Translations under genes and position numbers: made by a program | The notes under the pieces: model-generated | The model's input: the letters and a program-made list of their open reading frames with translations, nothing else | The model's database searches: none | What the model was told of the DNA's origin: nothing | Part shown: one piece after another, positions 1 through 64,000 of the stretch | Layout of the letters: each line of letters opens with the position of its first letter | Numbering within the stretch: the first letter of the stretch is position 1 | Assembly (NCBI RefSeq): GCF_024213555.1 | Contig: NZ_JANAVO010000007.1 | Coordinates: 124,001-188,000, forward strand | Length of the DNA: 64,000 bases | Direction of reading: 5' to 3' | Source of the DNA: Allokutzneria sp. A3M-2-11 16 | GTDB lineage: Bacteria > Actinomycetota > Actinomycetes > Mycobacteriales > Pseudonocardiaceae

Positions 1-753
1 CCTGATGAGCGCGGGGTCCTCGGCCAGCACGCGGCCGTGCAGCTCCCGCAGCCGCGGGCCGGGATCGACGCCGAGCTGTCCCGCCAGCACTTCTCGGCAC
101 CGCTCGTACTGCGTCAGCGCCTCCGCCGGACGTCCGGCACGGCAGAGCGCCAGCATCAGCTGCGCCCAGAAGCGTTCCTGCAACGGGTCTTCCGCCACCA
201 CGGTGTGCAGCTCCGCCACGAGCCCCGCCAGCCTGCCCGCGGCGAGGTCCAGCTCGATCCGTCGGTGCAGGGCCTGGCGGCGCTGTTCCTCCAGCGCGGG
301 AACGACTTCGCGGTGCAGCGACTCACACGGCACGTCAGCGAGCGCCGGGCCGCGCCACAGGTTCAGGGCCGTGCGCAGCAGCTCCGCCTCCGCGTCCGGA
401 TCGTCGGTCTCCGCCGCGCGCTGGACCAGCAGGTCGAACGCGCAGACATCGAGCGCTTCGCGGTCGACCTCCAAGCGGTACCCACCGTCGATGGACTGGA
501 TCACCGAATCGGCGCGGTCGACGACAAGTGCCTGGCGCAGCCGTTTGACGTGGCCGCGCACCGTGGTCGCCGACGCCGCGGGCGGACCGTCGCCCCACAG
601 CCGCTCGGTGATCTCCTCAACGGAGACGGTCCTGCCACGCCGCAGCGCCAGCGACGCCAGCAGCACCCGTTGTTTGCCGGTGGGGGTCACCTTCGCGCCA
701 TCGCGCGTGGTGACCTCGAAGTTCCCGAGCAGACCGATACGTAGTTGGCTCAT
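1..753 (-). CDS. SARP-family transcriptional activator (C-terminus off the window)
   Basis: Truncated at the window edge; 251 codons are visible from the ATG at 753. The protein begins MSQLRIGLLGNFEVTTRDG, the typical opening of an OmpR-like winged-helix DNA-binding domain (about residues 1-95, with LWGDGPPASA and VRGHVKRLRQAL). A bacterial transcriptional activation domain follows (about 100-245, with LWRGPAL and ALTQYERCREVLAGQLGVDPG). Members of this family switch on antibiotic pathways in actinomycetes. It lies 16 kb from the biosynthetic cluster on the same strand as that cluster's minus operon, so control of the cluster is possible but not shown. Whether AfsR-type NB-ARC and TPR domains follow cannot be seen. 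Confidence 0.93.
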   Translation of the reverse strand, partial: MSQLRIGLLGNFEVTTRDGAKVTPTGKQRVLLASLALRRGRTVSVEEITERLWGDGPPAASATTVRGHVKRLRQALVVDRADSVIQSIDGGYRLEVDREALDVCAFDLLVQRAAETDDPDAEAELLRTALNLWRGPALADVPCESLHREVVPALEEQRRQALHRRIELDLAAGRLAGLVAELHTVVAEDPLQERFWAQLMLALCRAGRPAEALTQYERCREVLAGQLGVDPGPRLRELHGRVLAEDPALIR

Positions 754-850
754 CAGCTCCCCCAGAGCGTCCGCTGTGGCGCGAGCCTAGGAAGCCGGCG
801 CGGGGCGTGGTGTCGTGCGGACGCACCTCATCACCGGCCAGGACAACCGG

Positions 851-1519
851 TCAGAACTCGTCGACCGCGATGAGCCCGTCCTGGATGGCGCGCATGACCA
901 GGGCGACCTTCGTGGGCGCCTGCCTGCCCACCGCGGCGTACTTCAGCCGCACGCGGTCCAGGTAGGTGTTGACCGTGCTCACGGCGATGCCCAGCTGGTC
1001 GGCGACGAGGTCCTTGGACTCGCTCTGGAACCACTTGACCAGGACCTCTTCCTCTCGCAGCGACAGGTGCGGGCGGTTGCGGCGGGAGTTGGCGGCCATG
1101 GCCCCCGCGAGCGCGGGCGGCACGTACGGACGGTGGCGCGCCGCAGCGTGGGTCGCGGCGACGAGGTGCTGCTCGCCCTCGGCCTTCGTCAGGAACGTCA
1201 ACGCCCCGAGCTCCAGGCAGTTCAGCGCGATCCCCTCGTCCTCGCGCATCGTGTAGACCACGACACCGCGACCGGAGTCGGCCAGCCTGCGCAGTTCGCC
1301 GTAGCACTCCGTGCGCTCCGCGGAGAGTTGCAGGTCCAGCACCACCACCTGCGCGGCGTCACCGGGCGCCAGCAACGCCTCCTTGACGGTCGCCCCCGTG
1401 GCGAGCACCGTGATCGGCGGGTCCGCCGCCGCGAACCAGGCCGCGACCCCGGCCCGGATCGCCGGGTGGTCGTCGATCACGACCGCGCTCACCGCCTCGG
1501 CCACACAGTTTCCAGCCAT
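851..1519 (-). CDS. NarL/FixJ-type response regulator (REC-LuxR)
   Basis: The 222-residue protein has an N-terminal receiver domain with the acidic pair VVIDDHP, a phosphoacceptor Asp in VVVLDLQLS and the conserved Lys in TFLTKAE. A C-terminal LuxR helix-turn-helix follows (LSLREEEVLVKWFQSESKDLVADQLGIAVSTVNTY, quoted in pieces: LSLREEEVL, AVSTVNTYLDRVRLKYA). It is the output arm of a two-component system. The gene overlaps the 3' end of the upstream kinase-like gene by 31 nt, so three genes (sensor kinase, kinase-like protein, regulator) form one minus-strand operon. Targets are unknown. Confidence 0.92.
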   Translation of the reverse strand: MAGNCVAEAVSAVVIDDHPAIRAGVAAWFAAADPPITVLATGATVKEALLAPGDAAQVVVLDLQLSAERTECYGELRRLADSGRGVVVYTMREDEGIALNCLELGALTFLTKAEGEQHLVAATHAAARHRPYVPPALAGAMAANSRRNRPHLSLREEEVLVKWFQSESKDLVADQLGIAVSTVNTYLDRVRLKYAAVGRQAPTKVALVMRAIQDGLIAVDEF

Positions 1520-2592
1520 AACTTTCCCTCCCGTCGTGCCGCGCTGACCAGGGTGTGCCGGGGGCTCGCCCTCGGCGGCAGTTCGCAGACCCGGTCGGTG
1601 ACGACGCTGAGCCGGACCCCGTCCGCGCGGCGCAGCACGGTCACCCGCGCCGCGCTCGCCGCGCAGGCCAGTGCCGCGGCGATCGGCTCGACGAGCTCGC
1701 GGCGCACGACCACGTCCAGCTCACGCGCCTCCCCGCGCACCGCGAGCTGGACCGACACCCCGCGTCGCGCGACGACGTCGATCCCGGCCCCCAGCTCGTG
1801 CAGCAGCGGATCGGCGACGGTGTCGCGTTCGGCGAACAGCCGCCGCATCCGCGCGGCCTCGACAGCACACCTCCGCCGCGTGGAGTCCGCCGCCGGGTCA
1901 AGCGCGCCGTGCGCGAGCGCCGCCAGCAACGGCACCGTCGTCGCCACCAGCTCGCCGTAACGCCGTTCGTGGTCGCGGTGGGTGTGGGCGGCGGCCTCCT
2001 CGCGCGTGCGGACTTCGTCCTCCGCTCGGAGCGCGACCTCCGCGTCGACGGCGATGCGGCGCACCACCGACGCGGTCATCGCGACACCGAGCTGCAATCC
2101 GAAGATCGACACCACAGAGGTGCCGAAGTCGGCCGTCCGCACCGCGGAGTACCCGGCCAGGACCACGCCGAGGACGGCCAGCAGCATCGGGGCCGCGAGG
2201 AACGCCGCCACCACCGGCAGGCTCAGGTCGAAGAGCAGGAAAAGCCAGTACCAGCCCACCAGGCCGATGAACCAGTTCTCCCCGCGCGGCAAGGACTCCA
2301 GCGGTAGCGCGACCGAGGCGACCACGGCGGCGAGGACCACCGCGGCCGCACAACTCCACCGCCCGGTGCCCGTCAGTGGGGTGCCGCGCACCAGGGATCG
2401 CGAGCCCACCACACCCACCGTGGCCAGCAGGGCGAAGGCGACGAGCTCCCACGCCAGCGTTTGTGCGCGGGTGTTGTGCACCAACGTCGCGAGCGCGGGA
2501 ACGAACTGGACGGTCAGCGCGACGACGAGCAGAGAGGCCCGGATCGCCATGAGCAGCCGGGTCTCGACCAGCACTGTGCCCACGTCAGCCAC
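1489..2592 (-). CDS. membrane sensor protein with degenerate histidine-kinase-like C-terminus
   Basis: 367 residues. The first half holds several hydrophobic helices (for example LLMAIRASLLVVALTVQF and the WYWLFLLFDLSLPVVAAF segment), so it sits in the membrane. The C-terminal half resembles the ATPase half of a sensor kinase in layout (RELVEPIAAALACAASAARV), but I find neither a phosphoacceptor His motif of the ERxxIARELHD type nor the N-box Asn and DxGxG Gly-rich motifs. It overlaps the kinase gene upstream by 8 nt and the response regulator downstream by 31 nt. I read it as a pseudokinase or accessory sensor working with the true kinase next to it. Confidence 0.75.
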   Translation of the reverse strand: MADVGTVLVETRLLMAIRASLLVVALTVQFVPALATLVHNTRAQTLAWELVAFALLATVGVVGSRSLVRGTPLTGTGRWSCAAAVVLAAVVASVALPLESLPRGENWFIGLVGWYWLFLLFDLSLPVVAAFLAAPMLLAVLGVVLAGYSAVRTADFGTSVVSIFGLQLGVAMTASVVRRIAVDAEVALRAEDEVRTREEAAAHTHRDHERRYGELVATTVPLLAALAHGALDPAADSTRRRCAVEAARMRRLFAERDTVADPLLHELGAGIDVVARRGVSVQLAVRGEARELDVVVRRELVEPIAAALACAASAARVTVLRRADGVRLSVVTDRVCELPPRASPRHTLVSAARREGKLWLETVWPRR

Positions 2593-3673
2593 GGGGCCAC
2601 GTCCACCGCACGGTCGTACCCGAACCCAGGACCGACGTCACCGTCACGACACCCCCACAGGATCGCATTCTGTCCACAATGGACACTGAGATTCCCCTGC
2701 CACACAGGGAAATCCGGTCCGTGGCGAAGCCGCAGCCTCGGTCGGACAACTGCACCACGACGCGGCCGGACTCGTCGTGCCCTCCGCGTAGTTCCACCTC
2801 GTCCACGCGGGCGTGCAACGCGGCGTTGTTCAGCGCTTCCCGCGCACCGAACAGCAGCCCGAGCGCTGGGCGCGCAGGCAACTCCAGCGCCGCGGGCAGC
2901 TCCATCCCCACCCGCACCACAGCGGTGCTCGCGAGATCGCGCAGCAGCGGGACGACGTCGACCCGTCCCTCGGCCACCGCGGGTACAGCGCCGAGCACCT
3001 CCAGGTCCCGCCGTGCCCGTTCCGGCAGCCACCCCAGGTCCGCGCCCGGCTTGGCGACCGCGACCATCAACAACGTGGCGCTCGCCGTGTCGTGCAGCAC
3101 GGCCAGGTAGTCCCGCTCAGCCGCACGCCGGGCCGCAGCCACCGCCGACCGGCGCCGCCGCAGAGCCGTCCGCTGGTTGATCCGGTCCGCGGTGCGCGCG
3201 CCACCGACGACGAGCACGAGGGCGATCTTCGCCAGCACCGGCTCCACCACCAGCCGCGCGAGCAGGACGGCCAGGTCGTCGGAAGGACCGGCCAGCACGT
3301 TGCCCGCGCCGTAGCCCACCGCGCACGCCACGCAGACCGACCACGCCACTGCCGAACGCCCGGCCCAGTCGTGGTGCGCGGTGATCGCGGTGATCGACGC
3401 CACGGCGAACGCCCAGCTCGACGTCCCCTGGGTCGCGCTCACCAGCAGCACCACCGCGACATCGCCGACCGCGCACCAGACCGACGCCGGGCCGGACAAC
3501 CTGCGCACGGCCCGCCAGGCGCACCAGGCGCCCACCGCGCAGACGAGCACGAGCGGGACCGTTGTCGCCACGCTCAGAACGCCGGACACCATGATGATCG
3601 CCGATCTCAGCCACACCGCGCAGACGCTGGAAACCTCAGCCGTCCTGCTCTCACCGACACCGGCACCGACCAC
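2585..3673 (-). CDS. sensor histidine kinase (HisKA_3 / HATPase)
   Basis: 362 residues from a GTG start. About five transmembrane helices lie in the first 160 residues. A dimerisation/phosphoacceptor region follows, with the His in DYLAVLHDTASATLL. The ATPase domain has an N-box-like FGAREALNNAALHA, a G1 box LSDRGCGFATD and a G2 box GRGISVSIVDRM. This is the active kinase of the three-gene operon that ends with the LuxR-type regulator. The start is uncertain; downstream GTG codons (VSSVCAVW) would shorten the N-terminus by about 15 residues. Confidence 0.88.
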   Translation of the reverse strand: MVGAGVGESRTAEVSSVCAVWLRSAIIMVSGVLSVATTVPLVLVCAVGAWCAWRAVRRLSGPASVWCAVGDVAVVLLVSATQGTSSWAFAVASITAITAHHDWAGRSAVAWSVCVACAVGYGAGNVLAGPSDDLAVLLARLVVEPVLAKIALVLVVGGARTADRINQRTALRRRRSAVAAARRAAERDYLAVLHDTASATLLMVAVAKPGADLGWLPERARRDLEVLGAVPAVAEGRVDVVPLLRDLASTAVVRVGMELPAALELPARPALGLLFGAREALNNAALHARVDEVELRGGHDESGRVVVQLSDRGCGFATDRISLCGRGISVSIVDRMRSCGGVVTVTSVLGSGTTVRWTWPRG

Positions 3674-3688
3674 GTACGGAGCCTAGGA

Positions 3689-3722
3689 ACGCCCACCCGG
3701 GACGGGTCCCGGGCTTGGGCGT
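3689..3722. terminator. long GC-rich hairpin between PhyH-like gene and kinase operon
   Basis: A nearly perfect inverted repeat: ACGCCC, one unpaired base, CCCGGGAC, GG loop, GTCCCGGG, three bases, GGGCGT. It lies between the stop of the dioxygenase gene (3736) and the start of the kinase gene (3673), both on the minus strand. It is well placed to end the dioxygenase transcript. There is no strong U-tract, as is usual in high-G+C actinomycetes. Confidence 0.6.
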
Positions 3723-3735
3723 CAACTCAGCCACT

Positions 3736-4689
3736 TCACCGCCGGATCTTGGCGGGAACGACACTTCCCGCGCTGCAATAGGAGCCCGGAGTGTGCGCGG
3801 TGTGCACAACCCGGAGTTCCTCGGCCAGGTCACCGGTCACCGCCGGCCGGTAGTCGGTCGGAGCGTTCCAGTGGAACGCCTCGGCATCGGGATGAGCATC
3901 GGCATAGGCCGATATTCCGAGCCGCAGTAACCGCAACCGCTTGTCCACCCAGTCCCGGTCCCACGGCCCCTCGGCCAGGATCTGCTCAACAGGCCGGAAC
4001 TCGTAGTAGATGGTGCGTCGCAGGGCATTACCGACAACGTCCTGGGACCCGTGCACGACCATCACGTCGTGAATCAGAACATCACCCGGTTCGAGTTCGG
4101 CTTGCACGACACCGGGAGGATTCCAACCATGACGTTCGCCCACTTGGCACACATCCGCCGGCCCGTGCTGGGAGCCCGGCAGCACCCGCACCTCACCTTC
4201 TCCCTTGCGAGCGGAATCCAGGTACACACCGACGTTGTAGATTCGACTCTTCCTCGGGTGCACCGCGTCCTGGTGCCACTCCACTGCCACTCCTTCGCCC
4301 TCGTTCTTGAAGACGACGGCCTCGTAGGTCGGAACGAAGTTCGGACCGCTCAGGCTTTCGACGATGCCGAGCATGGCCGGGGAACCGAGGAGTTCCAGCG
4401 TGGCGGGCTCTTCCTTGTCGTGCAGATAGTCGACGCGGTACATGACCCTACCGCCGGGACGCTCGGAGTATTTGAAGTCACTCCGCCACGGATCGTCCGG
4501 CGCCGCGGCCTCCCCCCGGGCAATCCAACTCGCGGTCGCATCCTGCAATCGCGACAGCAGGGAATCCGGGATGCGCTTGCGCAGAATCAGGTAACCGTAG
4601 CCGTCGAAGAAATCAACCTCCTCCTCGGAAAGGTGGTACGGACGCCGCTCGAAAAGGGCAGCGGAATGAAAAGTGGAAGGCCGGACCAT
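3736..4689 (-). CDS. phytanoyl-CoA dioxygenase (PhyH) family Fe(II)/2-oxoglutarate oxygenase
   Basis: 317 residues from the ATG at 4689, chosen because GAGGAG lies 6 nt upstream; an in-frame ATG at 4737 has no comparable site. The family uses Fe(II) and 2-oxoglutarate to hydroxylate small molecules. The metal triad is visible as the HQD in VEWHQDAVHPR and a distal His in VMVVHGSQD, and the 2-oxoglutarate Arg is probably in NALRRTIYYEF. The gene is transcribed away from an AraC regulator, which probably controls it. The substrate is unknown. A cluster-tailoring role is possible but it lies 12 kb away. Confidence 0.88.
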   Translation of the reverse strand: MVRPSTFHSAALFERRPYHLSEEEVDFFDGYGYLILRKRIPDSLLSRLQDATASWIARGEAAAPDDPWRSDFKYSERPGGRVMYRVDYLHDKEEPATLELLGSPAMLGIVESLSGPNFVPTYEAVVFKNEGEGVAVEWHQDAVHPRKSRIYNVGVYLDSARKGEGEVRVLPGSQHGPADVCQVGERHGWNPPGVVQAELEPGDVLIHDVMVVHGSQDVVGNALRRTIYYEFRPVEQILAEGPWDRDWVDKRLRLLRLGISAYADAHPDAEAFHWNAPTDYRPAVTGDLAEELRVVHTAHTPGSYCSAGSVVPAKIRR

Positions 4690-4780
4690 TTCTACTCCTC
4701 GACGCGCAGATGAAGAGGGGTGTCCAACAACGCCCATCTCGACACCACCTTACGACCACAGGATCGTGATATGCTTCCGC

Positions 4781-5653
4781 GTGTCTCGTAAAGAATTCCG
4801 GGATCCTCCTTTCCAGCCATCAGCGATCGTGGGCAAACAGACTCGGTGCCGCCGAGGGCGGACCCGTCCCATGCCCAGTGCGCATCGCCATGACGACATC
4901 GAGCTGAATTTCGCCGAATCCGGCGAGCTGGTGTATCTCTTCGGCGGCGAGGAGGTGGTGATCCTCCCCGGAGTGGTGACCGCGTTCTGGGGCGCGATGC
5001 CCCATCAGCTGGTCCACTGCCCGCCGGAGTCCTCCGCGCACTGGCTCACCATTCCCCTGTCCTACTTCGTGCGCTGGGGGCTACCGGAGGAGTTCGTCGA
5101 GCAGATCTTCCAGGGACACGTCCTGGCTTCGACCGGGCAGACGGTGCGGCGCGAGGATTCCCTCCGGTTCGCGCAATGGTCCCGGGACCTCGAGTCGGAC
5201 TCCGAGTACGACCAGGTCACCGCGAACCTGGAAATCCAGGCGCGACTGCGCCGACTGGCCCACGAGACCGCGTCGCAACCCAGCGCCACCGAACCAGACC
5301 GCCGCTACCAGGACCTGAACATCCATCGCGCGGCTGCGATGGCGCGGTTCATCGCCGAGCACTACAGCGACCCGCTCCGCGTCGAGGACATCGCGGGCGC
5401 GGTCTCACTCCATCCGCATTACGCCATGACCGTATTCCGTCGCGTGGTGGGAACCACGCTGCTCAGCTACCTGACCCAGTGCCGGATCACCGAGGCCCAG
5501 CGCCTGCTCATCACCACCGATCTCACGACCAGCGAGATCGGCAACGCGGTCGGATTCCACTCACAGAGCCAGTTCTACGCCTGCTTCCACCGGCTCTGCG
5601 GCCAACCTCCCGGCACCTACCGGCGTTCCCACCACAACGCTCAATGCCGGTAA
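4781..5653 (+). CDS. AraC-family transcriptional regulator with cupin sensor domain
   Basis: About 290 residues. The N-terminal part is a cupin-like ligand pocket (MPSAHRHDDIELNFAESG, then FGGEEVVILPGVVTAF). The C-terminus is a double helix-turn-helix AraC domain (ARFIAEHYSDPLRVEDIAGA, RVVGTTLLSYLTQCRI, GFHSQSQFYACFHRLCG). The start is uncertain: GTG 4781 is used because it lies just past the divergent dioxygenase leader, but GTG 4829 and ATG 4871 are alternatives. The divergent layout with the PhyH-type gene suggests local control of that gene. Confidence 0.85.
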   Translation: MSRKEFRDPPFQPSAIVGKQTRCRRGRTRPMPSAHRHDDIELNFAESGELVYLFGGEEVVILPGVVTAFWGAMPHQLVHCPPESSAHWLTIPLSYFVRWGLPEEFVEQIFQGHVLASTGQTVRREDSLRFAQWSRDLESDSEYDQVTANLEIQARLRRLAHETASQPSATEPDRRYQDLNIHRAAAMARFIAEHYSDPLRVEDIAGAVSLHPHYAMTVFRRVVGTTLLSYLTQCRITEAQRLLITTDLTTSEIGNAVGFHSQSQFYACFHRLCGQPPGTYRRSHHNAQCR

Positions 5654-5774
5654 CCGGTGCGGGCCATGGGAAGCTGAGTTCGACGGCAACCTTGTCCCGG
5701 TCGAACATCATCCGGTCGGCGCCGGGTGTTCTCCCGGCGCCGACCACGAAACGCCGTCGCGACGAGCGGGGGGC

Positions 5775-6053
5775 TCAGCACAGGTAGCTGCTGTCCACCC
5801 ATCCGATCTGACGGTTCCAGTGCGAGCGGCCCTTGGTGTAGCCCGACCGCCGCTCGTGCACCGTCAGGTGCGAACCCCGGGGGAGCTTGTCGAACGAGGG
5901 CCCCTGGGGCCATTCCCTCATGTGGACGTCGTCCGCCCGGCAGACCGTGACGACCTCGGCGGCCTGGGCCGGGGCCGCGGAAACGATCCCCAGCGTCGCC
6001 CCGGCGAGGACCACGGTCAGGGTGTGACGGGCGAGAACCTGGATAGCGCCCAT
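5775..6053 (-). CDS. small secreted SH3-like protein
   Basis: 92 residues from an ATG preceded by AGGAGG. A clear Sec signal peptide (LARHTLTVVLAGATLGIVSA, cleavage near AQA-AE) is followed by a compact domain of about 60 residues. The bacterial SH3-like features are VHMREWP, LPRGSHLTVHER and IGWVDSSYLC. Two Cys (VCRADD near the start and the C-terminal residue) could form a disulfide outside the cell. It resembles its neighbour at 6090-6419 and the extracellular tail of the kinase at 7082-8230 in layout (Cys near the start, a basic Gly turn, a Trp near the end). Confidence 0.8.
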   Translation of the reverse strand: MGAIQVLARHTLTVVLAGATLGIVSAAPAQAAEVVTVCRADDVHMREWPQGPSFDKLPRGSHLTVHERRSGYTKGRSHWNRQIGWVDSSYLC

Positions 6054-6089
6054 GGTGTTCCTCCTCAGTAGTCCGGTAACCCGCGGCGC

Positions 6090-6419
6090 TCAGCCCCAGG
6101 AGTTGTAGTCACCAATGCACTCCTTACGCATCCAGCCCCACGTGCTGGGACCGATGTCGATCACCGTTGCCCAGCCCTCGTGCACGGTGGCCAGGGTCTG
6201 TTCGCCGATCTTGTTGCCGCGACCGAGCACCCGGTGCGGGTTGTTGTGCGTGCCGTGGAAGGCCGGGTTGCGGCCGTAGTAGAAGGTCGCGCTGTCACAG
6301 ACGACCTTCGCCCGCACCACGCCGCGCGGCAGATCCGCCAGGGCGGTTCCCGCGGTCGCGGGCAACGACACACCCGCCGCCACAACGGCCATGGCGAGGA
6401 CGCGCAGAGCTCTGGTCAT
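6090..6419 (-). CDS. small secreted SH3-like protein
   Basis: 109 residues from the ATG at 6419, chosen because AGGAGG sits just upstream (an ORF extending to 6512 has no such site). A signal peptide (MTRALRVLAMAVVAAGVSL, cleavage near ALA) is followed by an SH3-like core with VVCDSATFYYGRN, LGRGNKIGEQ and WGWMRKECIG. The paired Cys again suggest an extracellular disulfide. Related in layout to the adjacent 92-residue protein. The gene is divergent from a HTH gene, with a candidate operator between them. Confidence 0.78.
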   Translation of the reverse strand: MTRALRVLAMAVVAAGVSLPATAGTALADLPRGVVRAKVVCDSATFYYGRNPAFHGTHNNPHRVLGRGNKIGEQTLATVHEGWATVIDIGPSTWGWMRKECIGDYNSWG

Positions 6420-6450
6420 GGGTGCCTCCTGGGCAGTCCAACGTGTCACT

Positions 6451-6516
6451 AGAGATGACGCTTGCTGTCGGCGAAGATAGCGACCGACATGGTTGACGAC
6501 AAGACCTGTCATCTCT
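6451..6516. promoter_or_regulatory. candidate operator: 9-bp inverted repeat in a divergent promoter region
   Basis: AGAGATGAC (6451-6459) and its exact inverse GTCATCTCT (6508-6516) flank 48 nt between the divergent SH3-protein gene (start 6419) and the HTH gene (start 6532). The flanks are partly symmetric too (GTCACT before one arm, GAGTAC after the other). Placement suggests a binding site used by the adjacent HTH protein on both promoters. This is an inference from position only. Confidence 0.4.
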
Positions 6517-6531
6517 GAGTACAGTTGGCGG

Positions 6532-7035
6532 GTGCCTGAACCGCGTCGCCGCCATTACGGCATCGCCGAGATCGCCGACGCACTCGGACTCAACCGGCAG
6601 CTGGTCACGGTGTGGCGTCGGCGGCGCAGCTGGAACATGCCCGAACCCGACGACGAGCTGGCCTCGGGGCCGCTGTGGCTCGGCCGGACGATCGAGCCCT
6701 GGATCGAGGAGATCCGCGCCCGATACGCCGACGAGACGCAGGAGCCGCTGGACGCCGAGCTCGCCCGCCGCGCGGTCCGCCGGCTCCTGCGGCTGGCCGC
6801 GCTCGTACTGGAGGACCGGCCCCGGGAACAACTGCTCGCCCGCGCTCACGCCGAGTTGGCCGACGTGGTCACAGCGGTGCGGGGATGCGCGTCCGGCGCG
6901 GAACGCGAGCGGTTGCTGACCGCACTGGAACGGGTCCTCGACGCGGGCACGGCCACCGCGGACGACTGCCTCGCCGCGATCACCGACGTGGTTCCGGTGC
7001 TGCTCCGACTTGCCGGAGACGCACATGAGGGGTGA
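6532..7035 (+). CDS. helix-turn-helix DNA-binding protein
   Basis: 167 residues from a GTG start. An N-terminal MerR/excisionase-like helix-turn-helix is seen in HYGIAEIADALGLNRQLVTVW, quoted as GIAEIADALGLNRQ and LVTVWRRRRSWNMPEP. A Pro- and Trp-containing turn follows (LWLGRTIEPWIEEI). The rest is a Leu/Ala/Arg-rich helical region that may form a coiled coil (ELARRAVRRLLRLAALVLE). It runs into the kinase gene: the kinase reading frame has an ATG at 7025 inside this gene. It probably regulates the divergent SH3 gene and/or the kinase gene. Confidence 0.75.
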   Translation: MPEPRRRHYGIAEIADALGLNRQLVTVWRRRRSWNMPEPDDELASGPLWLGRTIEPWIEEIRARYADETQEPLDAELARRAVRRLLRLAALVLEDRPREQLLARAHAELADVVTAVRGCASGAERERLLTALERVLDAGTATADDCLAAITDVVPVLLRLAGDAHEG

Positions 7036-7081
7036 CGACAGGGGTGCCGCCGCCCCAGCGGTGTCGCTAGCATCGGCCGCT

Positions 7082-8230
7082 ATGACGGTGCCCCCCGAGG
7101 TGCCCGGGTACATCCTCCGCGAGGAGATCGGCCGCGGCGCGACAGCCACGGTTTTCGCCGCAACACAGCGCCATACCGGCCGCGCCGTCGCCATCAAGAT
7201 CGTCACCGCCGGAGGCGGGCGGGCGAAGCGGTTCCTGCGCCAGGCCACGGTCGTGCAGGCGATCGGGCACCGCTCTCTGGTGCGCATCCACGACTATGGC
7301 GAGCACGACGGAGTGCTGTACCTGGTGATGGACCACGTCCGAGGTGAGGACCTGCAACAACGCCTGGACCGGGACGGGCCGCTCGCACCAGCCGACGCCG
7401 CCGCGCTGGTCGCGGAGATCGCGTCGGCGGTCCAGGCACTGCACGACGCCGGAGTCGTGCACTGTGACATCAAGCCCGCCAACGTGCTGTGCGCCGGAGA
7501 CCGGGTCGTCCTCACCGATTTCGGGTTGGCCGAGCCCCCAGTGGACGAGGACGTGGCCACCGGCCTCACCCATGACTCCGAGTGGCTGCACACCGGCGAC
7601 GCGGCGCCGCCGACCGCCGGGACCGGTGGGGGTACCTACGCCTACATGGCGCCCGAACAGTGGCGCGGCGAGCAGGTCGGGCCGCGCACCGACGTCTACG
7701 CCCTTGGTGGGCTGCTCTTCGCCGTCCTCACCGGCCGACCGCCCTTCACCGCGCGCACTCTGCCCGAACTCGTTCACGACGTCATCGTGGACGGCGTCCA
7801 AGCCCCCGGGGTCTCCGTCGAGCTGGACTCCGTGGTGGCAAAGGCAATGGCTCGCGAACCCGGGCGGCGATTCGCCTCAGCCGACCACGTCCGTGCGGCC
7901 TTGGACGCGGCGGTCTCGGGGCAGCGCGTCCGGCTCCCGCGGCGCCGACGCCGTTGGCTGGGCACGACCGTGGCCGCGGGACTGCTCGCCGTCACCGCTG
8001 TAGCCGTAGCGCTTACCTACGTCGACACCGGCGCCGTCATGCGAACGGTTTGCGCACAGGACATGGCACTGCGCCCGGAACCACGCAGCAAGACAACCGT
8101 CGCCGCTCTACGGCGGGGCGAACGGATCGAGGTCACCGACTCCGACCACGACCGCCGTTGGGTCTACGTCCACACCCCCGACGGCAGACAGGGCTGGGCG
8201 GTGTCGCAGTTCCTCCGCCCCTCGTGCTGA
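7082..8230 (+). CDS. transmembrane Ser/Thr protein kinase with extracellular SH3-like domain
   Basis: 382 residues from the ATG at 7082; an in-frame ATG at 7025 is also possible. The kinase domain has a Gly loop (EEIGRGATATVF), the ATP Lys (VAIKIV), a catalytic loop VVHCDIKPANVL, the DFG motif (LTDFGLA) and APEQ. The loop reads HCD rather than HRD, so this is a non-RD kinase. One membrane helix (WLGTTVAAGLLAVTAVAVAL) separates it from an outside domain of about 60 residues (VCAQDMALRPEP, LRRGERIEVTDS, GWAVSQFL). That tail looks like the two secreted SH3 proteins nearby, unlike the PASTA repeats of PknB. Confidence 0.9.
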   Translation: MTVPPEVPGYILREEIGRGATATVFAATQRHTGRAVAIKIVTAGGGRAKRFLRQATVVQAIGHRSLVRIHDYGEHDGVLYLVMDHVRGEDLQQRLDRDGPLAPADAAALVAEIASAVQALHDAGVVHCDIKPANVLCAGDRVVLTDFGLAEPPVDEDVATGLTHDSEWLHTGDAAPPTAGTGGGTYAYMAPEQWRGEQVGPRTDVYALGGLLFAVLTGRPPFTARTLPELVHDVIVDGVQAPGVSVELDSVVAKAMAREPGRRFASADHVRAALDAAVSGQRVRLPRRRRRWLGTTVAAGLLAVTAVAVALTYVDTGAVMRTVCAQDMALRPEPRSKTTVAALRRGERIEVTDSDHDRRWVYVHTPDGRQGWAVSQFLRPSC

Positions 8231-8249
8231 CAACCCCAGCGTCGCGACG

Positions 8250-8862
8250 GTCCTCACAGGACACGAACGCAATGTCCATTGTGGACAAGCGCCACTGCCG
8301 CATCCACTCCCTCCGCGATTCCTGCTCGTCGTGGTTGCGGACGCGGAAGTCGAAGAACCGGGAACCGACCGGTCCTTCGTCGCCGTACCGGATTCCCATG
8401 CCGGTGATGTAGCCCGCCCGGCGCTCGACGATCTTGACGTAGTCCACCGCGTGCGTCCCGTTGTCGGAGTACTTGGTCGCACGCACCAGCGCCCCGGACG
8501 CCTGCACCACGTTCAGCGCGACCGGTTTGCGTTCCTGCTCATAGGTTCGCAGGATCTCCGTCGGCAGACCGGAGCCCGCGACCATGCCGATCTTCCACAT
8601 GAGGTTGAACGCGTCCGCCAGACCGGTGTTCAGCCCCTGCCCGCCGTTCACCGAGGAGCGGCTGCGGCCGACCACGCCGTACGCGCGGGCCCGGCACTCG
8701 CGCTGCAGCGCGGACCTGGTGCCCTCGTAGGCGGAGTTCCACTGGTCCTCGACCAGGAACCGGACGATGCCCCGGTACATGGCCAGGGCGTTGTCGTCAG
8801 CCTTGATCTCGGCGCGCAGTTCCTCCCGTGGAATCTCCAACGGGCCCCAGGTCAAGCCGCCT
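8250..8862 (-). pseudogene. decayed FAD-dependent monooxygenase (PheA/TfdB type)
   Basis: Conceptual translation of the minus strand shows a long match to the second half of aromatic-ring FAD monooxygenases: GGQGLNTGLADAFNLMWKIG, then LRTYEQERKPVALNVV and YVKIVERRAGY. The usual GDAAH FAD-contact motif just upstream is replaced by unrelated residues (VVGRSRSS). There is no recognisable N-terminal Rossmann domain and no proper start. It lies directly downstream of a DoxX gene. Such pairs are common in actinomycetes, so this is probably the remains of a DoxX-monooxygenase operon. Confidence 0.7.
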
Positions 8863-9303
8863 TCAGGTGAGGGTCGAGGTTCGCGGCCCGGTATGCGGGC
8901 GGTGCTTGGCCAGCAGCGTGTCAACCGCGTACCTGCCTGGGCCGAGAGCCGCGATGAGCAGGAAGAACCATGCGTAGAGCGCTGCGGTCTCACCACCGTT
9001 GTCGATCGGGAGCAGGCCGTAGGACTGGTGCACGACGAAGTAGGCGAAAGCCATCGAGCCCGAGCACAGGATTGCGGCCGGGCGGGTGGCCAGCCCGATC
9101 GTGACCAGCAGCCCGCAGACGACCTGGATGACCGCGGCGTACCAGCCGGGCCAGGACCCGAACGCGGAGACGCCGCCCATGCCGGGGTCCCCGGCGGGCA
9201 CGCCGAACAGGCCCGAGGTGCCGTGGCACACGAAGAGCAGTCCGACAACCCCCCTGGACAGGGACAGGACGACGTCGCCGATCGATTTCGCTGACACTGG
9301 CAT
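8863..9303 (-). CDS. DoxX-family membrane protein
   Basis: 146 residues from the ATG at 9303, which has GAGGAG 5 nt upstream. Four hydrophobic helices are visible (LSRGVVGLLFVCHG, WYAAVIQVVCGLLVTIGLA, ILCSGSMAFAYFVV and LYAWFFLLIAALGPG), matching DoxX/DoxD-type quinone-linked or redox membrane subunits. The exact role in actinobacteria is unclear. It heads the minus-strand unit that once included the monooxygenase now decayed downstream. It is divergent from the LuxR ATPase gene. Confidence 0.85.
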   Translation of the reverse strand: MPVSAKSIGDVVLSLSRGVVGLLFVCHGTSGLFGVPAGDPGMGGVSAFGSWPGWYAAVIQVVCGLLVTIGLATRPAAILCSGSMAFAYFVVHQSYGLLPIDNGGETAALYAWFFLLIAALGPGRYAVDTLLAKHRPHTGPRTSTLT

Positions 9304-9589
9304 ATCTCCTCGTAGTAGCACGCCTCATGGCGGTGTCGAAGGCCGACGGAATGCAACGACGGCCTTACGACCGCGCTAAGCCTGAATACGCGCTTCGCCG
9401 CCACACCACCCGGCTGACTGGAACTCGGAAGATCATGAGACACACCTTCGCCAACGACATCCCCCAAATGACTAACGGCTTCTGCGTTACGAAATCCGCC
9501 TGACCATTTTTCTCTCCTGTCGGCCGCGAACAACCTCACTGCGTCGTCAAATAGATATATGCACTGATCACATCTGATAAAGTCGACGC

Positions 9590-12010
9590 GTGGCGAGCCC
9601 CATCAGCATCTCGAAATGCTCTTCTTGTGGCGCCGAACTGGCCGTTGGCCGCAGATCGAAAGCCGGCAGGCCCGCCAGGTACTGCTCGAACGTCTGCCGC
9701 CAGCGGGCTTACCGGCGGCGTGGCAAGACCTCGGTGGAAACGCCCGACGAATTGCCCGAACTGCCATCAGCGCTCGATGAGTTCGTGGGACGCGCGGAAG
9801 AGCTGACCCAGCTGCGGTCACGGTTGCGATCCGCTCGTTTGCTCACTCTGGTGGGGCCTGGTGGTGCCGGTAAGACCAGATTGGCCCTGGAACTCGCCCG
9901 TCAGATCCGAGGCGATCGCGTCGGTCTGGCGGAACTGGACTCGCTGAGCGACGGCGACCTGCTGCCCCATGTCGTCGCTGTCGCACTCGGTATCGGCGAG
10001 CGCAACGGCACGTCAATGCACGAGACGTTGTGCCAGGCATTGGGCAGGCACCGGACCCTGCTCGTGCTGGACAACTGCGAACACCTGGTGCACGCCTGCG
10101 CCCGGCTCGCCGACGTGCTGTTACGCCGCTGCCCTGGTCTGCGGATCCTGGCCACCAGCCGGGAGTCGTTGCGCGTCCCCGGGGAGTCCTTGTTCCGGGT
10201 CGGCGAACTGTCACTGCCGAAAAGCGACGACATCCCCGCGCTGTTGCGCTCGGACGCCGTCCAGTTGTTCACGCGCCGGGCTCAGGCATGCGACCTCGGA
10301 TTCGAACTCACCGCCGACAACGCCCGGGCGGTGGCTGAGATCTGCCGACAGGCAGACGGCCTGCCCCTGGCCATCGAGCTGGTGGCACGCCGCGTCGGTT
10401 CTCTCCCACTCGACCACATCCTCGCCGGGATGGATGACCAGTTCACCATGCTCACCGAAGGCTGCCGAACCGCGCCGGAACGCCACCACGAGCTGCGGTC
10501 GACCATCGGGTGGAGCTACCACCTGCTCGATCCCGCGGAGCAGGCGGTGTTGCGCAGGCTGGCGGTGCTGCCGGGGGGTTTCAGCCTCGATGGCGCGTCC
10601 GCGGTGTGCGCCGACTCCGACCTCGGACAGGACGCGGTACCGAGGTTGGTACACGTCCTGGAAGCGAAATCCCTGGTCGTCGCCGACAGCGGCGCCGGGC
10701 CACCGGCACGCTTCCGGCTGTTGAACGCGATTCGCACCTACGGGCTGGAACGGCTTGAGGCGGCAGGCGAACTCACGGAGGCGAAAGAACGGGCAGCCGA
10801 TTGGCTGGCCGGGCAGATCCCGCGGCCCGCGGGACCGCAGTTCCATGGCGAGCAACTCACCGACAAGCTCCAGCACGAACTGGACAACCTCGCCGCCGCC
10901 GTCGACCACACCGCCGTCCGGCCGGATGACCGGCATCTCTTGCTCGCCATGGCGCTGGCCTGCCTGTGGCTTCAACGAGACCACTGGACCACGGGCAGAC
11001 AGGTGCTGGCGAACGCACTGGAGCGGGTCGCGGACTCCTCCTACCACGTCAACGCGATCGCGCTGGCCGCGCGCATGGCCACCCTCCAAGTTGACCACAG
11101 CGAGGGGCTGCGACTGGCCGAGCGGGCCATGACCCTGGCTCGGGCACGCGCCGACGTGGGCGAACTGGCCGACGCGACGGATACCTGGGCACTGGCGCTG
11201 ACCGGACGCCAGGACTTCGCCGGCGCGGTCGCCTCGTATCGGGATTGCCTTGAGCTCGTCCGGTCGCTCAACCGGCCACAAGACATCGCGTTCTGCCAGA
11301 AAAGCCTCGCCTGGACGCTGTTCAGGGCGGGTGAGCTGACCGAGGCCGGAGAGTTGATGGACGCGTGCCTTCCTGGAATCCGGGCATTCTGCTCTGATCC
11401 TTATCTGGCATCCGCACTGCACACAGTGGGCTTGCTGCGCCTGACAGCCGGTGATCTCGTCGCGGCGGAGGCGGCGTTCGTGGAGGAGCTGTGCTTGACG
11501 CCGAAGGACAGCCGCGGCGTCGCGTTCGCACTGGAAGGGCTCGCGATCGTGGCCGGCCGACGTGGTGAATTACATCGTTGCCTGTGTTTCGTCACGGTAG
11601 CCGCCGAGCTCCGGCGTCAAATCAACATTCCACTCGATGCCGAATGGCTGCACCGGGTCGAGGAGACGGCGAGCAAGGCACGGAACGGGCTGGGCCCCGC
11701 CGGAACTGACGCGGCGCTGGCCGCCAGCCGACACCTTCAGGGAGAACGTCTGCTGTCCTGCGTTCGGCGGGAGCCCTCCCGTCAAAGCCAGAAGGACCCC
11801 CTGCTGACCGAGCGGGAACTGGAGGTAGTGACCCTGGTGGCCGAGGGCCTGACCAACCGGGAGATCGCCGCGAGGCTGAGGCTTTCCCCCAGCACGGTAG
11901 CCACACACTTGAACCACGTCCGGGACAAGGTGGGAAAGCGTTCGCGAATCCAGATCGCACTCTGGGCCAAGACCCACTACGAAGATTTTCGTAACGCTGA
12001 CAATGGTTGA
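9590..12010 (+). CDS. large LuxR-family ATPase transcriptional regulator
   Basis: 806 residues from a GTG start. The N-terminus has a Cys-rich mini-motif (CSSCGAEL then YCSNVCRQRAYRRR) that may bind zinc. An NB-ARC/AfsR-like ATPase follows (P-loop GPGGAGKTRLAL; Walker B LLVLDNCEHL; sensor ILATSRESL). The middle is a helical TPR-like region. The last 65 residues are a LuxR helix-turn-helix (LTERELEVVTLVAEGLTNRE, STVATHLNHVRDKVG). Members act as ATP-driven pathway activators. It sits next to the exported metallo-hydrolase gene (84-nt gap, same strand), its most likely local partner. Confidence 0.92.
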   Translation: MASPISISKCSSCGAELAVGRRSKAGRPARYCSNVCRQRAYRRRGKTSVETPDELPELPSALDEFVGRAEELTQLRSRLRSARLLTLVGPGGAGKTRLALELARQIRGDRVGLAELDSLSDGDLLPHVVAVALGIGERNGTSMHETLCQALGRHRTLLVLDNCEHLVHACARLADVLLRRCPGLRILATSRESLRVPGESLFRVGELSLPKSDDIPALLRSDAVQLFTRRAQACDLGFELTADNARAVAEICRQADGLPLAIELVARRVGSLPLDHILAGMDDQFTMLTEGCRTAPERHHELRSTIGWSYHLLDPAEQAVLRRLAVLPGGFSLDGASAVCADSDLGQDAVPRLVHVLEAKSLVVADSGAGPPARFRLLNAIRTYGLERLEAAGELTEAKERAADWLAGQIPRPAGPQFHGEQLTDKLQHELDNLAAAVDHTAVRPDDRHLLLAMALACLWLQRDHWTTGRQVLANALERVADSSYHVNAIALAARMATLQVDHSEGLRLAERAMTLARARADVGELADATDTWALALTGRQDFAGAVASYRDCLELVRSLNRPQDIAFCQKSLAWTLFRAGELTEAGELMDACLPGIRAFCSDPYLASALHTVGLLRLTAGDLVAAEAAFVEELCLTPKDSRGVAFALEGLAIVAGRRGELHRCLCFVTVAAELRRQINIPLDAEWLHRVEETASKARNGLGPAGTDAALAASRHLQGERLLSCVRREPSRQSQKDPLLTERELEVVTLVAEGLTNREIAARLRLSPSTVATHLNHVRDKVGKRSRIQIALWAKTHYEDFRNADNG

Positions 12011-12093
12011 TCGCTCAGTCGATGTTTCTGGGGGGCGGTCCGGGACAGGCTGTGGCATCCCATGATCGCCACAGTGGATCGACAGGAGTTCCC

Positions 12094-13164
12094 GTGCCCG
12101 AACCCCAAGACCGGCGCACCTTCACCAAGCCCTCGCGGACGCCGGTCACCTCGCGCAGAAGCTTGTTGCTCGCAGCGGGTGCACTGCCCGCCGCCACGCT
12201 GCTGCCCCAGGCCTGCGCTTCGCCGTCAGCGGCGATGGCTCCGCAGAACCCATCCCCCTACGTCGCGGTTCCGGACCGGGCACGGCCGCCGAAGCTCCCG
12301 CCGTCCGGGTACCTGGTCGATGACCTCGGTGGCGGCCTGTACGGATTCCGCAACGGAGGCATGCAGAGCATGTTTCTCGTGACCCGGACCGGTGTCGTGG
12401 TGATCGATGCGGGGCGGCGCTCGGCCGAGCACGTCATGGCGGCCATCCGAGGAGTCACCGACCGGCCGGTCACCCACTTCATCTACAGCCACTCGCACAA
12501 CGATCACGTGGGTGGCGCGAGCTTCTTCGGCGACAAGGTTCGCTATGTGGCACACGAGCTGACCGCCGAGAAGCTGAAAAAGGCGAAGGATCCAGGCAGG
12601 CCGGTACCTGACATAACCTTCTCCGGAAGTCGGCACGTACTCAACGTCGGCGGAAAGCGGCTCATTCTGGAATATCACGGAAACATCCACCAAGAGGGCA
12701 ACATCTTCATTTTTGCTCCTGAGCAAAAGACACTGATGCTGGTCGACGTCATCGCACCGCGATGGGCACCGTACTTCGAACTTGGGCTCGCTCACTACGT
12801 CCCCCTGTACTTTGACGTGGTAAACAAGATCATTCCAGGTTACGACTTCGAGACCTTTACCGGCGGCCATGGGGGCTGGTACGGCACCCGCGCGGACATC
12901 GAAGAGTACGGGCGATACCTGTCCGACCTGGAGTCCGCCACCAGGGAAGCCACCCGCGAGGTCAGGGAAGATCCGAATGTGGGGGAGGGCATTGACCCGG
13001 AGAACATCTGGGCTCAATCCCAGGTGTACTACAATGAAATCGCCGATCGAGCCGCCAAACGCATGCCCACCAGTTGGCTGACCCGCCTCGGCGGGGCCGA
13101 TGTCTTTCTCCGGGAAAACACCCACGCCATGGCCTACAGCGTGGGGCTGGACAATCTCCGGTGA
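12094..13164 (+). CDS. Tat-exported metallo-beta-lactamase-fold hydrolase
   Basis: 356 residues from GTG 12094, chosen for the upstream AGGAG; an earlier in-frame start at 12007 would overlap the regulator's stop. A Tat signal is seen (SRRSLLLAAGALPAATLL). The metal site has the classic HxHxDH signature in SHSHNDHVGG, with further candidate metal ligands in GNIHQEGN and the Asp in LMLVDVIAP. This suggests a two-metal hydrolase acting outside the cytoplasm. The N-terminal core GGLYGFRNGGMQSMFLV is typical of the family. Substrate unknown. Probably controlled by the LuxR ATPase just upstream. Confidence 0.88.
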   Translation: MPEPQDRRTFTKPSRTPVTSRRSLLLAAGALPAATLLPQACASPSAAMAPQNPSPYVAVPDRARPPKLPPSGYLVDDLGGGLYGFRNGGMQSMFLVTRTGVVVIDAGRRSAEHVMAAIRGVTDRPVTHFIYSHSHNDHVGGASFFGDKVRYVAHELTAEKLKKAKDPGRPVPDITFSGSRHVLNVGGKRLILEYHGNIHQEGNIFIFAPEQKTLMLVDVIAPRWAPYFELGLAHYVPLYFDVVNKIIPGYDFETFTGGHGGWYGTRADIEEYGRYLSDLESATREATREVREDPNVGEGIDPENIWAQSQVYYNEIADRAAKRMPTSWLTRLGGADVFLRENTHAMAYSVGLDNLR

Positions 13165-13690
13165 TGGCCGTGCCGCGCCCACGGTGGAGCTGGCTGGCAG
13201 GGGAACGAGTGGTCAGCCGAGGCTGAGCACGCAGGTGGTCCCAGCGGGCGGGAGCACCCTGTCGGATTGGTGACCTTGCCGGTCTGGTGCTCAGTGTTCT
13301 CCTGGCCGTTGCCTGGTGGTGGTTGGACGACGCGCGCGTCCCGGGTGCGGCTCCAGGTCGACGCGGCTCCCGCGAGCCAGACCTACCGGGGCGAGTCAGG
13401 GCACAAGATCGTGCTGGTCCGGATCGACAACCACCTGGGCGATGTCCAGGGATACGCGGTGCGGCTGGGCCGGGGCGTGGACAGCGACGCCCCGCACGGC
13501 CGCCGACGGTTGTGCTGGCCCCATCTCTTGGTTTCGGGATCTGCGTAGTGATCCAAGATCCTCATCTCGGCGAGGCTCGCGCCGGAGGCCGCGGAAATTT
13601 CCCGGCAGATTCTTCTCCGCGATGTCGATCTGGGCGGTCGCGGTTCGACGACAGGGTGACGGACCACGATCGAGACCCCGGGAGACGACG
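13165..13690. other. intergenic stretch without a convincing gene
   Basis: 526 nt between the metallo-hydrolase and the exporter. Several open frames exist on both strands but none has a ribosome-binding site, recognisable domain or consistent codon pattern. The short plus frame 13267-13548 (94 codons) begins with a hydrophobic Trp/Pro stretch and is probably chance or a remnant. A purine-rich GGGAGACGACG just before 13691 serves the exporter gene. Confidence 0.6.
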
Positions 13691-15220
13691 ATGAGGGCAG
13701 GACGCCGCGAGTGGTGGGGGCTGGCCGTGCTGGCGCTACCGACGCTGCTGTTGTCGCTGGACATGAGCGTGCTGCACCTGGCAGTTCCGCACCTGGCCGC
13801 CGACCTGCGGCCGAGCAGCACCCAACTGCTGTGGATCATCGACATCTACGGCTTCATGATCGCTGGTTTCCTGGTCACGATGGGCACCCTGGGCGACCGG
13901 TTCGGCAGGCGGAGACTGCTGATGGTCGGTGGCGCCGCCTTCGGGGTGGCGTCGGTCGTGGCGGCGTTCACCACCAGTCCGGAGATGTTGATCGCGGCGC
14001 GGGCCGTGCTCGGGGTCGCCGGAGCGACGCTGATGCCGTCCACATTGGCGCTGATCAGCAACATGTTCCAGGACCCCCAGCAGCGCGGCGTCGCGATCGC
14101 GGTGTGGATGAGCTGCTTCATGGGCGGCATGGTGATCGGGCCCGTGGTCGGCGGGGTGCTGCTGGAGCACTTCCGGTGGGGCTCGGTGTTCCTGATGGCC
14201 GTGCCGGTCATGGTCCTGCTGCTGGCCACCGCGCCGAAACTGCTGCCGGAGTACCGCGACACCGCCGCCGGGCGGCTCGACCTGGCGAGCGTGGCACTGT
14301 CGCTGGGCGCGATCCTGCCGATCGTCTACGCCCTCAAGGAGACCGCCAAGGACGGCGTGTCCTTGGTGAAGGTGGTCGTGCTCGCCGTGGGCGTGGCGGT
14401 CGGGGCGGTGTTCGTCCGCCGTCAGCGCGGTCTGGCCGAGCCGATGCTGGACCTGCGGTTGTTCCGGGTGCGGGCGTTCAGCGCGGCGGTGAGCATCACG
14501 CTGGTCGGCGCGCTCACGATGGGCGGTGTCTTCCTGCTGGTCAGCCAGTACCTGCAGATGGTCGCCGGGCTGACCGCGGTCGAAGCCGGGCTCTGGCTGG
14601 TCCCGCAGGCCGGCGCCGTGGTGGTCGGATCGCTGATCGCGCCGCGGCTGGCGCGGCGCTTCCGGCCGGAGTTCGTCCTCGGGTTCGGAATGCTGGTCGC
14701 GGCGGGCGGAATCCTGCTGTTCACCCAGGCCACCGCTACGGGCGGAGTGGCGTTCGTCGTGGCGGGCATGTCGATCGCCAGCTTCGGGATGGGGCCGCAG
14801 GGCGTGCTGTGCACCGAGATGGTGGTGAGCTCGGTGCCGCCCCAGAGGGCCGGAGCTGCTTCGGCGCTGTCGGAGACCAGCGCCGAATTCGGCATCGCCA
14901 TGGGGATCGCGGTGTTCGGCAGCGTCGGCACGGCCGTCTACCGCGACCAGGTCGCCGTGCCCGCACACGTTCCCGCCGAGGCCACCGCGCTGGCCACCGA
15001 CAGCATGGCCGGTGCCCTCCAGGCGGCGGGCACCCTTCCCGGCTCGCTGGCCGACGACGTGCTCGCCACCGCACGGGACGCGTTCTCGTCCGGACTGCAC
15101 ACCGTCGCCGCCACCGGTGCCGCGATCATCGTGGTGTTCGCGGTGGTCGGCATGATCGCGCTGCGCAGGACCCGGCCGGTGACCGCCGAGAAACCGGTTG
15201 CTGTCCTGGAAAACCACTGA
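13691..15220 (+). CDS. MFS drug exporter, DHA2 (14-TMS) family
   Basis: 509 residues from the ATG at 13691 with GGGAGA upstream; the frame is open further 5' but without a site. About 14 membrane helices are visible. Family motif A lies between TM2 and TM3 (GTLGDRFGRRRLLM), with an early acidic TM1 (LLSLDMSVLHLAVPHL). This group exports antibiotics and disinfectants using the proton gradient (SmvA/QacA-like). It is followed by a TetR gene after 527 nt and lies beside the biosynthetic cluster, so it may export or confer resistance to the product. Confidence 0.92.
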   Translation: MRAGRREWWGLAVLALPTLLLSLDMSVLHLAVPHLAADLRPSSTQLLWIIDIYGFMIAGFLVTMGTLGDRFGRRRLLMVGGAAFGVASVVAAFTTSPEMLIAARAVLGVAGATLMPSTLALISNMFQDPQQRGVAIAVWMSCFMGGMVIGPVVGGVLLEHFRWGSVFLMAVPVMVLLLATAPKLLPEYRDTAAGRLDLASVALSLGAILPIVYALKETAKDGVSLVKVVVLAVGVAVGAVFVRRQRGLAEPMLDLRLFRVRAFSAAVSITLVGALTMGGVFLLVSQYLQMVAGLTAVEAGLWLVPQAGAVVVGSLIAPRLARRFRPEFVLGFGMLVAAGGILLFTQATATGGVAFVVAGMSIASFGMGPQGVLCTEMVVSSVPPQRAGAASALSETSAEFGIAMGIAVFGSVGTAVYRDQVAVPAHVPAEATALATDSMAGALQAAGTLPGSLADDVLATARDAFSSGLHTVAATGAAIIVVFAVVGMIALRRTRPVTAEKPVAVLENH

Positions 15221-15338
15221 TCGTCAACTACGCCGTGTCCCGCAAGCCCCCGCCCGCACTCCGCCCACCAAGTAAACTCCGTCCCATGCCCCACACCCGC
15301 CCGCTCACCCCATCCCCCGCGGGCGCCGTCTAGAGAAC

Positions 15339-15401
15339 CCCGTTTCGTACTCATAACGGGAAAAAGAGCGCTCCAAAGACCCGTTTTGAGTACGAAACGG
15401 G
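15339..15401. repeat. 22-bp inverted repeat, each arm itself dyad-symmetric at its ends
   Basis: Arm 1 (15339-15360) reads CCCGTTTCGTACTC then ATAACGGG. Arm 2 (15380-15401) reads CCCGTTTTGAGTAC then GAAACGGG. Arm 2 is the reverse complement of arm 1 with one mismatch, with 19 nt between. Each arm also begins CCCGTT and ends AACGGG. It lies in the gap between the exporter and the TetR gene. It could be a paired operator for the TetR protein or a factor-independent hairpin terminator; no U-tract follows. Confidence 0.75.
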
Positions 15402-15747
15402 AATTTGGGCTGTGCTGGGGATGGTTCAGGGAGGGCGGTCACGATCGGTGGGGAGCGCTTGCAGGACGCTGCCGAAGTGCCGCGGGCTGACGCATCAGCG
15501 TCACCGGCGCAGCGGTCGTGATCGTTCGGACGCTCCGGGTGACCACGACCGCGCGAAACTCCTCGGTGCGGAGGCGGCCTCGGTGGAGGGCGCCCCTGAT
15601 CAACCTGGATCACATGTCGCGGTCACGCACTGTCGTCCTCCTTCCGTGGGCATTCCCGATTCCGATCAACGTTAGATTTCGTCCGGAGGAGACGGTAATC
15701 CGCGCGGGAGCTAGTGTCTACCACCGTTAGAAAACTTGGAGGTGGGC

Positions 15748-16383
15748 ATGCCGCGGGGCGGGGCAGGACGTATCAAGGGCAGCCAGGGCGAACGGGCGCG
15801 GGCGCGGAAGGAACTGCGTGCGGCGCTGCTGGCCGCGGCGCGGGAGCTGGCGGAGGAGTCGCAGGGCTTCGAAGCGGTGACGATCCGCAAGGTGGCCGAC
15901 CGGGTCGGCTACGCGGCCCCCGTGGTCTACGAGTACTTCGCCAACAAGCGCGACTTGCTCCACGCCGTGGTGACCAACGGTTTCGCCGACCTCGCCGACC
16001 GACTGGACGCGGCAGAGCCCACCGTTGAGGCCGCCGCCGCTGTCGTGTGGGACTTCGCCGTCGAGGAACCGTATCGGTACCACTTGATGCACAGCCTCGC
16101 CGACGTGCCCTTCGGCACCTCCGGCACCCCCGCCTCCGCCGTTCGGTGTTTCGAACTGCTCAAGGCCGCCGTCACCGCGGCCGCGCCCGACCATTTCGCG
16201 TCCACTGTGGACGATGACGCGGCGACGGACCTGTTCTGGGCACAGGCTCACGGCTTGATCACACTTGCCTTCAACGGTCGCGTCAAGGGCGGACGCGAGC
16301 GCGCGAGAGCGCTGCTCGACTGTGTCGCCACGGCGTTGAGGACACCGAGCCAGGCCGATTCGCTCTCACGCGGTCATGAGTGA
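15748..16383 (+). CDS. TetR-family transcriptional repressor
   Basis: 211 residues from the ATG at 15748 with GGAGG 6 nt upstream. The N-terminal TetR helix-turn-helix is clear (LRAALLAAARELAEES, VTIRKVADRVGYAAPVVYEY, FANKRDLLHAVV). The C-terminal part resembles the TetR_C ligand domain. The last 18 nt overlap the convergent thioesterase gene. It lies between the drug exporter and the biosynthetic operon and may control either; the inverted repeat at 15339-15401 is a candidate operator. Confidence 0.9.
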   Translation: MPRGGAGRIKGSQGERARARKELRAALLAAARELAEESQGFEAVTIRKVADRVGYAAPVVYEYFANKRDLLHAVVTNGFADLADRLDAAEPTVEAAAAVVWDFAVEEPYRYHLMHSLADVPFGTSGTPASAVRCFELLKAAVTAAAPDHFASTVDDDAATDLFWAQAHGLITLAFNGRVKGGRERARALLDCVATALRTPSQADSLSRGHE

Positions 16384-17055
16384 GCGAAGGGCGTCCTCGG
16401 GCAGGGCCGGGAGGTGGGTGTGGGGGAAGAAGTGGGCTCCGGGGAACTTGCGGGGGGTGCAGGTCCGGGACGTGTAGTGCCGCCACTCGGCCATCACCGG
16501 TTCCGGGGTCATCGGGTCGTCCTCGCCGAACCAGGCTCGGATGTCCAGCGGGAGACGGGCGATCGTCGGCTGGTAGGCGGCGATCAGCCGGAGGTCGCCT
16601 CGGACGATCGGGACGAACAGCTCGCGCATCGGGGAGTTGCGCAACGTCGGCGGGATCGTGCCGTTCGCCGCGAGGGCGTCGAGCAGCTCGTCGTCGGGCA
16701 GCTCCGCCAGGGTGGCCTGGTCGACCGGCGAGAGCAGGTGGGGTGGGCGGGTCGCCGCGACGACGAGGAACTCCGGTGGCGGTTTTCCTTGGGAGACAAG
16801 GGTCAGCGCCAGTTCGTAGGCGATGAGGCCGCCCATGCTGTGGCCGAGGATCGCGTAGCGGGGCGGCGGGTCCAGGGTGGCGAGGTCGGCGGCGACCTGG
16901 TGCACCGTGGGCTGGCGGGGCTCGCGGGTGCGGCGGCCCCGGCCCGCCAGTTCCAGGGGGCGGACGCGGATCTCCGGCGGGAAAGTCCGTTGCCACGCCA
17001 GGAAGGTCCGCGCCGAGCCGCCCGCGTGGGGGACGCAGAACAGGTCGAGGGTCAC
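16366..17055 (-). CDS. type II thioesterase (cluster editing)
   Basis: 229 residues from a GTG start that overlaps the ligase stop by 4 nt (GTGA), so translation is coupled. This alpha/beta hydrolase has the nucleophile Ser73 in GHSMGG, an Asp in WFGEDDPMT and a His in FPGAHFF. Type II thioesterases remove stalled or wrong acyl groups from carrier proteins in NRPS and PKS systems. The gene ends the ten-gene minus-strand operon. The opening LFCVPHAGGSARTF is typical of NRPS-linked members. Confidence 0.93.
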   Translation of the reverse strand: MTLDLFCVPHAGGSARTFLAWQRTFPPEIRVRPLELAGRGRRTREPRQPTVHQVAADLATLDPPPRYAILGHSMGGLIAYELALTLVSQGKPPPEFLVVAATRPPHLLSPVDQATLAELPDDELLDALAANGTIPPTLRNSPMRELFVPIVRGDLRLIAAYQPTIARLPLDIRAWFGEDDPMTPEPVMAEWRHYTSRTCTPRKFPGAHFFPHTHLPALPEDALRSLMTA

Positions 17056-18416
17056 TTGTGGAACTCCCCCGCGGGCAACGGGTGGACGCGGACCACTCCC
17101 GGGCGTTCGCCGCGGGTGAGCAGGGACCGCAGCTGCCGCCGGATGTCGGCCTCGCTCGGGCAGTTCCCGTCGTCGACGTAGACGTCCAGCTCCAGCCGCG
17201 CCGAGTCCGCATCGTCGTCGTCGAGGACCCTGGCCGCCGCGCGCACCACGTGCGGCAGGGACTCGGCGGCCCGGCGGACCGCCGCCATCGACACCTTCTC
17301 CCCCTGCACCACGGTGAAATCCGTTGAGCGGCCACGGATCACGAGGTAGCCGTCGGGGTCGACGAAGCCGATGTCGCCGGTGGCGACCAGGCCCGGCTCG
17401 ATGAGCTGGCCGCGCTTGGACGGGGCCGGTTCGCCGACCCGCTCGCGGTACACGGTGTCCGAGCGCACCAGCAGCTCGTTGTCGCGCACGGTGACCTCGA
17501 CACCGTCCAGCGGCAGCCCCACGGAGCCGTGCCGGTGCGGCGGTTCGAGGTGCGCGGCCAGGGTGGACACTCGCGGACCGGCCTCGGTGAGGCCGTAGGT
17601 CAGGTACACGCCGAGGTCCGGGTTGAGCTTGAGCAGCCGGGCGACGTGGTCGGCGTCCAGGGCCTGGCCGCCCACCGTCAGGGAACGCAGCGGGGACGGC
17701 AGCTCCTCACCGGCGGTGACCAGGGACTTCGCCAGGATCGGGGTCAGCGAGGAGACCGTCACCCGCCGGCTCCGCACGGTGGACAGGTAGTTGGCGGTGG
17801 AGAACGGCGGTCCCGCGAGGACCAGGCTGGAGCCCGCGACCAGGCTGCCGAGGACCTGGGCGACCAGGGCGAAGGAGTAGTAGGCGGGCAGGCTGACCAG
17901 CACGGTGTCCGAGGCGTTCTGGCCGATCGAGGCGATGTGGCGGCGGGCGTTGCGCAGCAGCGCGTCCATGCCGTGCAGGCAGCCGGTCGCCAGGCCCGAG
18001 GTGCCCGAGCTCATCAGGATCACGTTGCCGGGACCGTGTGCGGTGTGCGGGCCGGGGAAGATCGCGAGGTCCACGCCGCCGAGCCGCCGCACGTCGGCCT
18101 CGCCGTGGTCGCCGGGCCGGATCGCCGCCCGGACCAGCGCGAAGGCGCCCAGGTGCCGGGCGATCTCGCGGACCCGGGACCGCGGCGTGGACGGCGACAG
18201 CAGGACCGGGGTGTGCCCGGCGAGGTGGACCGCGAAGAACAGGCGCAGCAACCGGGTCCCGTTGGGCAGCGCGATCACCACGACCGAGCCCGGCCGGGCG
18301 GGCAGCGCCGCGAAGTGCGCCACCAGCTCAACGAGCGAGTCCTGACCGCCGTCCGGTCCGGGCTGTGCCTCCTCGACGCCGTCGAGGAACCCGGCGATCT
18401 GGTCGAGGTCGGTCAT
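17052..18416 (-). CDS. AMP-dependent acyl/aminoacyl ligase, atypical
   Basis: 454 residues from the ATG at 18416, whose ATGA overlaps the stop of the upstream gene. It is an ANL-superfamily ligase: a phosphate loop MSSGTSGLATGC (the usual PKG is changed), LPAYYSFALVAQV, the motif TYGLTEAGPR, TGDIGFVDPDGYLVIRGRSTDF and a C-terminal subdomain. The protein ends ...LPAGEFHK, so the catalytic Lys of motif A10 would be the last residue. It is short for the family (usually 500-550). It probably activates a carboxylate for one of the free carrier proteins. Substrate unknown. Confidence 0.85.
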   Translation of the reverse strand: MTDLDQIAGFLDGVEEAQPGPDGGQDSLVELVAHFAALPARPGSVVVIALPNGTRLLRLFFAVHLAGHTPVLLSPSTPRSRVREIARHLGAFALVRAAIRPGDHGEADVRRLGGVDLAIFPGPHTAHGPGNVILMSSGTSGLATGCLHGMDALLRNARRHIASIGQNASDTVLVSLPAYYSFALVAQVLGSLVAGSSLVLAGPPFSTANYLSTVRSRRVTVSSLTPILAKSLVTAGEELPSPLRSLTVGGQALDADHVARLLKLNPDLGVYLTYGLTEAGPRVSTLAAHLEPPHRHGSVGLPLDGVEVTVRDNELLVRSDTVYRERVGEPAPSKRGQLIEPGLVATGDIGFVDPDGYLVIRGRSTDFTVVQGEKVSMAAVRRAAESLPHVVRAAARVLDDDDADSARLELDVYVDDGNCPSEADIRRQLRSLLTRGERPGVVRVHPLPAGEFHK

Positions 18417-18919
18417 CGGTCGGTGCTCCTCGGCGTCGGTGTGGTCCTCCCGCGCACCACGCACTCCGCGCGGTGGCCGCCGTCCTCGGTCAGCTCGTGG
18501 GTGACGACGACGACCTGCTCGACGCACGGCCGCGCGCCGCTGAGCCAGTCGGCGAGCAACGCCTCGATCACCGTGCGGGCGCTCTCCTTCGGCATCGGCA
18601 GCACGGCGGTCGGCCCCTGGAAGCCGAAGACGGAGCAGATCAGGCCGACGGGAGAACCCGGTCCTGCCGCGGCGAAGCGCATCGGTGACACCCGGCCGTT
18701 GGCCGCGCTGTCGGCGATCTGGCGGAGGGTGTCCCGGGTGGCGAACTCGCTGACCGCGATCACGCCGACCCGCGACGGGCTGGTGGTCTCGCAGTCGGCG
18801 AGCGCGGTGTGCACCACGTCGGCGAGCAGCCAGGCGACGGGATCGGCGTACACACCGGGAATCCGGCGCGGCGCCGTGGTGGGGTCGTCGACCTCGGTGG
18901 TGGCCCTGGCCAGGATCAT
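18413..18919 (-). CDS. truncated beta-ketoacyl-synthase-like protein (N-terminal domain only)
   Basis: 168 residues, with ATGA overlaps at both ends. The sequence matches the small ketosynthase-N-like family found with aryl-polyene and chain-length-factor-like proteins: VGVIAVSEFATRDTLRQI, SPMRFAAAGPGSPVGLICSV and FGFQGPTAVLPMP. The position of the catalytic Cys is occupied by a non-Cys stretch, and the C-terminal half of a ketosynthase is absent. It follows a full FabF-like ketosynthase in the operon, so it may serve as a partner subunit, much like a chain-length factor. Confidence 0.72.
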   Translation of the reverse strand: MILARATTEVDDPTTAPRRIPGVYADPVAWLLADVVHTALADCETTSPSRVGVIAVSEFATRDTLRQIADSAANGRVSPMRFAAAGPGSPVGLICSVFGFQGPTAVLPMPKESARTVIEALLADWLSGARPCVEQVVVVTHELTEDGGHRAECVVRGRTTPTPRSTDR

Positions 18920-19989
18920 CGGGCACGCTCCAGGACCAGGCACGTGTTGAAACCGCCGAAGCCCAGCGTCACGCTGATCCCCACCGAACCGGCTACCGGG
19001 AGCACGTCCCCGTGCGGCAGGAGGGGTGGGGTTTGCTTGTGGTGCAAGGAAAGCATCAGGGCGATGGCCTCGATCGCTCCGGTGGCGCCGAGGGTGTGCC
19101 CGAAGGCGGGCTTGGTCGCCGACACCACGGTCCGGTCACCGAAAAGCTTGGTGTAGCAGGCGGTTTCGGTCTCATCGTTGGCCGAGGTCCCGGTGCCGTG
19201 CGCGTTGATCACCGCCACTTCGCCCGCGTCGATCCCGGCCTTGCTCAGCGCCCGCTCGACCGCGAGCACCGCCGCCCCGCCCGAGAGGTCCGGCGCGGTG
19301 GGGCCGGTCGCGTCGTTGGAGGAGCCCCAGCCGCGCAGCTCGCCCCAGATCCGCGCGCCCCTGGCCTCGGCCGCGTCCCGGGTCTCCAGCACCAGGAACC
19401 CTGCTCCCTCACCGAGCACCGTGCCGTCCCGGTCGTCGGCGAACGGCCGGATTCCCGTCGCGGACGCCGTTCCGAGCGCCGCATGACCCAGGTGCTTGGC
19501 CTCGCTCAGCAGGTCGATACCACCGGCGAGACAGCGCCGCGCGGCACCCGAGCTGATCATCGCGGCGGCGACCAGCAGCGCGTCCGAGCCCGACGAGCAC
19601 GCCGTGCTCACCGTGACCGGGCTCTCGCGCACACCGAGCCGGTCGCCGACCGCGCGGGACCAGGCGTGCGGTGACTCGTCGCAACCGTCGTCCAGGTGCG
19701 GGCCGAGACTGCTGCCGAGCACCAGCAGGTCCACGCTCTCCGCGCCACATCCCGCGTCCGCCAAGGCGAGCGAGGCCGTCGACGCGGCCAGTGAGACCTG
19801 CCGTTCGGTCGCGGGGCCACCCGTGCCGGGCAGGGTGGCCGCCCAGCGCGCGCGACCCCTGGTATCCGGGGCCAGCGCGCGGATTCCGCTGTCCCCGTTC
19901 ACCAGGCGCCGCCACACCCCGTCGATGTCATCGCCGAGCGCGGTGGTCCACCCCATGCCCGTCACGCAGGCGGCCCGGTCGGTGTCCAT
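18916..19989 (-). CDS. FabF-like beta-ketoacyl synthase (stand-alone)
   Basis: 357 residues from the ATG at 19989, which overlaps the upstream stop as TGATG; an in-frame ATG at 20007 is an alternative. The thiolase-fold condensing enzyme has catalytic Cys131 in VSTACSSGSDALL, the first His in NAHGTGTSANDE and the Lys/His pair in KPAFGHTLGATGA. All catalytic residues are present, so it should condense carrier-bound acyl units. It is somewhat short for the family (about 410). It probably works with the truncated ketosynthase-like protein just downstream and with a free carrier protein. Confidence 0.92.
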   Translation of the reverse strand: MDTDRAACVTGMGWTTALGDDIDGVWRRLVNGDSGIRALAPDTRGRARWAATLPGTGGPATERQVSLAASTASLALADAGCGAESVDLLVLGSSLGPHLDDGCDESPHAWSRAVGDRLGVRESPVTVSTACSSGSDALLVAAAMISSGAARRCLAGGIDLLSEAKHLGHAALGTASATGIRPFADDRDGTVLGEGAGFLVLETRDAAEARGARIWGELRGWGSSNDATGPTAPDLSGGAAVLAVERALSKAGIDAGEVAVINAHGTGTSANDETETACYTKLFGDRTVVSATKPAFGHTLGATGAIEAIALMLSLHHKQTPPLLPHGDVLPVAGSVGISVTLGFGGFNTCLVLERAR

Positions 19990-20843
19990 CAGTGCCGCAC
20001 CGGACATCGCGGCTCGCCAGTACCGCCGGTGCCGTCTGAGCCGTCCGCGCCCTCGTGGCGGGTGCCCAGCGTCCAGTAGGTCTCCTCGGCCGCCCGCCAC
20101 AGCTCGGGGAACAGCGTGAAGTTGGCCCGCGCCTCCATTGTGGACAGTGAACGGCCGCCGAGGCTCTGCGGCAGCTCGCCCCGGCCCTCCTCGTGGCGCA
20201 GCCCCGGTTGGCCGCCGAGCTGCGACCACACCATGATCAGGTGGCTCTGCTTCCACTCCAGCACGTTGCTGTCGAAGCGCAGCAACGACTCCCGCAGCAG
20301 CGCCAGCGCCTGGATGCCGCCCTTGTCGTCCACGCCGGTCTCGTCGTTCTGCGCCGCGATCAGCTCGGGCAGGGTGAGCCCCGCCCTGGTGACCGCGTCC
20401 TCGAAGCTCTTCCACACCGGCCGGGCGACGCGGCGCAGGTTGCGGTAGCCCGGCGAGTCCAGGCCGGTGGCGTTCTCCGGCAGGGCGTTGCGCATCATCA
20501 GCAGGCTGTGCTGCGGCAGGTTGGCGCCCAGCAGCCGCACCGACTGGACGGTGATCTCGCTGAGCCCGATCACCCGGCCCAGCAGCCGTTGCGCCTGCTG
20601 CAGGCGGTCGGCGTCCATGTGCTCGACCACCCGGCGCAGCTCGAAGTGCACCTGCGCCCACGCGTACTCGCTGATCAGGTGGGTGACCTGGAAGAAGTGC
20701 AGGTCGGGGTGGCCGGTCTCGGACTCCGGCAGCAGCGCGCCGAGCGCGTCGGTGAGGCGCAGGACGGACTCGTAGTTGCTGCCCCGGTCGTACTCGTAGG
20801 CCAGCGAGGAGTTGGTCTCCCGCGGGTTCAGGGTTCGCTTCAC
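19989..20843 (-). CDS. tryptophan 2,3-dioxygenase-superfamily heme enzyme (MarE-like)
   Basis: 284 residues, GTG start directly abutting the methyltransferase stop. It shows the TDO plan: HPDLHFFQVTHLISEYAW matches the family's first helix with the active-site His (His55 here); QSVRLLGANLP and LDSPGYRNLRR follow; LEWKQSHLIMVWSQLGGQPG carries the likely heme-ligand His201. The usual TDO C-terminal GTGGSSG loop is changed (QPGLRHEEGRG). In this superfamily MarE makes 3-substituted 2-oxindoles from beta-methyltryptophan, while others hydroxylate tyrosine. Next to a beta-methyl-amino-acid cassette, an oxindole-forming role is the best guess. Confidence 0.82.
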   Translation of the reverse strand: MKRTLNPRETNSSLAYEYDRGSNYESVLRLTDALGALLPESETGHPDLHFFQVTHLISEYAWAQVHFELRRVVEHMDADRLQQAQRLLGRVIGLSEITVQSVRLLGANLPQHSLLMMRNALPENATGLDSPGYRNLRRVARPVWKSFEDAVTRAGLTLPELIAAQNDETGVDDKGGIQALALLRESLLRFDSNVLEWKQSHLIMVWSQLGGQPGLRHEEGRGELPQSLGGRSLSTMEARANFTLFPELWRAAEETYWTLGTRHEGADGSDGTGGTGEPRCPVRH

Positions 20844-21869
20844 CTAGTCCCCCTGGACCACGTACTCGACCACCCAGTGCCCGGGCAGCTCGAAACCGAT
20901 GGTGCCGGTCAGCTTCAGCCCCACCTCGGCACCGAGCTCGCGCAGGTCCTCGACGCTGCGTTCCCGGGCGCCCAGCAGCACCAGCATCAGCAGGTCGGCG
21001 TAGCTGGCCATCACCGGGTCCTTGCCGCTGTCGAGCAGCCGCTCCACCACGACCACCTTGCCGCCGGGACCGGCCGCCTCCACGCAGCGCCGCAGGATCT
21101 TCAGCGCGTCCTTGTCGCCCCAGTTGTGCAGCGTGTTCGCGATCAGGTAGACGTCGGCGCCCGCGGGCATCGGGTCGAAGAAGCTGCCCGCGACCAGCTC
21201 GCACCGGTCGATCACCGGGGCCAGCGTGTCCTTGGCCTGCTCGACCGCGCTTTCCAGCTCCAGCAACGTCCCCTTCAGGTGGGGGTGGGTCGACAACAGC
21301 GTCGCCAGCAGCGCCCCGGTGCCGCCGCCCACGTCCACGACGTGCTTGACCGAGCCCCAGTCGTAGATCCGCGCCAGCTCGGGCACCAGCCGCGCGGCGA
21401 TCCTGGCGATACCGGAGTTGAAGGAACGGTCCAGGTCGGGGTGGGCGGCGAGGTCGTCCCAGAACGGGCGGCCCCACGCCTTCTCGTAGACCGGCTCACC
21501 GGTGCGCACGGCGTCCCGCAGCAGCGCGATCGCGGGCTCGAAGCGCGCCTCCATCGGCCTGCTCGGCTCGTCGAGGTTCAGCCACCGCCGCAGTCCCGAG
21601 GGGTGCTCGCTGTGCAGCACGCGGCCGACCTCGGTCACCTCGTAGGTCTTGTCCGGGGTCTCGGTGAACAACCCGAGCAGGCTCATGTAGTGCAGCACGC
21701 GACCGAGGGACTGGCGGTCGTTGCCGGTCTGCTCCGCCAACGCGTCCACGGTGGTGTGCCCGGCGTCGATCAGGTCGGGCAGCTTCAGGGTCGCGGCCAG
21801 TCGCAGCGCGGTCGGGGTGAACCCCGACGCCAGCGCCATGATGGTGTTCAACGGGTCCTGACGGAACAC
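20844..21869 (-). CDS. SAM-dependent methyltransferase (O/N-methyltransferase, plant-OMT-like fold)
   Basis: 341 residues from a GTG start with AGGAG 8 nt upstream. The N-terminal dimerisation winged helix is seen (LRLAATLKLPDLI, VDALAEQTGNDRQSLGRVLH). The Rossmann SAM site is VVDVGGGTGALLATLL, with later motifs IANTLHNWGDKDALKILR and GGKVVVVERLL. This fold covers DnrK-type O-methyltransferases and enzymes that methylate N or C of aromatic compounds. In the operon it sits between the aminotransferase and the heme enzyme. N-methylation of the indole/oxindole, as known in maremycins, would fit, but the fold alone does not prove it. Confidence 0.88.
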   Translation of the reverse strand: MFRQDPLNTIMALASGFTPTALRLAATLKLPDLIDAGHTTVDALAEQTGNDRQSLGRVLHYMSLLGLFTETPDKTYEVTEVGRVLHSEHPSGLRRWLNLDEPSRPMEARFEPAIALLRDAVRTGEPVYEKAWGRPFWDDLAAHPDLDRSFNSGIARIAARLVPELARIYDWGSVKHVVDVGGGTGALLATLLSTHPHLKGTLLELESAVEQAKDTLAPVIDRCELVAGSFFDPMPAGADVYLIANTLHNWGDKDALKILRRCVEAAGPGGKVVVVERLLDSGKDPVMASYADLLMLVLLGARERSVEDLRELGAEVGLKLTGTIGFELPGHWVVEYVVQGD

Positions 21870-21898
21870 GTGTTGCTCCTTGGATGAGTGCAGGAGGT

Positions 21899-22915
21899 CT
21901 AGAGGGCTAGCTCGTCCAGCGCCTTCAGCAGGTGCAGCAGGTCGTCCTGGCTGCCGAGGGAAACCCTGATGTAGCCGGGAAAACCGAACAGCCCGGCGTC
22001 GCGCACGAGGATGCCGTGCTCGGCGGCGAGCCGGTTCTGCGCTGCCGAGGTGTCGACGACCGCGACCGCCATGAAGTTGGTGGTGGAGGGGAGGAAACCG
22101 CGTCCCCGCTGCGTCAGCTCGTCGCCGAACCAGGCCCGCTGTGCGGCGTTGGCCTCGCGCACCCCGCGCACGAACTCCTGGTCGGCGAGTGCGGCGAGCG
22201 CGGCTGCCTGTGCGAGCCGGTTCGCGCTGAAAGGCAAGGTGCGCAAGGTTTCCGTGAGTTCCGCGATGAGTTCCCGCGCGCCGACCGCGTAGCCGACGCG
22301 CAGTGCGGCCAGCCCGTACGCCTTGGAGAAGGTGCGCAGCGCGATGATCGGCGCGCCGGATGACAGGTAGTCCCGCACCTGTGGGGTGTCCGGGTCGGCG
22401 AAGTCCATGTACGCCTCGTCGAACACCAGGGGCACCCCGGTGCGGTCCGCCTGGGCCACCAGGAGGTCCATGTCCTTTTTGGACAGTGCGGAACCGCTGG
22501 GGTTGTGCGGGTTGCAGACGTAGCCGATCCCGTGCTCCGGTAGCTGCTCGGCGAACTCGGCCACGTCCAGCGCCACGGCGGTGCAGCCCCGGCCGATGCG
22601 GTCGAGGCAGGACCGGTACCCGGGGAACGTGCCCGTGGTGACCAGTCCGGGCCGGGACCTCTCGCCCAGGGTGAGCGCGGCGGCCAGCACGAGCTCGTCG
22701 CTGCCGTTGGCGACGGCGACGCGGTCCCGCTGCACACCCCAGTGTTCGGCGAGCGCGCCGACGAGCGCCCCCCGCTCCGGGTCGGGGTAGATGTTGACCC
22801 TGCGGAGTTCGCGTTCGGCGGCTCTCACCGCAGATGTGCTTGCCCCGTAAGGGCTTTCGCTCAGGTGCAGCCGGACGAGGTCGTCCGCGTCCGGCACGCT
22901 GGTGTTGTACGTCAC
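21899..22915 (-). CDS. HisC-like PLP aminotransferase (MarG-like)
   Basis: 338 residues from GTG 22915, overlapping the cupin stop by 4 nt. It is a fold-type I aminotransferase of the histidinol-phosphate group: NPHNPSGSALS, VFDEAYMDF, the PLP Lys in RTFSKAYGLAALRVGY, and a C-terminal Arg in GYIRVSLG that should bind the carboxylate. In the maremycin and streptonigrin pathways a similar enzyme deaminates Trp to indolepyruvate and re-aminates the methylated keto acid. Together with the methyltransferase and cupin upstream it reproduces that three-gene set. Confidence 0.9.
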   Translation of the reverse strand: MTYNTSVPDADDLVRLHLSESPYGASTSAVRAAERELRRVNIYPDPERGALVGALAEHWGVQRDRVAVANGSDELVLAAALTLGERSRPGLVTTGTFPGYRSCLDRIGRGCTAVALDVAEFAEQLPEHGIGYVCNPHNPSGSALSKKDMDLLVAQADRTGVPLVFDEAYMDFADPDTPQVRDYLSSGAPIIALRTFSKAYGLAALRVGYAVGARELIAELTETLRTLPFSANRLAQAAALAALADQEFVRGVREANAAQRAWFGDELTQRGRGFLPSTTNFMAVAVVDTSAAQNRLAAEHGILVRDAGLFGFPGYIRVSLGSQDDLLHLLKALDELAL

Positions 22916-23295
22916 AGCTTGTCCCCGATGAGCACGCCGAAGCAGTAGCTGCCGCGTTCGGCCTCCAGCGTCAGGAAGCAGTGCTCGCTGCCCGCGGGAA
23001 TCCGCATCACCGCGGGCGAGACCAGCTCGTGCCGCCGCCCGTCCAGCATCACCTCGATGCGCGCCGCCCCCGGCGTCGGCGAGACCAGGAAGTAGATCTC
23101 GTCGACCTCGTGGGTGTGCGGCGCGGCGACCGGCTTGCCGACCAGCTCGCTGAGTTCGCCCCCGGCGAGCTGGACGGGGAGACCGCCGAACATCTCCGAC
23201 GTCAGGTAGAACGGCGCGGGCTGGTGGTGCCCGGCGACCGCGAGCGGGATCGGCAGGTCCGTGTGGATCTCCGGGTGGATCTCCGGCGCGCTCAT
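22912..23295 (-). CDS. cupin protein of the beta-methyl amino acid cassette (MarH-like)
   Basis: 127 residues. The start is ATG 23295 or GTG 23298; either overlaps the methyltransferase stop. Single-domain cupin with metal motif 1 PHTHEVDEIYFLV (His-x-His and Glu) and motif 2 MRIPAGSEHCFLTL. In maremycin biosynthesis the cupin MarH changes the configuration at the methylated carbon of the keto acid, and StnR plays the matching part in streptonigrin. The gene order methyltransferase-cupin-aminotransferase supports that role here. Confidence 0.85.
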   Translation of the reverse strand: MSAPEIHPEIHTDLPIPLAVAGHHQPAPFYLTSEMFGGLPVQLAGGELSELVGKPVAAPHTHEVDEIYFLVSPTPGAARIEVMLDGRRHELVSPAVMRIPAGSEHCFLTLEAERGSYCFGVLIGDKL

Positions 23296-24368
23296 CACGC
23301 CTCCAGCACGAAGAGGTAGGTGTGCGGTGCACCAAAGGGCACTGTGCGCCGGATCGTCAGCCCGGCGTCGAGGAACAGCTGCTCGTAACCCTGCCGGGTG
23401 TGCAGCGGGACACCCATGAGCGCGTGCGCCAGCTCGAAGCCGCTGGAGAACATCGGCAGCGTGCGTTCACCCGCCTCCCTCGGCCGGATGGTGGTGTCGG
23501 CCAACAGGAAGGTCCGCGCGTTCGGGAACGCCTCGCGCAGGTCCGGGATGACCCTGGAGCGCGTGGCCGGGTCGGCGAGCAGGTCGTGCAGGAACATGAA
23601 GCTCATCACGGCGTCGACCTCGGCCGCGCCCTCTGGCTTCAGCTCGCCCGCGATGACCTGGCGGACGTCGGCGCACACCGGCTCGACCCGGTCCCGCAGG
23701 CCGTAGCCCGCGACCGTGCGCTCGGCCAGCTCGGTGGCCGAGGAGCTGATGTCCAGACCGATCCCGCGTGCCCCTGGCCGGTCCTTGACCAGGCGGGACA
23801 GCCGCTCGCAGGTGCCGCTGCCGAGGTCGGCGAGCACCGTGAAGTCGACCTGCGCGATCTCGGCGTCCAGGATGTGCCGCATCAGCGCGGTGTCGGCCTG
23901 CGCGGAGCCCAGCGCCACCATCGCCTCATCGCGCAGCACGTCCGTGCCGAAAGCGCGCTTGCCGGTGGCGATCGGCGCGGCGGCCGCGAAGACGTCGTGG
24001 TACCCACCGACGGCCCAGGTGAAGAAGCCGAGCTGGCGGCGCACCTCGTCGCCGTGCTCGGTCGGCAGCACCCGGTCGGCGGCCACGGTGACGTGCCCGA
24101 AGGACTCCGCCGCGGCGACCAGCGCCCGGAACACCGGCTCGTCGATCCCGTCCTGGGCGCAGAACTCCTGCACGTCGAGGCTCCCGGCCTCCGCGAAGCG
24201 GGCGAAGACGCCCAGCCGCTCGAAGGCGAAGACGACGTTCGTGCAGACGAACCCGTTGAACGCGGTGTCCGCGGTGACCGGTGTCACCGCCGTTCCCGAC
24301 CATTCCGGCATAACCTCGATACCGGCGTCGTCGGGGTTCACTCCATAATAAGCGCTCACCGAAGTCAC
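23295..24368 (-). CDS. SAM-dependent alpha-keto-acid C-methyltransferase (MarI/MppJ-like)
   Basis: 357 residues from GTG 24368, chosen because AGGAGG lies 9 nt upstream; the ATG at 24377 directly abuts that site. The N-terminal part is helical. The SAM site is VLADLGSGTCERLSRLV followed by GIGLDISSSATELAE, with a later VMSFMFLHDLLADPATR. Layout and length match methyltransferases that act on the activated carbon of aryl-pyruvates. With the cupin and aminotransferase it should give a beta-methyl aromatic amino acid. Tryptophan is favoured because a TDO-like enzyme is in the same operon; phenylpyruvate is an alternative. Confidence 0.85.
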   Translation of the reverse strand: MTSVSAYYGVNPDDAGIEVMPEWSGTAVTPVTADTAFNGFVCTNVVFAFERLGVFARFAEAGSLDVQEFCAQDGIDEPVFRALVAAAESFGHVTVAADRVLPTEHGDEVRRQLGFFTWAVGGYHDVFAAAAPIATGKRAFGTDVLRDEAMVALGSAQADTALMRHILDAEIAQVDFTVLADLGSGTCERLSRLVKDRPGARGIGLDISSSATELAERTVAGYGLRDRVEPVCADVRQVIAGELKPEGAAEVDAVMSFMFLHDLLADPATRSRVIPDLREAFPNARTFLLADTTIRPREAGERTLPMFSSGFELAHALMGVPLHTRQGYEQLFLDAGLTIRRTVPFGAPHTYLFVLEA

Positions 24369-24386
24369 AGCGCACATCCTCCTAGT

Positions 24387-24725
24387 TCAACTGCGCCCGG
24401 GGCGCGGGCCGGACACCGAACCCGATGCCGCGATCCTGTTTTGCACCAAAACGGCCAGCCCCTGAATGGTCGGGTGGTCGAATACCTCCCGAACGGGCAG
24501 CAGTGCGCCGACTCGGCGACGGAGCTTGATGAGCATCGATGTAGCTTTCACGGAATGTCCACCAACTTCGAAAAAGTTGGTCCCGTTATCGAAGTCGGCA
24601 TGCCCGAGAACCTCGGACCAGACCTCGCGCAAGTGCCCCATCACTTCTTCTAAGTCGAACTCCTGCGAATTCCCGCCTGCCTCGGCGGGCACGACGTGCG
24701 CGTCGACCTCCGCGCCCCAGCTCAC
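24387..24725 (-). CDS. stand-alone peptidyl carrier protein
   Basis: 112 residues from GTG 24725 with GGGGGAGG just upstream. An acidic spacer of about 25 residues is followed by a carrier domain with the phosphopantetheine Ser in FFEVGGHSVKATSML. It is the first gene of the minus-strand operon, 18 nt before the methyltransferase. It is NRPS-like (GGHS), unlike the ACP at 26039. It is a candidate partner for the interrupted A domain at 33015, which lacks its own carrier, or for the ligase at 17052. Confidence 0.92.
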   Translation of the reverse strand: MSWGAEVDAHVVPAEAGGNSQEFDLEEVMGHLREVWSEVLGHADFDNGTNFFEVGGHSVKATSMLIKLRRRVGALLPVREVFDHPTIQGLAVLVQNRIAASGSVSGPRPGRS

Positions 24726-25163
24726 AGCGCCTCCCCCAGAATAACGTCCTGACCAGCAAAAACAGGAAGAAGGCCGCTCCTGGAGGAGCGTAGCGCCATC
24801 CAGGGCGGGCGACCGGTCTTTCCCGTGAAAACTCGGCCATACGGACCAGTCACCCGGCCCCCATGGGTAAACCAAGAGTAAAAAATCCAGTCACTTCGGC
24901 ACGCACGGCCACGAGGTCCAGTCCAGGACAGCCGGAAGCGTTCAGGCGCCGGTGACAACGACTCCACTCAAGTTACAAGGACTTTCTTGCGACAGCCCCC
25001 CGTATCGAAAGTCCTGTTGCGGGTTGACGCCGCCGACGACGTTTGCGTAGCTTCCGAAGCAGGCGACAATGCGCTTGGAGAAGCCGCTGCTCGCATCACG
25101 ACTGGGGAGTGCTCCGCCCATCACGAGGACCGTGGCGGCGGGGAATCATGCGAGGAAAACGCC
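24726..25163. promoter_or_regulatory. divergent promoter region of the two biosynthetic operons
   Basis: 438 nt separate the free carrier gene (minus) from the reductase-like gene (plus), so both operon promoters must lie here. It contains a 9-bp inverted repeat, AGGACTTTC (24978-24986) and GAAAGTCCT (25007-25015), with a 20-nt loop. This could be an operator or a leader hairpin. No clear -10/-35 pair can be assigned by eye. Short open frames here have no ribosome-binding site or domain. Confidence 0.5.
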
Positions 25164-26042
25164 TTGAGACATGCCATTTTGGGGGCCGGTGGAGTCGGCC
25201 TCGCGGTCGGCGCCGCGCTGGCGGAGCACGGCCACGAGGTCGTGCTGGTGCTGCGCGAGCCCGCGCGGGCCGACCATCCGGGCTCCATCACAGTCCACAG
25301 TGGACTCCACGGCGCGCTTGAGCTGCCGGTGTCCACGGCGTCGCCGCTGCGCGAGGACGTCGACGTGCTGTGGGTGACGGTGAAGGCACCCGCACTGGAA
25401 TCCGCGCTGGGCAACGTGATTCCCGATGTGTCGGTGGGCTCGGTGGTCTCCCTGCTCAACGGGTTGGACCACCTGTCTCCGTTGCGCGGCCGGTTCGGTG
25501 ACCGGGTGGTCGCCGGTTCGATCCGTATCGAGGCCGAACGCACCGCCCCCGGTTCGGTGACGTGGCACGCGATGAGCGCCGCGGTGGAGCTCGCCGGGGA
25601 CGATGACGCGCGGCTCGTGCCGGTGATCGAGGCACTGCGCGGCACGCGGATCGACTGCGTCGTCGGTACCGACCCGCTGAACGTGTTGTGGCGCAAGCTC
25701 GCCATGCTGCTGCCGCTCGCGCTGGCGACCACCGCGGCGGACGGTCCGCTCGGCGTGGTGCGCCGCACACCGGCGGTGCGCGAGCTGATGTGTTCCGCCG
25801 CCCACGAACTGTGCGCAGTCGCTGCGACACAAGCGGTTTCGCTCTCCGCTGAGGAGAACATCCGCACCCTGGAGGGACTTCCCGGCAGGACCGACACGTC
25901 GCTGCACCGCGACGTGGTCGCCGGAGCCCAGCAGACGGAGCTGGCCGCGCTCACCGATCCGGTGCTGCGCCTGGCCACCGCGCACGGGGTGCCCACACCG
26001 TCGATCACCACCCTCGTCAAGCAGATCCGGAGGCAACGATGA
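25164..26042 (+). CDS. ketopantoate reductase (ApbA/PanE)-like NADP-dependent reductase
   Basis: 292 residues from TTG 25164, chosen because GAGGA lies 8 nt upstream and the Rossmann GAGGVG sits right after (LRHAILGAGGVGLAVG). Other ApbA features are VTVKAPALESAL, VSLLNGLDH and a C-terminal helical domain. The conserved Lys-containing loop is NVLWRKLAMLLPLAL. In clusters such enzymes reduce 2-keto or 3-keto acids bound to carriers or free. It heads the plus-strand operon and overlaps the ACP gene by ATGA. Its substrate is not evident. Confidence 0.85.
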   Translation: MRHAILGAGGVGLAVGAALAEHGHEVVLVLREPARADHPGSITVHSGLHGALELPVSTASPLREDVDVLWVTVKAPALESALGNVIPDVSVGSVVSLLNGLDHLSPLRGRFGDRVVAGSIRIEAERTAPGSVTWHAMSAAVELAGDDDARLVPVIEALRGTRIDCVVGTDPLNVLWRKLAMLLPLALATTAADGPLGVVRRTPAVRELMCSAAHELCAVAATQAVSLSAEENIRTLEGLPGRTDTSLHRDVVAGAQQTELAALTDPVLRLATAHGVPTPSITTLVKQIRRQR

Positions 26043-26311
26043 CCGTCAGTTCCGCGCGATGCCTGGAAGACCAGCTGCGGGAGATCCTCGTCCACGACCT
26101 CTACCTGGAGGTGCCCGCCGAGGAGATCGGCGAGGACGACGGGCTGCAGGACGTGCTCGGCCTGGACTCGCTGGGCTTCGTGGAGCTGCGCGCCCAGTGC
26201 GAGCAGCGGTTCCGGGTCACCATCGACGACACCCTGTTCTCCCCCAAGCACTTCCGGTCCGTGCGGACGGTCGCCGACCTGGTCCGCTCGCTGGGCGGAC
26301 AGCCCAGTTGA
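26039..26311 (+). CDS. stand-alone acyl carrier protein
   Basis: 90 residues. The ATG overlaps the upstream stop (ATGA) and the stop overlaps the NRPS TTG start (TTGA). The carrier domain has the phosphopantetheine Ser in VLGLDSLGFVELR, an ACP-type DSL motif instead of the NRPS GGHS. It probably carries a ketide or carboxylate starter, perhaps loaded by the AMP ligase and elongated by one of the free ketosynthases. The position just ahead of the NRPS condensation domain suggests it donates its acyl group to that domain. Confidence 0.93.
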   Translation: MTVSSARCLEDQLREILVHDLYLEVPAEEIGEDDGLQDVLGLDSLGFVELRAQCEQRFRVTIDDTLFSPKHFRSVRTVADLVRSLGGQPS

Positions 26312-29300
26312 GCACTCTGCCGAGGGTGCCCGCCACACCGGCCCAGCTGGAGGTGTGGCTCGCGGGCCAGCGTGAACCGGAGTCCGGGCGCTACAACATC
26401 AACGTCGATCTGGAGTTCACCCCGGGCGTCGACGTGCCCGCGCTGCGGGCGGCGCTGCGGGACGTGCTCGCGGCGCATCCCGCGCTGCGCAGCCGATTCG
26501 ACACCGACAACGGTGGGCTGACCCGCGTGGTCGAACCCGCCCCTCCGGTGGCGTTCGTCGAGCACCGCGAGCCCGGCCCCTTTGACCGCGCCCAGGCGCT
26601 GCGATGGGCGGCTGTCTCCGGCAAAGCGGTGTTCGACCTGGCCGTCGCGCCGCTGCTGCGCGCCGCGCTGCTGGTCAAGGACGACGGCGCGCTGTTCTCG
26701 GTCACGATGCACCACATCATCTCCGATGGCTGGTCCACCAACGTCTTCACGCAGGACCTGATCACTGCCTACCGCGCGCGGACCCGTGGGGAAACCGGGC
26801 TGTCCGTGCGGTCTTCGGCCGAGGAGCCCGAGTTCTACCCGGAGCTGGCCGAGGCCGCCGAGCAGCACTGGTCCACGGTGCTGCGCGACGCCCCCGCTCC
26901 GCTGGCCCCGCTGCACGACCTCGTCGCCGAGGACGGTCTGCCCGGACCGTCGGCAGATGTCGAGCTGGCTCTGCCCGCCGGGGTCATGGCGGACGTGCAG
27001 GCGTTGGCGCAGAAGGTGCGTGGCTCGTCGTCGGTCGTGCTGCTGGGCGCGTGGTCGGTGCTGCTGCACGCGTGGAGCGGCCGGTCGGACGGCACGTTCG
27101 GCATGGTCTTCTCCGGGCGCGAATACGGCGCGGAGGACGAGATCGACCTGCGCAGCCGGGTGCTGCCGATGCGCGACCGGCTCGACGCCGACCGGTCGTT
27201 CCAGGACGTGCTCGCCGGTCTCCGCGACCAGCTGCTCGACGCGTTGGAGCACTCGTCGGTGCCCGCCCAGCTGCTGCAACAGATCCGTCGGGAAAGCACC
27301 GAGCGCACGGTGTTCATGTACACCCCGGCCTACGAAGGCGAATGGCGGGTCGGGGACACCACGGTCCGGCGCTTCGACCACCCCGACGACACCACGAAGT
27401 ACGAGTTCTCGATCAACGCGATCGAAGGCGCGGAGGGCATCCGGCTGTGCCTCTACTACGACTCGTCGCGCTACCGGGAAGCAACCGCGCGGCTGTTCGT
27501 CGAACAGCTCCGGGAACTGATCACGTCGGCCGTCGCCGAGCCACATCGCTCGTGCGGTGACCTGCTTTCGGTGTGCGACACCGGCCTCGCCCAGCTCCAG
27601 TCGCACGGAGCGCCCGTCGCACCGACCGCCGACCTGGTGCCCGACCTCGTGCTGCGGCACGCCGCCGAGCGGCCGGACTCCATCGCGGTCCGGCACGGCG
27701 AGCACGTGCTCACCTACCGGGAGCTGGTCGAGCAGGCGAGCGCGGTCGCGAACTGGTTGCGGGACAACGGAACTCGCCCTGGCGAGACCGTCGCACTGCT
27801 GTTGCCACCCGGCGCCGACACGCCCGTCTTCTGGCTCGGCTGCGTGCTGGCGGGCGCGGCGTACCTGCCGTTGGACCCCGCCTACCCGCAGGCCCAGCTC
27901 CAGCTGATCGTGGACGACGCCCGTCCGCCGGTGCTGGTCGTCGACCCCGGCTGCGAGGTCGACGTCAAGCAGCCGCAAGGCATCGTGGTGACGGTCACCG
28001 ACCTGTACGCGCAGGCTCCCGCCGGGCCCGCCCCGGTGGTCGAGCGCGACGGGGGCTCCACCTTCTGTGTGCTCTACACGTCGGGAACCACGGGGCGCCC
28101 CAAGGGAGTCGTGCTGCCGCACCGGGGAATGGCCCGGCTCATGGAGCGGCCGGACTTCATCCCGCTCGACCCCTCCGACGTGATCGCGCAGCTGTGCCCG
28201 CTGAACTTCGACGGGGCGACCTACGAGATCTGGGGCGCCCTCGCCCACGGCGCGGAGTTGGTCGTGCTGGACAAGCACCTGGTGCTCAGCCCCCGCGAGA
28301 TGCGGACCGTGGTGCGGGAACGCGGCATCACCACGCTGCTGGTGACGACGCCGCTGCTGAACCGGATCATCGAGGACGCGCCGGACCTGTTGCAGTCGCT
28401 GCGGCGGGTGTACTTCGGCGGCGAGATCATCTCGGTAGCGCACATGCGCCGGGCGCTGCGCTGGTGCGGGCCGAACGTGCTGCTGCACAGCTACGGTCCG
28501 ACCGAGAACTCCTTCACCTCCACGTGGTTCGCCATCAACGAGGTCGACCCGAACGCGCGCACGCTGCCGATGGGCAGGCCGGTTCCGGGTACCGAGGCGC
28601 GCGTGGTCCTGGAGGGCACCACCACCCCGGTTCCACGCGGTGTCGCCGGTGAGCTGCTGCTCGGGGGCGTGGGGCTGGCGGACGGCTACCTCAACGACCC
28701 GGAGCTGACCGCCTCCCGGTTCGTCACCGCCGACGCGCGGCTGTACCGGACCGGCGACCGGGTGCGGTGGAACGCCGACGGGCTGCTGGAGTTCATCGGT
28801 CGCAACGACAACCAGGTGAAGATCCGCAGTCAGCGGGTCGAGCTGGGCGAGGTGGAGGCCGTCCTCGACGGGCACTCCGCGGTCACGTCGGTCTTCGTCA
28901 CCGTGCACCGGAACCCGCGCGAGGAGAAGGAGATCGTCGCCTACGTGGTGGCGACGCGCGCGGTCGACCCGGCGGAGCTGCGGCAGTACGCGCAGACCCG
29001 GCTCCCGGGTTTCGCGGTCCCCCGGCACATCGTGGTCGTCGACGCGCTGCCGCTGACCCCGACCGGGAAGATCGACCGCCGCCGGTTGCCCGTCCCGGAC
29101 CTCGGCGCGGCCCCGGTCGTGCGCACCACGGGCGTGCTGGACCAGGTGCGGTCGGCGTGGAAACGCGTGCTGGACCACGACATCACCGATCTCGACCTGA
29201 ACTTCTTCGACGCGGGCGGCCACTCGCTGCTCCTGGTCAGGCTCCAGGACGAGCTGCGCGCGGCGACCGGAACCGAACCGTCCATCATGGACCTGATGCG

Positions 29301-30249
29301 GCACGTGACCGTGCGTGCGCAGGCGAATCTCCTTGGTGGAGAAGCACAATCGGCTACCGTCTACGCGGAGGCCCCGCAGCAGCGAACGGTCAAGGTGTCA
29401 GCGGCCGTTGCGGCACCGCAGGATGAGCGTCGCCACCACGTGCTCGCGCTCTCCGCACGCAGCACAGATGCGCTCTCTGTGGCCCGTGAGCAGCTCGCCG
29501 CCACTCGCGGGGTGCGGCTGGAGGACGTGGCCAGGACGCTCGACGGCCGCGAGCGCTTCGAACACCGGTTCGCCGTGGTGACCGACGACCTCGCGTCAGC
29601 GGCTCTCACCGTCGGCGAGGGAACCGTCACGCGCTCCGAGTCGGTTGTCTTCGCGTTCGGTGATTGTGTTGCGCCGCTTGGTGATTCCTACCGGTTGTTC
29701 CCGAAGATCCGTGAGCTTGCCGAGGGAAGGACCGGGGCCGAGCTGGCCTACGCTCTCCAGGTCGGCATCGCCGAGCAGTTCATCGAGTGGGGCGTCTCCC
29801 CCGCCGCGGTGTGCGGCACCGGCTCGGGCAGGCTGGCCGCGGCGACCGTCAGCGGCGCACTGTCCTTTTCGGACGGTCTGCGCGGAGCGACTGCCCTCGG
29901 CGTCCCGAAGCTGCGCTGGATCACCACCGAGCAGGACGGCCTCTCCGACACGGCCGGGCTCGCCGACCTGGCGAAGGTCGCTTGCCACGAGTTGGGGCCC
30001 ACCGTCCTGCTCGACATCGGAACGGCTCCATCGCCGGAGATCACCGTCGCCGACGCCGTGGTCGTGCCCACCCTCACGCCTGGCGTTGCCGACGACCGCG
30101 CGCTGATGACCGCTGTCGCCGCCCTGTGGTGCCGGGGCGTCGACGTGGCGCTGTCCACCGGAGGACGACGCGTGCACCTCCCGGGACATCCCCTGTCCTG
30201 GGCCACTACCAAGAGCACGGAGGCTCAGCATGCCCGCACTACGCGGTGA
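26308..30249 (+). CDS. NRPS C-A-PCP with C-terminal degenerate acyltransferase
   Basis: 1313 residues from TTG 26308 (or GTG 26326). Condensation domain about 10-420, active-site HHIISDG near 135. Adenylation about 440-930 with YTSGTTGRPKG, FDGATYEIWG, YGPTEN, YRTGDR and LTPTGKIDR. Read by eye its code is near D-G-Y-L-Y-G-S-F-T-K, no assignment. PCP about 943-1010 with AGGHSLLL. From about 1040 it continues as a PKS-style KS-AT linker (VLALSARSTDALS, FEHRFAVVT) and an acyltransferase-like region. There GHSxG has become CGTGSGRL: catalytic Ser to Gly, His to Thr. No thioesterase. Overlaps the dehydrogenase gene by 20 nt. Confidence 0.93.
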   Translation: MSTLPRVPATPAQLEVWLAGQREPESGRYNINVDLEFTPGVDVPALRAALRDVLAAHPALRSRFDTDNGGLTRVVEPAPPVAFVEHREPGPFDRAQALRWAAVSGKAVFDLAVAPLLRAALLVKDDGALFSVTMHHIISDGWSTNVFTQDLITAYRARTRGETGLSVRSSAEEPEFYPELAEAAEQHWSTVLRDAPAPLAPLHDLVAEDGLPGPSADVELALPAGVMADVQALAQKVRGSSSVVLLGAWSVLLHAWSGRSDGTFGMVFSGREYGAEDEIDLRSRVLPMRDRLDADRSFQDVLAGLRDQLLDALEHSSVPAQLLQQIRRESTERTVFMYTPAYEGEWRVGDTTVRRFDHPDDTTKYEFSINAIEGAEGIRLCLYYDSSRYREATARLFVEQLRELITSAVAEPHRSCGDLLSVCDTGLAQLQSHGAPVAPTADLVPDLVLRHAAERPDSIAVRHGEHVLTYRELVEQASAVANWLRDNGTRPGETVALLLPPGADTPVFWLGCVLAGAAYLPLDPAYPQAQLQLIVDDARPPVLVVDPGCEVDVKQPQGIVVTVTDLYAQAPAGPAPVVERDGGSTFCVLYTSGTTGRPKGVVLPHRGMARLMERPDFIPLDPSDVIAQLCPLNFDGATYEIWGALAHGAELVVLDKHLVLSPREMRTVVRERGITTLLVTTPLLNRIIEDAPDLLQSLRRVYFGGEIISVAHMRRALRWCGPNVLLHSYGPTENSFTSTWFAINEVDPNARTLPMGRPVPGTEARVVLEGTTTPVPRGVAGELLLGGVGLADGYLNDPELTASRFVTADARLYRTGDRVRWNADGLLEFIGRNDNQVKIRSQRVELGEVEAVLDGHSAVTSVFVTVHRNPREEKEIVAYVVATRAVDPAELRQYAQTRLPGFAVPRHIVVVDALPLTPTGKIDRRRLPVPDLGAAPVVRTTGVLDQVRSAWKRVLDHDITDLDLNFFDAGGHSLLLVRLQDELRAATGTEPSIMDLMRHVTVRAQANLLGGEAQSATVYAEAPQQRTVKVSAAVAAPQDERRHHVLALSARSTDALSVAREQLAATRGVRLEDVARTLDGRERFEHRFAVVTDDLASAALTVGEGTVTRSESVVFAFGDCVAPLGDSYRLFPKIRELAEGRTGAELAYALQVGIAEQFIEWGVSPAAVCGTGSGRLAAATVSGALSFSDGLRGATALGVPKLRWITTEQDGLSDTAGLADLAKVACHELGPTVLLDIGTAPSPEITVADAVVVPTLTPGVADDRALMTAVAALWCRGVDVALSTGGRRVHLPGHPLSWATTKSTEAQHARTTR

Positions 30250-31237
30250 GGCCGCCATCCTCGTCGAGCCCGGACGGGTGGAGGTGGAGGAGGTCGCGTT
30301 CCGCGACATCACCGAGGGCGAGGTGCTCGTCCGCAACGCGGTCGGCGCCATCTGCGGCAGCGACGTGCACCGGGTGCGCGCCGAGTCCCCGTTCTTCCGG
30401 GACATGCGCGACCACGAGTACCCGTGCCCGCCCGGCTACCCTGGCCACGAGGGGCTCGGCGAGGTCGTGGAGAGCCGGTCGCCGTTGTTCTCCCCCGGCG
30501 ACCGGGTGCTGACCGTGCCGAACCACGCCTACATGGCCTCGTTCGCGCGCTACCAGACGATCTCCGACAAGTTCCTCCTGCACGTGCCGGTCAACGGCAC
30601 GGCGATGCACTACCTGATGGCGCAGCAGCTCGGCACGGTCATCTACGCGCTGAAGCAGTTCTGGCCGCGTCCGGTCACCGGTGGGACGGCCGCGGTGGTC
30701 GGCACCGGGTCGGCGGGCATCCTGTTCGTGCAGATGCTCAAGCACCTCGGCTTCGACCGCGTGATCGCCGTGGACCTGGAGCCGGGCCGCTTGGAGCTGG
30801 CCAAGACCCTCGGCGCCGACGACGCGGTCCTGGCGCCGGGCCAGGACGTCGGCGAGGCCACCAAGGAGCTCACCGGCGGGCTCGGGGCGGACCTGGTGAT
30901 CGAGGCCGCCGGGACCGACTCCGCGCGCGAGCACGCCATGGCGATGGTCGGCATGCGCGGGCGGCTGGGCTTCTTCGGGATGCCGGAGGACTACACGCTC
31001 TCGGTGCCCTACGCCGCGCTGTTCGGCAGGCAGGTCGCGCTGACCACCGCGGTCGGCGCGCAGATGGAGCCGGACCTCGCCTCCTTCCGCCAAGCGCTCC
31101 AGCTGGTGGTCGAGGACCGGATCGCGGTCAAGGACCACATCACGCACACCTTCGACATCAAGGACATCGCCACCGCGCTCGACCTCGCGCACGACCGGCT
31201 CGACGGTGTCGTCAAGGTCGGACTCACCTTCGACTAG
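30230..31237 (+). CDS. zinc-dependent medium-chain alcohol dehydrogenase
   Basis: 335 residues from ATG 30230 with GGAGG 6 nt upstream, starting inside the NRPS gene. MDR superfamily: the catalytic zinc Cys is in AICGSDVHRV, followed by the His/Glu of PGHEGLGEV. The NAD(P) Rossmann motif is AAVVGTGSAGILFVQ with VDLEPGRLELAKTLGADD. The usual structural-zinc Cys cluster is reduced, as in sugar- and secondary-metabolite dehydrogenases. It should oxidise or reduce a hydroxyl/keto group on the product or on a carrier-bound intermediate. Confidence 0.9.
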   Translation: MPALRGEAAILVEPGRVEVEEVAFRDITEGEVLVRNAVGAICGSDVHRVRAESPFFRDMRDHEYPCPPGYPGHEGLGEVVESRSPLFSPGDRVLTVPNHAYMASFARYQTISDKFLLHVPVNGTAMHYLMAQQLGTVIYALKQFWPRPVTGGTAAVVGTGSAGILFVQMLKHLGFDRVIAVDLEPGRLELAKTLGADDAVLAPGQDVGEATKELTGGLGADLVIEAAGTDSAREHAMAMVGMRGRLGFFGMPEDYTLSVPYAALFGRQVALTTAVGAQMEPDLASFRQALQLVVEDRIAVKDHITHTFDIKDIATALDLAHDRLDGVVKVGLTFD

Positions 31238-31247
31238 GGGATCCACT

Positions 31248-32486
31248 GTGGACACTGACGTGCCAGGCGAGGCCGTCGCCATCATCGGGATGGGCGGCCG
31301 GTTCGCCAAGTCGCCCGACATCCCGGCCCTCTGGGCCAACCTGCGCTCCGGGCGGGACTGCTTCACCAGGGCCGAGGACCCCGTCGTCGAGGACGTCGGC
31401 GACGACACCCTGCGGGTGCACTCCTACGGGCTGATGCCGCACCGCGACCGGTACGACACCGGCCTGGTCGGCGCCGCCGAACTGGACCCGCAGCACGGCA
31501 TCCTCTACGAGTCGCTGTGGCAGGCCGTCGAGGACGCCGGGCTGAAGTTCGGCGAGATCAACGAGCGGACCGCGGTCTACGCGGGCTGCGCGCGGACCAA
31601 GCACGTGCCGCGCGCGGCCTTCGACGAGGTCATGAACATCGACCCGACCTTCGCCGGACCGCACTTCTCCTACCTGCGGAACCTGCTCGGCGAGAGCGTC
31701 ATGATCGACTCGGCGTGCGCCACGTCGGCGGTCGCGGTGCACCTGGCCTGCCAGAGCCTGCGGCTGCACGCCTGCGACTACGCCCTCGCCGGGGCCGTCG
31801 CGGTCCAGGAGGACGTCCAGGGTTGGTACCTGCGCCCGCCGCGCAGCATCCACGCCACCGACGGGATCAGCAGACCGTTCGACCCGCGCACCACCGGCGT
31901 GATCCCCGGCGACGGCTCGGGCGCGGTGCTGTTGCGCAGGCTGGCCGACGCGCTCCGCGACGGTGACCCGATCCACGCGGTGATCCGCGGCAGCGCCGTG
32001 GGCAACGACGGCGGCAACAAGCCCGGCTTCGTCATCCCCGGCGTGGACGGCAAGGTCAGCGTGGTGCGTAAGGCATTGGCCGTCGCCGGACTGTCCGGTG
32101 TGGACGTCGGCTACGTCGAGGCGCACGGCGTCGGCATCCCGCTCAACGACCAGATCGAGGCGACCGCGCTCACCGAGGCGCTCGGCGCGGAAGGGCCTCC
32201 GGTGGCCGTCGGCTCCGTCAAGGCGTCGGTCGGCCACTGCGACACCGCGGCCGGGATGGCCGCGCTCATCAAGACCTCCCTCGCCGTGCGCGAGGGTTTC
32301 CTGCCGGCGACACCGAACACCCGCGACCCGATCCCGGAGCTCACCAGGCACGGCGACCGTTTCGGCATCCTGCCGGAGGGTCGGCCGTGGGACTCCGCGG
32401 GCCGGTCGCGCGTCGCGGGTCTGATGTCGGCGGGAGTCGGGGGCACCAACGCGTTCCTGATCGTCGAGGAACCACCCGGCGTCTAG
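31248..32486 (+). CDS. stand-alone PKS-type ketosynthase
   Basis: 412 residues from GTG 31248, 10 nt after the dehydrogenase stop. Modular-PKS-like condensing enzyme: AVAIIGMGGRFAKSPDI opening, Cys near 157 in DSACATSAVAVHLAC, first His in VEAHGVGIPLNDQIEA, Lys/His in GSVKASVGHCDTAAGMAAL. The whole triad is kept. It ends FLIVEEPPGV, exactly where a modular PKS continues into the KS-AT linker. That missing linker and an acyltransferase remnant are found at the C-terminus of the NRPS two genes upstream. It therefore looks like one half of a split PKS module. Confidence 0.92.
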   Translation: MDTDVPGEAVAIIGMGGRFAKSPDIPALWANLRSGRDCFTRAEDPVVEDVGDDTLRVHSYGLMPHRDRYDTGLVGAAELDPQHGILYESLWQAVEDAGLKFGEINERTAVYAGCARTKHVPRAAFDEVMNIDPTFAGPHFSYLRNLLGESVMIDSACATSAVAVHLACQSLRLHACDYALAGAVAVQEDVQGWYLRPPRSIHATDGISRPFDPRTTGVIPGDGSGAVLLRRLADALRDGDPIHAVIRGSAVGNDGGNKPGFVIPGVDGKVSVVRKALAVAGLSGVDVGYVEAHGVGIPLNDQIEATALTEALGAEGPPVAVGSVKASVGHCDTAAGMAALIKTSLAVREGFLPATPNTRDPIPELTRHGDRFGILPEGRPWDSAGRSRVAGLMSAGVGGTNAFLIVEEPPGV

Positions 32487-32516
32487 TCAACCACCACGTC
32501 CGAAGGGATTTTCCTC

Positions 32517-32951
32517 GTGTCACAGGCAACCCAGGTGTCCGGTCACGTCAGCGCCGACCTCTACGTGGAGGTGAAGAACTTCTACGCCAGGCAGATGCGC
32601 ATCCTCGACGAGCTCGACGTGGACCGCTTCACCGAGACCTTCACCGAGGACGGCTCGGTCGAGCACCCGCACCGCACCGAGAAGGTCTCCGGCCGCACCG
32701 CCATGCGCGCCAAGATGCACAGCATGCTGCCGCAGTACCAGGGCCTGGTCACCCGGCACTGGTTCGACCACTTCCTGATCGAGGACGCGGGTGAGGGCGT
32801 CCTGCGCGTCACCTACTACTCGCTGGTGACCCAGACCAACACCCAGGACGAGGTGAAGTTCTTCTCCTCCTCCAGCGTCGAGGACCTGCTGGTGCGCGAG
32901 AACGGCGAGCTCAAGATCCGCGCCCGCGTCATCCTGCGCGACAAGCCCTGA
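32517..32951 (+). CDS. SnoaL/NTF2-like protein
   Basis: 144 residues from GTG 32517. A single cone-shaped alpha+beta domain of the SnoaL/ring-hydroxylase-beta type: VKNFYARQMRILDELDVDRF, FTEDGSVEHPHRTEK, TRHWFDHFLIED and a C-terminal LKIRARVILRD. Members act as cyclases, isomerases or small hydroxylases in natural-product pathways, and many are without known function. It lies between the ketosynthase and the interrupted A domain in the plus operon and is followed by a strong hairpin. A role in ring closure is a guess. Confidence 0.82.
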   Translation: MSQATQVSGHVSADLYVEVKNFYARQMRILDELDVDRFTETFTEDGSVEHPHRTEKVSGRTAMRAKMHSMLPQYQGLVTRHWFDHFLIEDAGEGVLRVTYYSLVTQTNTQDEVKFFSSSSVEDLLVRENGELKIRARVILRDKP

Positions 32952-32962
32952 CCCACCCGAGG

Positions 32963-32992
32963 GGCGGGCGGGCTCTCGGGGGCCCGCCCGCC
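32963..32992. terminator. strong GC hairpin after SnoaL-like gene
   Basis: Arms GGCGGGCGGGC (32963-32973) and GCCCGCCCGCC (32982-32992) pair perfectly over 11 bp with an 8-nt loop, 12 nt after the SnoaL-like stop and 22 nt before the next start. It may end or attenuate the first part of the plus operon so that the interrupted A domain gene is expressed at a different level. Confidence 0.6.
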
Positions 32993-33014
32993 ACGCCAGT
33001 GACGGAGTCTGCAG

Positions 33015-35270
33015 ATGGATCGACTGCCCCCGGCCTCCTGGAACGACACCGCGCGCGCCTTCGACGACGACCTGTCCATGGTGGACCTCGTCGAACGCCA
33101 GGTGCACAAGGCCCCCGACGCCCCGGCGGTCCGGCTCGGCGGCGACGCCACCAGGTCCTACGCCGAGCTGTGGGCGGACTCCGGCGCACTGGCGAAGTTC
33201 CTCCAGGACAACGAGGTCGGGCGCGGTGACTTCGTCGGCATCCTGGTGGAGAACTCCTACACCTCCGTCGTGGCGGTGCTCGGCGTCCTCCGCTCCGGCG
33301 CCGCGTACGTGCCGCTCGACACGCGCTGGCCCGCTTCCCGTGTGGCACAACCACTCCAGCAACTCAGTGTCAAGTGGACGGTCACCTCACGGTCCTGGTT
33401 GCGGCGCGCGGAGGAGGCGGCGGACCTCGCCGGGACTGCGACCCGGTTCGTGTGCACGTCCTTCGAACCAGCACCGGAACCTGACCTGACCGACGAGATC
33501 CAGAGCATGCTCTGGGACGAACTAGCGAACGAACCCGAGCTGGCCCGCGCCTCCGGCTTCACCGACGAGTTCTCCCCGGCGCAGATCCAGACCTACGTCG
33601 AGCACGTCCGCGACCTTGTCGGCCCCGCCTCGCGCGTGGTGGAGGTCGGTTGCGGCGCGGGCCTGATCGCCAAAGCGCTGAAAACCAAGTCCTACAAGGG
33701 AATCGACATCTCCCCGGCCACCGTCGAGCGTGCCGCCCGTGAGGTTCCCTCCGGCGAGTTCCACCACGGCACCGCGCTCGACCTGCCTCGGCTCGTCTCG
33801 CCGGGCGGCGCGGATGTCGTGCTGCTGGCCAGTGTCACCCAGTTCTTCCCCGACTTCGAGTACCTGCGTGCCGTGCTGCGCGACGCGCTCGCCACCGTCG
33901 CCCCGGGTGGCGCCGTGGTGCTCGCGGATGTCGTCGACCCCGCTACCGGCGGGACCCTATTCGGCGTGTCACCGCAGTGGTTCTCCCGGCTCGGCACGGC
34001 TCTGGGTGTTGCCGTCTCGGTCGAGGTGCGCAGGCGGTCCGGCCCAGAATGGCACCCGCTCATCAAGGACCGCTACGACGTAGTTCTCCGGCGTGGCACG
34101 GAGTCTGTCGCGGCGGAGCCGGTCGTGACGCACTGGGCGTCGCTGTCCGGCTCCGTCCCCGCCGAGGGCCCGGGGCCGACCGACACCGCGTACGTGATCT
34201 TCACCTCCGGCTCCACCGGAGTGCCCAAGGGCGTCTCGGTCCGCCACCGCAGCGCGGTGAACCTGATCCAGTGGGTCAACGAGCGCTACGACATCGGCCC
34301 GGACGACACCCTGCTGTGGGTGACGGCGCTGACCTTCGACCTGTCCGTCTACGACCTCCTCGGCACCCTGGCCGCGGGCGCGGCGATCCGCGTCGCGCCA
34401 CCGGCCGAGCTGGGCGACCCCGTGCTGCTGGCGGAGGTCCTGACGCGGGAGCCGATCACCTTCTGGGACTCCGCCCCGGCCGCGCTGAGCCTCGTGATGT
34501 CCATTGTGGACGAACTGCCGCCCTCGTCGATCCCCGCGCTGCGCCTGGTCTTCCTCAGCGGCGACTGGGTTCCGCTCACCCTGCCCGACCGCGTCCGGAC
34601 GCACTTCCCGGAGGCCCACGTGGTGGCGCTCGGCGGGGCGACGGAGGCCACGATCTGGTCCAACTACTTCGACGTCGCCGAGATCGACCCGGGCTGGGCG
34701 AGCATCCCCTACGGCAAGCCGATCCACAACGCCCGCTACTACGTGCTCGACGACGAGCGCCGCGTCTGCCCGATCGGCGAGGAGGGCGACCTCTACATCG
34801 CGGGTACGGCCCTCGCTGACGGCTATGTCGGCGACGGCGACCTCAACGCCCGCAAGTTCCTCCCGGACACCGTGCTCGGCGTCCCCGGCGAGCGCATGTA
34901 CCTCACCGGGGACCGGGCGCGCTGGAAACCCGACGGCAACATGGAGTTCCTCGGCCGCCGCGACGACCAGGTCAAGATCCGCGGCTACCGCGTCGAGCTC
35001 GGCGACGTCATGGCGGCGCTGCGCCAGCTCCCCGGGGCGGTGGACTGCGCGGTGGTGACCACGCCGGGCGACGACGGCCCGGAGCTGCTCGGGGCGGTGG
35101 CCTCGGCCGCGCTCACCCCGCGCGAGGTCCGCGCCCACCTGGCGGAACACCTGCCCAGCTACATGGTCCCCGACCACGTCCTCGTCCTGCCGACGCTGCC
35201 GGTGGGACCGACCGGCAAGGTCGACCGCAACGCCCTGTCCCAGGCGCTGACGCACTCCCGCAGGCGCTGA
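33015..35270 (+). CDS. interrupted adenylation domain (A-methyltransferase-A), predicted cysteine activation and S-methylation
   Basis: 751 residues. The adenylation domain starts normally (A2 GAAYVPLD near 96), is broken by a complete SAM methyltransferase (about 165-355; VVEVGCGAGLIAKAL, GIDISPATVERAA), then resumes with A3 IFTSGSTGVPKG near 395 and runs to A10 GPTGKVDRN. Pocket residues by eye are D(235) L Y D(278) F S L I W K, close to the known cysteine code DLYNLSLIWK. FLSGDWVPL is typical of Cys domains. TioN, with its methyltransferase between A2 and A3, adenylates and S-methylates cysteine. No PCP is attached and no MbtH-like gene was seen. Confidence 0.93.
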   Translation: MDRLPPASWNDTARAFDDDLSMVDLVERQVHKAPDAPAVRLGGDATRSYAELWADSGALAKFLQDNEVGRGDFVGILVENSYTSVVAVLGVLRSGAAYVPLDTRWPASRVAQPLQQLSVKWTVTSRSWLRRAEEAADLAGTATRFVCTSFEPAPEPDLTDEIQSMLWDELANEPELARASGFTDEFSPAQIQTYVEHVRDLVGPASRVVEVGCGAGLIAKALKTKSYKGIDISPATVERAAREVPSGEFHHGTALDLPRLVSPGGADVVLLASVTQFFPDFEYLRAVLRDALATVAPGGAVVLADVVDPATGGTLFGVSPQWFSRLGTALGVAVSVEVRRRSGPEWHPLIKDRYDVVLRRGTESVAAEPVVTHWASLSGSVPAEGPGPTDTAYVIFTSGSTGVPKGVSVRHRSAVNLIQWVNERYDIGPDDTLLWVTALTFDLSVYDLLGTLAAGAAIRVAPPAELGDPVLLAEVLTREPITFWDSAPAALSLVMSIVDELPPSSIPALRLVFLSGDWVPLTLPDRVRTHFPEAHVVALGGATEATIWSNYFDVAEIDPGWASIPYGKPIHNARYYVLDDERRVCPIGEEGDLYIAGTALADGYVGDGDLNARKFLPDTVLGVPGERMYLTGDRARWKPDGNMEFLGRRDDQVKIRGYRVELGDVMAALRQLPGAVDCAVVTTPGDDGPELLGAVASAALTPREVRAHLAEHLPSYMVPDHVLVLPTLPVGPTGKVDRNALSQALTHSRRR

Positions 35271-35425
35271 ACCCGAACCACGTTCGCTGCCCGAGCCCCC
35301 TGGTCGCCAAGGAGCGACAACCTCCCCATCGCTGTGTCCACAGCGGTCACTCGATCTGGTTCTCACCGCGCTGCCGGTCAGCGGCGGTGCGAAAGTCGAA
35401 GCCAGTGCGGGCGCGGGGGTGAGCC

Positions 35426-36634
35426 GTGGCAGATGCCGTGGGGTTGATCAGGTCGTTGTTGCTGGCGCGGACTCCGCCTGACCCGTACCCGGTGTACGAG
35501 GCGCTGCGGGCGGACCCGGGGGTGCACCACTTCGCGCCGCTGGACGCGTACCTGGTGACCCGGCACGCCGACTGCGCCGCGCTGCACCGGGACCGGAGCC
35601 TGCGGGTGATCAACGGCGTGCAGCAGGGGCGGCGGCGGGTGGGGCAGTGGCCGCCGGAGATCCTGGCCTCGATCGAGCAGTGGCCGGTGTACCGCAATCC
35701 TCCTGGGCACTCCGCGTTGCGCCAGGCCGCTGCGCCCTACTTCACGCCGAGCCGGGTCGCGGCGCTGCGCGCGTTCGTGGAGCGGGAGTGCGAGCGAGCC
35801 CTGGACGAACTCGCCCGGCACGGCCGCGACGGCACGGCGGTCGACCTGGTTCCGGTGCTGGCCGCGGTACCGATGCGGACGATGGTGCACGTGCTCGGAC
35901 TGCCCGCGGCGGACGTCGGGACGCTGGTGGAGCTGATGTCGGAGTTCTCGTTGCTGTTCGAGGTGGTGCTGTCCCAGGCGCAGAACCGCCGCCTGGCCGC
36001 GAGCCACGGCCGCCTGGTCGCCTACTACCTGGACCGGATCGCGGCCGCGCGGACAGGCCGGTTCGCCGACCTGGTCGCGCACTGGAGCGATGTCGGCGGC
36101 GGGAAGTCACCGCGACAGGTCGCGGGCATGCTCGCCGGGCTGATGCTGGCCGGGTTCGAGACGTCTCTGGGGCTGCTCGGCAACGGCGCGCGAGCACTGG
36201 CGCTGCACCCCGACCAGGCACGGCTGCTCGCGCACCGCCCCGAACTCGCCGAGGCCGCGGTGGAGGAGGTACTGCGGTGGGACAGCCCCGTACAGGTCAA
36301 CACGCGCCTGGCCGGGCGCACGATGGCCGTCGCCGGAACGGTGATTCCAGAAGGAGCGGTGGTGGGGCTGGTGTACGGCTCCGCGCACCGCGATCCGGAC
36401 CGCTACCCCGATCCTGACCGGTTCGACATCACCAGGACCGGGGTGCGGCCGCTGAGCTTCGGCTTCGGCGTGCACCACTGCGTGGGCTCCCAGCTGGCCC
36501 GGATGGAAGCCGCCGTGGTGCTGGCCGCGCTGGCGAGGCGGTTCCCCCGGCTCCGCCTCGCCGGGACACCGACGCTGCGGCAGCCGTGCTTCACCATCCG
36601 CGCGCTCCAGGCGCTGCCGGTGCGGACCGCGTGA
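35426..36634 (+). CDS. cytochrome P450
   Basis: 402 residues from GTG 35426. The I-helix oxygen-binding motif is LMLAGFETS, the K-helix ExxR is EEVLRWDSP, and the heme loop FGFGVHHCVGSQLARME carries the Cys ligand. It is a soluble class I actinobacterial P450 that needs separate ferredoxin and reductase, none of which is nearby. It lies 155 nt after the interrupted A gene on the same strand and is the last plausible member of the cluster. It would hydroxylate or desaturate the product. It ends 1 nt before a convergent gene. Confidence 0.92.
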   Translation: MADAVGLIRSLLLARTPPDPYPVYEALRADPGVHHFAPLDAYLVTRHADCAALHRDRSLRVINGVQQGRRRVGQWPPEILASIEQWPVYRNPPGHSALRQAAAPYFTPSRVAALRAFVERECERALDELARHGRDGTAVDLVPVLAAVPMRTMVHVLGLPAADVGTLVELMSEFSLLFEVVLSQAQNRRLAASHGRLVAYYLDRIAAARTGRFADLVAHWSDVGGGKSPRQVAGMLAGLMLAGFETSLGLLGNGARALALHPDQARLLAHRPELAEAAVEEVLRWDSPVQVNTRLAGRTMAVAGTVIPEGAVVGLVYGSAHRDPDRYPDPDRFDITRTGVRPLSFGFGVHHCVGSQLARMEAAVVLAALARRFPRLRLAGTPTLRQPCFTIRALQALPVRTA

Positions 36635-36635
36635 G

Positions 36636-37817
36636 CTACGCGTCGAGCACGAACCGCCCGCCCCGCACGATCGCCGTGGTCAACGTGCCCTCGGGCAGCC
36701 CGACGTGGTTGTTGCCCGGCGTGTAGACACCGGTGACTCCCTTGTAGGACAACGTTTCCAGGCGATCCCGTGCTTGAGCGCGGTCGTCGGTGGACGCGTA
36801 CGCCTTGGTCAGCATCCCCAGCGCGTCCGCGGCGAAGCACGGGTACGCCCCCGGCTGGCCGTGCTGCTCCTCGAACGTGGAGGCGAACAACCGCATCGTC
36901 CGCAGGTTCGGCAGCTCCGGCGGCGCCTCACGGTGCACCGTCGCCCACGGAACCAGCACTCGCACCCCCTCGGCGGCCGGACCCGCGGTGCTGAAGAACA
37001 ACGGGTGCGAGGCGGACGGGCTGCAGTAGATCCGCTTGGTCCAGCCCAGCTCGCGCGCCTGGGCCACCGCGAGGCCGTTGGACGGGGGCAAGCCGAAGAC
37101 CGAGATCGTGTCCGGCCGGGCCGCGATCAGCTGCTTCAGCTGCGGGCGGAAGTCCGTCTCGGTGTTCCCGAACTGCGCCACTCCTGCGTTGTCCAGCCCG
37201 AACCCGGCCAGCCGCGCCAGGTCCTCGTCGAACTTCGGGCCCGTCCACGCCGAGCCGATCAGCGTCGCCGTCCGCCGCAGACCGTCGCGCCGGGCGTCCC
37301 GGGCGATCGCCTTGATCAGATCCAGACCGAACGGCGCCCGCGAGGTGAACACGAAGGTGTTGGTGGGGTCGGCCAGACCCGTGATCAGCGGGTTCACCAT
37401 CGGCACCCCCGCCGCTTGGGCCGCATCCCGCAACGGCCCCACCGTGAACGGCGACGAGGTGCCGATCAGGCCGTCCACGCGGTCCTGCTCGATCAACGCC
37501 GCCGCGGCCGCCGCCGTCGCCGCCGCCGTGCCCTTGGTGTCCCGCTCCACCAACGTCACCGGCCGGTGCCCGGGCAGCGCCCCCGATTCGACCATGTCCC
37601 GCATCCGCCGCAGACCCAGCAGCTGCCGCTCACCGTGCCCCGAACCCGGCCCCGACAGGTCCAGCAGCACACCCACCTTGATCGGCCGCGCCGACGCCGC
37701 ACGGGCCCCGGCCGTGGCCACACCCGGCCCTGCCAACGCCGCCGACACCACCGCCGCACCACCGGTCAGCACCGAACGCCGGGACACCACCCGGCCGGAT
37801 GCCTTGTCCTGCACCAT
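36636..37817 (-). CDS. Tat-exported periplasmic-type substrate-binding protein (Leu/Ile/Val-binding fold)
   Basis: 393 residues from ATG 37817 with GAGGAG 7 nt upstream. A twin-Arg signal (VVSRRSVLTGGAAVVSAALA) precedes two alpha/beta lobes of the branched-chain amino acid receptor type (KVGVLLDLSGPGSGHGERQL, VDGLIGTSSPFTVGPLRDAA, VFTSRAPFGLD). No ABC ATPase or permease is nearby, so it is an orphan receptor. It may serve a distant transporter or a sensor. Convergent with the P450, which suggests a boundary of the cluster. Confidence 0.88.
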   Translation of the reverse strand: MVQDKASGRVVSRRSVLTGGAAVVSAALAGPGVATAGARAASARPIKVGVLLDLSGPGSGHGERQLLGLRRMRDMVESGALPGHRPVTLVERDTKGTAAATAAAAAALIEQDRVDGLIGTSSPFTVGPLRDAAQAAGVPMVNPLITGLADPTNTFVFTSRAPFGLDLIKAIARDARRDGLRRTATLIGSAWTGPKFDEDLARLAGFGLDNAGVAQFGNTETDFRPQLKQLIAARPDTISVFGLPPSNGLAVAQARELGWTKRIYCSPSASHPLFFSTAGPAAEGVRVLVPWATVHREAPPELPNLRTMRLFASTFEEQHGQPGAYPCFAADALGMLTKAYASTDDRAQARDRLETLSYKGVTGVYTPGNNHVGLPEGTLTTAIVRGGRFVLDA

Positions 37818-37936
37818 CACCGCGCTCCTCACTGCCGCATGACAAACACCTGACTGTCCGCCCAGCACCCACCGCACGGCGTCCTGAAATCAGCCCGATT
37901 CACCACAACGGGCACAACCTCTCCACACAACTCACG

Positions 37937-39229
37937 TCAGCCAGAGGTGGTGTAGACGGGAACGCTGTCGTAGCAGCGCTCCACAAGCACGCCGTGCCAG
38001 CGCAGTTCCGCCTCGGCGACCGCAAGCCGCAGGCCCGGGAAAGTGGTGAACAGCGCGGTGAGCGCGATCGTGCCTTGCAGGCGGGCCAGCGGCGCTCCCG
38101 GGCAGTAGTGCGGCCGGAGCCCGAAGGCCAGGTGTGCGGCCGCCCGGTCGCGGCCCGGACGCACCGCGTCGGGGTCGGGGAACACCTGAGGATCCCGGTT
38201 GGCCGCGGCCACGCTGACCAGCACAACCGCGCCCTGCGGGATCACGGTGTCGCCAATCGTCACCTCGTCCAGGGCGAAACGCCAAGTGGCCACGGTGAAT
38301 GGGCTGGCCAGGCGCAGCAGTTCCTCGGTGAGGTCCGCCGCGCTGGCCTCCTCGCACAGGGCCGCGCGTAGTTCGGGGGCGCGCATGAGTTCCATCGCGC
38401 CGACCGCGATCAACGTGGTGGCGGGCGAGATTCCGCCGGAGTACAGGCCCCACGCGACCGAGGTCAGCTCCTGTGCCGACAGGTCCCCGCGCTGGTGCGC
38501 CCGCACCAGGTGGGTGAGCACGTCGTCACCGGGCGAGCGTCGTTTCTCCCCGATGATCCGCGCCCACAGCCGGAAGACCTCGACCCGGTCCTGTCGCACT
38601 TGCGGGTGATCGGGGTCGCGGGCGTTGATCAGCGACAGGGTCAACGCGCTGAGCCGGGGCGAGTACTCGGTGGCGATGCCCAGCATCGCGGCGGTGACCC
38701 GGGTGGCCAGCGGCCGGGCGTAGTCGGCGATCAGGTCCGCTTCGTCCGAAGCCGCCATACCGTCCAGTAGGTGGGCGCACGTCTGCTCGATGAACGGTTT
38801 CCAGCGCAGCGAGGCCGCCTGCGAGAACAACGGCGTCAACACCGCGCGCAGCCGCTGATGGTCGGCCCCGTCGCTGTTGAGCAGGTGGCGGCCCTCGACG
38901 GCGAAGATGTCGTCGGGATACCGGCGTCCCCCGAAGCCCTGCCGCGGATCGGGCAGTCTGCGCATGTCGTGGACCAGACGGGCCTCGGCCAGGGCCTGCC
39001 GGGCCTGCACGGCACCGGTGACCAGCCAGACCACGAGCTCACCCGGCAGCACGACCCGCTGGACCGGGGCTCGCTCGCGCAGTTCTCGGAAGGTCGTGTG
39101 CGGATTCCAGCGCGCCGGATCACCGGTGACCAGCCGCGGGTAGGGGCATCGCGTCAGTGGGCCGAACAGCTGCCGCGGCCATGAACCGTCCACAGTGGAG
39201 TCCACGGAGCGAGCATAGGCCGCCGTCAC
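37937..39229 (-). CDS. cytochrome P450
   Basis: 430 residues from a GTG start. The heme loop is FGLRPHYCPGAPLARLQ (slightly unusual PHYC), the ExxR is EELLRLASP and the I-helix has LYSGGISPATTLI. The Gly-Gly-x-Ser-Pro stretch departs from the usual AGxxT, so the oxygen-activating Thr may be displaced. A PERF-like region is present but weak (PDAVRPGRD). Substrate unknown. Separated from the biosynthetic operons by a convergent gene, so membership in the cluster is doubtful. Confidence 0.9.
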   Translation of the reverse strand: MTAAYARSVDSTVDGSWPRQLFGPLTRCPYPRLVTGDPARWNPHTTFRELRERAPVQRVVLPGELVVWLVTGAVQARQALAEARLVHDMRRLPDPRQGFGGRRYPDDIFAVEGRHLLNSDGADHQRLRAVLTPLFSQAASLRWKPFIEQTCAHLLDGMAASDEADLIADYARPLATRVTAAMLGIATEYSPRLSALTLSLINARDPDHPQVRQDRVEVFRLWARIIGEKRRSPGDDVLTHLVRAHQRGDLSAQELTSVAWGLYSGGISPATTLIAVGAMELMRAPELRAALCEEASAADLTEELLRLASPFTVATWRFALDEVTIGDTVIPQGAVVLVSVAAANRDPQVFPDPDAVRPGRDRAAAHLAFGLRPHYCPGAPLARLQGTIALTALFTTFPGLRLAVAEAELRWHGVLVERCYDSVPVYTTSG

Positions 39230-39336
39230 GCACCCCTGCTCGCGCAGCCGTGGGCTCGGGGGAAGAGCCGGTCACGATGCGGCGGGGCGGTCAGTCTGTA
39301 GCCGAACGTCGAGTCCCCCGCTGTCGAAGGTCTGTT

Positions 39337-39951
39337 TCAGTGAGCTTCGACGGTCCACGCGGGGTCGAGGCGGATCAGGTCGCCGGTGATGTCACGGAGG
39401 TCGCTCATCGCTTCCGACCTGTCGCGCAGACCGGGAAAGCGATCGGTGCGGTAGCGCTCGTGGTCGGCCTGCGAGTTCCACAGCGACAGCACCAGGAACT
39501 CCGCCTCGCCACGTCGGGAGAACATCCCGCCCCGCATGCCGGACGCGGCCTCCATGCCCGGGTTCCACACGGTGGCCTGTGCCCGGACGAAGTGCTCCTG
39601 ACGGCCGGGCTTCACGTGGCAGTGCGCGAGTCGCACGACCGACCCCGGCGCAACGTCGGCGGGCAGGCCCGCGCCGATGACCAGCTGCGATTCCCAGAGG
39701 CCGACCTGGATCGCGTCGTAGGCGCCCGCCTGATCGGCCGCGACGCGGTCGTGCTCCCCGGCCATGAACCGCTCGTGGTCCGCCTGGTTGTCCCAGAATG
39801 CGAAGACATGTGCGATATCGGGCTCACCGCGGCTCCACCCGCCGAACTGCCCGAGGAACCCCGGCAGACCCGCCAGCTCCGACCACGCGCGCTGTCCCCG
39901 GTCGAAGGCGCCCGCGTCGACCGCGCGGCACCTGACCCACTTGATGATCAC
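39337..39951 (-). CDS. tandem ABM/DUF4937-like protein
   Basis: 204 residues from GTG 39951, which overlaps the stop of the upstream binding-protein gene (GTGA). Two related ferredoxin-like halves are visible: VIIKWVRCRAVDAGAFDRGQ with VFAFWDNQADHERFM, and VVRLAHCHVKPGRQEHFV with LVLSLWNSQADHERY. The repeated FWDNQADHE/LWNSQADHE signature shows an internal duplication. ABM domains include heme-degrading and polyketide-oxidising monooxygenases, but this group has no assigned role. Translation is coupled to the lipoprotein gene. Confidence 0.78.
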   Translation of the reverse strand: MIIKWVRCRAVDAGAFDRGQRAWSELAGLPGFLGQFGGWSRGEPDIAHVFAFWDNQADHERFMAGEHDRVAADQAGAYDAIQVGLWESQLVIGAGLPADVAPGSVVRLAHCHVKPGRQEHFVRAQATVWNPGMEAASGMRGGMFSRRGEAEFLVLSLWNSQADHERYRTDRFPGLRDRSEAMSDLRDITGDLIRLDPAWTVEAH

Positions 39952-41573
39952 CTCCGGAAGCCTAGGCGCGAGTAGGGAATCGGGTGCGCGTAACCGAAGG
40001 CGTGGACGTTGGCGACCCCGGCTCGGGCGGCGACGATGCCGGGCCGCTGCAGCAGCGGGATCTTGTACGCGATCGTCCACATCCGGTGGTCGAGCTGGTG
40101 GATCAGCTCGGCCTGGCGCCGTTCGTCGAGTTCCTCGGTGGCGCGGGCGAACAGGTCGCGGATCACCGGATCTCCCTCACCCTCGGCGGAATCGTGCTTC
40201 CACGGCAGCTTCGTGAAGAAGCGCCGTTTCTCCGAGACGGGGAAGGGCGAACCGATCCAGCTGGTGGAACTGAGGTCGAAGCGGCCGGCGCCGATGTAGT
40301 CCTCCATCATCCGGTCCACGGCGACGGGCAGGATCTCCACCCGGACACCGATCCGGGCGAGCTGGTCCGCGGCCAGCCTCGCCTCCAGCTCGGCCGCGCC
40401 GCCGCCGATCGGGATCACGTAGCGCAGGGCCAGTTCGCGGCCGTCCTTGCGGCGCACGGCCCCCTCCCGCCGCCAGCCGAGCTCGTCGAGCTTCCGGTTG
40501 GCGGCGTCGGGGTCGTGCGCGATGGCGGCGGGGCTGTCGGCGTAGTGCCGGGCGCCCGGCAGCAGGATGAGGCTGTTGAGCAGCCTGGCGTGCGGGACCT
40601 GCTCGGCGTAGTGGGCGCGCAGCACGGAACCGCGGTCGAGGCCCTGCACCACCGCGCGGCGCAGGTCCGGATCGGCCAGCAGCGCGCCAGGTCGGCCGTT
40701 GACGTCGAGGTGGCGGCTGGTGCGGGTGGGCCCCACGGTGACGCGCACACCGTTGACCGCCTGTGCCTGCCTCATGCTCACCAGGTCCGGCGCGAGGTTC
40801 GCGACGTCGAGTTCGCCCGCGGCCAGCGCCTCGGTCGCCTGCTCGGAGGGGATGACCCGGTAGACGAGGCGGTCCAGCTTCGGCCGCTCGCCCCACCACC
40901 TCTCGTCGCGCGCCAGCACGACGACCTTCTGCCCCGGATCGGCCTCGACGAACCGGAACGGTCCCGCGGTCGTGCCGGGCCGCTCCCGCCAGCCGTCGTT
41001 GAAGACCACCGGGTCCCGGGTCAGCGATCGGGGCAGCAACGGGCTGAACAAGCTCTTCCAGTCGGCGAAGCGGTTGCGGAACACCACCCGCACCTCGCGG
41101 TCGTCACCGCCGCGCTCCACCGAGGCCAGCTCGGTGTAGCCCTCGCTGGAGTTGACCTCGAAGCGAGGATCGACCATCGCCCGCCACTGGGCGTGGAAGT
41201 CCTCCCAGGTGATCGGCGACCCGTCGTTCCACGTGGCCTTCGGGTTGATCCGGTACACCACCTCCTGCCGCGGCTCGGTCGCGGTCAGGCGCGCCGACGT
41301 GAGGTAGTCGGGGTTGGGCTCGGCCGCCCCGTCCGCGCCGTGCCGCCACACCGTCGGCAGCAGGGCGGGCGCGAGCTCGTGGATGCCCAGGTTCGCGTGC
41401 ACGCTGAGCCGGTTGAACGTCGACGGGAACTCCGACAGCGACCACCTCAGGCTTCCGCCCTCGGCGACCCGCTCCGGCGGCACCTCGTCCGCCCCGGCAG
41501 GCGCGGTCGGAGCGGGCGCGCACGCGGGCAGCACCAGCAGAACACTGATCAACGTCAGCAGAAGCCGTCGCAT
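39948..41573 (-). CDS. lipoprotein ABC substrate-binding protein (family 5, peptide/nickel type)
   Basis: 541 residues from ATG 41573 with GAGGAG 7 nt upstream. Lipoprotein signal MRRLLLTLISVLLVLPAC, lipid Cys18. The mature part matches oligopeptide-binding proteins (GGSLRWSLSEFPSTFNRLSV, YRINPKATWNDGSPITWEDF, GPFRFVEADPGQKVVV, DLRRAVVQGLDR). No permease or ATPase genes are nearby, which makes it another orphan receptor. It runs 4 nt into the ABM-like gene. It begins 12 nt after the aldo-keto reductase stop, so these three genes form one operon. Confidence 0.9.
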   Translation of the reverse strand: MRRLLLTLISVLLVLPACAPAPTAPAGADEVPPERVAEGGSLRWSLSEFPSTFNRLSVHANLGIHELAPALLPTVWRHGADGAAEPNPDYLTSARLTATEPRQEVVYRINPKATWNDGSPITWEDFHAQWRAMVDPRFEVNSSEGYTELASVERGGDDREVRVVFRNRFADWKSLFSPLLPRSLTRDPVVFNDGWRERPGTTAGPFRFVEADPGQKVVVLARDERWWGERPKLDRLVYRVIPSEQATEALAAGELDVANLAPDLVSMRQAQAVNGVRVTVGPTRTSRHLDVNGRPGALLADPDLRRAVVQGLDRGSVLRAHYAEQVPHARLLNSLILLPGARHYADSPAAIAHDPDAANRKLDELGWRREGAVRRKDGRELALRYVIPIGGGAAELEARLAADQLARIGVRVEILPVAVDRMMEDYIGAGRFDLSSTSWIGSPFPVSEKRRFFTKLPWKHDSAEGEGDPVIRDLFARATEELDERRQAELIHQLDHRMWTIAYKIPLLQRPGIVAARAGVANVHAFGYAHPIPYSRLGFRR

Positions 41574-41584
41574 GACACCACTCC

Positions 41585-42577
41585 TCACGCGCTGTGGACA
41601 GGCCGCAGCAGCTGTTCGATCTCCAGTAGCTCGGCCTCGGTCAAGGGACCGCGTTCCAGCACCGCCGCGGTCTCCTCGACGTGGCGGACGGTGCGGCACC
41701 CGGGGATCGGCACCGTGTTCTTGTTCCGCGCCCACAACCACGCCAGCGCGCCCTGGGTGAGGGTGCGGCCGTCGCCGGTCAGGATGTCGCGCACCGCATC
41801 GCGGCGAGCCAGGAACTCCGGCGTCGGCCGTCCATTGTGGAAGTACACGAGCCACTCCGGCGGGTCGCCGCGGATGTCGTTGGCGGGCAACGTGATGTGC
41901 CGCCAGTCCCGGTCCGCCAGCAGCCCCATCGCCAGGGGACTGCGGCACAGCAGCGCGAGCGTCCGCTGCTCGGCCAGCTCGTAGAGTTCGGGTCGGTCCC
42001 GCAGGACGTTGGCCTCCGCCTGGACCACGGCGCAGTTCGGTCCTTCGGCGAACACCGCGGCCCGTGCCGGGTCGTCGGTGCTCCAGCCGTAGCAGCGCAC
42101 GAGCCCTTCGCGCACCAAGCCCTCGCAGGCATCGCGCAGTTCGGCCGCCAGCAAGGGTTCCAGGTCGCCCAGGTGCAACTGGTAGATGTCGACGTAGTCG
42201 GTTCCCAGCCGCTGCAACGACGCGGTCAACGCCCGCCGCAGGTACTGCGGTGTCGCGTCCTCACCGGTCAGCTCGCGCCGCGCGGCGTCGAGGGTGTAGC
42301 CCCACTTCGTCGCGAGCACCACCTCCTCGCGGTGCCCGGAGAACGCCACCGCCAGCAGTCGCTCGGCGTGGCCCGCCCCGTAGGCGTCGGAGGTGTCGAA
42401 CAACCGCACGCCGAGGTCGAAAGCCTTGCGCAGCGCCGCGATGGACTCCGCGTCGTCCGCGCTCCCCCAGCCCAGCTGCTGCCCCGCGAAGCGGAACGGG
42501 CCACCCATGGCCCAGGTCCCCACGCCCAGCGCGGGGACCTCCACGTCCCACCGGCCGAGCCGTCTCGTCATCACCAT
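41585..42577 (-). CDS. aldo-keto reductase
   Basis: 330 residues from ATG 42577 (ATG 42571 also possible). TIM-barrel NADPH reductase with catalytic Asp/Tyr in FDTSDAYGAGHAE, Lys in VLATKWGY and His in IYQLHLGD. The Gly-rich opening is LGVGTWAMGG, and the NADPH-binding C-terminal part contains VPIPGCRTVRHVEE. It resembles the YhdN/general-stress group. It is the first gene of the operon with the lipoprotein and ABM-like genes and is divergent from a membrane protein gene. Confidence 0.9.
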   Translation of the reverse strand: MVMTRRLGRWDVEVPALGVGTWAMGGPFRFAGQQLGWGSADDAESIAALRKAFDLGVRLFDTSDAYGAGHAERLLAVAFSGHREEVVLATKWGYTLDAARRELTGEDATPQYLRRALTASLQRLGTDYVDIYQLHLGDLEPLLAAELRDACEGLVREGLVRCYGWSTDDPARAAVFAEGPNCAVVQAEANVLRDRPELYELAEQRTLALLCRSPLAMGLLADRDWRHITLPANDIRGDPPEWLVYFHNGRPTPEFLARRDAVRDILTGDGRTLTQGALAWLWARNKNTVPIPGCRTVRHVEETAAVLERGPLTEAELLEIEQLLRPVHSA

Positions 42578-42651
42578 GGCCGCACACCCTAGCTCTGTAC
42601 CTACTAGTATGTATAGTCTGCCACGCACCCGCGACTGATCGAGGAGGGCTC

Positions 42652-43170
42652 GTGCGACACGACCGCTGGCTCATGCGAGCCGTGAAACTGGCCGTCCTGA
42701 TCGGCGCCCTCGGCCTTCTCGTGGAGGGCCTGTTCGAGCTCAAGCTCCTCGTCCGGCCATTCGTCGAGCCACCGTCGGTGCCCGGCCAGGCGAAGATCAT
42801 CGAGCACTTTCTGGTCCAGCACATCGCTTTCCCCGTGATCGGCCTGCTGCTGGTGTTCGCGCCGTCGCGGCTCGCGGGGTTCGCCGCCGCACGGCCCGCG
42901 ACCGTCCTCTTAGGACTGATCGCGGTGGCGGTGACGATCCCGGAGGCGATCGTGTCGGCCGGTGACCTGTTCCGGCCTTACCCCTTCGACCTGCACAGCG
43001 GTCTTCTGGAGCGCGTCCAGTTGCTCGACGTGGGCGGGGTCCGGCTGAACGTGCTGCAGGCGGCGCACCTCGCCTGCTCGCACGTCGCGCTCATGGGCAG
43101 CGTCGTCGCGCTGGCGATCGCCGGTCCGCCGCTGCTCCAGCGCTTCGCCGGCCCCCGCACGTCACGGTGA
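42652..43170 (+). CDS. small integral membrane protein of unknown function
   Basis: 172 residues from GTG 42652 with GAGGAGG just upstream; the long frame 5' of this is antisense to the aldo-keto reductase and not used. About four membrane helices: VKLAVLIGALGLLVEGLF, IAFPVIGLLLVFAPSRL, ATVLLGLIAVAVTIPEAIV and ALMGSVVALAIAGPPLL. No family recognised. The divergent gap carries TATAGT-like and TACTAGTA sequences that could be promoter elements. Confidence 0.7.
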   Translation: MRHDRWLMRAVKLAVLIGALGLLVEGLFELKLLVRPFVEPPSVPGQAKIIEHFLVQHIAFPVIGLLLVFAPSRLAGFAAARPATVLLGLIAVAVTIPEAIVSAGDLFRPYPFDLHSGLLERVQLLDVGGVRLNVLQAAHLACSHVALMGSVVALAIAGPPLLQRFAGPRTSR

Positions 43171-43267
43171 CCCGCTGCCCCAGCTGCCCCGCAGCTAGCC
43201 AACCTGAAAAGCCCGCGTGATCGGGGACAGAACGCGCCCCTGCGCCGGATGGGATCATCGTGCGGCG

Positions 43268-43969
43268 ATGACGACACCACGTGACTACGATGCCGATCCC
43301 GATCGATATCGGCTCGGCATGCGAACCACGCGCGAGCACCTGAAACCCGGTGTGAGCCTGTACGCGACCATCGCTGGCGCACTCCACCAGGAGGGTGCGC
43401 GCACCGTGCTCGATCTCGGTTGCGGTGAAGGCGAGCTGTCCTCGGCGATCACCTCGAACCAGGTGTGGCTGGCCGGTGCCGATGCCTCCGCCGAAATGCT
43501 CGCCACCGTCACCTTCCCGGCGGTGCAGGCCGACGCCGCGGCGCTGCCCTTCGCCGAAGCCGCTTTCGATGCGGTGGTGGCCGTCAACATCCTCGACCAC
43601 CTACCCCGTCCGGCGGAGGCCCTCATCGAGGTGCACCGGGTCCTGCGCCCAGGCGGACTGCTGATCGCCGCGTGCATCAGCCGGCACGACTCCCCCGAGC
43701 TCGCCCACGTCTGGACACCGGCCCCGTCGCCGTTCGACTCCGAAGACGCACCCGAGATCGTTGCCACCGTCTTCGCCGAGGTGGATGTGCGGCCCTGGGA
43801 CGAGCCCCTTCTGCGACTGCCAGATCGGCAAGCGGTCCAGGACTACCTCCGCGCCCGCTTCGTGCCCGCACGCGCCGCCGCTACCGCGGCCGACCAGGTG
43901 GACGTCCCGCTGTGGCTGACCAAACGCGGCGCCCTGATCCTCGGGCGCAAAGCGGCCACCGGCCAGTGA
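43268..43969 (+). CDS. class I SAM-dependent methyltransferase
   Basis: 233 residues. SAM motif I is VLDLGCGEGELSSAI, followed by LAGADASAEMLATV, VQADAAALPFAEAAFDAVVA and the LRPGGLLIAAC turn. It is a UbiE/Methyltransf_11-type small-molecule methyltransferase. No strong ribosome-binding site; translation may be leaderless. Stands alone, 97 nt after the membrane protein gene. Substrate not evident. Confidence 0.85.
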   Translation: MTTPRDYDADPDRYRLGMRTTREHLKPGVSLYATIAGALHQEGARTVLDLGCGEGELSSAITSNQVWLAGADASAEMLATVTFPAVQADAAALPFAEAAFDAVVAVNILDHLPRPAEALIEVHRVLRPGGLLIAACISRHDSPELAHVWTPAPSPFDSEDAPEIVATVFAEVDVRPWDEPLLRLPDRQAVQDYLRARFVPARAAATAADQVDVPLWLTKRGALILGRKAATGQ

Positions 43970-44007
43970 CCGACGCGGTCGCAGTGGTGTGAGACCGGCG
44001 TCGCACC

Positions 44008-44601
44008 TCACGCGAGGAGCGTGCCCGGGGCAGGCTGGTACGGCTGGAAGAAGTCGTTGGCGCTCGCCCCGGCCAGGGTGAGGGCCAGCGTCGGCACCGC
44101 CACACCGTCGATCTGCTCGCGGATGATGTCGGCGTGCCCCGCGTGCCGGGCGCACTCCTCGACCAGGTGCACCAGGAAGTAGCGAGCGTGGATCGGCCGG
44201 GCGTCGAAGATCCCGTGCCACGGCGCGGGAGGCGCTGTGGTGTCGCCGGCCGGATCGGTCGCGGCGACCGTGGCCAGCAGCTGAGCCCGCAGCTGGTCGA
44301 AGTCCTCGATGGTCCCGGCCACCGTCTCGTCATCGCGCACGGTGAAACTGTCGGTGAACGCGGCGTACGCCGCCGCATCGACCGGCTGCTCGGTGACTTC
44401 GGTTGTCAACCGCTCCAGCGCTCCCCGCATGACGTAGGCCGCGTGTTTGATGATGCCCCCGACCGACAGCGCACTCCGGCACGGCGTCTCGCGCGCCTGC
44501 TCCTCGGTCAGACCGAACGCGGCGGCGCGGATGGCCGTGAGCTGCTCGTCGATGTAGTTGACCAGGCCGGTGACCTCGTCGTGCTGGGCAGGTGCGTACA
44601 T
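44008..44601 (-). CDS. DinB/DUF664-family protein
   Basis: 197 residues. A four-helix DinB-like bundle with LVNYIDEQLTAIRAAAFGL, PCRSALSVGGIIKHAAYVMR and HLVEECARHAGHADIIREQI; the His in KHAAY, HLVEE and HAGHAD are the expected metal ligands. The family includes mycothiol-dependent and bacillithiol-dependent transferases, usually involved in thiol or stress chemistry. A mycothiol-linked role is plausible in an actinomycete but not shown. Monocistronic. Confidence 0.87.
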   Translation of the reverse strand: MYAPAQHDEVTGLVNYIDEQLTAIRAAAFGLTEEQARETPCRSALSVGGIIKHAAYVMRGALERLTTEVTEQPVDAAAYAAFTDSFTVRDDETVAGTIEDFDQLRAQLLATVAATDPAGDTTAPPAPWHGIFDARPIHARYFLVHLVEECARHAGHADIIREQIDGVAVPTLALTLAGASANDFFQPYQPAPGTLLA

Positions 44602-44700
44602 TGTTCGACCTCCAGGCTCCAGGGTGGTGTGGAGACGAGTCTGCCGACCATAAAGGTCAGTTCCTGTCCTCGATCTGACCGTCCGACGATCGCCGGGCGT

Positions 44701-45750
44701 TCATCGCAGGGATCGCTGCACGATTGCCCTGAGCTGCGGTTCGATCTTGGCCGTGGTGTGCGCCATCACGACGACACCCAGGTCTTCGCTCGGGTCCGCC
44801 CACCACGTCGTGCCGCCCGCGCCCGGCCACGTCACCTCACCCACCGAACCCGGGGTGGGCGAACCACCGATCCGCCGCCGCACCGCGAGCCCGATGCCGA
44901 AACCGTGCCCGGGGTTCCAGCCCGGCTTCTCCAGGCTGCTGGTGTCCGTGCCCGGGGCAAGCTGGTCCGACAGCATGTACTCAACGGTCTTGCGGCCGAG
45001 CAGCGGATTTCCCTTGTCCAGCAACATCTGGACGAACCGCAGGTAGTCACCCGCCGTACTGACCAGACCCGCCCCACCGGAGTGGAACCGCGCGATCGAC
45101 AGATCGGGCAGCACATGCGGCGGCAACGGGCGGGCGAACCGGTCTCGACGCCCCTCCGGAACACCGAAGGTGGTGTCCGACATCCCCAGCGGCGCGCAGA
45201 CCTCGCCCCGCAGGAAGTCACCCAGCGACGCGCCCACCACGGACTTGATGATCAGTCCCGTGAGGTCCAGCCCCCAGCCGTAGTGCCACATCGTGCCCGG
45301 TTCGTGCAGCAGAGGCAGCGCGCTCAACCTGCTGACGAACTCCTCACCGGTCAGGTCCGTCATCCCGTCGCCCACTGCCTCCGCGTACAGCTTGTGCACC
45401 GCCGAGTCGCCGAGCAACCCCTCAGGCATGCCCGCCGTGTGCCTGAGCAGGTCGAGGACTGTCGGTTGCACCGACCACCCGGCGAACTGGGGAAGGTACG
45501 TGCTGATCGGCTCATCCAGTACGAGCTGACCTCGTTCGACCAGCAGCATCGCGCCGGCCGCCGTGATCGGCTTGCTCATCGACGCGATCCAGAACAAGGC
45601 GTCCGTCGTCATCGGGGCACCTCTGGCCTTGTCCCGATAACCAAAGGCTTCGAAGAAGACCACCTGGCCGCGATGCACGACCCCCACCACAGCGCCCGGC
45701 AACCGGTCGGCCGATACCTCGGCCTCGATGAACTCAGCCACCCTCTCCAT
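44701..45750 (-). CDS. serine hydrolase of the class C beta-lactamase/esterase fold
   Basis: 349 residues, no signal peptide. The nucleophile motif SxxK is ASMSKPIT (Ser57, Lys60). The second motif is the Tyr in WHYGWGLD, where the usual Asn of YxN is replaced. A C-terminal PGAGGTTWWAD stretch takes the place of KTG. Cytoplasmic members of this fold are usually esterases or transacylases (LovD, EstB types), not antibiotic-destroying enzymes. Stand-alone gene. Confidence 0.88.
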   Translation of the reverse strand: MERVAEFIEAEVSADRLPGAVVGVVHRGQVVFFEAFGYRDKARGAPMTTDALFWIASMSKPITAAGAMLLVERGQLVLDEPISTYLPQFAGWSVQPTVLDLLRHTAGMPEGLLGDSAVHKLYAEAVGDGMTDLTGEEFVSRLSALPLLHEPGTMWHYGWGLDLTGLIIKSVVGASLGDFLRGEVCAPLGMSDTTFGVPEGRRDRFARPLPPHVLPDLSIARFHSGGAGLVSTAGDYLRFVQMLLDKGNPLLGRKTVEYMLSDQLAPGTDTSSLEKPGWNPGHGFGIGLAVRRRIGGSPTPGSVGEVTWPGAGGTTWWADPSEDLGVVVMAHTTAKIEPQLRAIVQRSLR

Positions 45751-45903
45751 GGGTCGACATCATCGCATCGACGTCGCTGGCACTCGCTGAGCGCCACCGG
45801 ACAGTCTGTGGCCGGAAAGGAGAACAATGAGCGCTGAGACATCCATTCCGTTGCGCGAAGCGGAATTTTATGTCCTCTGAGGCAGGTCGATAGCGTCGGA
45901 TTC

Positions 45904-47328
45904 ATGGAGTGGAATTTTCAATCGGCCGACGAGCTTTCGGCTGCTTTGCGTGCCGGTGAAGTGACCTCGGTGGAACTGACCGACGAGGCGATCGCCCGTA
46001 TCGAGCGCGACGACAAGGTGATCAACGCGATCTGCGTGCCGGACTTCGACCGTGCGCGGGCCGCCGCATGCCGTGCCGACCAGGCTCGCGCCCGCGGCGA
46101 GGACCGGCCTCTGCTCGGTATTCCGGTGACGGTCAAGGAGTCCTACAACATCGCCGGGCTGCCCACGACCTGGGGCATGCCGCCGCACCGGAACTACGTG
46201 CCGCCCGAGGACGCGGTACAGGTGTCGCGGCTGAAGGCCGCGGGCGCGGTGGTGCTCGGCAAGACCAATGTGCCGTTGGGACCGCAAGACATCCAGAGCT
46301 TCAACGAGATCTACGGCACCACCAACAACCCGTGGGATCACGGTCGCACGGCGGGCGGTTCCTCAGGCGGGTCGGCGGCGGCCCTGGCGTGCGGATTCGG
46401 CGCGCTGTCCATCGGTTCCGACATCGCGGGCTCGCTGCGCACCCCTGCGCATTTCTGCGGTGTCTACGCACACAAGCCGACACTCGGGCTGGCGGCCAAC
46501 CGCGGCATGGTCCCGCCGCCCGCGCCCGCATTGCCGGTCGACCTCGACCTCGCCGTCGTCGGGCCGATGGCGCGCACCGCCCGCGACCTCACGCTCCTGC
46601 TCGACGTCATGGCCGGGCCGGACCCGTTGACGCTCGGCGTCGCGCACGACGTGAGGCTGCCGCCCGCGCGCCACGAGCGGCTCGGCGATTTCCGGGTCTT
46701 GGTCCTCGACGAGCATCCGCTCATTCCGACCGGGTCCGCCGTGCGAGCGGGCGTGAACCGGGTGGCCGCCGCGCTCGTCGACGGCGGCGCCCGCGTCGAA
46801 CGGCACAGTCCACTGCTGCCCAATCTGACCGAAGCCGCGACGATCTACATGCAGTTGCTGATTTCGGGCTCCGTTGCGCGTTTTCCCATCGAGTCGCACG
46901 AGCAGCTGCGGACCCGCGCCGCCGGACTGCGCGCTGACGACCAGAGCCTGGACGCTACTCGGCTGCGCGCCATGGTGTTCAGCCACGGCGACTGGATTGA
47001 GGCGAACAACCGCCGCGAGCTCCACCGCCACGGCTGGCGGCAGCTGTTCGCCGAGTTCGACGCCGTCGTGTGCCCGATCACGCCGACGCCCGCGTTCCCG
47101 CACGACCACGAACCCAACCTGTTGGAGCGGCGCATCGACATCGACGGCGTCGAGTACCCGTACCTCGACCAGCTCGTCTGGGCCGGCCTGGCCACCATGC
47201 CCGGCCTGCCCGCCACCGCCATACCCGCGGGCCGGTCCCCCGAGGGCCTGCCGGTCGGAGTGCAGCTCATCGGTCCAATGTTCGAGGACCGCACTCCGCT
47301 GCGGCTGGCCGAACTGCTCGAACAGTAG
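45904..47328 (+). CDS. amidase (amidase-signature family)
   Basis: 474 residues. The Ser-cisSer-Lys triad is visible: Lys78 in GIPVTVKES, the cis-Ser in the Gly/Ser-rich AGGSSGGSAAALA, and the nucleophile Ser in GSDIAGSLRTPAHF. Length is standard. It hydrolyses carboxamides; by its overall form it could be an indoleacetamide- or general aliphatic-type amidase, and substrate cannot be read from sequence. It is followed after 16 nt by a convergent SRPBCC gene. Confidence 0.92.
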   Translation: MEWNFQSADELSAALRAGEVTSVELTDEAIARIERDDKVINAICVPDFDRARAAACRADQARARGEDRPLLGIPVTVKESYNIAGLPTTWGMPPHRNYVPPEDAVQVSRLKAAGAVVLGKTNVPLGPQDIQSFNEIYGTTNNPWDHGRTAGGSSGGSAAALACGFGALSIGSDIAGSLRTPAHFCGVYAHKPTLGLAANRGMVPPPAPALPVDLDLAVVGPMARTARDLTLLLDVMAGPDPLTLGVAHDVRLPPARHERLGDFRVLVLDEHPLIPTGSAVRAGVNRVAAALVDGGARVERHSPLLPNLTEAATIYMQLLISGSVARFPIESHEQLRTRAAGLRADDQSLDATRLRAMVFSHGDWIEANNRRELHRHGWRQLFAEFDAVVCPITPTPAFPHDHEPNLLERRIDIDGVEYPYLDQLVWAGLATMPGLPATAIPAGRSPEGLPVGVQLIGPMFEDRTPLRLAELLEQ

Positions 47329-47344
47329 ACCGGTTTTCCTGTCC

Positions 47345-47794
47345 TCAACGGTGGACGCCGGTCAGAGCTTCGGTGATCGCTTCTGACCAAGTGGCCAGAA
47401 ACTCCGGGTAGCGATCGGCGAACTCGCGCAACTCGGTTCGTGCCGGCTCGCTCAGCGCGGTGAGTTCGTAGGCGACCTTGACCTCGCTGCCATCGCCGGC
47501 CGGTGTCAGTTCGACCTCGACGGTGCCCGCCCAGACTTCCGGGGTGAGCCGGGCGTAGCGGAGCAAGTGGCCGGGTTGCCGCGCGAGGACGACCCACGTC
47601 GTCGTCCTTCCGTCGGCGCGCGTCTGGAACACCGTTCCCGGTGCCGTGTCATCTTCGGTCGGTACCGGGAACTCCGGTCGCCATCCCGGCACCCAGCTCT
47701 CTTCGCCACGCGGGGTGAACAGCCGGAACGCCTCCGCGGGCGGCAGCGGCACCCGCAGTGCGCCGACGAGGCGGCACTCGGCGCCGGGACTCAC
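47345..47794 (-). CDS. SRPBCC (AHSA1/polyketide-cyclase-like) protein
   Basis: 149 residues from GTG 47794, overlapping the upstream stop as GTGA. A START-like ligand-binding cavity domain: ALRVPLPPAEAFRLFTPRGE, WVPGWRPEF, TTTWVVLARQPGHLLRYARL and a long C-terminal helix (YPEFLATWSEAITEAL). These proteins bind hydrophobic small molecules; function unknown. Cotranscribed and translationally coupled with the ribbon-helix-helix gene ahead of it. Confidence 0.85.
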   Translation of the reverse strand: MSPGAECRLVGALRVPLPPAEAFRLFTPRGEESWVPGWRPEFPVPTEDDTAPGTVFQTRADGRTTTWVVLARQPGHLLRYARLTPEVWAGTVEVELTPAGDGSEVKVAYELTALSEPARTELREFADRYPEFLATWSEAITEALTGVHR

Positions 47795-48036
47795 CGGGAT
47801 TCCTTGAGCTTGTGCGTGTCCGCCGCCGACAGCGACATGCCGTACACCGCGCTGAGTTGCCGGATCTTGTCCATCGTCGCCTCCTCAAAGGGCTGCTTGC
47901 CCTCGAACGCGTTCAACACGATCCCCTCCAGGAGTTCCCCCAAGGAGATGTCCAAGTACTCGGCCAACCCCTTGAGCACCTTCAACAGGTTCCGCTCCAG
48001 CCGGACTCCCGTTTGCGTTCGCTCGACTGTTACCAT
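47791..48036 (-). CDS. ribbon-helix-helix-like DNA-binding protein
   Basis: 81 residues from ATG 48036; the frame is open to 48051 but that ATG is centred in a palindrome and looks like the natural start. The N-terminus TQTGVRLERNLLKVLKGLAE fits a beta-strand plus helix of ribbon-helix-helix regulators. It continues with a helical tail (EGKQPFEEATMDKIRQLSAV). It is followed by an SRPBCC gene with a GTGA overlap. Probably autoregulatory through the palindrome at its own start. Confidence 0.65.
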   Translation of the reverse strand: MVTVERTQTGVRLERNLLKVLKGLAEYLDISLGELLEGIVLNAFEGKQPFEEATMDKIRQLSAVYGMSLSAADTHKLKESR

Positions 48037-48043
48037 GGTAACA
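48028..48043. promoter_or_regulatory. perfect 16-bp palindrome at the RHH start codon
   Basis: TGTTACCATGGTAACA is a perfect palindrome and contains the ATG of the ribbon-helix-helix gene. The half-site ATGGTA repeats again immediately upstream (ACATGGTACA). Ribbon-helix-helix proteins usually bind short symmetric sites in their own promoters, so this is a likely operator. Confidence 0.55.
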
Positions 48044-48123
48044 TGGTACACCGATTCGCCAAGAGATGCGCGGCGACGGTGTCCATCGGCAGCGCCGCCA
48101 CCATCAGCAGGCCCGACGAGCCG

Positions 48124-49353
48124 TCAGCTCGGGGTACGGGGACAGCCGAGTGCGGCCGGTGGGGTGTTGCCGCAGGTGGCGCCCTCAGCGAACTGCGGAG
48201 TCACGATGTAGACGAAGTCGTGGACCCGGTCGCGGGCCAGGCCGTCGAGCACGATCGACTCGCCGATCCGGATCCCGAAACGCATGATCAGGTCCTGGTG
48301 CACCGGGAACGCGGTGCCGTCGTTGTTGGCCACGTTGCCGGCCACTTCGAGTGCCCAGGTGTCGCTGCCGATCAGCGCCGGACGGAACTGGGCCAGGTAG
48401 CGCGCTTCCCTGAGGTAGATGCCCGGAAGACCCTCGGCTCCGCCCCACCGGGTGATGTCGGCCGGATTCGGTTGCCGGTTGACCCGGTGCAGCAGCTGGT
48501 TCCAGCCGGTGCGGAACACGATCGCGTCGCCAGGCTCGAACCGGTGGATGTGGCCGAACTCCATGGCCTGCTTGATGTCCTCGACGGTGATCCGGTAGTT
48601 GCTGGCCAGCACCGGCTTGCCGTTGGCTGCTGGCCGGCCGAGCGCCCGGTTGTCCCCCTTGGCCAGTTTGAGGCCGAGGATGTCGAGCAGAACGCCGCGG
48701 GTCACGATCGGGCCGGCGTGCTCGGCGCCCAGCTTGGACGTGCCGTAGAGCTGGTCGATGTCCGGGCCGCGGTGGCCGTTGTAGAAGTACTCGCCGTAAC
48801 CGATGTGGTTCAGGTTGTCGAGCTGCGTACCGATCTGGTAGGTCGTCGAGTACGGCCGGTCGTAGCCCGGAGTCTGGACCGCGGCGAAGCGTTCCTCGTG
48901 CAGGCTTAACCGGTTGGTTCCACCGGGGTCGCGGAACTGGACGATCCCACCCTCCGCCTCGAACCGGGGCGAGCGGTAGCCGCCGATGGTCAGCCGTTGC
49001 TCGTAGCTGCGCACCGGCGTCGTGATGAACGCCGGGATGCCGTTCCACATCAGCTGGCCGAGGTTGTAGGTCCTGACCTCGCGGGCGCCGAGCACGCCGC
49101 GCAGCGCCTTGGCCGTCTTCTCCTCGGTGACCTCGTTGAAGCTGCCGCGCTGGTCGTCGGGTCCGTACGGCCCGGGAACCCAGGCGGCGAGGTTGCCGTA
49201 GTCGAAGGGGACGTCGTTGATCCCGCCGCGCGGAGAGCCGTCAGCGGTCGAGGCGCCGGCGGTGCCCACCGTCGCCGCGACCACGCCGGCCTTTCCCGCG
49301 AGACCAAGGGCTTCGCGGCGATTCAGGTAGTTCTTCAGCAGCTCCGGATGCAT
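48124..49353 (-). CDS. exported cyclase-family (kynurenine-formamidase-like fold) hydrolase
   Basis: 409 residues from ATG 49353 with GGGGAG upstream. The N-terminus NRREALGLAGKAGVVAATVG looks like a Tat signal. The body matches the cyclase/KynB fold (PF04199 type): GTQLDNLNHIGYG corresponds to the family's metal-binding GTHxDxxxH, with the first His changed to Gln. FEPGDAIVFRTGWNQLL and GSDTWALEVAGN follow. The changed metal ligand may alter activity. Single gene; substrate unknown. Confidence 0.82.
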   Translation of the reverse strand: MHPELLKNYLNRREALGLAGKAGVVAATVGTAGASTADGSPRGGINDVPFDYGNLAAWVPGPYGPDDQRGSFNEVTEEKTAKALRGVLGAREVRTYNLGQLMWNGIPAFITTPVRSYEQRLTIGGYRSPRFEAEGGIVQFRDPGGTNRLSLHEERFAAVQTPGYDRPYSTTYQIGTQLDNLNHIGYGEYFYNGHRGPDIDQLYGTSKLGAEHAGPIVTRGVLLDILGLKLAKGDNRALGRPAANGKPVLASNYRITVEDIKQAMEFGHIHRFEPGDAIVFRTGWNQLLHRVNRQPNPADITRWGGAEGLPGIYLREARYLAQFRPALIGSDTWALEVAGNVANNDGTAFPVHQDLIMRFGIRIGESIVLDGLARDRVHDFVYIVTPQFAEGATCGNTPPAALGCPRTPS

Positions 49354-49748
49354 TGTGACTCCCCAATCGGGTGACCCACGGCCGGGTGACGATACGGGCA
49401 GCCTACGACGCTCAGGACGTGATCGGCACCACTGCGAAGAGGAACGCGTCCATGTTCTGCACCTTCGGCGTCTCCGTGGACTACGAACTGTTCCTGCTCC
49501 CGCATCGCCGAAGAGCACCGGCGACACCATGACCGCGGTCGCGCTCAACCCGCAGCGGGTCATATCGCTGCTCGCGCTCGAAAACCCTTGCTTCCCAACG
49601 GCTCAAGTCGGCGCCGAGTCCCTGTGCTCGCTAGGCTGCGCGCGCGTGGAGTACACGGCCCGTCCGTCAGGACATCGGGGCGACGCGGTCTCCGTTGCCG
49701 TTCCGGTATGTGCTCCCTGTTGTCCGGTGCTGGCAGAACGGTGTCCCG
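49354..49748. other. intergenic region without a convincing gene
   Basis: 395 nt between two divergently placed genes. Open frames here have no ribosome-binding site and no recognisable domain. It should contain the promoters of the exported hydrolase and the permease; no clear operator was seen. Confidence 0.5.
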
Positions 49749-50930
49749 ATGACGTCCTCGTCCGACCCCGCCGATGAGACCGAGTCCGCCGCTGACGGAC
49801 ATCACGAACTGGTCAGCCAGCCGCACACCGATGACGAAGGCACGGTCGCCGAGGCTGAAGCCGAGGCCGCCGAGATCAGCACGCCACACCAACCGCTGGG
49901 CCCGTTGGGCAAGCGACTGGACCGCCGGTCGCCGTTCCTGGTCGGCATGGCCGCCGCGGCCGGTGTCGCCGTCACCTACGGGCTGATCCAGCTCGTCATC
50001 GGCGCGCAGGAGATCTTGATCCTGCTCGGTCTGGCGCTGTTCCTCGCGATCGGCCTGGAACCGGCCGTGTCGTGGCTGGTCGGGCGGCGCCTGCCGCGCT
50101 GGCTGGCGGTCACCACGGTCGTCACCGTCGCGTTGGTCGCCGTCGGCGGCTTCCTCACCGCCGCGATCCCGGTCCTCGTCGACCAGGCGACCGCCCTGGT
50201 GACCGCGGCGCCGGAGTACTTCCGCCAGGTCCAGGACCACAGCACGATCCTCGGTCAGCTCAACGAACGCCTCCGCCTGCAGCAGCTCGTCGAAACCGCG
50301 TTCAGCGGCGCCGGGCTCACAGGCGTGCTGGGCGCGGGCAAGGCTGTGTTCAACGCCGTCACCAACGTCCTCATCCTGGTCGTGCTCACGATCTACTTCG
50401 TCGCCGACCTACCCCGGTTCCGCACCGCCCTGTACCGGCTGATCCCGCGTTCCCGCCGGCCGCGCGCCGTCCTCATCGGTGATGAGATCTTCGCCAAGGT
50501 CGGCGGCTACGTCCTGGGCAACCTGGCGGTCTCAGCCATCGCCGGGCTGCTCACACTGATCTGGCTGCTGAGCTTCGGGGTCCCCTACGCCGTGCTGCTG
50601 GCCATCACCGTCGCCGTGCTGGACCTGATCCCCATCGTCGGCTCCACCGTCGCCGGAGTGCTGGTCAGCCTCGTCGCGTTCACCGTGTCGCCACCGGTGG
50701 GCCTGGCGACCGTCGGATTCGTCGTCGTCTACCGGCTGCTCGAGGACTACCTGCTGATCCCGAAGATCATCGGCTCCGCGGTGAAGGTTCCGGCGCTGGT
50801 GACCATCGTCGCCGTCCTGCTCGGCGGCACGCTGCTCGGCATCATCGGCGCCCTGGTCGCGATCCCCGTCGCCGCGGCCGTGCTGCTGCTCGCCGAAGAA
50901 GTGCTCTTCCCCCGCCTCGACACAGCCTGA
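49749..50930 (+). CDS. AI-2E/TerC-type family permease
   Basis: 393 residues from ATG 49749 (GTG 49743 is 6 nt earlier). An acidic N-terminal tail of about 60 residues precedes seven to eight membrane helices (FLVGMAAAAGVAVTYGLIQL, LGLALFLAIGLEPAVSWL, AVTTVVTVALVAVGGFLTA, FNAVTNVLILVVLTIYFVA, LLAITVAVLDLIPIVGS). The DLIPIVGSTVAG segment is the family hallmark. Members move AI-2-like sugars, sodium or peptidoglycan-related solutes; the actual cargo here is unknown. Confidence 0.9.
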   Translation: MTSSSDPADETESAADGHHELVSQPHTDDEGTVAEAEAEAAEISTPHQPLGPLGKRLDRRSPFLVGMAAAAGVAVTYGLIQLVIGAQEILILLGLALFLAIGLEPAVSWLVGRRLPRWLAVTTVVTVALVAVGGFLTAAIPVLVDQATALVTAAPEYFRQVQDHSTILGQLNERLRLQQLVETAFSGAGLTGVLGAGKAVFNAVTNVLILVVLTIYFVADLPRFRTALYRLIPRSRRPRAVLIGDEIFAKVGGYVLGNLAVSAIAGLLTLIWLLSFGVPYAVLLAITVAVLDLIPIVGSTVAGVLVSLVAFTVSPPVGLATVGFVVVYRLLEDYLLIPKIIGSAVKVPALVTIVAVLLGGTLLGIIGALVAIPVAAAVLLLAEEVLFPRLDTA

Positions 50931-52100
50931 CGGCCCGTCGGCCACCAGCCGGTCGCGCAGCCATGCTGTGGCGTCCCGTTGCATGGCGAGGTCGAACTTG
51001 TGCGGGCCCGGGTAGAACCGGCCGCTGTAGGCGGTGGCGGCACCTGCCGCTTCGTAGTGCTCGGCGATGCGGTCGTGCGCGGCGCGTGCCCCGGCGAGGG
51101 GAAACAAGTGGTCCTGGCGGTTGTACTGCACGAGCAGGGGCGCCGGGGCCTGGCAGGCGGCGAGATCCGGCCAGTCGGCGTGCGAGGCGAAACCGGACGG
51201 CAGCACCATCCACGTGTGGTCGATGACGTTGTGGTCGAACAGAGCCTCGTAGCTGCTCATCATTCCGACCACGACGGCGGCGGTCAGCTGGGGAGCGGCG
51301 GCGCGCAGCAACGCCGAGCGGCAGCCGCCACCGGAGAGACCGACGCTGCCGGTCCGGTTGGTGGTATCAGGCCGGGACCGCAGGTAGTTCAAGGCGAGGC
51401 GGTCCTCCCTGGCCACCACGGCGGCGAAGGTGGTGCCCAACAGAGCGCAGTACTTCTCCAGCAGGTGCTCGTGGTGCCAGGCGGCCGCGTCGTAGAGCTC
51501 GGTCTCGGCGGGGTTTCCCGGCGCTGCGGCTGCTCCGGCCGTGAGCTCTCCCAGCCGTTGCACCTGCGGTGGCATCTCGTGCAGCGGGAACCGGCGGCTT
51601 CCCCACCCGAACACGTCGGAGACGAGGACGACGAAGCCGGCGCGGGCGAGGTCGTTGGCGATGGCACGGTCCTCGTAGTGACCGGCCCGCAGCGCGGTGA
51701 CCGCGGCCGGTACGGGGTCGGGGCCGTCGGCGATCTTCTCCTTGCCGTAGTACTTGACACCGTCGTGGCCGTGCAACGCCAGCACTCCCGGCAACGGGCC
51801 GCCCGCGTCGGCGGGTTTGAGCACCCACGCCCTCGTGCGGGGGCCGAAGCCCGCGGAGTAGGAAAGCTCTTCCCCGACAAGCCCATCAGCGGCCCAGCGC
51901 CGCTCGACGCGCACGTCCGCCGGGAAAGCCTCCTCCCCGAAGGCAGGGATTCGCAGGCTGTCGCGAACCACCTCCCGCACGTGCCGAGGGTCGGGCCGCA
52001 CGCTCCTGCGCTCCACGATCCCGGTGTGCCGAACCCAATCGCTGTAGCTGCCCAGATGGGCGTAGTGACCAGCCGTCATGCCCCCATCAGTGGATTTCAC
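50532..52100 (-). CDS. alpha/beta hydrolase (dienelactone-hydrolase-like) with antisense-overlapping 3' end
   Basis: The start GTG 52100 overlaps the upstream stop (GTGA). The fold occupies about 52100-50935: VLALHGHDGVKYYG (oxyanion region), nucleophile Ser in VGLSGGGCRSALL, Asp in VQYNRQDHLFPL and His in YPGPHKFDLAMQ. After WLRDRLVADG no stop occurs. The frame continues about 400 nt antisense to the permease and encodes a low-complexity Gln/Asp/Arg-rich tail ending at 50532. That tail is probably not a domain; a real 3' overlap or a lost stop are both possible. Large-esterase type; substrate unknown. Confidence 0.8.
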   Translation of the reverse strand: MKSTDGGMTAGHYAHLGSYSDWVRHTGIVERRSVRPDPRHVREVVRDSLRIPAFGEEAFPADVRVERRWAADGLVGEELSYSAGFGPRTRAWVLKPADAGGPLPGVLALHGHDGVKYYGKEKIADGPDPVPAAVTALRAGHYEDRAIANDLARAGFVVLVSDVFGWGSRRFPLHEMPPQVQRLGELTAGAAAAPGNPAETELYDAAAWHHEHLLEKYCALLGTTFAAVVAREDRLALNYLRSRPDTTNRTGSVGLSGGGCRSALLRAAAPQLTAAVVVGMMSSYEALFDHNVIDHTWMVLPSGFASHADWPDLAACQAPAPLLVQYNRQDHLFPLAGARAAHDRIAEHYEAAGAATAYSGRFYPGPHKFDLAMQRDATAWLRDRLVADGPSGCVEAGEEHFFGEQQHGRGDGDRDQGADDAEQRAAEQDGDDGHQRRNLHRGADDLRDQQVVLEQPVDDDESDGRQAHRWRHGERDEADQHSGDGGADDGDQVQHGDGDGQQHGVGDPEAQQPDQCEQPGDG

Positions 52101-52654
52101 CGCGCGTTGTAGTAGAGCCAGTTGCCGTTGAACTCGACGAACGAGATCGCACCGTACTGGTCTCCGTTCATGTTCGGAGTGAGGTAGCGGACTTCCTTCA
52201 CACCGGGCTTCGATCCGTTGTTGGGCGGGGCGAACGTGGCTTGGTCGAGCTTTGCGGCGAGCTCGTGGACCCCGTCACGGATCTTGTCCTGGGAGGCTGT
52301 GACCTCCTTGTCGGTGGTGTCCGCGTGGAATCGCCGGACGCAATCGGGATGACCGACGCAGGTCAGCTTCAGCAGTGCGTTTCCGTCACCGGCCTTCGAG
52401 GCAGTGGCCACGGACCGCGCGGCTCGCTGCGGAGTGCTGAGGTCGTAGGAAGTCCCGGGTTCGCCGTCGCGGTCGCTGGCCGCGTGGCTGTCGGTGACGC
52501 CACGGTCTCCCCCAGCGTGAGCCACCAGCACGGCAACCACGACGGCCACGACGACACCCGCGCCACCGACGATTGCCCACAGCAGCACCGAGCGCGACCG
52601 TGCTGGCGAGTACGGGGTGAACTGCTGCTGCGAGTGGTGCGGCGGAACAGTCAT
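52097..52654 (-). CDS. membrane-anchored extracytoplasmic protein of unknown function
   Basis: 185 residues from ATG 52654 with GGGAG upstream. A short cytoplasmic tail, one membrane anchor (WAIVGGAGVVVAVVVAVLVA) and an outside domain with an NTF2-like or DUF4878-like look (TPQRAARSVATASKAGDGNA, FVEFNGNWLYYN). Two Cys (LTCVGHPDC) may form a disulfide. It overlaps the hydrolase gene by 4 nt, so the two are coexpressed. No family assigned. Confidence 0.7.
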   Translation of the reverse strand: MTVPPHHSQQQFTPYSPARSRSVLLWAIVGGAGVVVAVVVAVLVAHAGGDRGVTDSHAASDRDGEPGTSYDLSTPQRAARSVATASKAGDGNALLKLTCVGHPDCVRRFHADTTDKEVTASQDKIRDGVHELAAKLDQATFAPPNNGSKPGVKEVRYLTPNMNGDQYGAISFVEFNGNWLYYNAR

Positions 52655-52697
52655 GCGGGCTCCCAACGGTCGGTCACCACAGGGTGTCAGGTCGCTG

Positions 52698-53495
52698 TCA
52701 TTGGTGTGGGATGGGTACGCCCGCGGCGCGCAGTTTGGCCTCGACGAGCGTGTTCAGCCGTGTCCAGGTCGGTGCGTGATCTTCGAGGTGGTGATTGATC
52801 AGCCCGTATCGGGTGACGTCGTCGGGCCGGGGCTGGTAGTCCGTTGGCAAGGCCAGGTGCTCGGGGTTGGCCAGCAGGTTGTCGGCCAGCGCGGACGCGA
52901 GGTCGTCGATCCGATGGTCGTCCGGATCCCAGGACCGCGCGTCCCAGCCGCGCTTGGTCAGGTCGACGAACCCGGGGTCGTCGAGCCGGTGTTCGAGCTG
53001 GGTCAGGAAGATGTCGAACAGCTCCGGCGCCAGTGCCCTGGCCAGCACCAGGGCTTCCCGTTGGCTGGCCACGTAGTCCGGGTCGAAGCCGAGATCGGTG
53101 AGCCGGTCCAGGATCGCGAGAGCGCGGTCGGGCAGTAGGAGCCGGTCGCCCTCGGTGAGCTGTCGCAGTGTGTCGCGCCGGGCGATCAGGTCGGCGATCC
53201 GCTCGGTGAGGCGCTGTTCGACGTCGACGAGCCCGGCGGTGAACTGCTCGGTGTCGGCGTCGAGCAGCGGCCTGACCTCGGCCAGTGGTACGCCGGCGGT
53301 GGCCAGGGTCCGGACCTGGACCAGCCGCAGCAGGTCGGCCGATCCGTACCGTCGATAGCCGGAGCTGTCGCGTGGTGGTTCGTCGAGCAGCCCGTGCTGG
53401 TGGTAGTGCCGCACGGTCTTCACCGTGACCCCGGCGAACGCCGCCGCCTGACCGATCGTGACGCCGCCGGTCGTCGTTCCCGTCGAGGGAGCCAT
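52698..53495 (-). CDS. MerR-family regulator with TipAS-like C-terminal region
   Basis: 265 residues. The N-terminal MerR helix-turn-helix and wing are clear (VTIGQAAAFAGVTVKTVRHY, GYRRYGSADLLRLVQVRTLA), then a dimerisation helix (VDVEQRLTERIADLIARRDTLRQ, partial: VDVEQRLTERIADLIARR). The remainder is a helical ligand-type domain as in TipAL-like regulators. Stand-alone, between the hydrolase pair and a DD-peptidase-like gene; targets unknown. Confidence 0.87.
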   Translation of the reverse strand: MAPSTGTTTGGVTIGQAAAFAGVTVKTVRHYHQHGLLDEPPRDSSGYRRYGSADLLRLVQVRTLATAGVPLAEVRPLLDADTEQFTAGLVDVEQRLTERIADLIARRDTLRQLTEGDRLLLPDRALAILDRLTDLGFDPDYVASQREALVLARALAPELFDIFLTQLEHRLDDPGFVDLTKRGWDARSWDPDDHRIDDLASALADNLLANPEHLALPTDYQPRPDDVTRYGLINHHLEDHAPTWTRLNTLVEAKLRAAGVPIPHQ

Positions 53496-53604
53496 GCGAG
53501 GAGTGTGAAGCCTGACCCGAGGTCAAGGTCAACCCGCCCGGCACCCCCGAACGCGCACGGGGGCCGTGGTGCTCGGCCCCCGTCGACTGAGCCTGCTGGG
53601 CCCG

Positions 53605-54786
53605 TCAGGCCAGCCCGCCGCAGAACACCTCGTCGAGGAGGTTGCGCAACGCCTTCGGGTACCCCTCTGCCAGGTCGATTTCGGTGTCTCCGCCGGTGAC
53701 CGAGGCGGTCAGGGTCTTCCTGCCGTCGGGGGTGCTGTACATCAACGCGCCGTAGCCGATGGTGCTGCCGTTGTGGCGCAGGACGGTGACGCCGCAGCCC
53801 GCGTCCTCCACGTACAGCCCGAGGCCGTAGCCGCTCTTCGGGTGCGGCGTGCGCATCTCGGCCAGCAGCGGGGCCGGCAGAAGCTTGCCGCTCATCAGCT
53901 CGGAGAAGAACGTGTGGAGATCCTGGGTGGTCGAGATCATGTCACCGGCACCGAAAATCAGGGAGGGGTTCTGGCGAGTGACGTCGACCGTCTTCCACTG
54001 GCCAGCGTCCTGGTAGTGGTAGTAGCCGTGGGCGTGCGGGCCGGGGATTCCCGTCCGGGCGCCCGGCACCTCGGTGCCCCGCAACCCGAGCGGCCGCAGG
54101 ATCCGCCGCTCCATCTCCTCGGCGTAGGAGTGGCTCGGTGCGAACTTCTCGATCAGCAGTGCGGCCAGTGTGTAGTTGGTGTTGGAGTAGTTCCAGTCCC
54201 TCCCCGGCTTGAACACCGGCGGCTTGGACAACGCGAACCGGACCAGTTCGTCGGGCTGGTAGGTGTGGAACCGGTTGTCCACCCATTCCTGGCCCGTCGA
54301 AGGGAGCCCCGGCATGGCCGTCCCGTTGTAGTAGTCGCCGGTGTGGTTGAACACTCCGCTGGTGTGCGCCAGCAGCATCCGCACCGTGATCTGCCGGTCC
54401 AGCCGGAACTCCGGCAGGTAGTCGTCCACCGAAGCGTCCAGGCCGACCTTGCCCTCGGCCACCAGTTGCAGTACTGCTGTCGCGACGAAGGTCTTGGTGT
54501 TGCTGCCGATCCGGAACCGTCCGTTCGTCGCCGGCTTCGCGGGCTCGCCCAACTTCCGCACCCCGGCGCTGCCCACCCACTCGCCCCGCTCGTCGTGCAC
54601 GCGCAGCTGCATCCCGGCGAAACCGATGTCGACGAACGCCTGCATGGCTTCCCGCAACTCCGGGCGCTCCCGCCCGGCAGCCGCTCCCGGCACTGCCGCG
54701 TTGGTCGGAGCGGCCACCCCGACCAGCAACGTGACCGCCAGCGCCGTGACCGCGAGCCGAGCCGTGAAAGTGATGTTGTTCCTCAT
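53605..54786 (-). CDS. secreted serine beta-lactamase-fold hydrolase (DD-peptidase-like)
   Basis: 393 residues with a Sec signal (LAVTALAVTLLVGVAAPTNA, cleavage near residue 30). The SxxK motif is GSNTKTF (Ser95, Lys98), the second motif YSNTNYT is a classic YxN, and HNGSTIGY takes the place of KTG. This is close to the R61-type D-alanyl-D-alanine carboxypeptidase/esterase group, acting on the cell wall or small esters outside the cell. Single gene. Confidence 0.9.
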   Translation of the reverse strand: MRNNITFTARLAVTALAVTLLVGVAAPTNAAVPGAAAGRERPELREAMQAFVDIGFAGMQLRVHDERGEWVGSAGVRKLGEPAKPATNGRFRIGSNTKTFVATAVLQLVAEGKVGLDASVDDYLPEFRLDRQITVRMLLAHTSGVFNHTGDYYNGTAMPGLPSTGQEWVDNRFHTYQPDELVRFALSKPPVFKPGRDWNYSNTNYTLAALLIEKFAPSHSYAEEMERRILRPLGLRGTEVPGARTGIPGPHAHGYYHYQDAGQWKTVDVTRQNPSLIFGAGDMISTTQDLHTFFSELMSGKLLPAPLLAEMRTPHPKSGYGLGLYVEDAGCGVTVLRHNGSTIGYGALMYSTPDGRKTLTASVTGGDTEIDLAEGYPKALRNLLDEVFCGGLA

Positions 54787-54840
54787 GCGGCCAGGCTTCA
54801 GCCTGACCCTGGGGCGGGGTCAACTCCCTCTGCCCGGAGT

Positions 54841-55302
54841 TCAGCCGTCGGCCAGGACCTCGTCGCCGATCAGCGCGCGGAGCCGGTCGTTGGCCTCTTC
54901 GAGCGTGTTCAGGAAGGCGTCGAGCCCGGCCGCGGGCACCGGCCCCAGCGCGTCCTCGGCCAGCTCCGCCCACACGCGTTCGATCTCGGGCACGAGCGCG
55001 CGCCCGGCCTCAGTGGCGACGATGCGGACCTGACGGCGGTCCCCGGGCACGGGCTCGCGGCGGAACCAGCCCCCGCCCTCCAACCGCGCGACGCTGCGGG
55101 TGGCGGTGGGCGGTTCGATGCCCAGCCGCGCGGCCAGCCGGGAGATCGTCATCCCCTCCGCCTCCCCCGCGAGCAGCCAGAGCAGCACGTCCTGGCCGGG
55201 ATGCAGCCCCAGCGCGGCGAGCCTGCGGGTCTTGGCCTCGCGGTAGAGCTTGCTCATCTTGTTCAGCGCACGGTTGACGCGCATCGCCTCCGACAGGTCC
55301 AC
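54841..55302 (-). CDS. MarR-family transcriptional regulator
   Basis: 153 residues. Winged helix with GLHPGQDVLLWLLAGEAEGM, ISRLAARLGIEPPTATRSVA and the wing RREPVPGDRRQVRIVAT. Divergent from a short-chain dehydrogenase gene with two repeats of a 10-bp symmetric site between them. It probably represses itself and that dehydrogenase, as in typical MarR-redox enzyme pairs. Confidence 0.9.
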   Translation of the reverse strand: MDLSEAMRVNRALNKMSKLYREAKTRRLAALGLHPGQDVLLWLLAGEAEGMTISRLAARLGIEPPTATRSVARLEGGGWFRREPVPGDRRQVRIVATEAGRALVPEIERVWAELAEDALGPVPAAGLDAFLNTLEEANDRLRALIGDEVLADG

Positions 55303-55324
55303 ACACCCAGCCTACCGATCTGTA

Positions 55325-55349
55325 TAGTCGACTAATAGCTAGCCGACTA
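55325..55349. promoter_or_regulatory. two MarR-type half sites between MarR gene and SDR gene
   Basis: TAGTCGACTA (55325-55334) is a perfect palindrome and TAGCCGACTA (55340-55349) repeats it with one change, 15 nt apart start to start. Both lie 20-45 nt ahead of the dehydrogenase start and just ahead of the MarR start on the other strand, so this is a likely operator. Confidence 0.5.
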
Positions 55350-55367
55350 ACTACCTGGAGGAACCGC

Positions 55368-56126
55368 ATGGACCTGGGACTTCGCGATCGCGTCGTGCTC
55401 GTGACCGGCGCGTCCGGTGATATCGGGGCCGCCATCGCCCGCGCCTTCGCCGCCGAGCACGCCACGCTCGCCCTCACCTGGCACACCAACCGCGACCGGG
55501 CGGACGCCCTCGTCGAGGAGATCACCGGCGCAGGCGGCCGGGCCGTCGCCGTGCGCGTCGACCAGCGCGACGAGAGCTCCGTCCACCAGGCGATCGCCGA
55601 CGTCGAACGCGAACTCGGCGAGATCGACGTGCTGGTGGCCAACGCGGTGACGTGGCCGACCGCGCGCACCGACACCAGGGAGACCCTCATCGACGGACTG
55701 ACCAGCAACGTCGCGGGCACCATGGCCACCATCGAGCGAGCACTGCCCGGAATGCGGCGCGCGGGCTGGGGCCGCGTGGTGGTGATCTCCACCGACATCG
55801 TGGAACAGCCCCTGCCCGCGGGCGTGGCCTATCCCGCCGCCAAGGCCGCGCTGGAGTCCGCCGCCCGCGTGCTCGCCACCCGCGAGGCCCGGCACGGCGT
55901 GCTGACCAACGTGGTGCGCCCCGGTTTCACCCTCACCGAGCGCGCGCTCACCAGCCCGGGTCTCGGCCAGGAGGCCGTCGACTCGGAGTCCGCGAAGACG
56001 CCCACGCTGCGCATCTGCACACCCGAGGACGTCGCCGCCCTCACCGTGTTCCTCGGCTCCGCCGCCAACAGCCACGTCAACGGTGAGGCGGTTTCGGTAG
56101 CCGGCGGACGCCACCTCACCCGCTGA
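55368..56126 (+). CDS. short-chain dehydrogenase/reductase
   Basis: 252 residues with an upstream CTGGAGG. NADP Rossmann motif VTGASGDIGAAIA, NAxG-like VANAVT, Ser in VVISTDIV and the catalytic YxxxK in VAYPAAKAALES. C-terminal GGRHLTR is typical of FabG-like members. Divergent from, and probably repressed by, the MarR protein. Substrate unknown. Confidence 0.92.
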   Translation: MDLGLRDRVVLVTGASGDIGAAIARAFAAEHATLALTWHTNRDRADALVEEITGAGGRAVAVRVDQRDESSVHQAIADVERELGEIDVLVANAVTWPTARTDTRETLIDGLTSNVAGTMATIERALPGMRRAGWGRVVVISTDIVEQPLPAGVAYPAAKAALESAARVLATREARHGVLTNVVRPGFTLTERALTSPGLGQEAVDSESAKTPTLRICTPEDVAALTVFLGSAANSHVNGEAVSVAGGRHLTR

Positions 56127-56165
56127 AACGAGCGTTCTTCCGTTATGCGCCACGGCATCGGGGCT

Positions 56166-56522
56166 CTAGCGAAGCGTCAGAGCACCACGACATTGAAACG
56201 CCGGCTGCATCAGCCTGCGGCGGCGAACCCAGTCCTCACCGCCGTGAGTGACCGGCAGGCCGTTGCCCAGGAAGGGTCGTGCGTTGTTGTAGATGATCGC
56301 GTTCTTGTCGTAGTTCTGGTGGTTTTCTTGCAATACGTGGTGCGCGTGATCCGGATGGGTGATGAATACAATTCGCATTCCGGGCGCACTCGCGGTAGCC
56401 AGCCCGTCCGGAAGTGCGGCGATGTCGGTGAACAGCTTGAACGGATCGCGACGAAAACCCTGGACAGTGGCGAGGAAACCGAGTCTCGCAAGTCGTTTCG
56501 TGTTTGATGGGGAGGAAGGCAT
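56166..56522 (-). pseudogene. N-terminal fragment of a cytochrome P450
   Basis: 118 residues from ATG 56522. The sequence matches the N-terminal third of a CYP: ARLGFLATVQGFRRDPFKLF, VFITHPDHAHHVLQENHQNY and GEDWVRRRRLMQPAFQ (the B/C-helix region). It then ends with an unrelated tail and a stop. The I-helix, ExxR and heme-Cys parts are missing, so it cannot be active. Only this remnant is present in the window. Confidence 0.75.
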
Positions 56523-56691
56523 ACCCGGCTCACTCGTCCTTTTGGGTGGCTCGGCTGCGAAAACCAGACGCACTGAGATGTCTAGCGGACGAGTCGACTG
56601 GACACAATCGCCTGTGTTGATGCTCTTGCTCGCCCGTGTCCCCAAAACAAATTACATCCGCGCCTGATTCAAGCTGCTACCGTGGCGAGCC

Positions 56692-57165
56692 ATGTCAGCC
56701 CTTCCGAATACCAGCAGCCGCGTTCAGGAGATTGCGGATCGGCTGGATGTGGTGGATGTCGTGGTCGCTTACGCCACGGCCCTCGACACGAAAGACTGGG
56801 CGCTGCTCGGCTCGCTGTTCACCGATGCCGCGATCTTCGAGTTCGCGGGTAGATTCGAACGACAGGAAGGTCCCGCCGCGATCGTCGCGTTGATCAGCGC
56901 CGTGCTCGGTCCGCTTGACGCCACCCAGCACATCAACACCAACCACGTGGTCACCGTGCACGGCGACGAGGCCGAGCACACCTGCTACTTCCAGGCCCAG
57001 CACGTGCGACGCGGTCTGCCGGGTGGCGAGCAGTTCATCGTCGCGGGCGCCTACGTCGACCGGCTGCGGCGCACACCCGGTGGCTGGCGGTTCGCCCATC
57101 GCAGCGTGCGTAAGACCTGGATGCGGGGCAATTCGGAGATCACGGGCCATGTCAGCGTCACGTGA
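56692..57165 (+). CDS. SnoaL-like (NTF2 fold) protein
   Basis: 157 residues. DVVDVVVAYATALDTKDWAL, LFTDAAIFEFAGRFERQEG, HVVTVHGDEAEHTCYFQAQH and GGWRFAHRSVRKTWM match the SnoaL_4 group, often found as isomerase, dehydratase or small-ring hydroxylase subunits. It overlaps the nitroreductase gene by 17 nt, which suggests a two-gene redox/detoxification unit. Confidence 0.85.
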   Translation: MSALPNTSSRVQEIADRLDVVDVVVAYATALDTKDWALLGSLFTDAAIFEFAGRFERQEGPAAIVALISAVLGPLDATQHINTNHVVTVHGDEAEHTCYFQAQHVRRGLPGGEQFIVAGAYVDRLRRTPGGWRFAHRSVRKTWMRGNSEITGHVSVT

Positions 57166-57805
57166 CCTGTCGACCGATGAACTGCTGTCCACCACGCGGT
57201 CGGTCCGCAGGAGACTGGACTTCGACCGCAAGGTGCCCCGCGAGCTCGTTCGAGAATGCCTGAGCCTCGCATTTCAGGCACCAAGGGCCTTCAATCTCTC
57301 CCTGTCCCGGTTCCTGGTAGTGGAGGACGAGGAGAGGAGGAAGGCGCTTGCGGAACTCTACCGCAAAGGCTTCGAAATCTATCGCGATCTGCCGTTCGCG
57401 GCGGGCAACCTGGCGACCGGCGATCGGGTTCACGACAAGACTCAACGACGAGTGGCGTCCTCGACCGAATACCTTGCCGAGAATCTCCATCGAGCACCCG
57501 TCATGGTTGTGCCGTGCCTCACTGGCTGGCCAGAGGAAAGTCCGTCGAGACCCGGCGTGGCCTCTGCGATGGGGTCGCTGTTACCCGCGGCCTGGAGCTT
57601 CTGCCTGGCGGCCAGGTCTCGCAGTCTCGGTACCGCTTGGACAACACTCCACCTGTTCTTCGAGCAGGAGGCCGCAGACATTCTTGACATATCCTACGAC
57701 ACGACTTGGCAAGTCGCGCTGATTCCGGTTGCCTACACAAGGGGTGGAGCGTTCAAGCCAGCAGCACGAGAACCGCTGGACTCGATTGTCACGTTCTACG
57801 ACTGA
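57149..57805 (+). CDS. nitroreductase-family flavoprotein
   Basis: 218 residues from ATG 57149. Nitroreductase fold: TTRSVRRRLDFDRKVPRELV (the FMN-contact Arg cluster), LSLAFQAPRAFNLSLSRFLV, SLLPAAWSFCLAARSRSLGT and a C-terminal helix. It reduces nitro, quinone or similar groups with NAD(P)H and FMN. Coupled to the SnoaL-like gene upstream. Confidence 0.85.
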   Translation: MSASRDLSTDELLSTTRSVRRRLDFDRKVPRELVRECLSLAFQAPRAFNLSLSRFLVVEDEERRKALAELYRKGFEIYRDLPFAAGNLATGDRVHDKTQRRVASSTEYLAENLHRAPVMVVPCLTGWPEESPSRPGVASAMGSLLPAAWSFCLAARSRSLGTAWTTLHLFFEQEAADILDISYDTTWQVALIPVAYTRGGAFKPAAREPLDSIVTFYD

Positions 57806-58459
57806 ACCCGCGGTAGCGGCGACGGCGCGTGCCGTCTCCGTCGACGAACTCGTTGACGGTGCCATCCACGCCAGATCGGAAGGGGCCTACAACGCAGAAA
57901 AGCGGACGGTCGCTGTGACCATCCGCCCACCGAGTAGGGCTAGTGCTGGTGTCCGAGGAGCGACTTGCGCACTATCCACCCGCCTCGCCCTCACGGGCCG
58001 TGCGTGATACCAGCCGTCCCATAATGATCGATGAGGCCGCCACCCGTCCCGCCGCACAGGACGGGCGGAAAGCCGTCTATCTGCGGATACATCACTGCCA
58101 CAGGCGGGACAGGTTGCCGCGTAGGCGTCCCACTAGTCACACTTTCGGCTACAGAGCGGTGATTCGGTGGCGGCTTGACCGGTGCATGTCTCGGACCCGT
58201 CAGAGGTCACAGTCGCACGGCAGCGAGGAGCTGGGAGTAGGCCACCAGCGGTCGTACTCCCCCTCCGACACAACGGCCATCACTCGGGCGGGACGACCAC
58301 AATCGATCACCCTGACAACTACCTGAAAGACGAGGTGTCTCAGCATCCTCGACGCTCAAGCTCCTGCTGGTGTGCGAGACTCTTAGGAGATTGTCCCCGC
58401 GCGGCAATGGCTAATTGTGGCGTATACCGCCAGCGCATAATCACCCCTATTTCCATACT
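57806..58459. other. AT-richer gap without a supported gene
   Basis: 654 nt where G+C content falls compared with the left side and no frame shows a ribosome-binding site, domain or actinomycete codon bias. Several short open frames on the plus strand (for example 57943-58326) are taken as chance. It marks the left edge of a stretch with foreign composition. Confidence 0.5.
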
Positions 58460-59374
58460 TCACCATTCCCACCGGAAGCCCACGACTGTTTCTTCGATAA
58501 AGGGTACGTATTGCCGCACGGCATTTCCCTGGAAGTTCACTCTCTCCTCCCAGATTCTTCCTCCGTCAATCTGGTCATCCCAAATGCACCACCAAGCAGC
58601 TTGCGGTACCCTGCCCTCAAACTCTATTGCCAGATCAACATTTTCAGATCGGGCAAATGCTGCTCGACGCACCTCGGTCGGACGAACCGTGCCGGGAATG
58701 AAGTTGGCCTGATACTCAAGCGCGGTTGTTTCCGCCTTCAGGAGCGGTTTGTCAAGAACTATTTCCGCGCTCGACAATCCGTCGCCATATGCGAAGCTTT
58801 GCCCAACACGGCCGCCATGGATTACCTTAATGCAGGAGGCTTGCGGCTCATGATTAAAGATATAAATATCTACGCCATCCTGTACTGCGCGAATAGTGTG
58901 CAATGTGCGCCTGCCGACCAAAGAGCCATCCATGGCGATAGCGTACCGCTCAAATAGACTAACGGTCCGATGGCACTGATTCCTCACCATTGCCCGCCTG
59001 CGTCGCAAGGTGTGCGAGATTCCAGTCCTTGAATTTTCTTGACCAGAGAAGATCTCAAATAGGCGATCTTTGTCATTTTCGTCCATATTGAATGCGGCTA
59101 TAAGCCATCCGAGCGTCTGCGCGGAAAGTGCCGTACCGGTCAGGGCACGCGATACTCGGTCTTTCAGTTGACGTGCAACGGCGCTTTCAAACTCGCCTCG
59201 TTCACCACTATCGACCAAGTAGGATTCCACAACCCTGGCAACTGCGGCTTGGCTCAGCTCGCTTCGCCTTCTTTCAGCCTTGGTGCGCCAGTGCCGCCGG
59301 TACCGAGGATCGTGGGTAAGCAGATCTCGAAGGAGTGCGCAAGTTGCCGAGATGTTTCGGTCGGGCTGCGTCAA
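58460..59374 (-). CDS. HTH-like protein of unknown function
   Basis: 304 residues from TTG 59374, chosen because GGAGG lies 7 nt upstream; earlier in-frame starts exist. The N-terminal third is helical with a possible helix-turn-helix (RRSELSQAAVARVVESYLVD, QLKDRVSRALTGTALSAQTL, GWLIAAFNMDENDKDRLFEI). The C-terminal two thirds is a beta-rich region with YAIAMDGSLVGRRTLHTI and AWWCIWDDQIDGGRIWEERV. Codon use is more AT-rich than its neighbours. I recognise the general layout of an actinomycete family but not its function. Confidence 0.65.
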   Translation of the reverse strand: MTQPDRNISATCALLRDLLTHDPRYRRHWRTKAERRRSELSQAAVARVVESYLVDSGERGEFESAVARQLKDRVSRALTGTALSAQTLGWLIAAFNMDENDKDRLFEIFSGQENSRTGISHTLRRRRAMVRNQCHRTVSLFERYAIAMDGSLVGRRTLHTIRAVQDGVDIYIFNHEPQASCIKVIHGGRVGQSFAYGDGLSSAEIVLDKPLLKAETTALEYQANFIPGTVRPTEVRRAAFARSENVDLAIEFEGRVPQAAWWCIWDDQIDGGRIWEERVNFQGNAVRQYVPFIEETVVGFRWEW

Positions 59375-59587
59375 TACAGTCACCTCCAAGGTCCTTCAGA
59401 GATCGTAGTGGGCCGGTAGCATGCTTGCTCCCTCGAAAGAGTGATGAACGTAGGTCACTAGCTGCGAAGATACAGTCCCTGGCCTTCGGAAGTCCCGCGG
59501 TGCGACATAAGCGCGACAGATCTGTTGTGAGATCGGATCCACGCGTCGGAGGTAGACGTACAGCACTGGACAGTTGGAGGAACCACC

Positions 59588-60274
59588 TTGACGGGACCCG
59601 ATGGCTACGTTGCCGAGCTAGTCGAACATGTGATCGAAGAGACTCCTGAACGGCAGGCGAGCGAGCAGGATGGACTAACGGGGGAAGTGCAAGAGCGTAA
59701 CGCACGCTTTGCAGAGTTGCAGGCAATGGAGAGCGCGTATGCCGCGCTCGCTTTGCTGGACCATGAAGCTCGCAATAGGGCTTTTAAATGGTTGGCGGAT
59801 GCACTGGATTTCACAGGTAATGCAGAGAGTGTTCCAATTGTGCCGAGGGTGGAGGCTGCAGCCGCCAGCGGAGCGGCAGTGCTGCCTCCGGGCCAGGACT
59901 CTCCTGACCCAAAGGAATTCATCGGCCAAAAGAAGCCCCAGTCCGCCGTTGAACGTGTTGCCTGCCTTGCTTATTATCTGGCCCATTATCGGGATGTCCA
60001 ACACTTCAGGGCGCCCGACATCGTCGCATTGAACACGGAGGCTGCATCTCACAAGTTCGCCAACCCATCGCGGGATGTAGACAATGCAGATCGAAAGAAT
60101 GGATATATCGTCTCGGCGGGAAACGGAGCGAAGCAGATTACTGTTCGCGGCGAGGCGCTAGTTGTAGCACTACCTGACCGAGAAGCGGTTAAGCTGGTTC
60201 TGCAGGAACATGCCTACCGACCGAAGCGGCCCTCGACCGCAGGGAAGAAAACGACAGCATCGACCAAGGATTAA
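59588..60274 (+). CDS. protein with C-terminal winged-helix-like region, first of a pair
   Basis: 228 residues from TTG 59588 with GGAGGA 7 nt upstream. The N-terminal third is acidic and helical (coiled-coil-like: EVQERNARFAELQAMESAYA). A Pro/Gly/Asp linker follows near residues 90-120. The C-terminal half looks like two winged helices (VERVACLAYYLAHYRDVQHF, RAPDIVALNTEAASHKFANP, ADRKNGYIVSAGNGAKQITV). Lower G+C than the window average. The next gene starts 3 nt later. Function unknown; see the finding on this pair. Confidence 0.7.
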   Translation: MTGPDGYVAELVEHVIEETPERQASEQDGLTGEVQERNARFAELQAMESAYAALALLDHEARNRAFKWLADALDFTGNAESVPIVPRVEAAAASGAAVLPPGQDSPDPKEFIGQKKPQSAVERVACLAYYLAHYRDVQHFRAPDIVALNTEAASHKFANPSRDVDNADRKNGYIVSAGNGAKQITVRGEALVVALPDREAVKLVLQEHAYRPKRPSTAGKKTTASTKD

Positions 60275-60277
60275 GAC

Positions 60278-61063
60278 ATGAGTGAATCTACGGTCGCAGT
60301 ACTAGAAGCTGCTTATGATAAATCACTTGTAAAGGAAATTCTTGCCGCATACGAGCAGGCAAAGCAAAACTACTATCTTGGCGGGCATCGCCTAAGCGCG
60401 GTCGAGGGCGGACGATTCTGTGAGGCGGCGTACCGCATCCTAGAGTTCGTCACGACGGCGAAATTTACCCCAATCGGTGATATTCTAGACACCGAACGAG
60501 TGGCCAAGCGGTTGTCTGGCCTGCCTGGCGCAAGCTACTCGAAGTCTTTGCGCATTTACATTCCGCGAGCCTTGCGTGTTGTTTACGATATTCGCAACAG
60601 TAGGGATGCGGCTCACCTGGGCGACGGCATAGATCCAAATCTGCAAGACGCGACCCTTGTCGTGTCAGTGTTGGACTGGGTTCTCGCGGAGTTTATTAGG
60701 CTGAGTGGCTCCGCATCCGCCGATGTTGCGCAAAGACTAGTTGAGAATCTAGTAACTCGAAAGCTTCCGGTGGTACAGGACTTTGGGAGCTTCCCAAAGA
60801 TTCTGCGCACGGACCTTCGGGCAGGTGACTACGTCCTCGTCTTGCTTTATCACGTCGGCCCAGAAGGTGCTCGAACGTCGGAACTGCAGCAATGGGTGCC
60901 AAGTCACATGAGGGCAAACCTCCGGCGCACGTTGCGCACCTTGGAATCAAAGGCACTCATTCATCGGCATAATGAAAATTCCCTGATCACCTACCTGGGA
61001 CAAAAGCGCGTGGAAGTCGAGCGCTTGTTGGATCCCGACAAAGGGGCACTGGGTAGCGATTAA
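60278..61063 (+). CDS. possible HEPN-like/winged-helix protein, second of a pair
   Basis: 261 residues, 3 nt after its partner. A helical N-terminal half has VVYDIRNSRDAAHLGDGIDP, where RNxxxxxH resembles the RX4-6H motif of HEPN RNase domains. LDWVLAEFIRLSG follows. The C-terminal part is a winged helix (YVLVLLYHVGPEGARTSELQ, NLRRTLRTLESKALIHRHNE). Low G+C and the tight pairing with the previous gene suggest one unit. I do not recognise the family. HEPN domains are common in defence and toxin systems, but assignment rests on a short motif. Confidence 0.65.
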   Translation: MSESTVAVLEAAYDKSLVKEILAAYEQAKQNYYLGGHRLSAVEGGRFCEAAYRILEFVTTAKFTPIGDILDTERVAKRLSGLPGASYSKSLRIYIPRALRVVYDIRNSRDAAHLGDGIDPNLQDATLVVSVLDWVLAEFIRLSGSASADVAQRLVENLVTRKLPVVQDFGSFPKILRTDLRAGDYVLVLLYHVGPEGARTSELQQWVPSHMRANLRRTLRTLESKALIHRHNENSLITYLGQKRVEVERLLDPDKGALGSD

Positions 61064-61224
61064 CGGAATCCAATGAGCGAATTTCTTCGTGAAGCTATTC
61101 AGTATTAGATACTGCGCATGGTCGTGTTCGCGCTGTTTCACGCAGTCTGTGCCTCTTCTAGAGGGTGTTGGGGCTGCGCGAATACGACATCGCAACGGGT
61201 AGGACGACAGACGTTCCGCTATTG

Positions 61225-61404
61225 CTAGTTAGACCTGCGGTAGCGGCGCTGGTCCATGAGTGCTATCAGTTCGTCGTTCGCTGCGTCGTTTTCGGCGTCC
61301 ACATTGGACATAAACAACGCGAACAGTGCCTGTGCGACGCTCGCCTGACTGCGGATCACCGGCTCGACAGGAGTGCAGGCGGGCTTGGGTGGACTGCCGC
61401 TCAT
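61225..61404 (-). CDS. small protein, coupled to the 61401 gene
   Basis: 59 residues from ATG 61404, whose ATGA overlaps the stop of the upstream gene. Sequence: a Pro-rich start then SQASVAQALFALFMSNVDAE and NDAANDELIALMDQRRYRRS, a helical and acidic stretch. No domain recognised. Translational coupling is the main support. Confidence 0.5.
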   Translation of the reverse strand: MSGSPPKPACTPVEPVIRSQASVAQALFALFMSNVDAENDAANDELIALMDQRRYRRSN

Positions 61405-61742
61405 CGTGCACCGTCCGAAGGCGCGCGCAGGGCGCCGAGGCAGTCTGCGCACGGTCGGCCGGATGGGGCTGCCATGGGCATCGGCTCGACGAGGTGTCTG
61501 CACAGAGCGAGGTAGCGCCCGGCTTGCTGGCCCTTATGGAATGCCGCGTCGGTGACGTGGTGTTCCTGGCCGTCGTATCCGCACGTGATCGGATTGGCGT
61601 AGATCCGGTGCTCCACCGGGCGGGAAGTCGTCGAGCGTCGTCGGCGAGGGATCGCGCGAACTGCGTCGATCAGAGCCCATGCGCCGGTTACGAAAGTGAC
61701 GAGGGCGAGTGGGGCCAAAGCCCACCATCGGACTTGTGTCAC
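61401..61742 (-). CDS. small membrane-anchored protein with Cys-rich tail
   Basis: 113 residues. One N-terminal membrane helix (ALAPLALVTFVTGAWALIDAV) followed by a soluble domain with HHVTDAAFHKGQQAGRYLAL, CRHLVEPMPMAAPSGRPCAD and CLGALR. Conserved Cys/His of this kind (CGYDG, CRH, PCADCLG) suggest metal binding. Similar small proteins are common near regulatory genes in actinomycetes. Function unknown. It precedes a 59-residue gene by ATGA overlap. Confidence 0.6.
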   Translation of the reverse strand: MTQVRWWALAPLALVTFVTGAWALIDAVRAIPRRRRSTTSRPVEHRIYANPITCGYDGQEHHVTDAAFHKGQQAGRYLALCRHLVEPMPMAAPSGRPCADCLGALRAPSDGAR

Positions 61743-61934
61743 GGAAACCCCCGCGTGGAGTGGGTGTCCGGCGGCGCGTCGAGGGGCGGAACGGTGCGCC
61801 GCCGGACAATCAAGGGACCGCGTGAAGGCGGCTCGTGTCAGACTGAAATCAAGCTTCGATCAGCGCTTGGTCAGCTGGAACGACCTGTGGGCGACTTGGC
61901 GACGACATGCGGCGACCTGGGACGGGGGCAACCG

Positions 61935-63533
61935 ATGCGGACGTTTCGCACCGTGCTGGAGCAGAAGATCTGGGAACGGCGGCTGACGCTGGAGGAGTTC
62001 GCCGAGTACGCCGAGGTGTTCGCTCGCGAGCACAAGGAGCCCGGAACGCTTGGCGTCCGTCATCTGCAACGGCTGATCGCGGGGCGCAAGCCGTCCGGCG
62101 AGCCCCTCGGGTCGATCAAGCCGGTGACTGCTCGGCTGCTGGAGCGGATCTTCGACACGAGCGTCGACGAGTTGCTTGCCGAACCGCGACGAGCGACCGC
62201 GGAGAGAACCGTTCCGGTTCGTGCCTCGCGGGAGCGCGCGGAATCGGACCTCGCGGTCGCGCTCGACTGGCTTGACGAACGCGCCGGATGGTCACCGGGG
62301 ACGAGCCGGAGGAAGGTCAACGGGCGGCTCGCGGAACTCGACGAGGGGAAGCTGCTCGACCGGAGTGTGCGGCGCGCGAGTGTGAGCCGGACGAAGCTCG
62401 CGCGGGCGCTGGTCGACTACTACGGCGGCGGCATCGCGGAGTACGCGCCGTACCGGATACGTTGCGGGGAAAGGGAAATCGCGACGAGCGTGCTGACTCG
62501 CGCTGACTGGCTCGACTTGGCCCAGCCGCTGTTCTCAGGTGGTGATCGGTTGGCGTTCACCGATCGTCAGTTCGAGGCTCGGCCCCGCCTCGACGAGGTG
62601 GGAGCAGCGGCGGCCGTGTCGCGGCTCGCAGAGTCGGCCGTGCTTGGCGTGCGGATCACTAACTCGCCGCTCTACCGGCTCTTAGACGTCAACGTCGGTC
62701 CCGCGATCGAAGGGACGGTCGGGCTTGTCCCGTTCGTCGAGTACGCGCTGACTATGGATCTGCTTGAAGGCGAGCTTGTCGACGCCGTTGTTGGCGGAGC
62801 CGAGGTGAGGCGGGGAAGCCTGCCGCTCAGGGACAAGTACTTGAGTGACTTGGCGTCCGCGCTCGACGTGTCGAGCCGGGTGTGCGCTGGCGGAGTGCTC
62901 GCCCTGTGCGCCATCGCTCGACCAAGCGATCCGTTCCGGGGCGGGCGGGACTACGCGCTCCTTGTGCCAGAACGGTCTGGCCACGTGCTCAACGCGGCAC
63001 GTCGACTCGCGGTGATCCCGAAGGGCTTCCACGAGCCGCTGACTGACCTGCGCGCCGACGCGCAGTTGGCTGCGACGCTGCGACGGGAAATGGAAGAGGA
63101 GCTGTTCGGTCGCGAGGACATCGACAGCACCGCTGCCGGAGATCAGGCGGCCGTGCCGATGCACCTGAGCCGGATGTCCGAGCCGATGCGGTGGCTCATG
63201 GACAAGTCCGGTCGCTTGCGCGTGGAGTGCACTGGATTCGGGCTGAATCTGATCAGCGGAAACTACGAGTTCGCCAGCCTGATCGTCATTGATGACGAAG
63301 AGTTCTGGGCACGGTACGGCGGCGAGATTGAAGCGAACTGGGAAACGGCTGGATTGCGGCTGTACTCCAGCCTTGACGGTGAGCTGATCAGCGATCTCGT
63401 GTCGCAGGAAAACTGGAGCAACGAGGGTTTGTTCGCGTTTCTTCAGGGGCTGTGGCGACTGAGCGCGATTGGTGACGAGCGTGTGAATTTGCCCCGCATC
63501 GACGTCATGTTTGGGACGGCCAACGGACGGTGA
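61935..63533 (+). CDS. large XRE-like regulator with NUDIX-like segment
   Basis: 532 residues from ATG 61935 with GGGGGC upstream. The N-terminus looks like a helix-turn-helix (KIWERRLTLEEFAEYAEVFA, VRHLQRLIAGRKPSGEPLGS, TARLLERIFDTSVDELLAEP). The middle is a mixed region with SRTKLARALVDYYGGGIAEY. Near residue 385 a NUDIX-box-like stretch occurs (LRREMEEELFGREDIDS). The C-terminal RLYSSLDGELISDLVSQENW is unrecognised. It ends 29 nt inside the convergent cupin gene. A paralogue's tail is present on the other strand at the window edge. Confidence 0.72.
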   Translation: MRTFRTVLEQKIWERRLTLEEFAEYAEVFAREHKEPGTLGVRHLQRLIAGRKPSGEPLGSIKPVTARLLERIFDTSVDELLAEPRRATAERTVPVRASRERAESDLAVALDWLDERAGWSPGTSRRKVNGRLAELDEGKLLDRSVRRASVSRTKLARALVDYYGGGIAEYAPYRIRCGEREIATSVLTRADWLDLAQPLFSGGDRLAFTDRQFEARPRLDEVGAAAAVSRLAESAVLGVRITNSPLYRLLDVNVGPAIEGTVGLVPFVEYALTMDLLEGELVDAVVGGAEVRRGSLPLRDKYLSDLASALDVSSRVCAGGVLALCAIARPSDPFRGGRDYALLVPERSGHVLNAARRLAVIPKGFHEPLTDLRADAQLAATLRREMEEELFGREDIDSTAAGDQAAVPMHLSRMSEPMRWLMDKSGRLRVECTGFGLNLISGNYEFASLIVIDDEEFWARYGGEIEANWETAGLRLYSSLDGELISDLVSQENWSNEGLFAFLQGLWRLSAIGDERVNLPRIDVMFGTANGR

Positions 63534-63867
63534 TGACCACCGAGTCGGCGAGTGCTTCCCAGGAGTGGTCGACGCCCGGTCCCCACATCACGTAGTCGCC
63601 TTGGCGCGTCAGCGAGGCGCTTCCCTCGGTGAGGTCGACGCGGAAGTTGCCCTGTACCAACAGAGCCATCGTCGTGCGCTGGTCGTCAGCGGTCCACTGT
63701 GTACGCTTGTCGCCCGCCGGGTGAACGCCCCACTTCACTTCGACGTCCTTCGACGAGCGCACGTCCTCGGGCGGGTCGATGAAGTGTCCGACCACCCAGC
63801 CGCGGTTCCCGCTTCCCTCATCGGCAGCGTTTCCGATGTGCCAGTTCGCGGTCACCGTATCTCCCAT
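63505..63867 (-). CDS. small cupin-like protein
   Basis: 120 residues. A beta-rich single-domain fold with TANWHIGNAADEGSGNRGWV, VEVKWGVHPAGDKRTQWTA, TTMALLVQGNFRVDLTEGSA and DYVMWGPGVDHSWEALADS; VDHSWE could carry the metal-binding His of a cupin second motif. It starts 16 nt inside the 3' end of the upstream gene on the same strand, so the two form an operon. Function unknown. Confidence 0.75.
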   Translation of the reverse strand: MGDTVTANWHIGNAADEGSGNRGWVVGHFIDPPEDVRSSKDVEVKWGVHPAGDKRTQWTADDQRTTMALLVQGNFRVDLTEGSASLTRQGDYVMWGPGVDHSWEALADSVVITVRWPSQT

Positions 63868-64000
63868 TCAATCTCTGGCAGGTTCACGCGGTGTCCGCCG
63901 ATCTCGCGCAGACGTCGAAGTCCTTGGAGAAACGCGAACAACCCCTCGTTGCTCCAGGCTACATCACCGACGAGTTCCTCTAGAAGGTCGGCGTCGAGGC
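63852..64000 (-). CDS. C-terminus of a NUDIX-like regulator paralogue (5' part off the window)
   Basis: Only the last 49 codons are visible; the stop is at 63852-63854, inside the cupin start region. The tail WSNEGLFAFLQGLRRLREIG closely matches the tail of the 532-residue regulator at 61935-63533 (WSNEGLFAFLQGLWRLSAIG). It is therefore a paralogue on the opposite strand. The cupin gene is its downstream operon partner. Confidence 0.8.
   Translation of the reverse strand, partial: LDADLLEELVGDVAWSNEGLFAFLQGLRRLREIGGHRVNLPEIEWEIR

Follow-up and report, generated by a model that had tools for sequence, protein, structure and literature searches.

The C-terminal tail of a nonribosomal peptide synthetase (NRPS) from Allokutzneria sp. 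A3M-2-11 16 is, in our reading, a docking cap that acts in trans for a ketosynthase (KS) encoded as a separate protein, and we put the probability of this reading at roughly 60%. Within the window (the whole stretch of 64,000 nucleotides that was analysed), the KS of a type I polyketide synthase (PKS) stands free, and the KS-AT linker, a dead acyltransferase (AT) remnant and the post-AT linker follow the carrier domain (PCP) of the NRPS. Judged from the sequences, which parts were retained and which were lost makes docking the best inference. Physical docking, the order of the substrates and the role of a cyclopentane unit as nucleophile are all three what we infer. The genes and domains concerned are the following:

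26308-30249, + strand, MarM-like NRPS (Pfam domains, start choice)
about 26326-27591, + strand, C domain of the NRPS (Pfam)
about 27655-29070, + strand, A domain of the NRPS (Pfam)
about 29140-29334, + strand, PCP of the NRPS (Pfam; PP-binding at residues 1028-1092, numbered from 26059)
29434-29616, + strand, KS-AT linker domain (LD, flanking-subdomain type) on the NRPS (Pfam)
29617-30090, + strand, shortened, catalytically dead AT remnant (motifs, fold alignment)
30091-30201, + strand, post-AT linker (LWCRGVDV...GRRVHLPGHPLSW), counterpart of the KS-binding LPTY(A/P)FQ segment
30230-31237, + strand, zinc alcohol dehydrogenase family protein, encoded between the NRPS and the KS (Pfam)
31206-32486, + strand, free type I KS with no linker in cis (Pfam, NCBIfam, trees, motifs)

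The label LD for the KS-AT linker domain, like the labels PAL and HGTGT, we take to be the customary one. Pfam and the fold alignment give the domain order C, A, PCP, KS-AT linker, dead AT and post-AT linker. A frame opening at 26059 runs into the ACP gene at 26039-26311 and reads there as shadow sequence, so TTG 26308 was taken as the start of the NRPS; the resulting protein of 1313 residues agrees with the numbering used in the original prediction.

That prediction had the NRPS running past its PCP into a KS-AT linker, and the tail scanned alone indeed scores above the Pfam cut-offs of 27 bits for both CurL-like_PKS_C (31.9 bits) and the RhiE-like KS-MAT linker (29.7 bits). Acyl_transf_1 (PF00698), with a cut-off of 32.7 bits, reaches 17.3 bits. 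The predicted change of GHSxG to GTGSG lies at 29815-29829, and the AT-histidine segment is missing as well. By these sequence criteria the AT part is catalytically dead, lacking the Ser, the His and the full length of a functional cis acyltransferase.

A profile built from eight tails matches the KS-AT didomains in the PDB (DEBS 8ee0, residues 478-681, E 1.4e-20). Among the chains ranked by Foldseek, to which the VIA-align comparison applies, the predicted tail fold aligns with DEBS KS3-AT3 from the linker to the post-AT linker (Z 18.7, 236 residues, rmsd 3.0), as the proposed structural check would have it, with Ser and His lacking. The model has a mean pLDDT of 66 and drops below 50 at residues 248-253 and 257-277, where much of the post-AT linker lies; the tail is thus modelled as a type I PKS KS-AT linker and post-AT linker fold, with low confidence in the post-AT part. 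Excerpts of PMC10423236 describe the LPTY(A/P)FQ segment of the post-AT linker as KS-binding, and those of PMC10423236 and PMC11907408 describe this linker as wrapping the KS-AT linker and contacting the KS surface.

Counting from the NRPS, the next gene encodes the zinc alcohol dehydrogenase and the one behind it the free KS, whose true start may be GTG 31248 or GTG 31260. The KS has its Cys motif and its two His motifs (DSACATS, EAHGVGI and GHCDTAAG) and terminates 10 residues past GGTNA, where the linker would start, just as had been claimed. The best NCBIfam match is a type I PKS (277 bits). The KS is not an Amc KS: the AmcF model, with a cut-off of 325 bits, gives it 103, and AmcF rows lie apart in the tree.

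We examined the KS within its clade of 23 loci, 14 with a free and nine with a fused KS, and against 17 other type I KSs; matches shorter than 300 aa and duplicates were excluded, and four AmcF rows were left out of the final tree. The family is supported at 100/100, as is the free-KS clade of 14 rows; the tree program flagged long branches, that of L063 above all. A motif HGVGI/NDQIE occurs in every free KS (14/14), in no fused one (0/9) and in none of the other type I KSs (0/17).

KS and linker sit on separate polypeptides throughout the family: at each of the 23 loci the KS protein ends 9-24 residues beyond GGTNA and a different protein bears the linker. The linker is in cis in 16 of the 17 other type I KSs, weakly so in L066 (E 0.01). 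All 14 free-KS loci have the linker piece behind an NRPS carrier domain, the outcome of the proposed search for homologous NRPS-pseudoAT fusions. An artefact of a single assembly is excluded by the same count, and the arrangement is not due to chance, because it recurs in related clusters.

The nine fused loci carry the KS directly behind the PCP of a related C-A-PCP protein. With the other type I KSs as root, the members with an intact AT are basal; they pair a C-A-PCP-KS protein with a linker-AT-ACP-C-PCP-reductase protein. Two of the 23 loci, L096 and L097, have GHSxG (GHSVG in L097) together with SHAFHS, on an AT protein separate from the KS, and in later members the AT is dead. Relatives with an active AT had been named as the refuting case: none of the 13 other free-KS loci has GHSxG and the AT histidine motif, but the distant L096 and L097 do, on a protein apart from the KS. 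The split between KS and linker is thus older than the death of the AT; the linker piece reached the NRPS, and the KS was freed, later. One reshuffled KS-AT module with an inactivated AT, as first suggested, therefore holds for the common origin (KS trees, linker in cis in the comparison set) and for the dead AT, but not for the order of events.

The AT is wholly lost at four of the 23 loci, in two separate clades (L041/L042 and L082/L083). Both keep the linker and the post-AT linker, and the distance from the linker to the post-AT motif is nearly the same in the two (122 and 121 aa); it is 427-429 aa in L096/L097 and, among five in-cis comparators, 368-433 aa in the four that the pattern matched. 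A half condensation domain follows the post-AT linker below its Pfam cut-off of 30.6 in L037 (25.2), L081 (19.6) and L082 (26.3). In L043-L045 and L082/L083 an ACP remnant seemed, by eye, to follow the post-AT linker, and Pfam found none in the scanned stretches of L043, L045 and L082.

The tail might instead be a fossil, a linker and AT remnant left on the NRPS after excision of the KS and decaying there with no role. We consider this quite unlikely. The AT part is shortened to varying extent among loci and is less conserved than the linkers; at L035 a frameshift, perhaps a draft error, precedes the position of the post-AT linker, which is absent behind it. Yet the linker persists in 23/23 and the post-AT motif in 22/23 loci, and two independent complete losses of the AT spared both. 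Over the 16 tails that keep an AT remnant (L035, L041, L042, L082, L083, L096 and L097 omitted), mean pairwise identity is 0.58 for the linker, 0.56 for the post-AT linker and 0.39 for the AT remnant, a contrast as extreme as which arose in 0 of 10000 column shuffles; the linkers are also better conserved than the spacer that precedes them. A decaying tail would agree with a dN/dS that, at 0.14-0.82 by pair for the linker and the post-AT linker, mostly exceeds the values of the A domain and the KS, in a comparison that omits L035 and includes some pairs with high dS; C-domain values, for which the Streptomyces rows contained upstream shadow sequence, were left unused.

Further genes of the window, of which the Amc-type ones suggest what the docked KS would act with, are these:

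17052-18416, - strand, AmcH-type 2-oxoglutaryl-ACP ligase (NF058661, 575.4 bits, cut-off 370)
18413-18919, - strand, AmcG-type cyclization factor (NF058659, 150.7 bits, cut-off 80)
18916-20007, - strand, AmcF-type ketosynthase (NF058662, 438.9 bits, cut-off 325)
26039-26311, + strand, free ACP of AmcB type (NF058660, 112.2 bits, cut-off 80)
32517-32951, + strand, SnoaL-like protein (Pfam SnoaL_4)
33015-35270, + strand, MarQ-like interrupted A-methyltransferase-A protein (Pfam)

The minimal-type Amc cyclopentane set (AmcB, AmcF, AmcG, AmcH) is complete, all four above the NCBIfam equivalog cut-offs, and the AmcB-type ACP gene lies directly upstream of the NRPS, its stop overlapping the chosen NRPS start. 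AmcG and AmcH were found in all ten searched genomes that have the free KS. At ten of 11 tested free-KS loci they lie on the KS contig, 1.2-19.9 kb away; at the eleventh, L035, the Amc genes are on another contig. Of eight fused-KS loci none is near AmcG/AmcH, seven genomes being without both and one (G898) having them on another contig. At seven fused-KS loci (L081-L083, L093-L095 and L037, the last seen in an 18 kb stretch) the AT is dead or missing and no Amc genes lie nearby, so AT loss does not go hand in hand with Amc. The associations with Amc and with HGVGI/NDQIE stem from one clade and represent very few independent changes.

The KS-AT linker domain and the post-AT linker of an ordinary module fold back onto their own KS. 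Here both ride on the NRPS beside the carrier domain and would bind the separate KS protein, so placing peptidyl-S-PCP next to the active-site Cys. The KS would then take over the peptide acyl group and join it to an extender carried by the free AmcB-type ACP. This extender is most likely a five-membered ring that AmcH, AmcF and AmcG build from 2-oxoglutarate and malonyl, and the coupling would give the peptide-cyclopentenone skeleton known from FR900452-type products. With the extender on its own ACP, the AT would be dispensable and free to decay, and the parts contacting the KS would be retained.

The KS might instead act elsewhere, for example with AmcF and AmcG, its kinship with the tail being purely historical. 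At L058-L060 the free KS gene does lie about 1.2 kb before AmcG, beside AmcF, with the NRPS gene about 10 kb away on the opposite strand. The KS family is, however, fused behind a PCP in nine related loci, which argues for PCP-to-KS transfer, and homologues of AmcF and AmcG exist as separate proteins; action at another step is highly improbable.

That the tail serves to recruit a carrier protein or discrete AT (such as the AmcB-type ACP or a housekeeping malonyl transferase), or to group assembly lines, rather than to dock a KS, seems unlikely to us. KS-AT linkers touch the ACP during elongation in excerpts of PMC10423236, the AmcB-type ACP gene overlaps the NRPS gene, and a tblastn search of the window for an intact AT with a single AT query gave no match below E 0.06. 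Excerpts of PMC11260071 and PMC11907408 report lateral grouping of assembly lines for the flanking subdomain of trans-AT PKSs; by analogy this is another possible role of the subdomain, and would speak against docking alone. Against recruitment, the post-AT linker is retained too, and its known contact is the KS surface; the linker, moreover, was already on a separate protein at the stage when it still had an intact AT in cis (L096/L097). Recruitment or grouping and KS docking are compatible with each other.

Docking of the KS finds a parallel in trans-AT PKSs, where KS and flanking subdomain coevolve, according to excerpts of PMC11260071. Where trans-AT PKSs have a KS/DH split junction, as described in PMC9113145, the KS there has no flanking subdomain at all; a KS can thus do without one, which counts against the cap. 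More tentatively, and at odds we would place below even, the KS-AT linker and post-AT linker may together form an autonomous trans adaptor that can leave its KS and outlive its AT and that, on an NRPS, presents the peptidyl carrier to a free KS using a ready-made cyclic beta-ketoacyl-ACP, not malonyl, as extender.

Nothing in the open-access literature searched describes a KS and its linker split apart in such a way that an NRPS bears the linker, and open-access texts on pseudo-AT, ClbK and MarM showed nothing on such a tail. PMC11260071, a 2024 study, calls the precise function of the subdomain behind trans-AT KSs unclear. Here KS and flanking-type subdomain are naturally on separate proteins and the AT was removed stepwise, so the need of a KS for the subdomain becomes testable by mixing. 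The FR900452 pathway is called unknown in PMC10698177; the free KS offers a concrete candidate for the step joining the cyclopentane unit to the peptide. The pair is also a natural NRPS-to-free-KS junction of possible engineering use.

The closest known systems are the maremycin/FR900452 (mar) clusters of Streptomyces sp. B9173 and TP-A0890; L036 is the locus of TP-A0890/NBRC 110468, the FR-900452 producer (PMC4611700). L036 has homologues of the NRPS, the KS, the MarQ-like A-MT-A protein, the SnoaL-like protein, the alcohol dehydrogenase and the beta-methyltryptophan genes. Its KS is 76% identical to ours, and its NRPS 55% in the C domain, 75% in the A domain and 60% in the PCP. MarQ is described as an A-MT-A protein in part of PMC11355689; the MarQ-like protein is 60-64% identical to those of five Streptomyces-type loci and to the two pieces in L036 at 60 and 71%. 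The zinc alcohol dehydrogenase shows 69-75% identity in related clusters where tblastn detected one, and had no tblastn match in L043-L045. Homologues of MarM, MarQ, MarE and the beta-methyltryptophan genes co-occur here by tblastn against other loci and L036, which holds part of the cluster; the HisC query run on related loci still contained stops, and the tryptophan-dioxygenase-family match of a window gene scores 39.1 bits, under the cut-off of 390.7. The cluster is, on gene content, of maremycin/FR900452 type; its genome and the Streptomyces genomes that were searched belong to different GTDB families. A second cluster in the same genome carries a still shorter tail; the genus-level search covered three genomes.

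With the Amc/Cfa type II PKS-like cyclopentane machinery of cispentacin and coronafacic acid the window shares the AmcB/F/G/H equivalogs, and excerpts of PMC10698177 list B9173 as a 'minimal type' of it; the free KS, however, is a type I KS and not AmcF. Known classes of docking domain, short elements at protein termini, are the four-helix bundle, the DHD and the beta-hairpin (PMC9113145). The flanking subdomain of trans-AT PKS KSs resembles the AT-less tails in lacking the AT and keeping the linker and an LP.YPF-type segment. The L041 tail aligns over its full length with C-terminal KS-chain regions of 4wky (446-578, E 1.3e-12) and 4ope (448-571), which we take to be trans-AT KSs. In trans-AT PKSs the subdomain follows its KS in cis, whereas here the KS stops at its own end and the subdomain is on a separate protein, the NRPS. 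The cis-AT type I KS-AT didomain of DEBS has the same fold and the same order of linker, AT and post-AT linker; unlike DEBS, the tail has no KS, its AT is shortened and without catalytic residues, and all of it lies behind a PCP.

The window NRPS consists of condensation, adenylation and carrier domains followed by a C-terminal tail (Pfam), and the second gene after it encodes a type I ketosynthase (KS, 408-426 aa depending on the choice of start). The window also encodes the cyclopentane-forming Amc machinery, each gene scoring above its NCBIfam equivalog cut-off.

17052-18416: AmcH, 2-oxoglutaryl-ACP ligase
18413-18919: AmcG, cyclization factor
18916-20007: AmcF, ketosynthase
26039-26311: AmcB, ACP
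26308-30249, + strand: NRPS, 1313 aa, TTG start overlapping the stop of the free ACP gene
31206-32486, + strand: free KS, start perhaps later

According to PMC10698177, cispentacin owes its five-membered ring to the AmcB/F/G/H enzymes; the same paper lists B9173, which produces FR900452, with a minimal Amc set. The clusters closest to the window are Streptomyces mar clusters, including L036, that of the FR-900452 producer TP-A0890 (NBRC 110468; PMC4611700). Because the Amc set is present and the nearest clusters are mar clusters, the window cluster is, by its predicted gene content, of the maremycin/FR900452 type; its genome belongs to a GTDB family other than that of Streptomyces. The same genome holds a second, mar-like cluster of this kind (L041, G000:C40:47000-66999), in which the NRPS tail has shrunk to linker and post-AT linker and where no MarQ-like interrupted A domain was found in the stretch seen.

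On the window tail, two KS-AT-linker families scored above their cut-offs (Pfam), and a profile built from eight tails matched KS-AT didomains of known structure (E 1.4e-20 for the top match, DEBS 8ee0, residues 478-681), bearing out the original prediction of a linker after the PCP. The acyltransferase (AT) was sub-threshold on this tail (17.3 bits versus a cut-off of 32.7, Pfam). The AlphaFold2 model (mean pLDDT 66, pTM 0.72, low-quality at its end, the region of the post-AT linker) aligned with DEBS KS3-AT3 from linker through post-AT linker with Z 18.7 over 236 residues and an rmsd of 3.0 (Foldseek and structural alignment). With GTGSG at the GHSxG site and the AT-histidine segment absent, the tail has the predicted AT fold without its Ser and His. 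The free KS, in turn, stops 10 residues past GGTNA, at the KS boundary and where the linker would begin, as had also been proposed.

A KS pattern scan of one genome per species (84,980 species), which detects close relatives only, returned 9 loci, two of which (L039, L040; KS and linker in cis) were used as outside rows. The KS was also searched in 390 genomes of the window's taxonomic family, 394 from its class and 392 of Streptomyces (the genus of genome G705, as judged from its match with L033), giving 7, 3 and 11 partly overlapping genomes with a match at E 1e-95 or better. After repeats were dropped, 23 loci of the KS family were examined, 14 with a free KS and 9 with a KS fused behind C-A-PCP.

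The KS/linker split is a trait of this whole family: in 23/23 loci the KS protein ends 9-24 residues past GGTNA and the KS-AT linker lies on a different protein encoded in that cluster. In a comparison set of 17 other type I KSs, the linker follows in cis, at most about 40 residues away, in 16 cases (weakly in L066, E 0.01). The sole exception, the KS of L069 (minus strand, G001:C1:2454742-2455995), lies outside the family clade and ends 9 residues past the matched KS without a cis linker; its sequence possibly marks a second origin of the split.

A KS tree of 40 rows, rooted on these 17, supported the family and the free-KS clade at 100/100 each, and an earlier tree with AmcF rows was concordant. 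The first branch (L096, L097) pairs C-A-PCP-KS with a separate linker-AT-ACP-C-PCP-reductase protein, whose AT scored 177.5 and 180.2 bits and contains GHSVG and SHAFHS. An intact AT in relatives, which the original prediction had weighed against itself, was found only here (GHSxG and histidine motif together in 2/23 loci), on a protein separate from the KS. Both are Streptomyces clusters with a TDO homologue, the module being cut exactly between KS and linker. In the second branch (L082/L083, node 97/91) the partner protein is linker plus post-AT linker with no AT in between; next come L037, L081 and L093-L095, in which the AT is dead, and the node uniting these with the free KSs has support 92/86. 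The last branch is the free-KS clade, with the linker piece behind the NRPS PCP. The split came first, AT death later, and the KS was freed last; the original observation and its idea of one dismantled module hold, with a history longer than proposed.

Behind the post-AT linker, a sub-threshold start of a condensation domain was seen in L037, L081 and L082 (19.6-26.3 versus 30.6 bits, Pfam) and, by eye, on the linker protein of L083 and L093-L095; it is perhaps a remnant of an ancestral C domain. A further AT loss was seen outside the split family, in an NRPS-PKS hybrid region (L072:15315-18281; G145:C1, about 9.08 Mb) where the KS, its linker and a degenerate AT reading GVGDG lie in cis.

Within the free-KS clade, an AT remnant is retained in the window and eight Streptomyces-type loci, and together with an additional C-terminal stretch in L043-L045; an ACP remnant read by eye in that stretch was discarded, as Pfam found no carrier domain in the scanned L043 and L045 stretches. 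In locus L035, on a 10 kb draft contig, a frameshift separates the AT remnant from the post-AT linker. The AT is entirely gone in four of the 23 loci, in two separate clades, and the tail of L041/L042 is linker plus post-AT linker alone. From linker start to post-AT motif, AT-less proteins span 121-122 residues, intact ones 427-429 and the window 254. The L041 tail could be aligned over its entire length with the C-terminal region of KS chains (4wky 446-578, E 1.3e-12; 4ope 448-571), and the L082 tail likewise but more weakly (4wky 448-578; GfsA 9jj9 469-592).

Across the 16 tails with an AT remnant, the linker (mean pairwise identity 0.58) and the post-AT linker (0.56) were better conserved than the remnant (0.39), a difference reached by 0/10000 column shuffles (columns treated as independent). 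Between L032, a related locus, and the window, identity was 69% (linker), 46% (AT remnant), 66% (post-AT linker), 26% (spacer) and 76% (KS). In canonical modules the post-AT linker is described as wrapping the KS-AT linker and as binding the KS through its LPTY(A/P)FQ segment (PMC10423236, PMC11907408). The retained parts are thus those in contact with the KS. Values of dN/dS were below 1 for every part and pair computable (all but one); those of linker and post-AT linker mostly exceeded those of the A domain and KS, and with dS high in some pairs they weakly support selection on the tail.

All 14 free KSs (the window's and 13 others) carry HGVGI in place of HGTGT and NDQIE in place of the GDxxE that follows it; this pair of changes occurs in none of the 9 fused or 17 other KSs. 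Both adjoin the catalytic His. AmcG and AmcH were present in 10/10 searched genomes with a free KS, and AmcG lay on the KS contig, 1.2-19.9 kb from the KS, at 10/11 free-KS loci; in the fragmented assembly G1101 (L035) both are on another contig, giving no distance. No AmcG or AmcH match was found in 7/8 genomes with a fused KS, the eighth (G898) having both on another contig. AmcG matches in G114, G145 and G150 contain one or two internal TGA codons, either because the alignment runs beyond the end of the gene or because the gene is truly interrupted. Free KS, Amc company and motif change all fall on one clade and amount to few independent events. Seven fused-KS loci (L081-L083, L093-L095 and L037, the last judged on its 18 kb stretch only) have a dead or missing AT with no Amc genes near, so AT loss also has routes other than Amc.

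The changed motifs and the Amc company fit a KS whose unusual extender is supplied by an Amc-loaded ACP. In the mechanism we propose, the NRPS tail would act as a putative dock for the free KS, the docked NRPS would pass on its peptidyl thioester, and the AmcB-bound cyclopentane unit would serve as nucleophile. FR900452 has its cyclopentenone on the former tryptophan carbonyl, the bond that such a KS would make. Docking draws support from the reported coevolution of KS and subdomain in trans-AT PKSs, where the precise function of the subdomain is called unclear (PMC11260071). Against it stand the KSs described at KS/DH junctions of trans-AT PKSs without the subdomain (PMC9113145) and a reported role of the subdomain in grouping assembly lines laterally (PMC11260071, PMC11907408). 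The system is a variant within the PKS/NRPS hybrids, not a separate kind.
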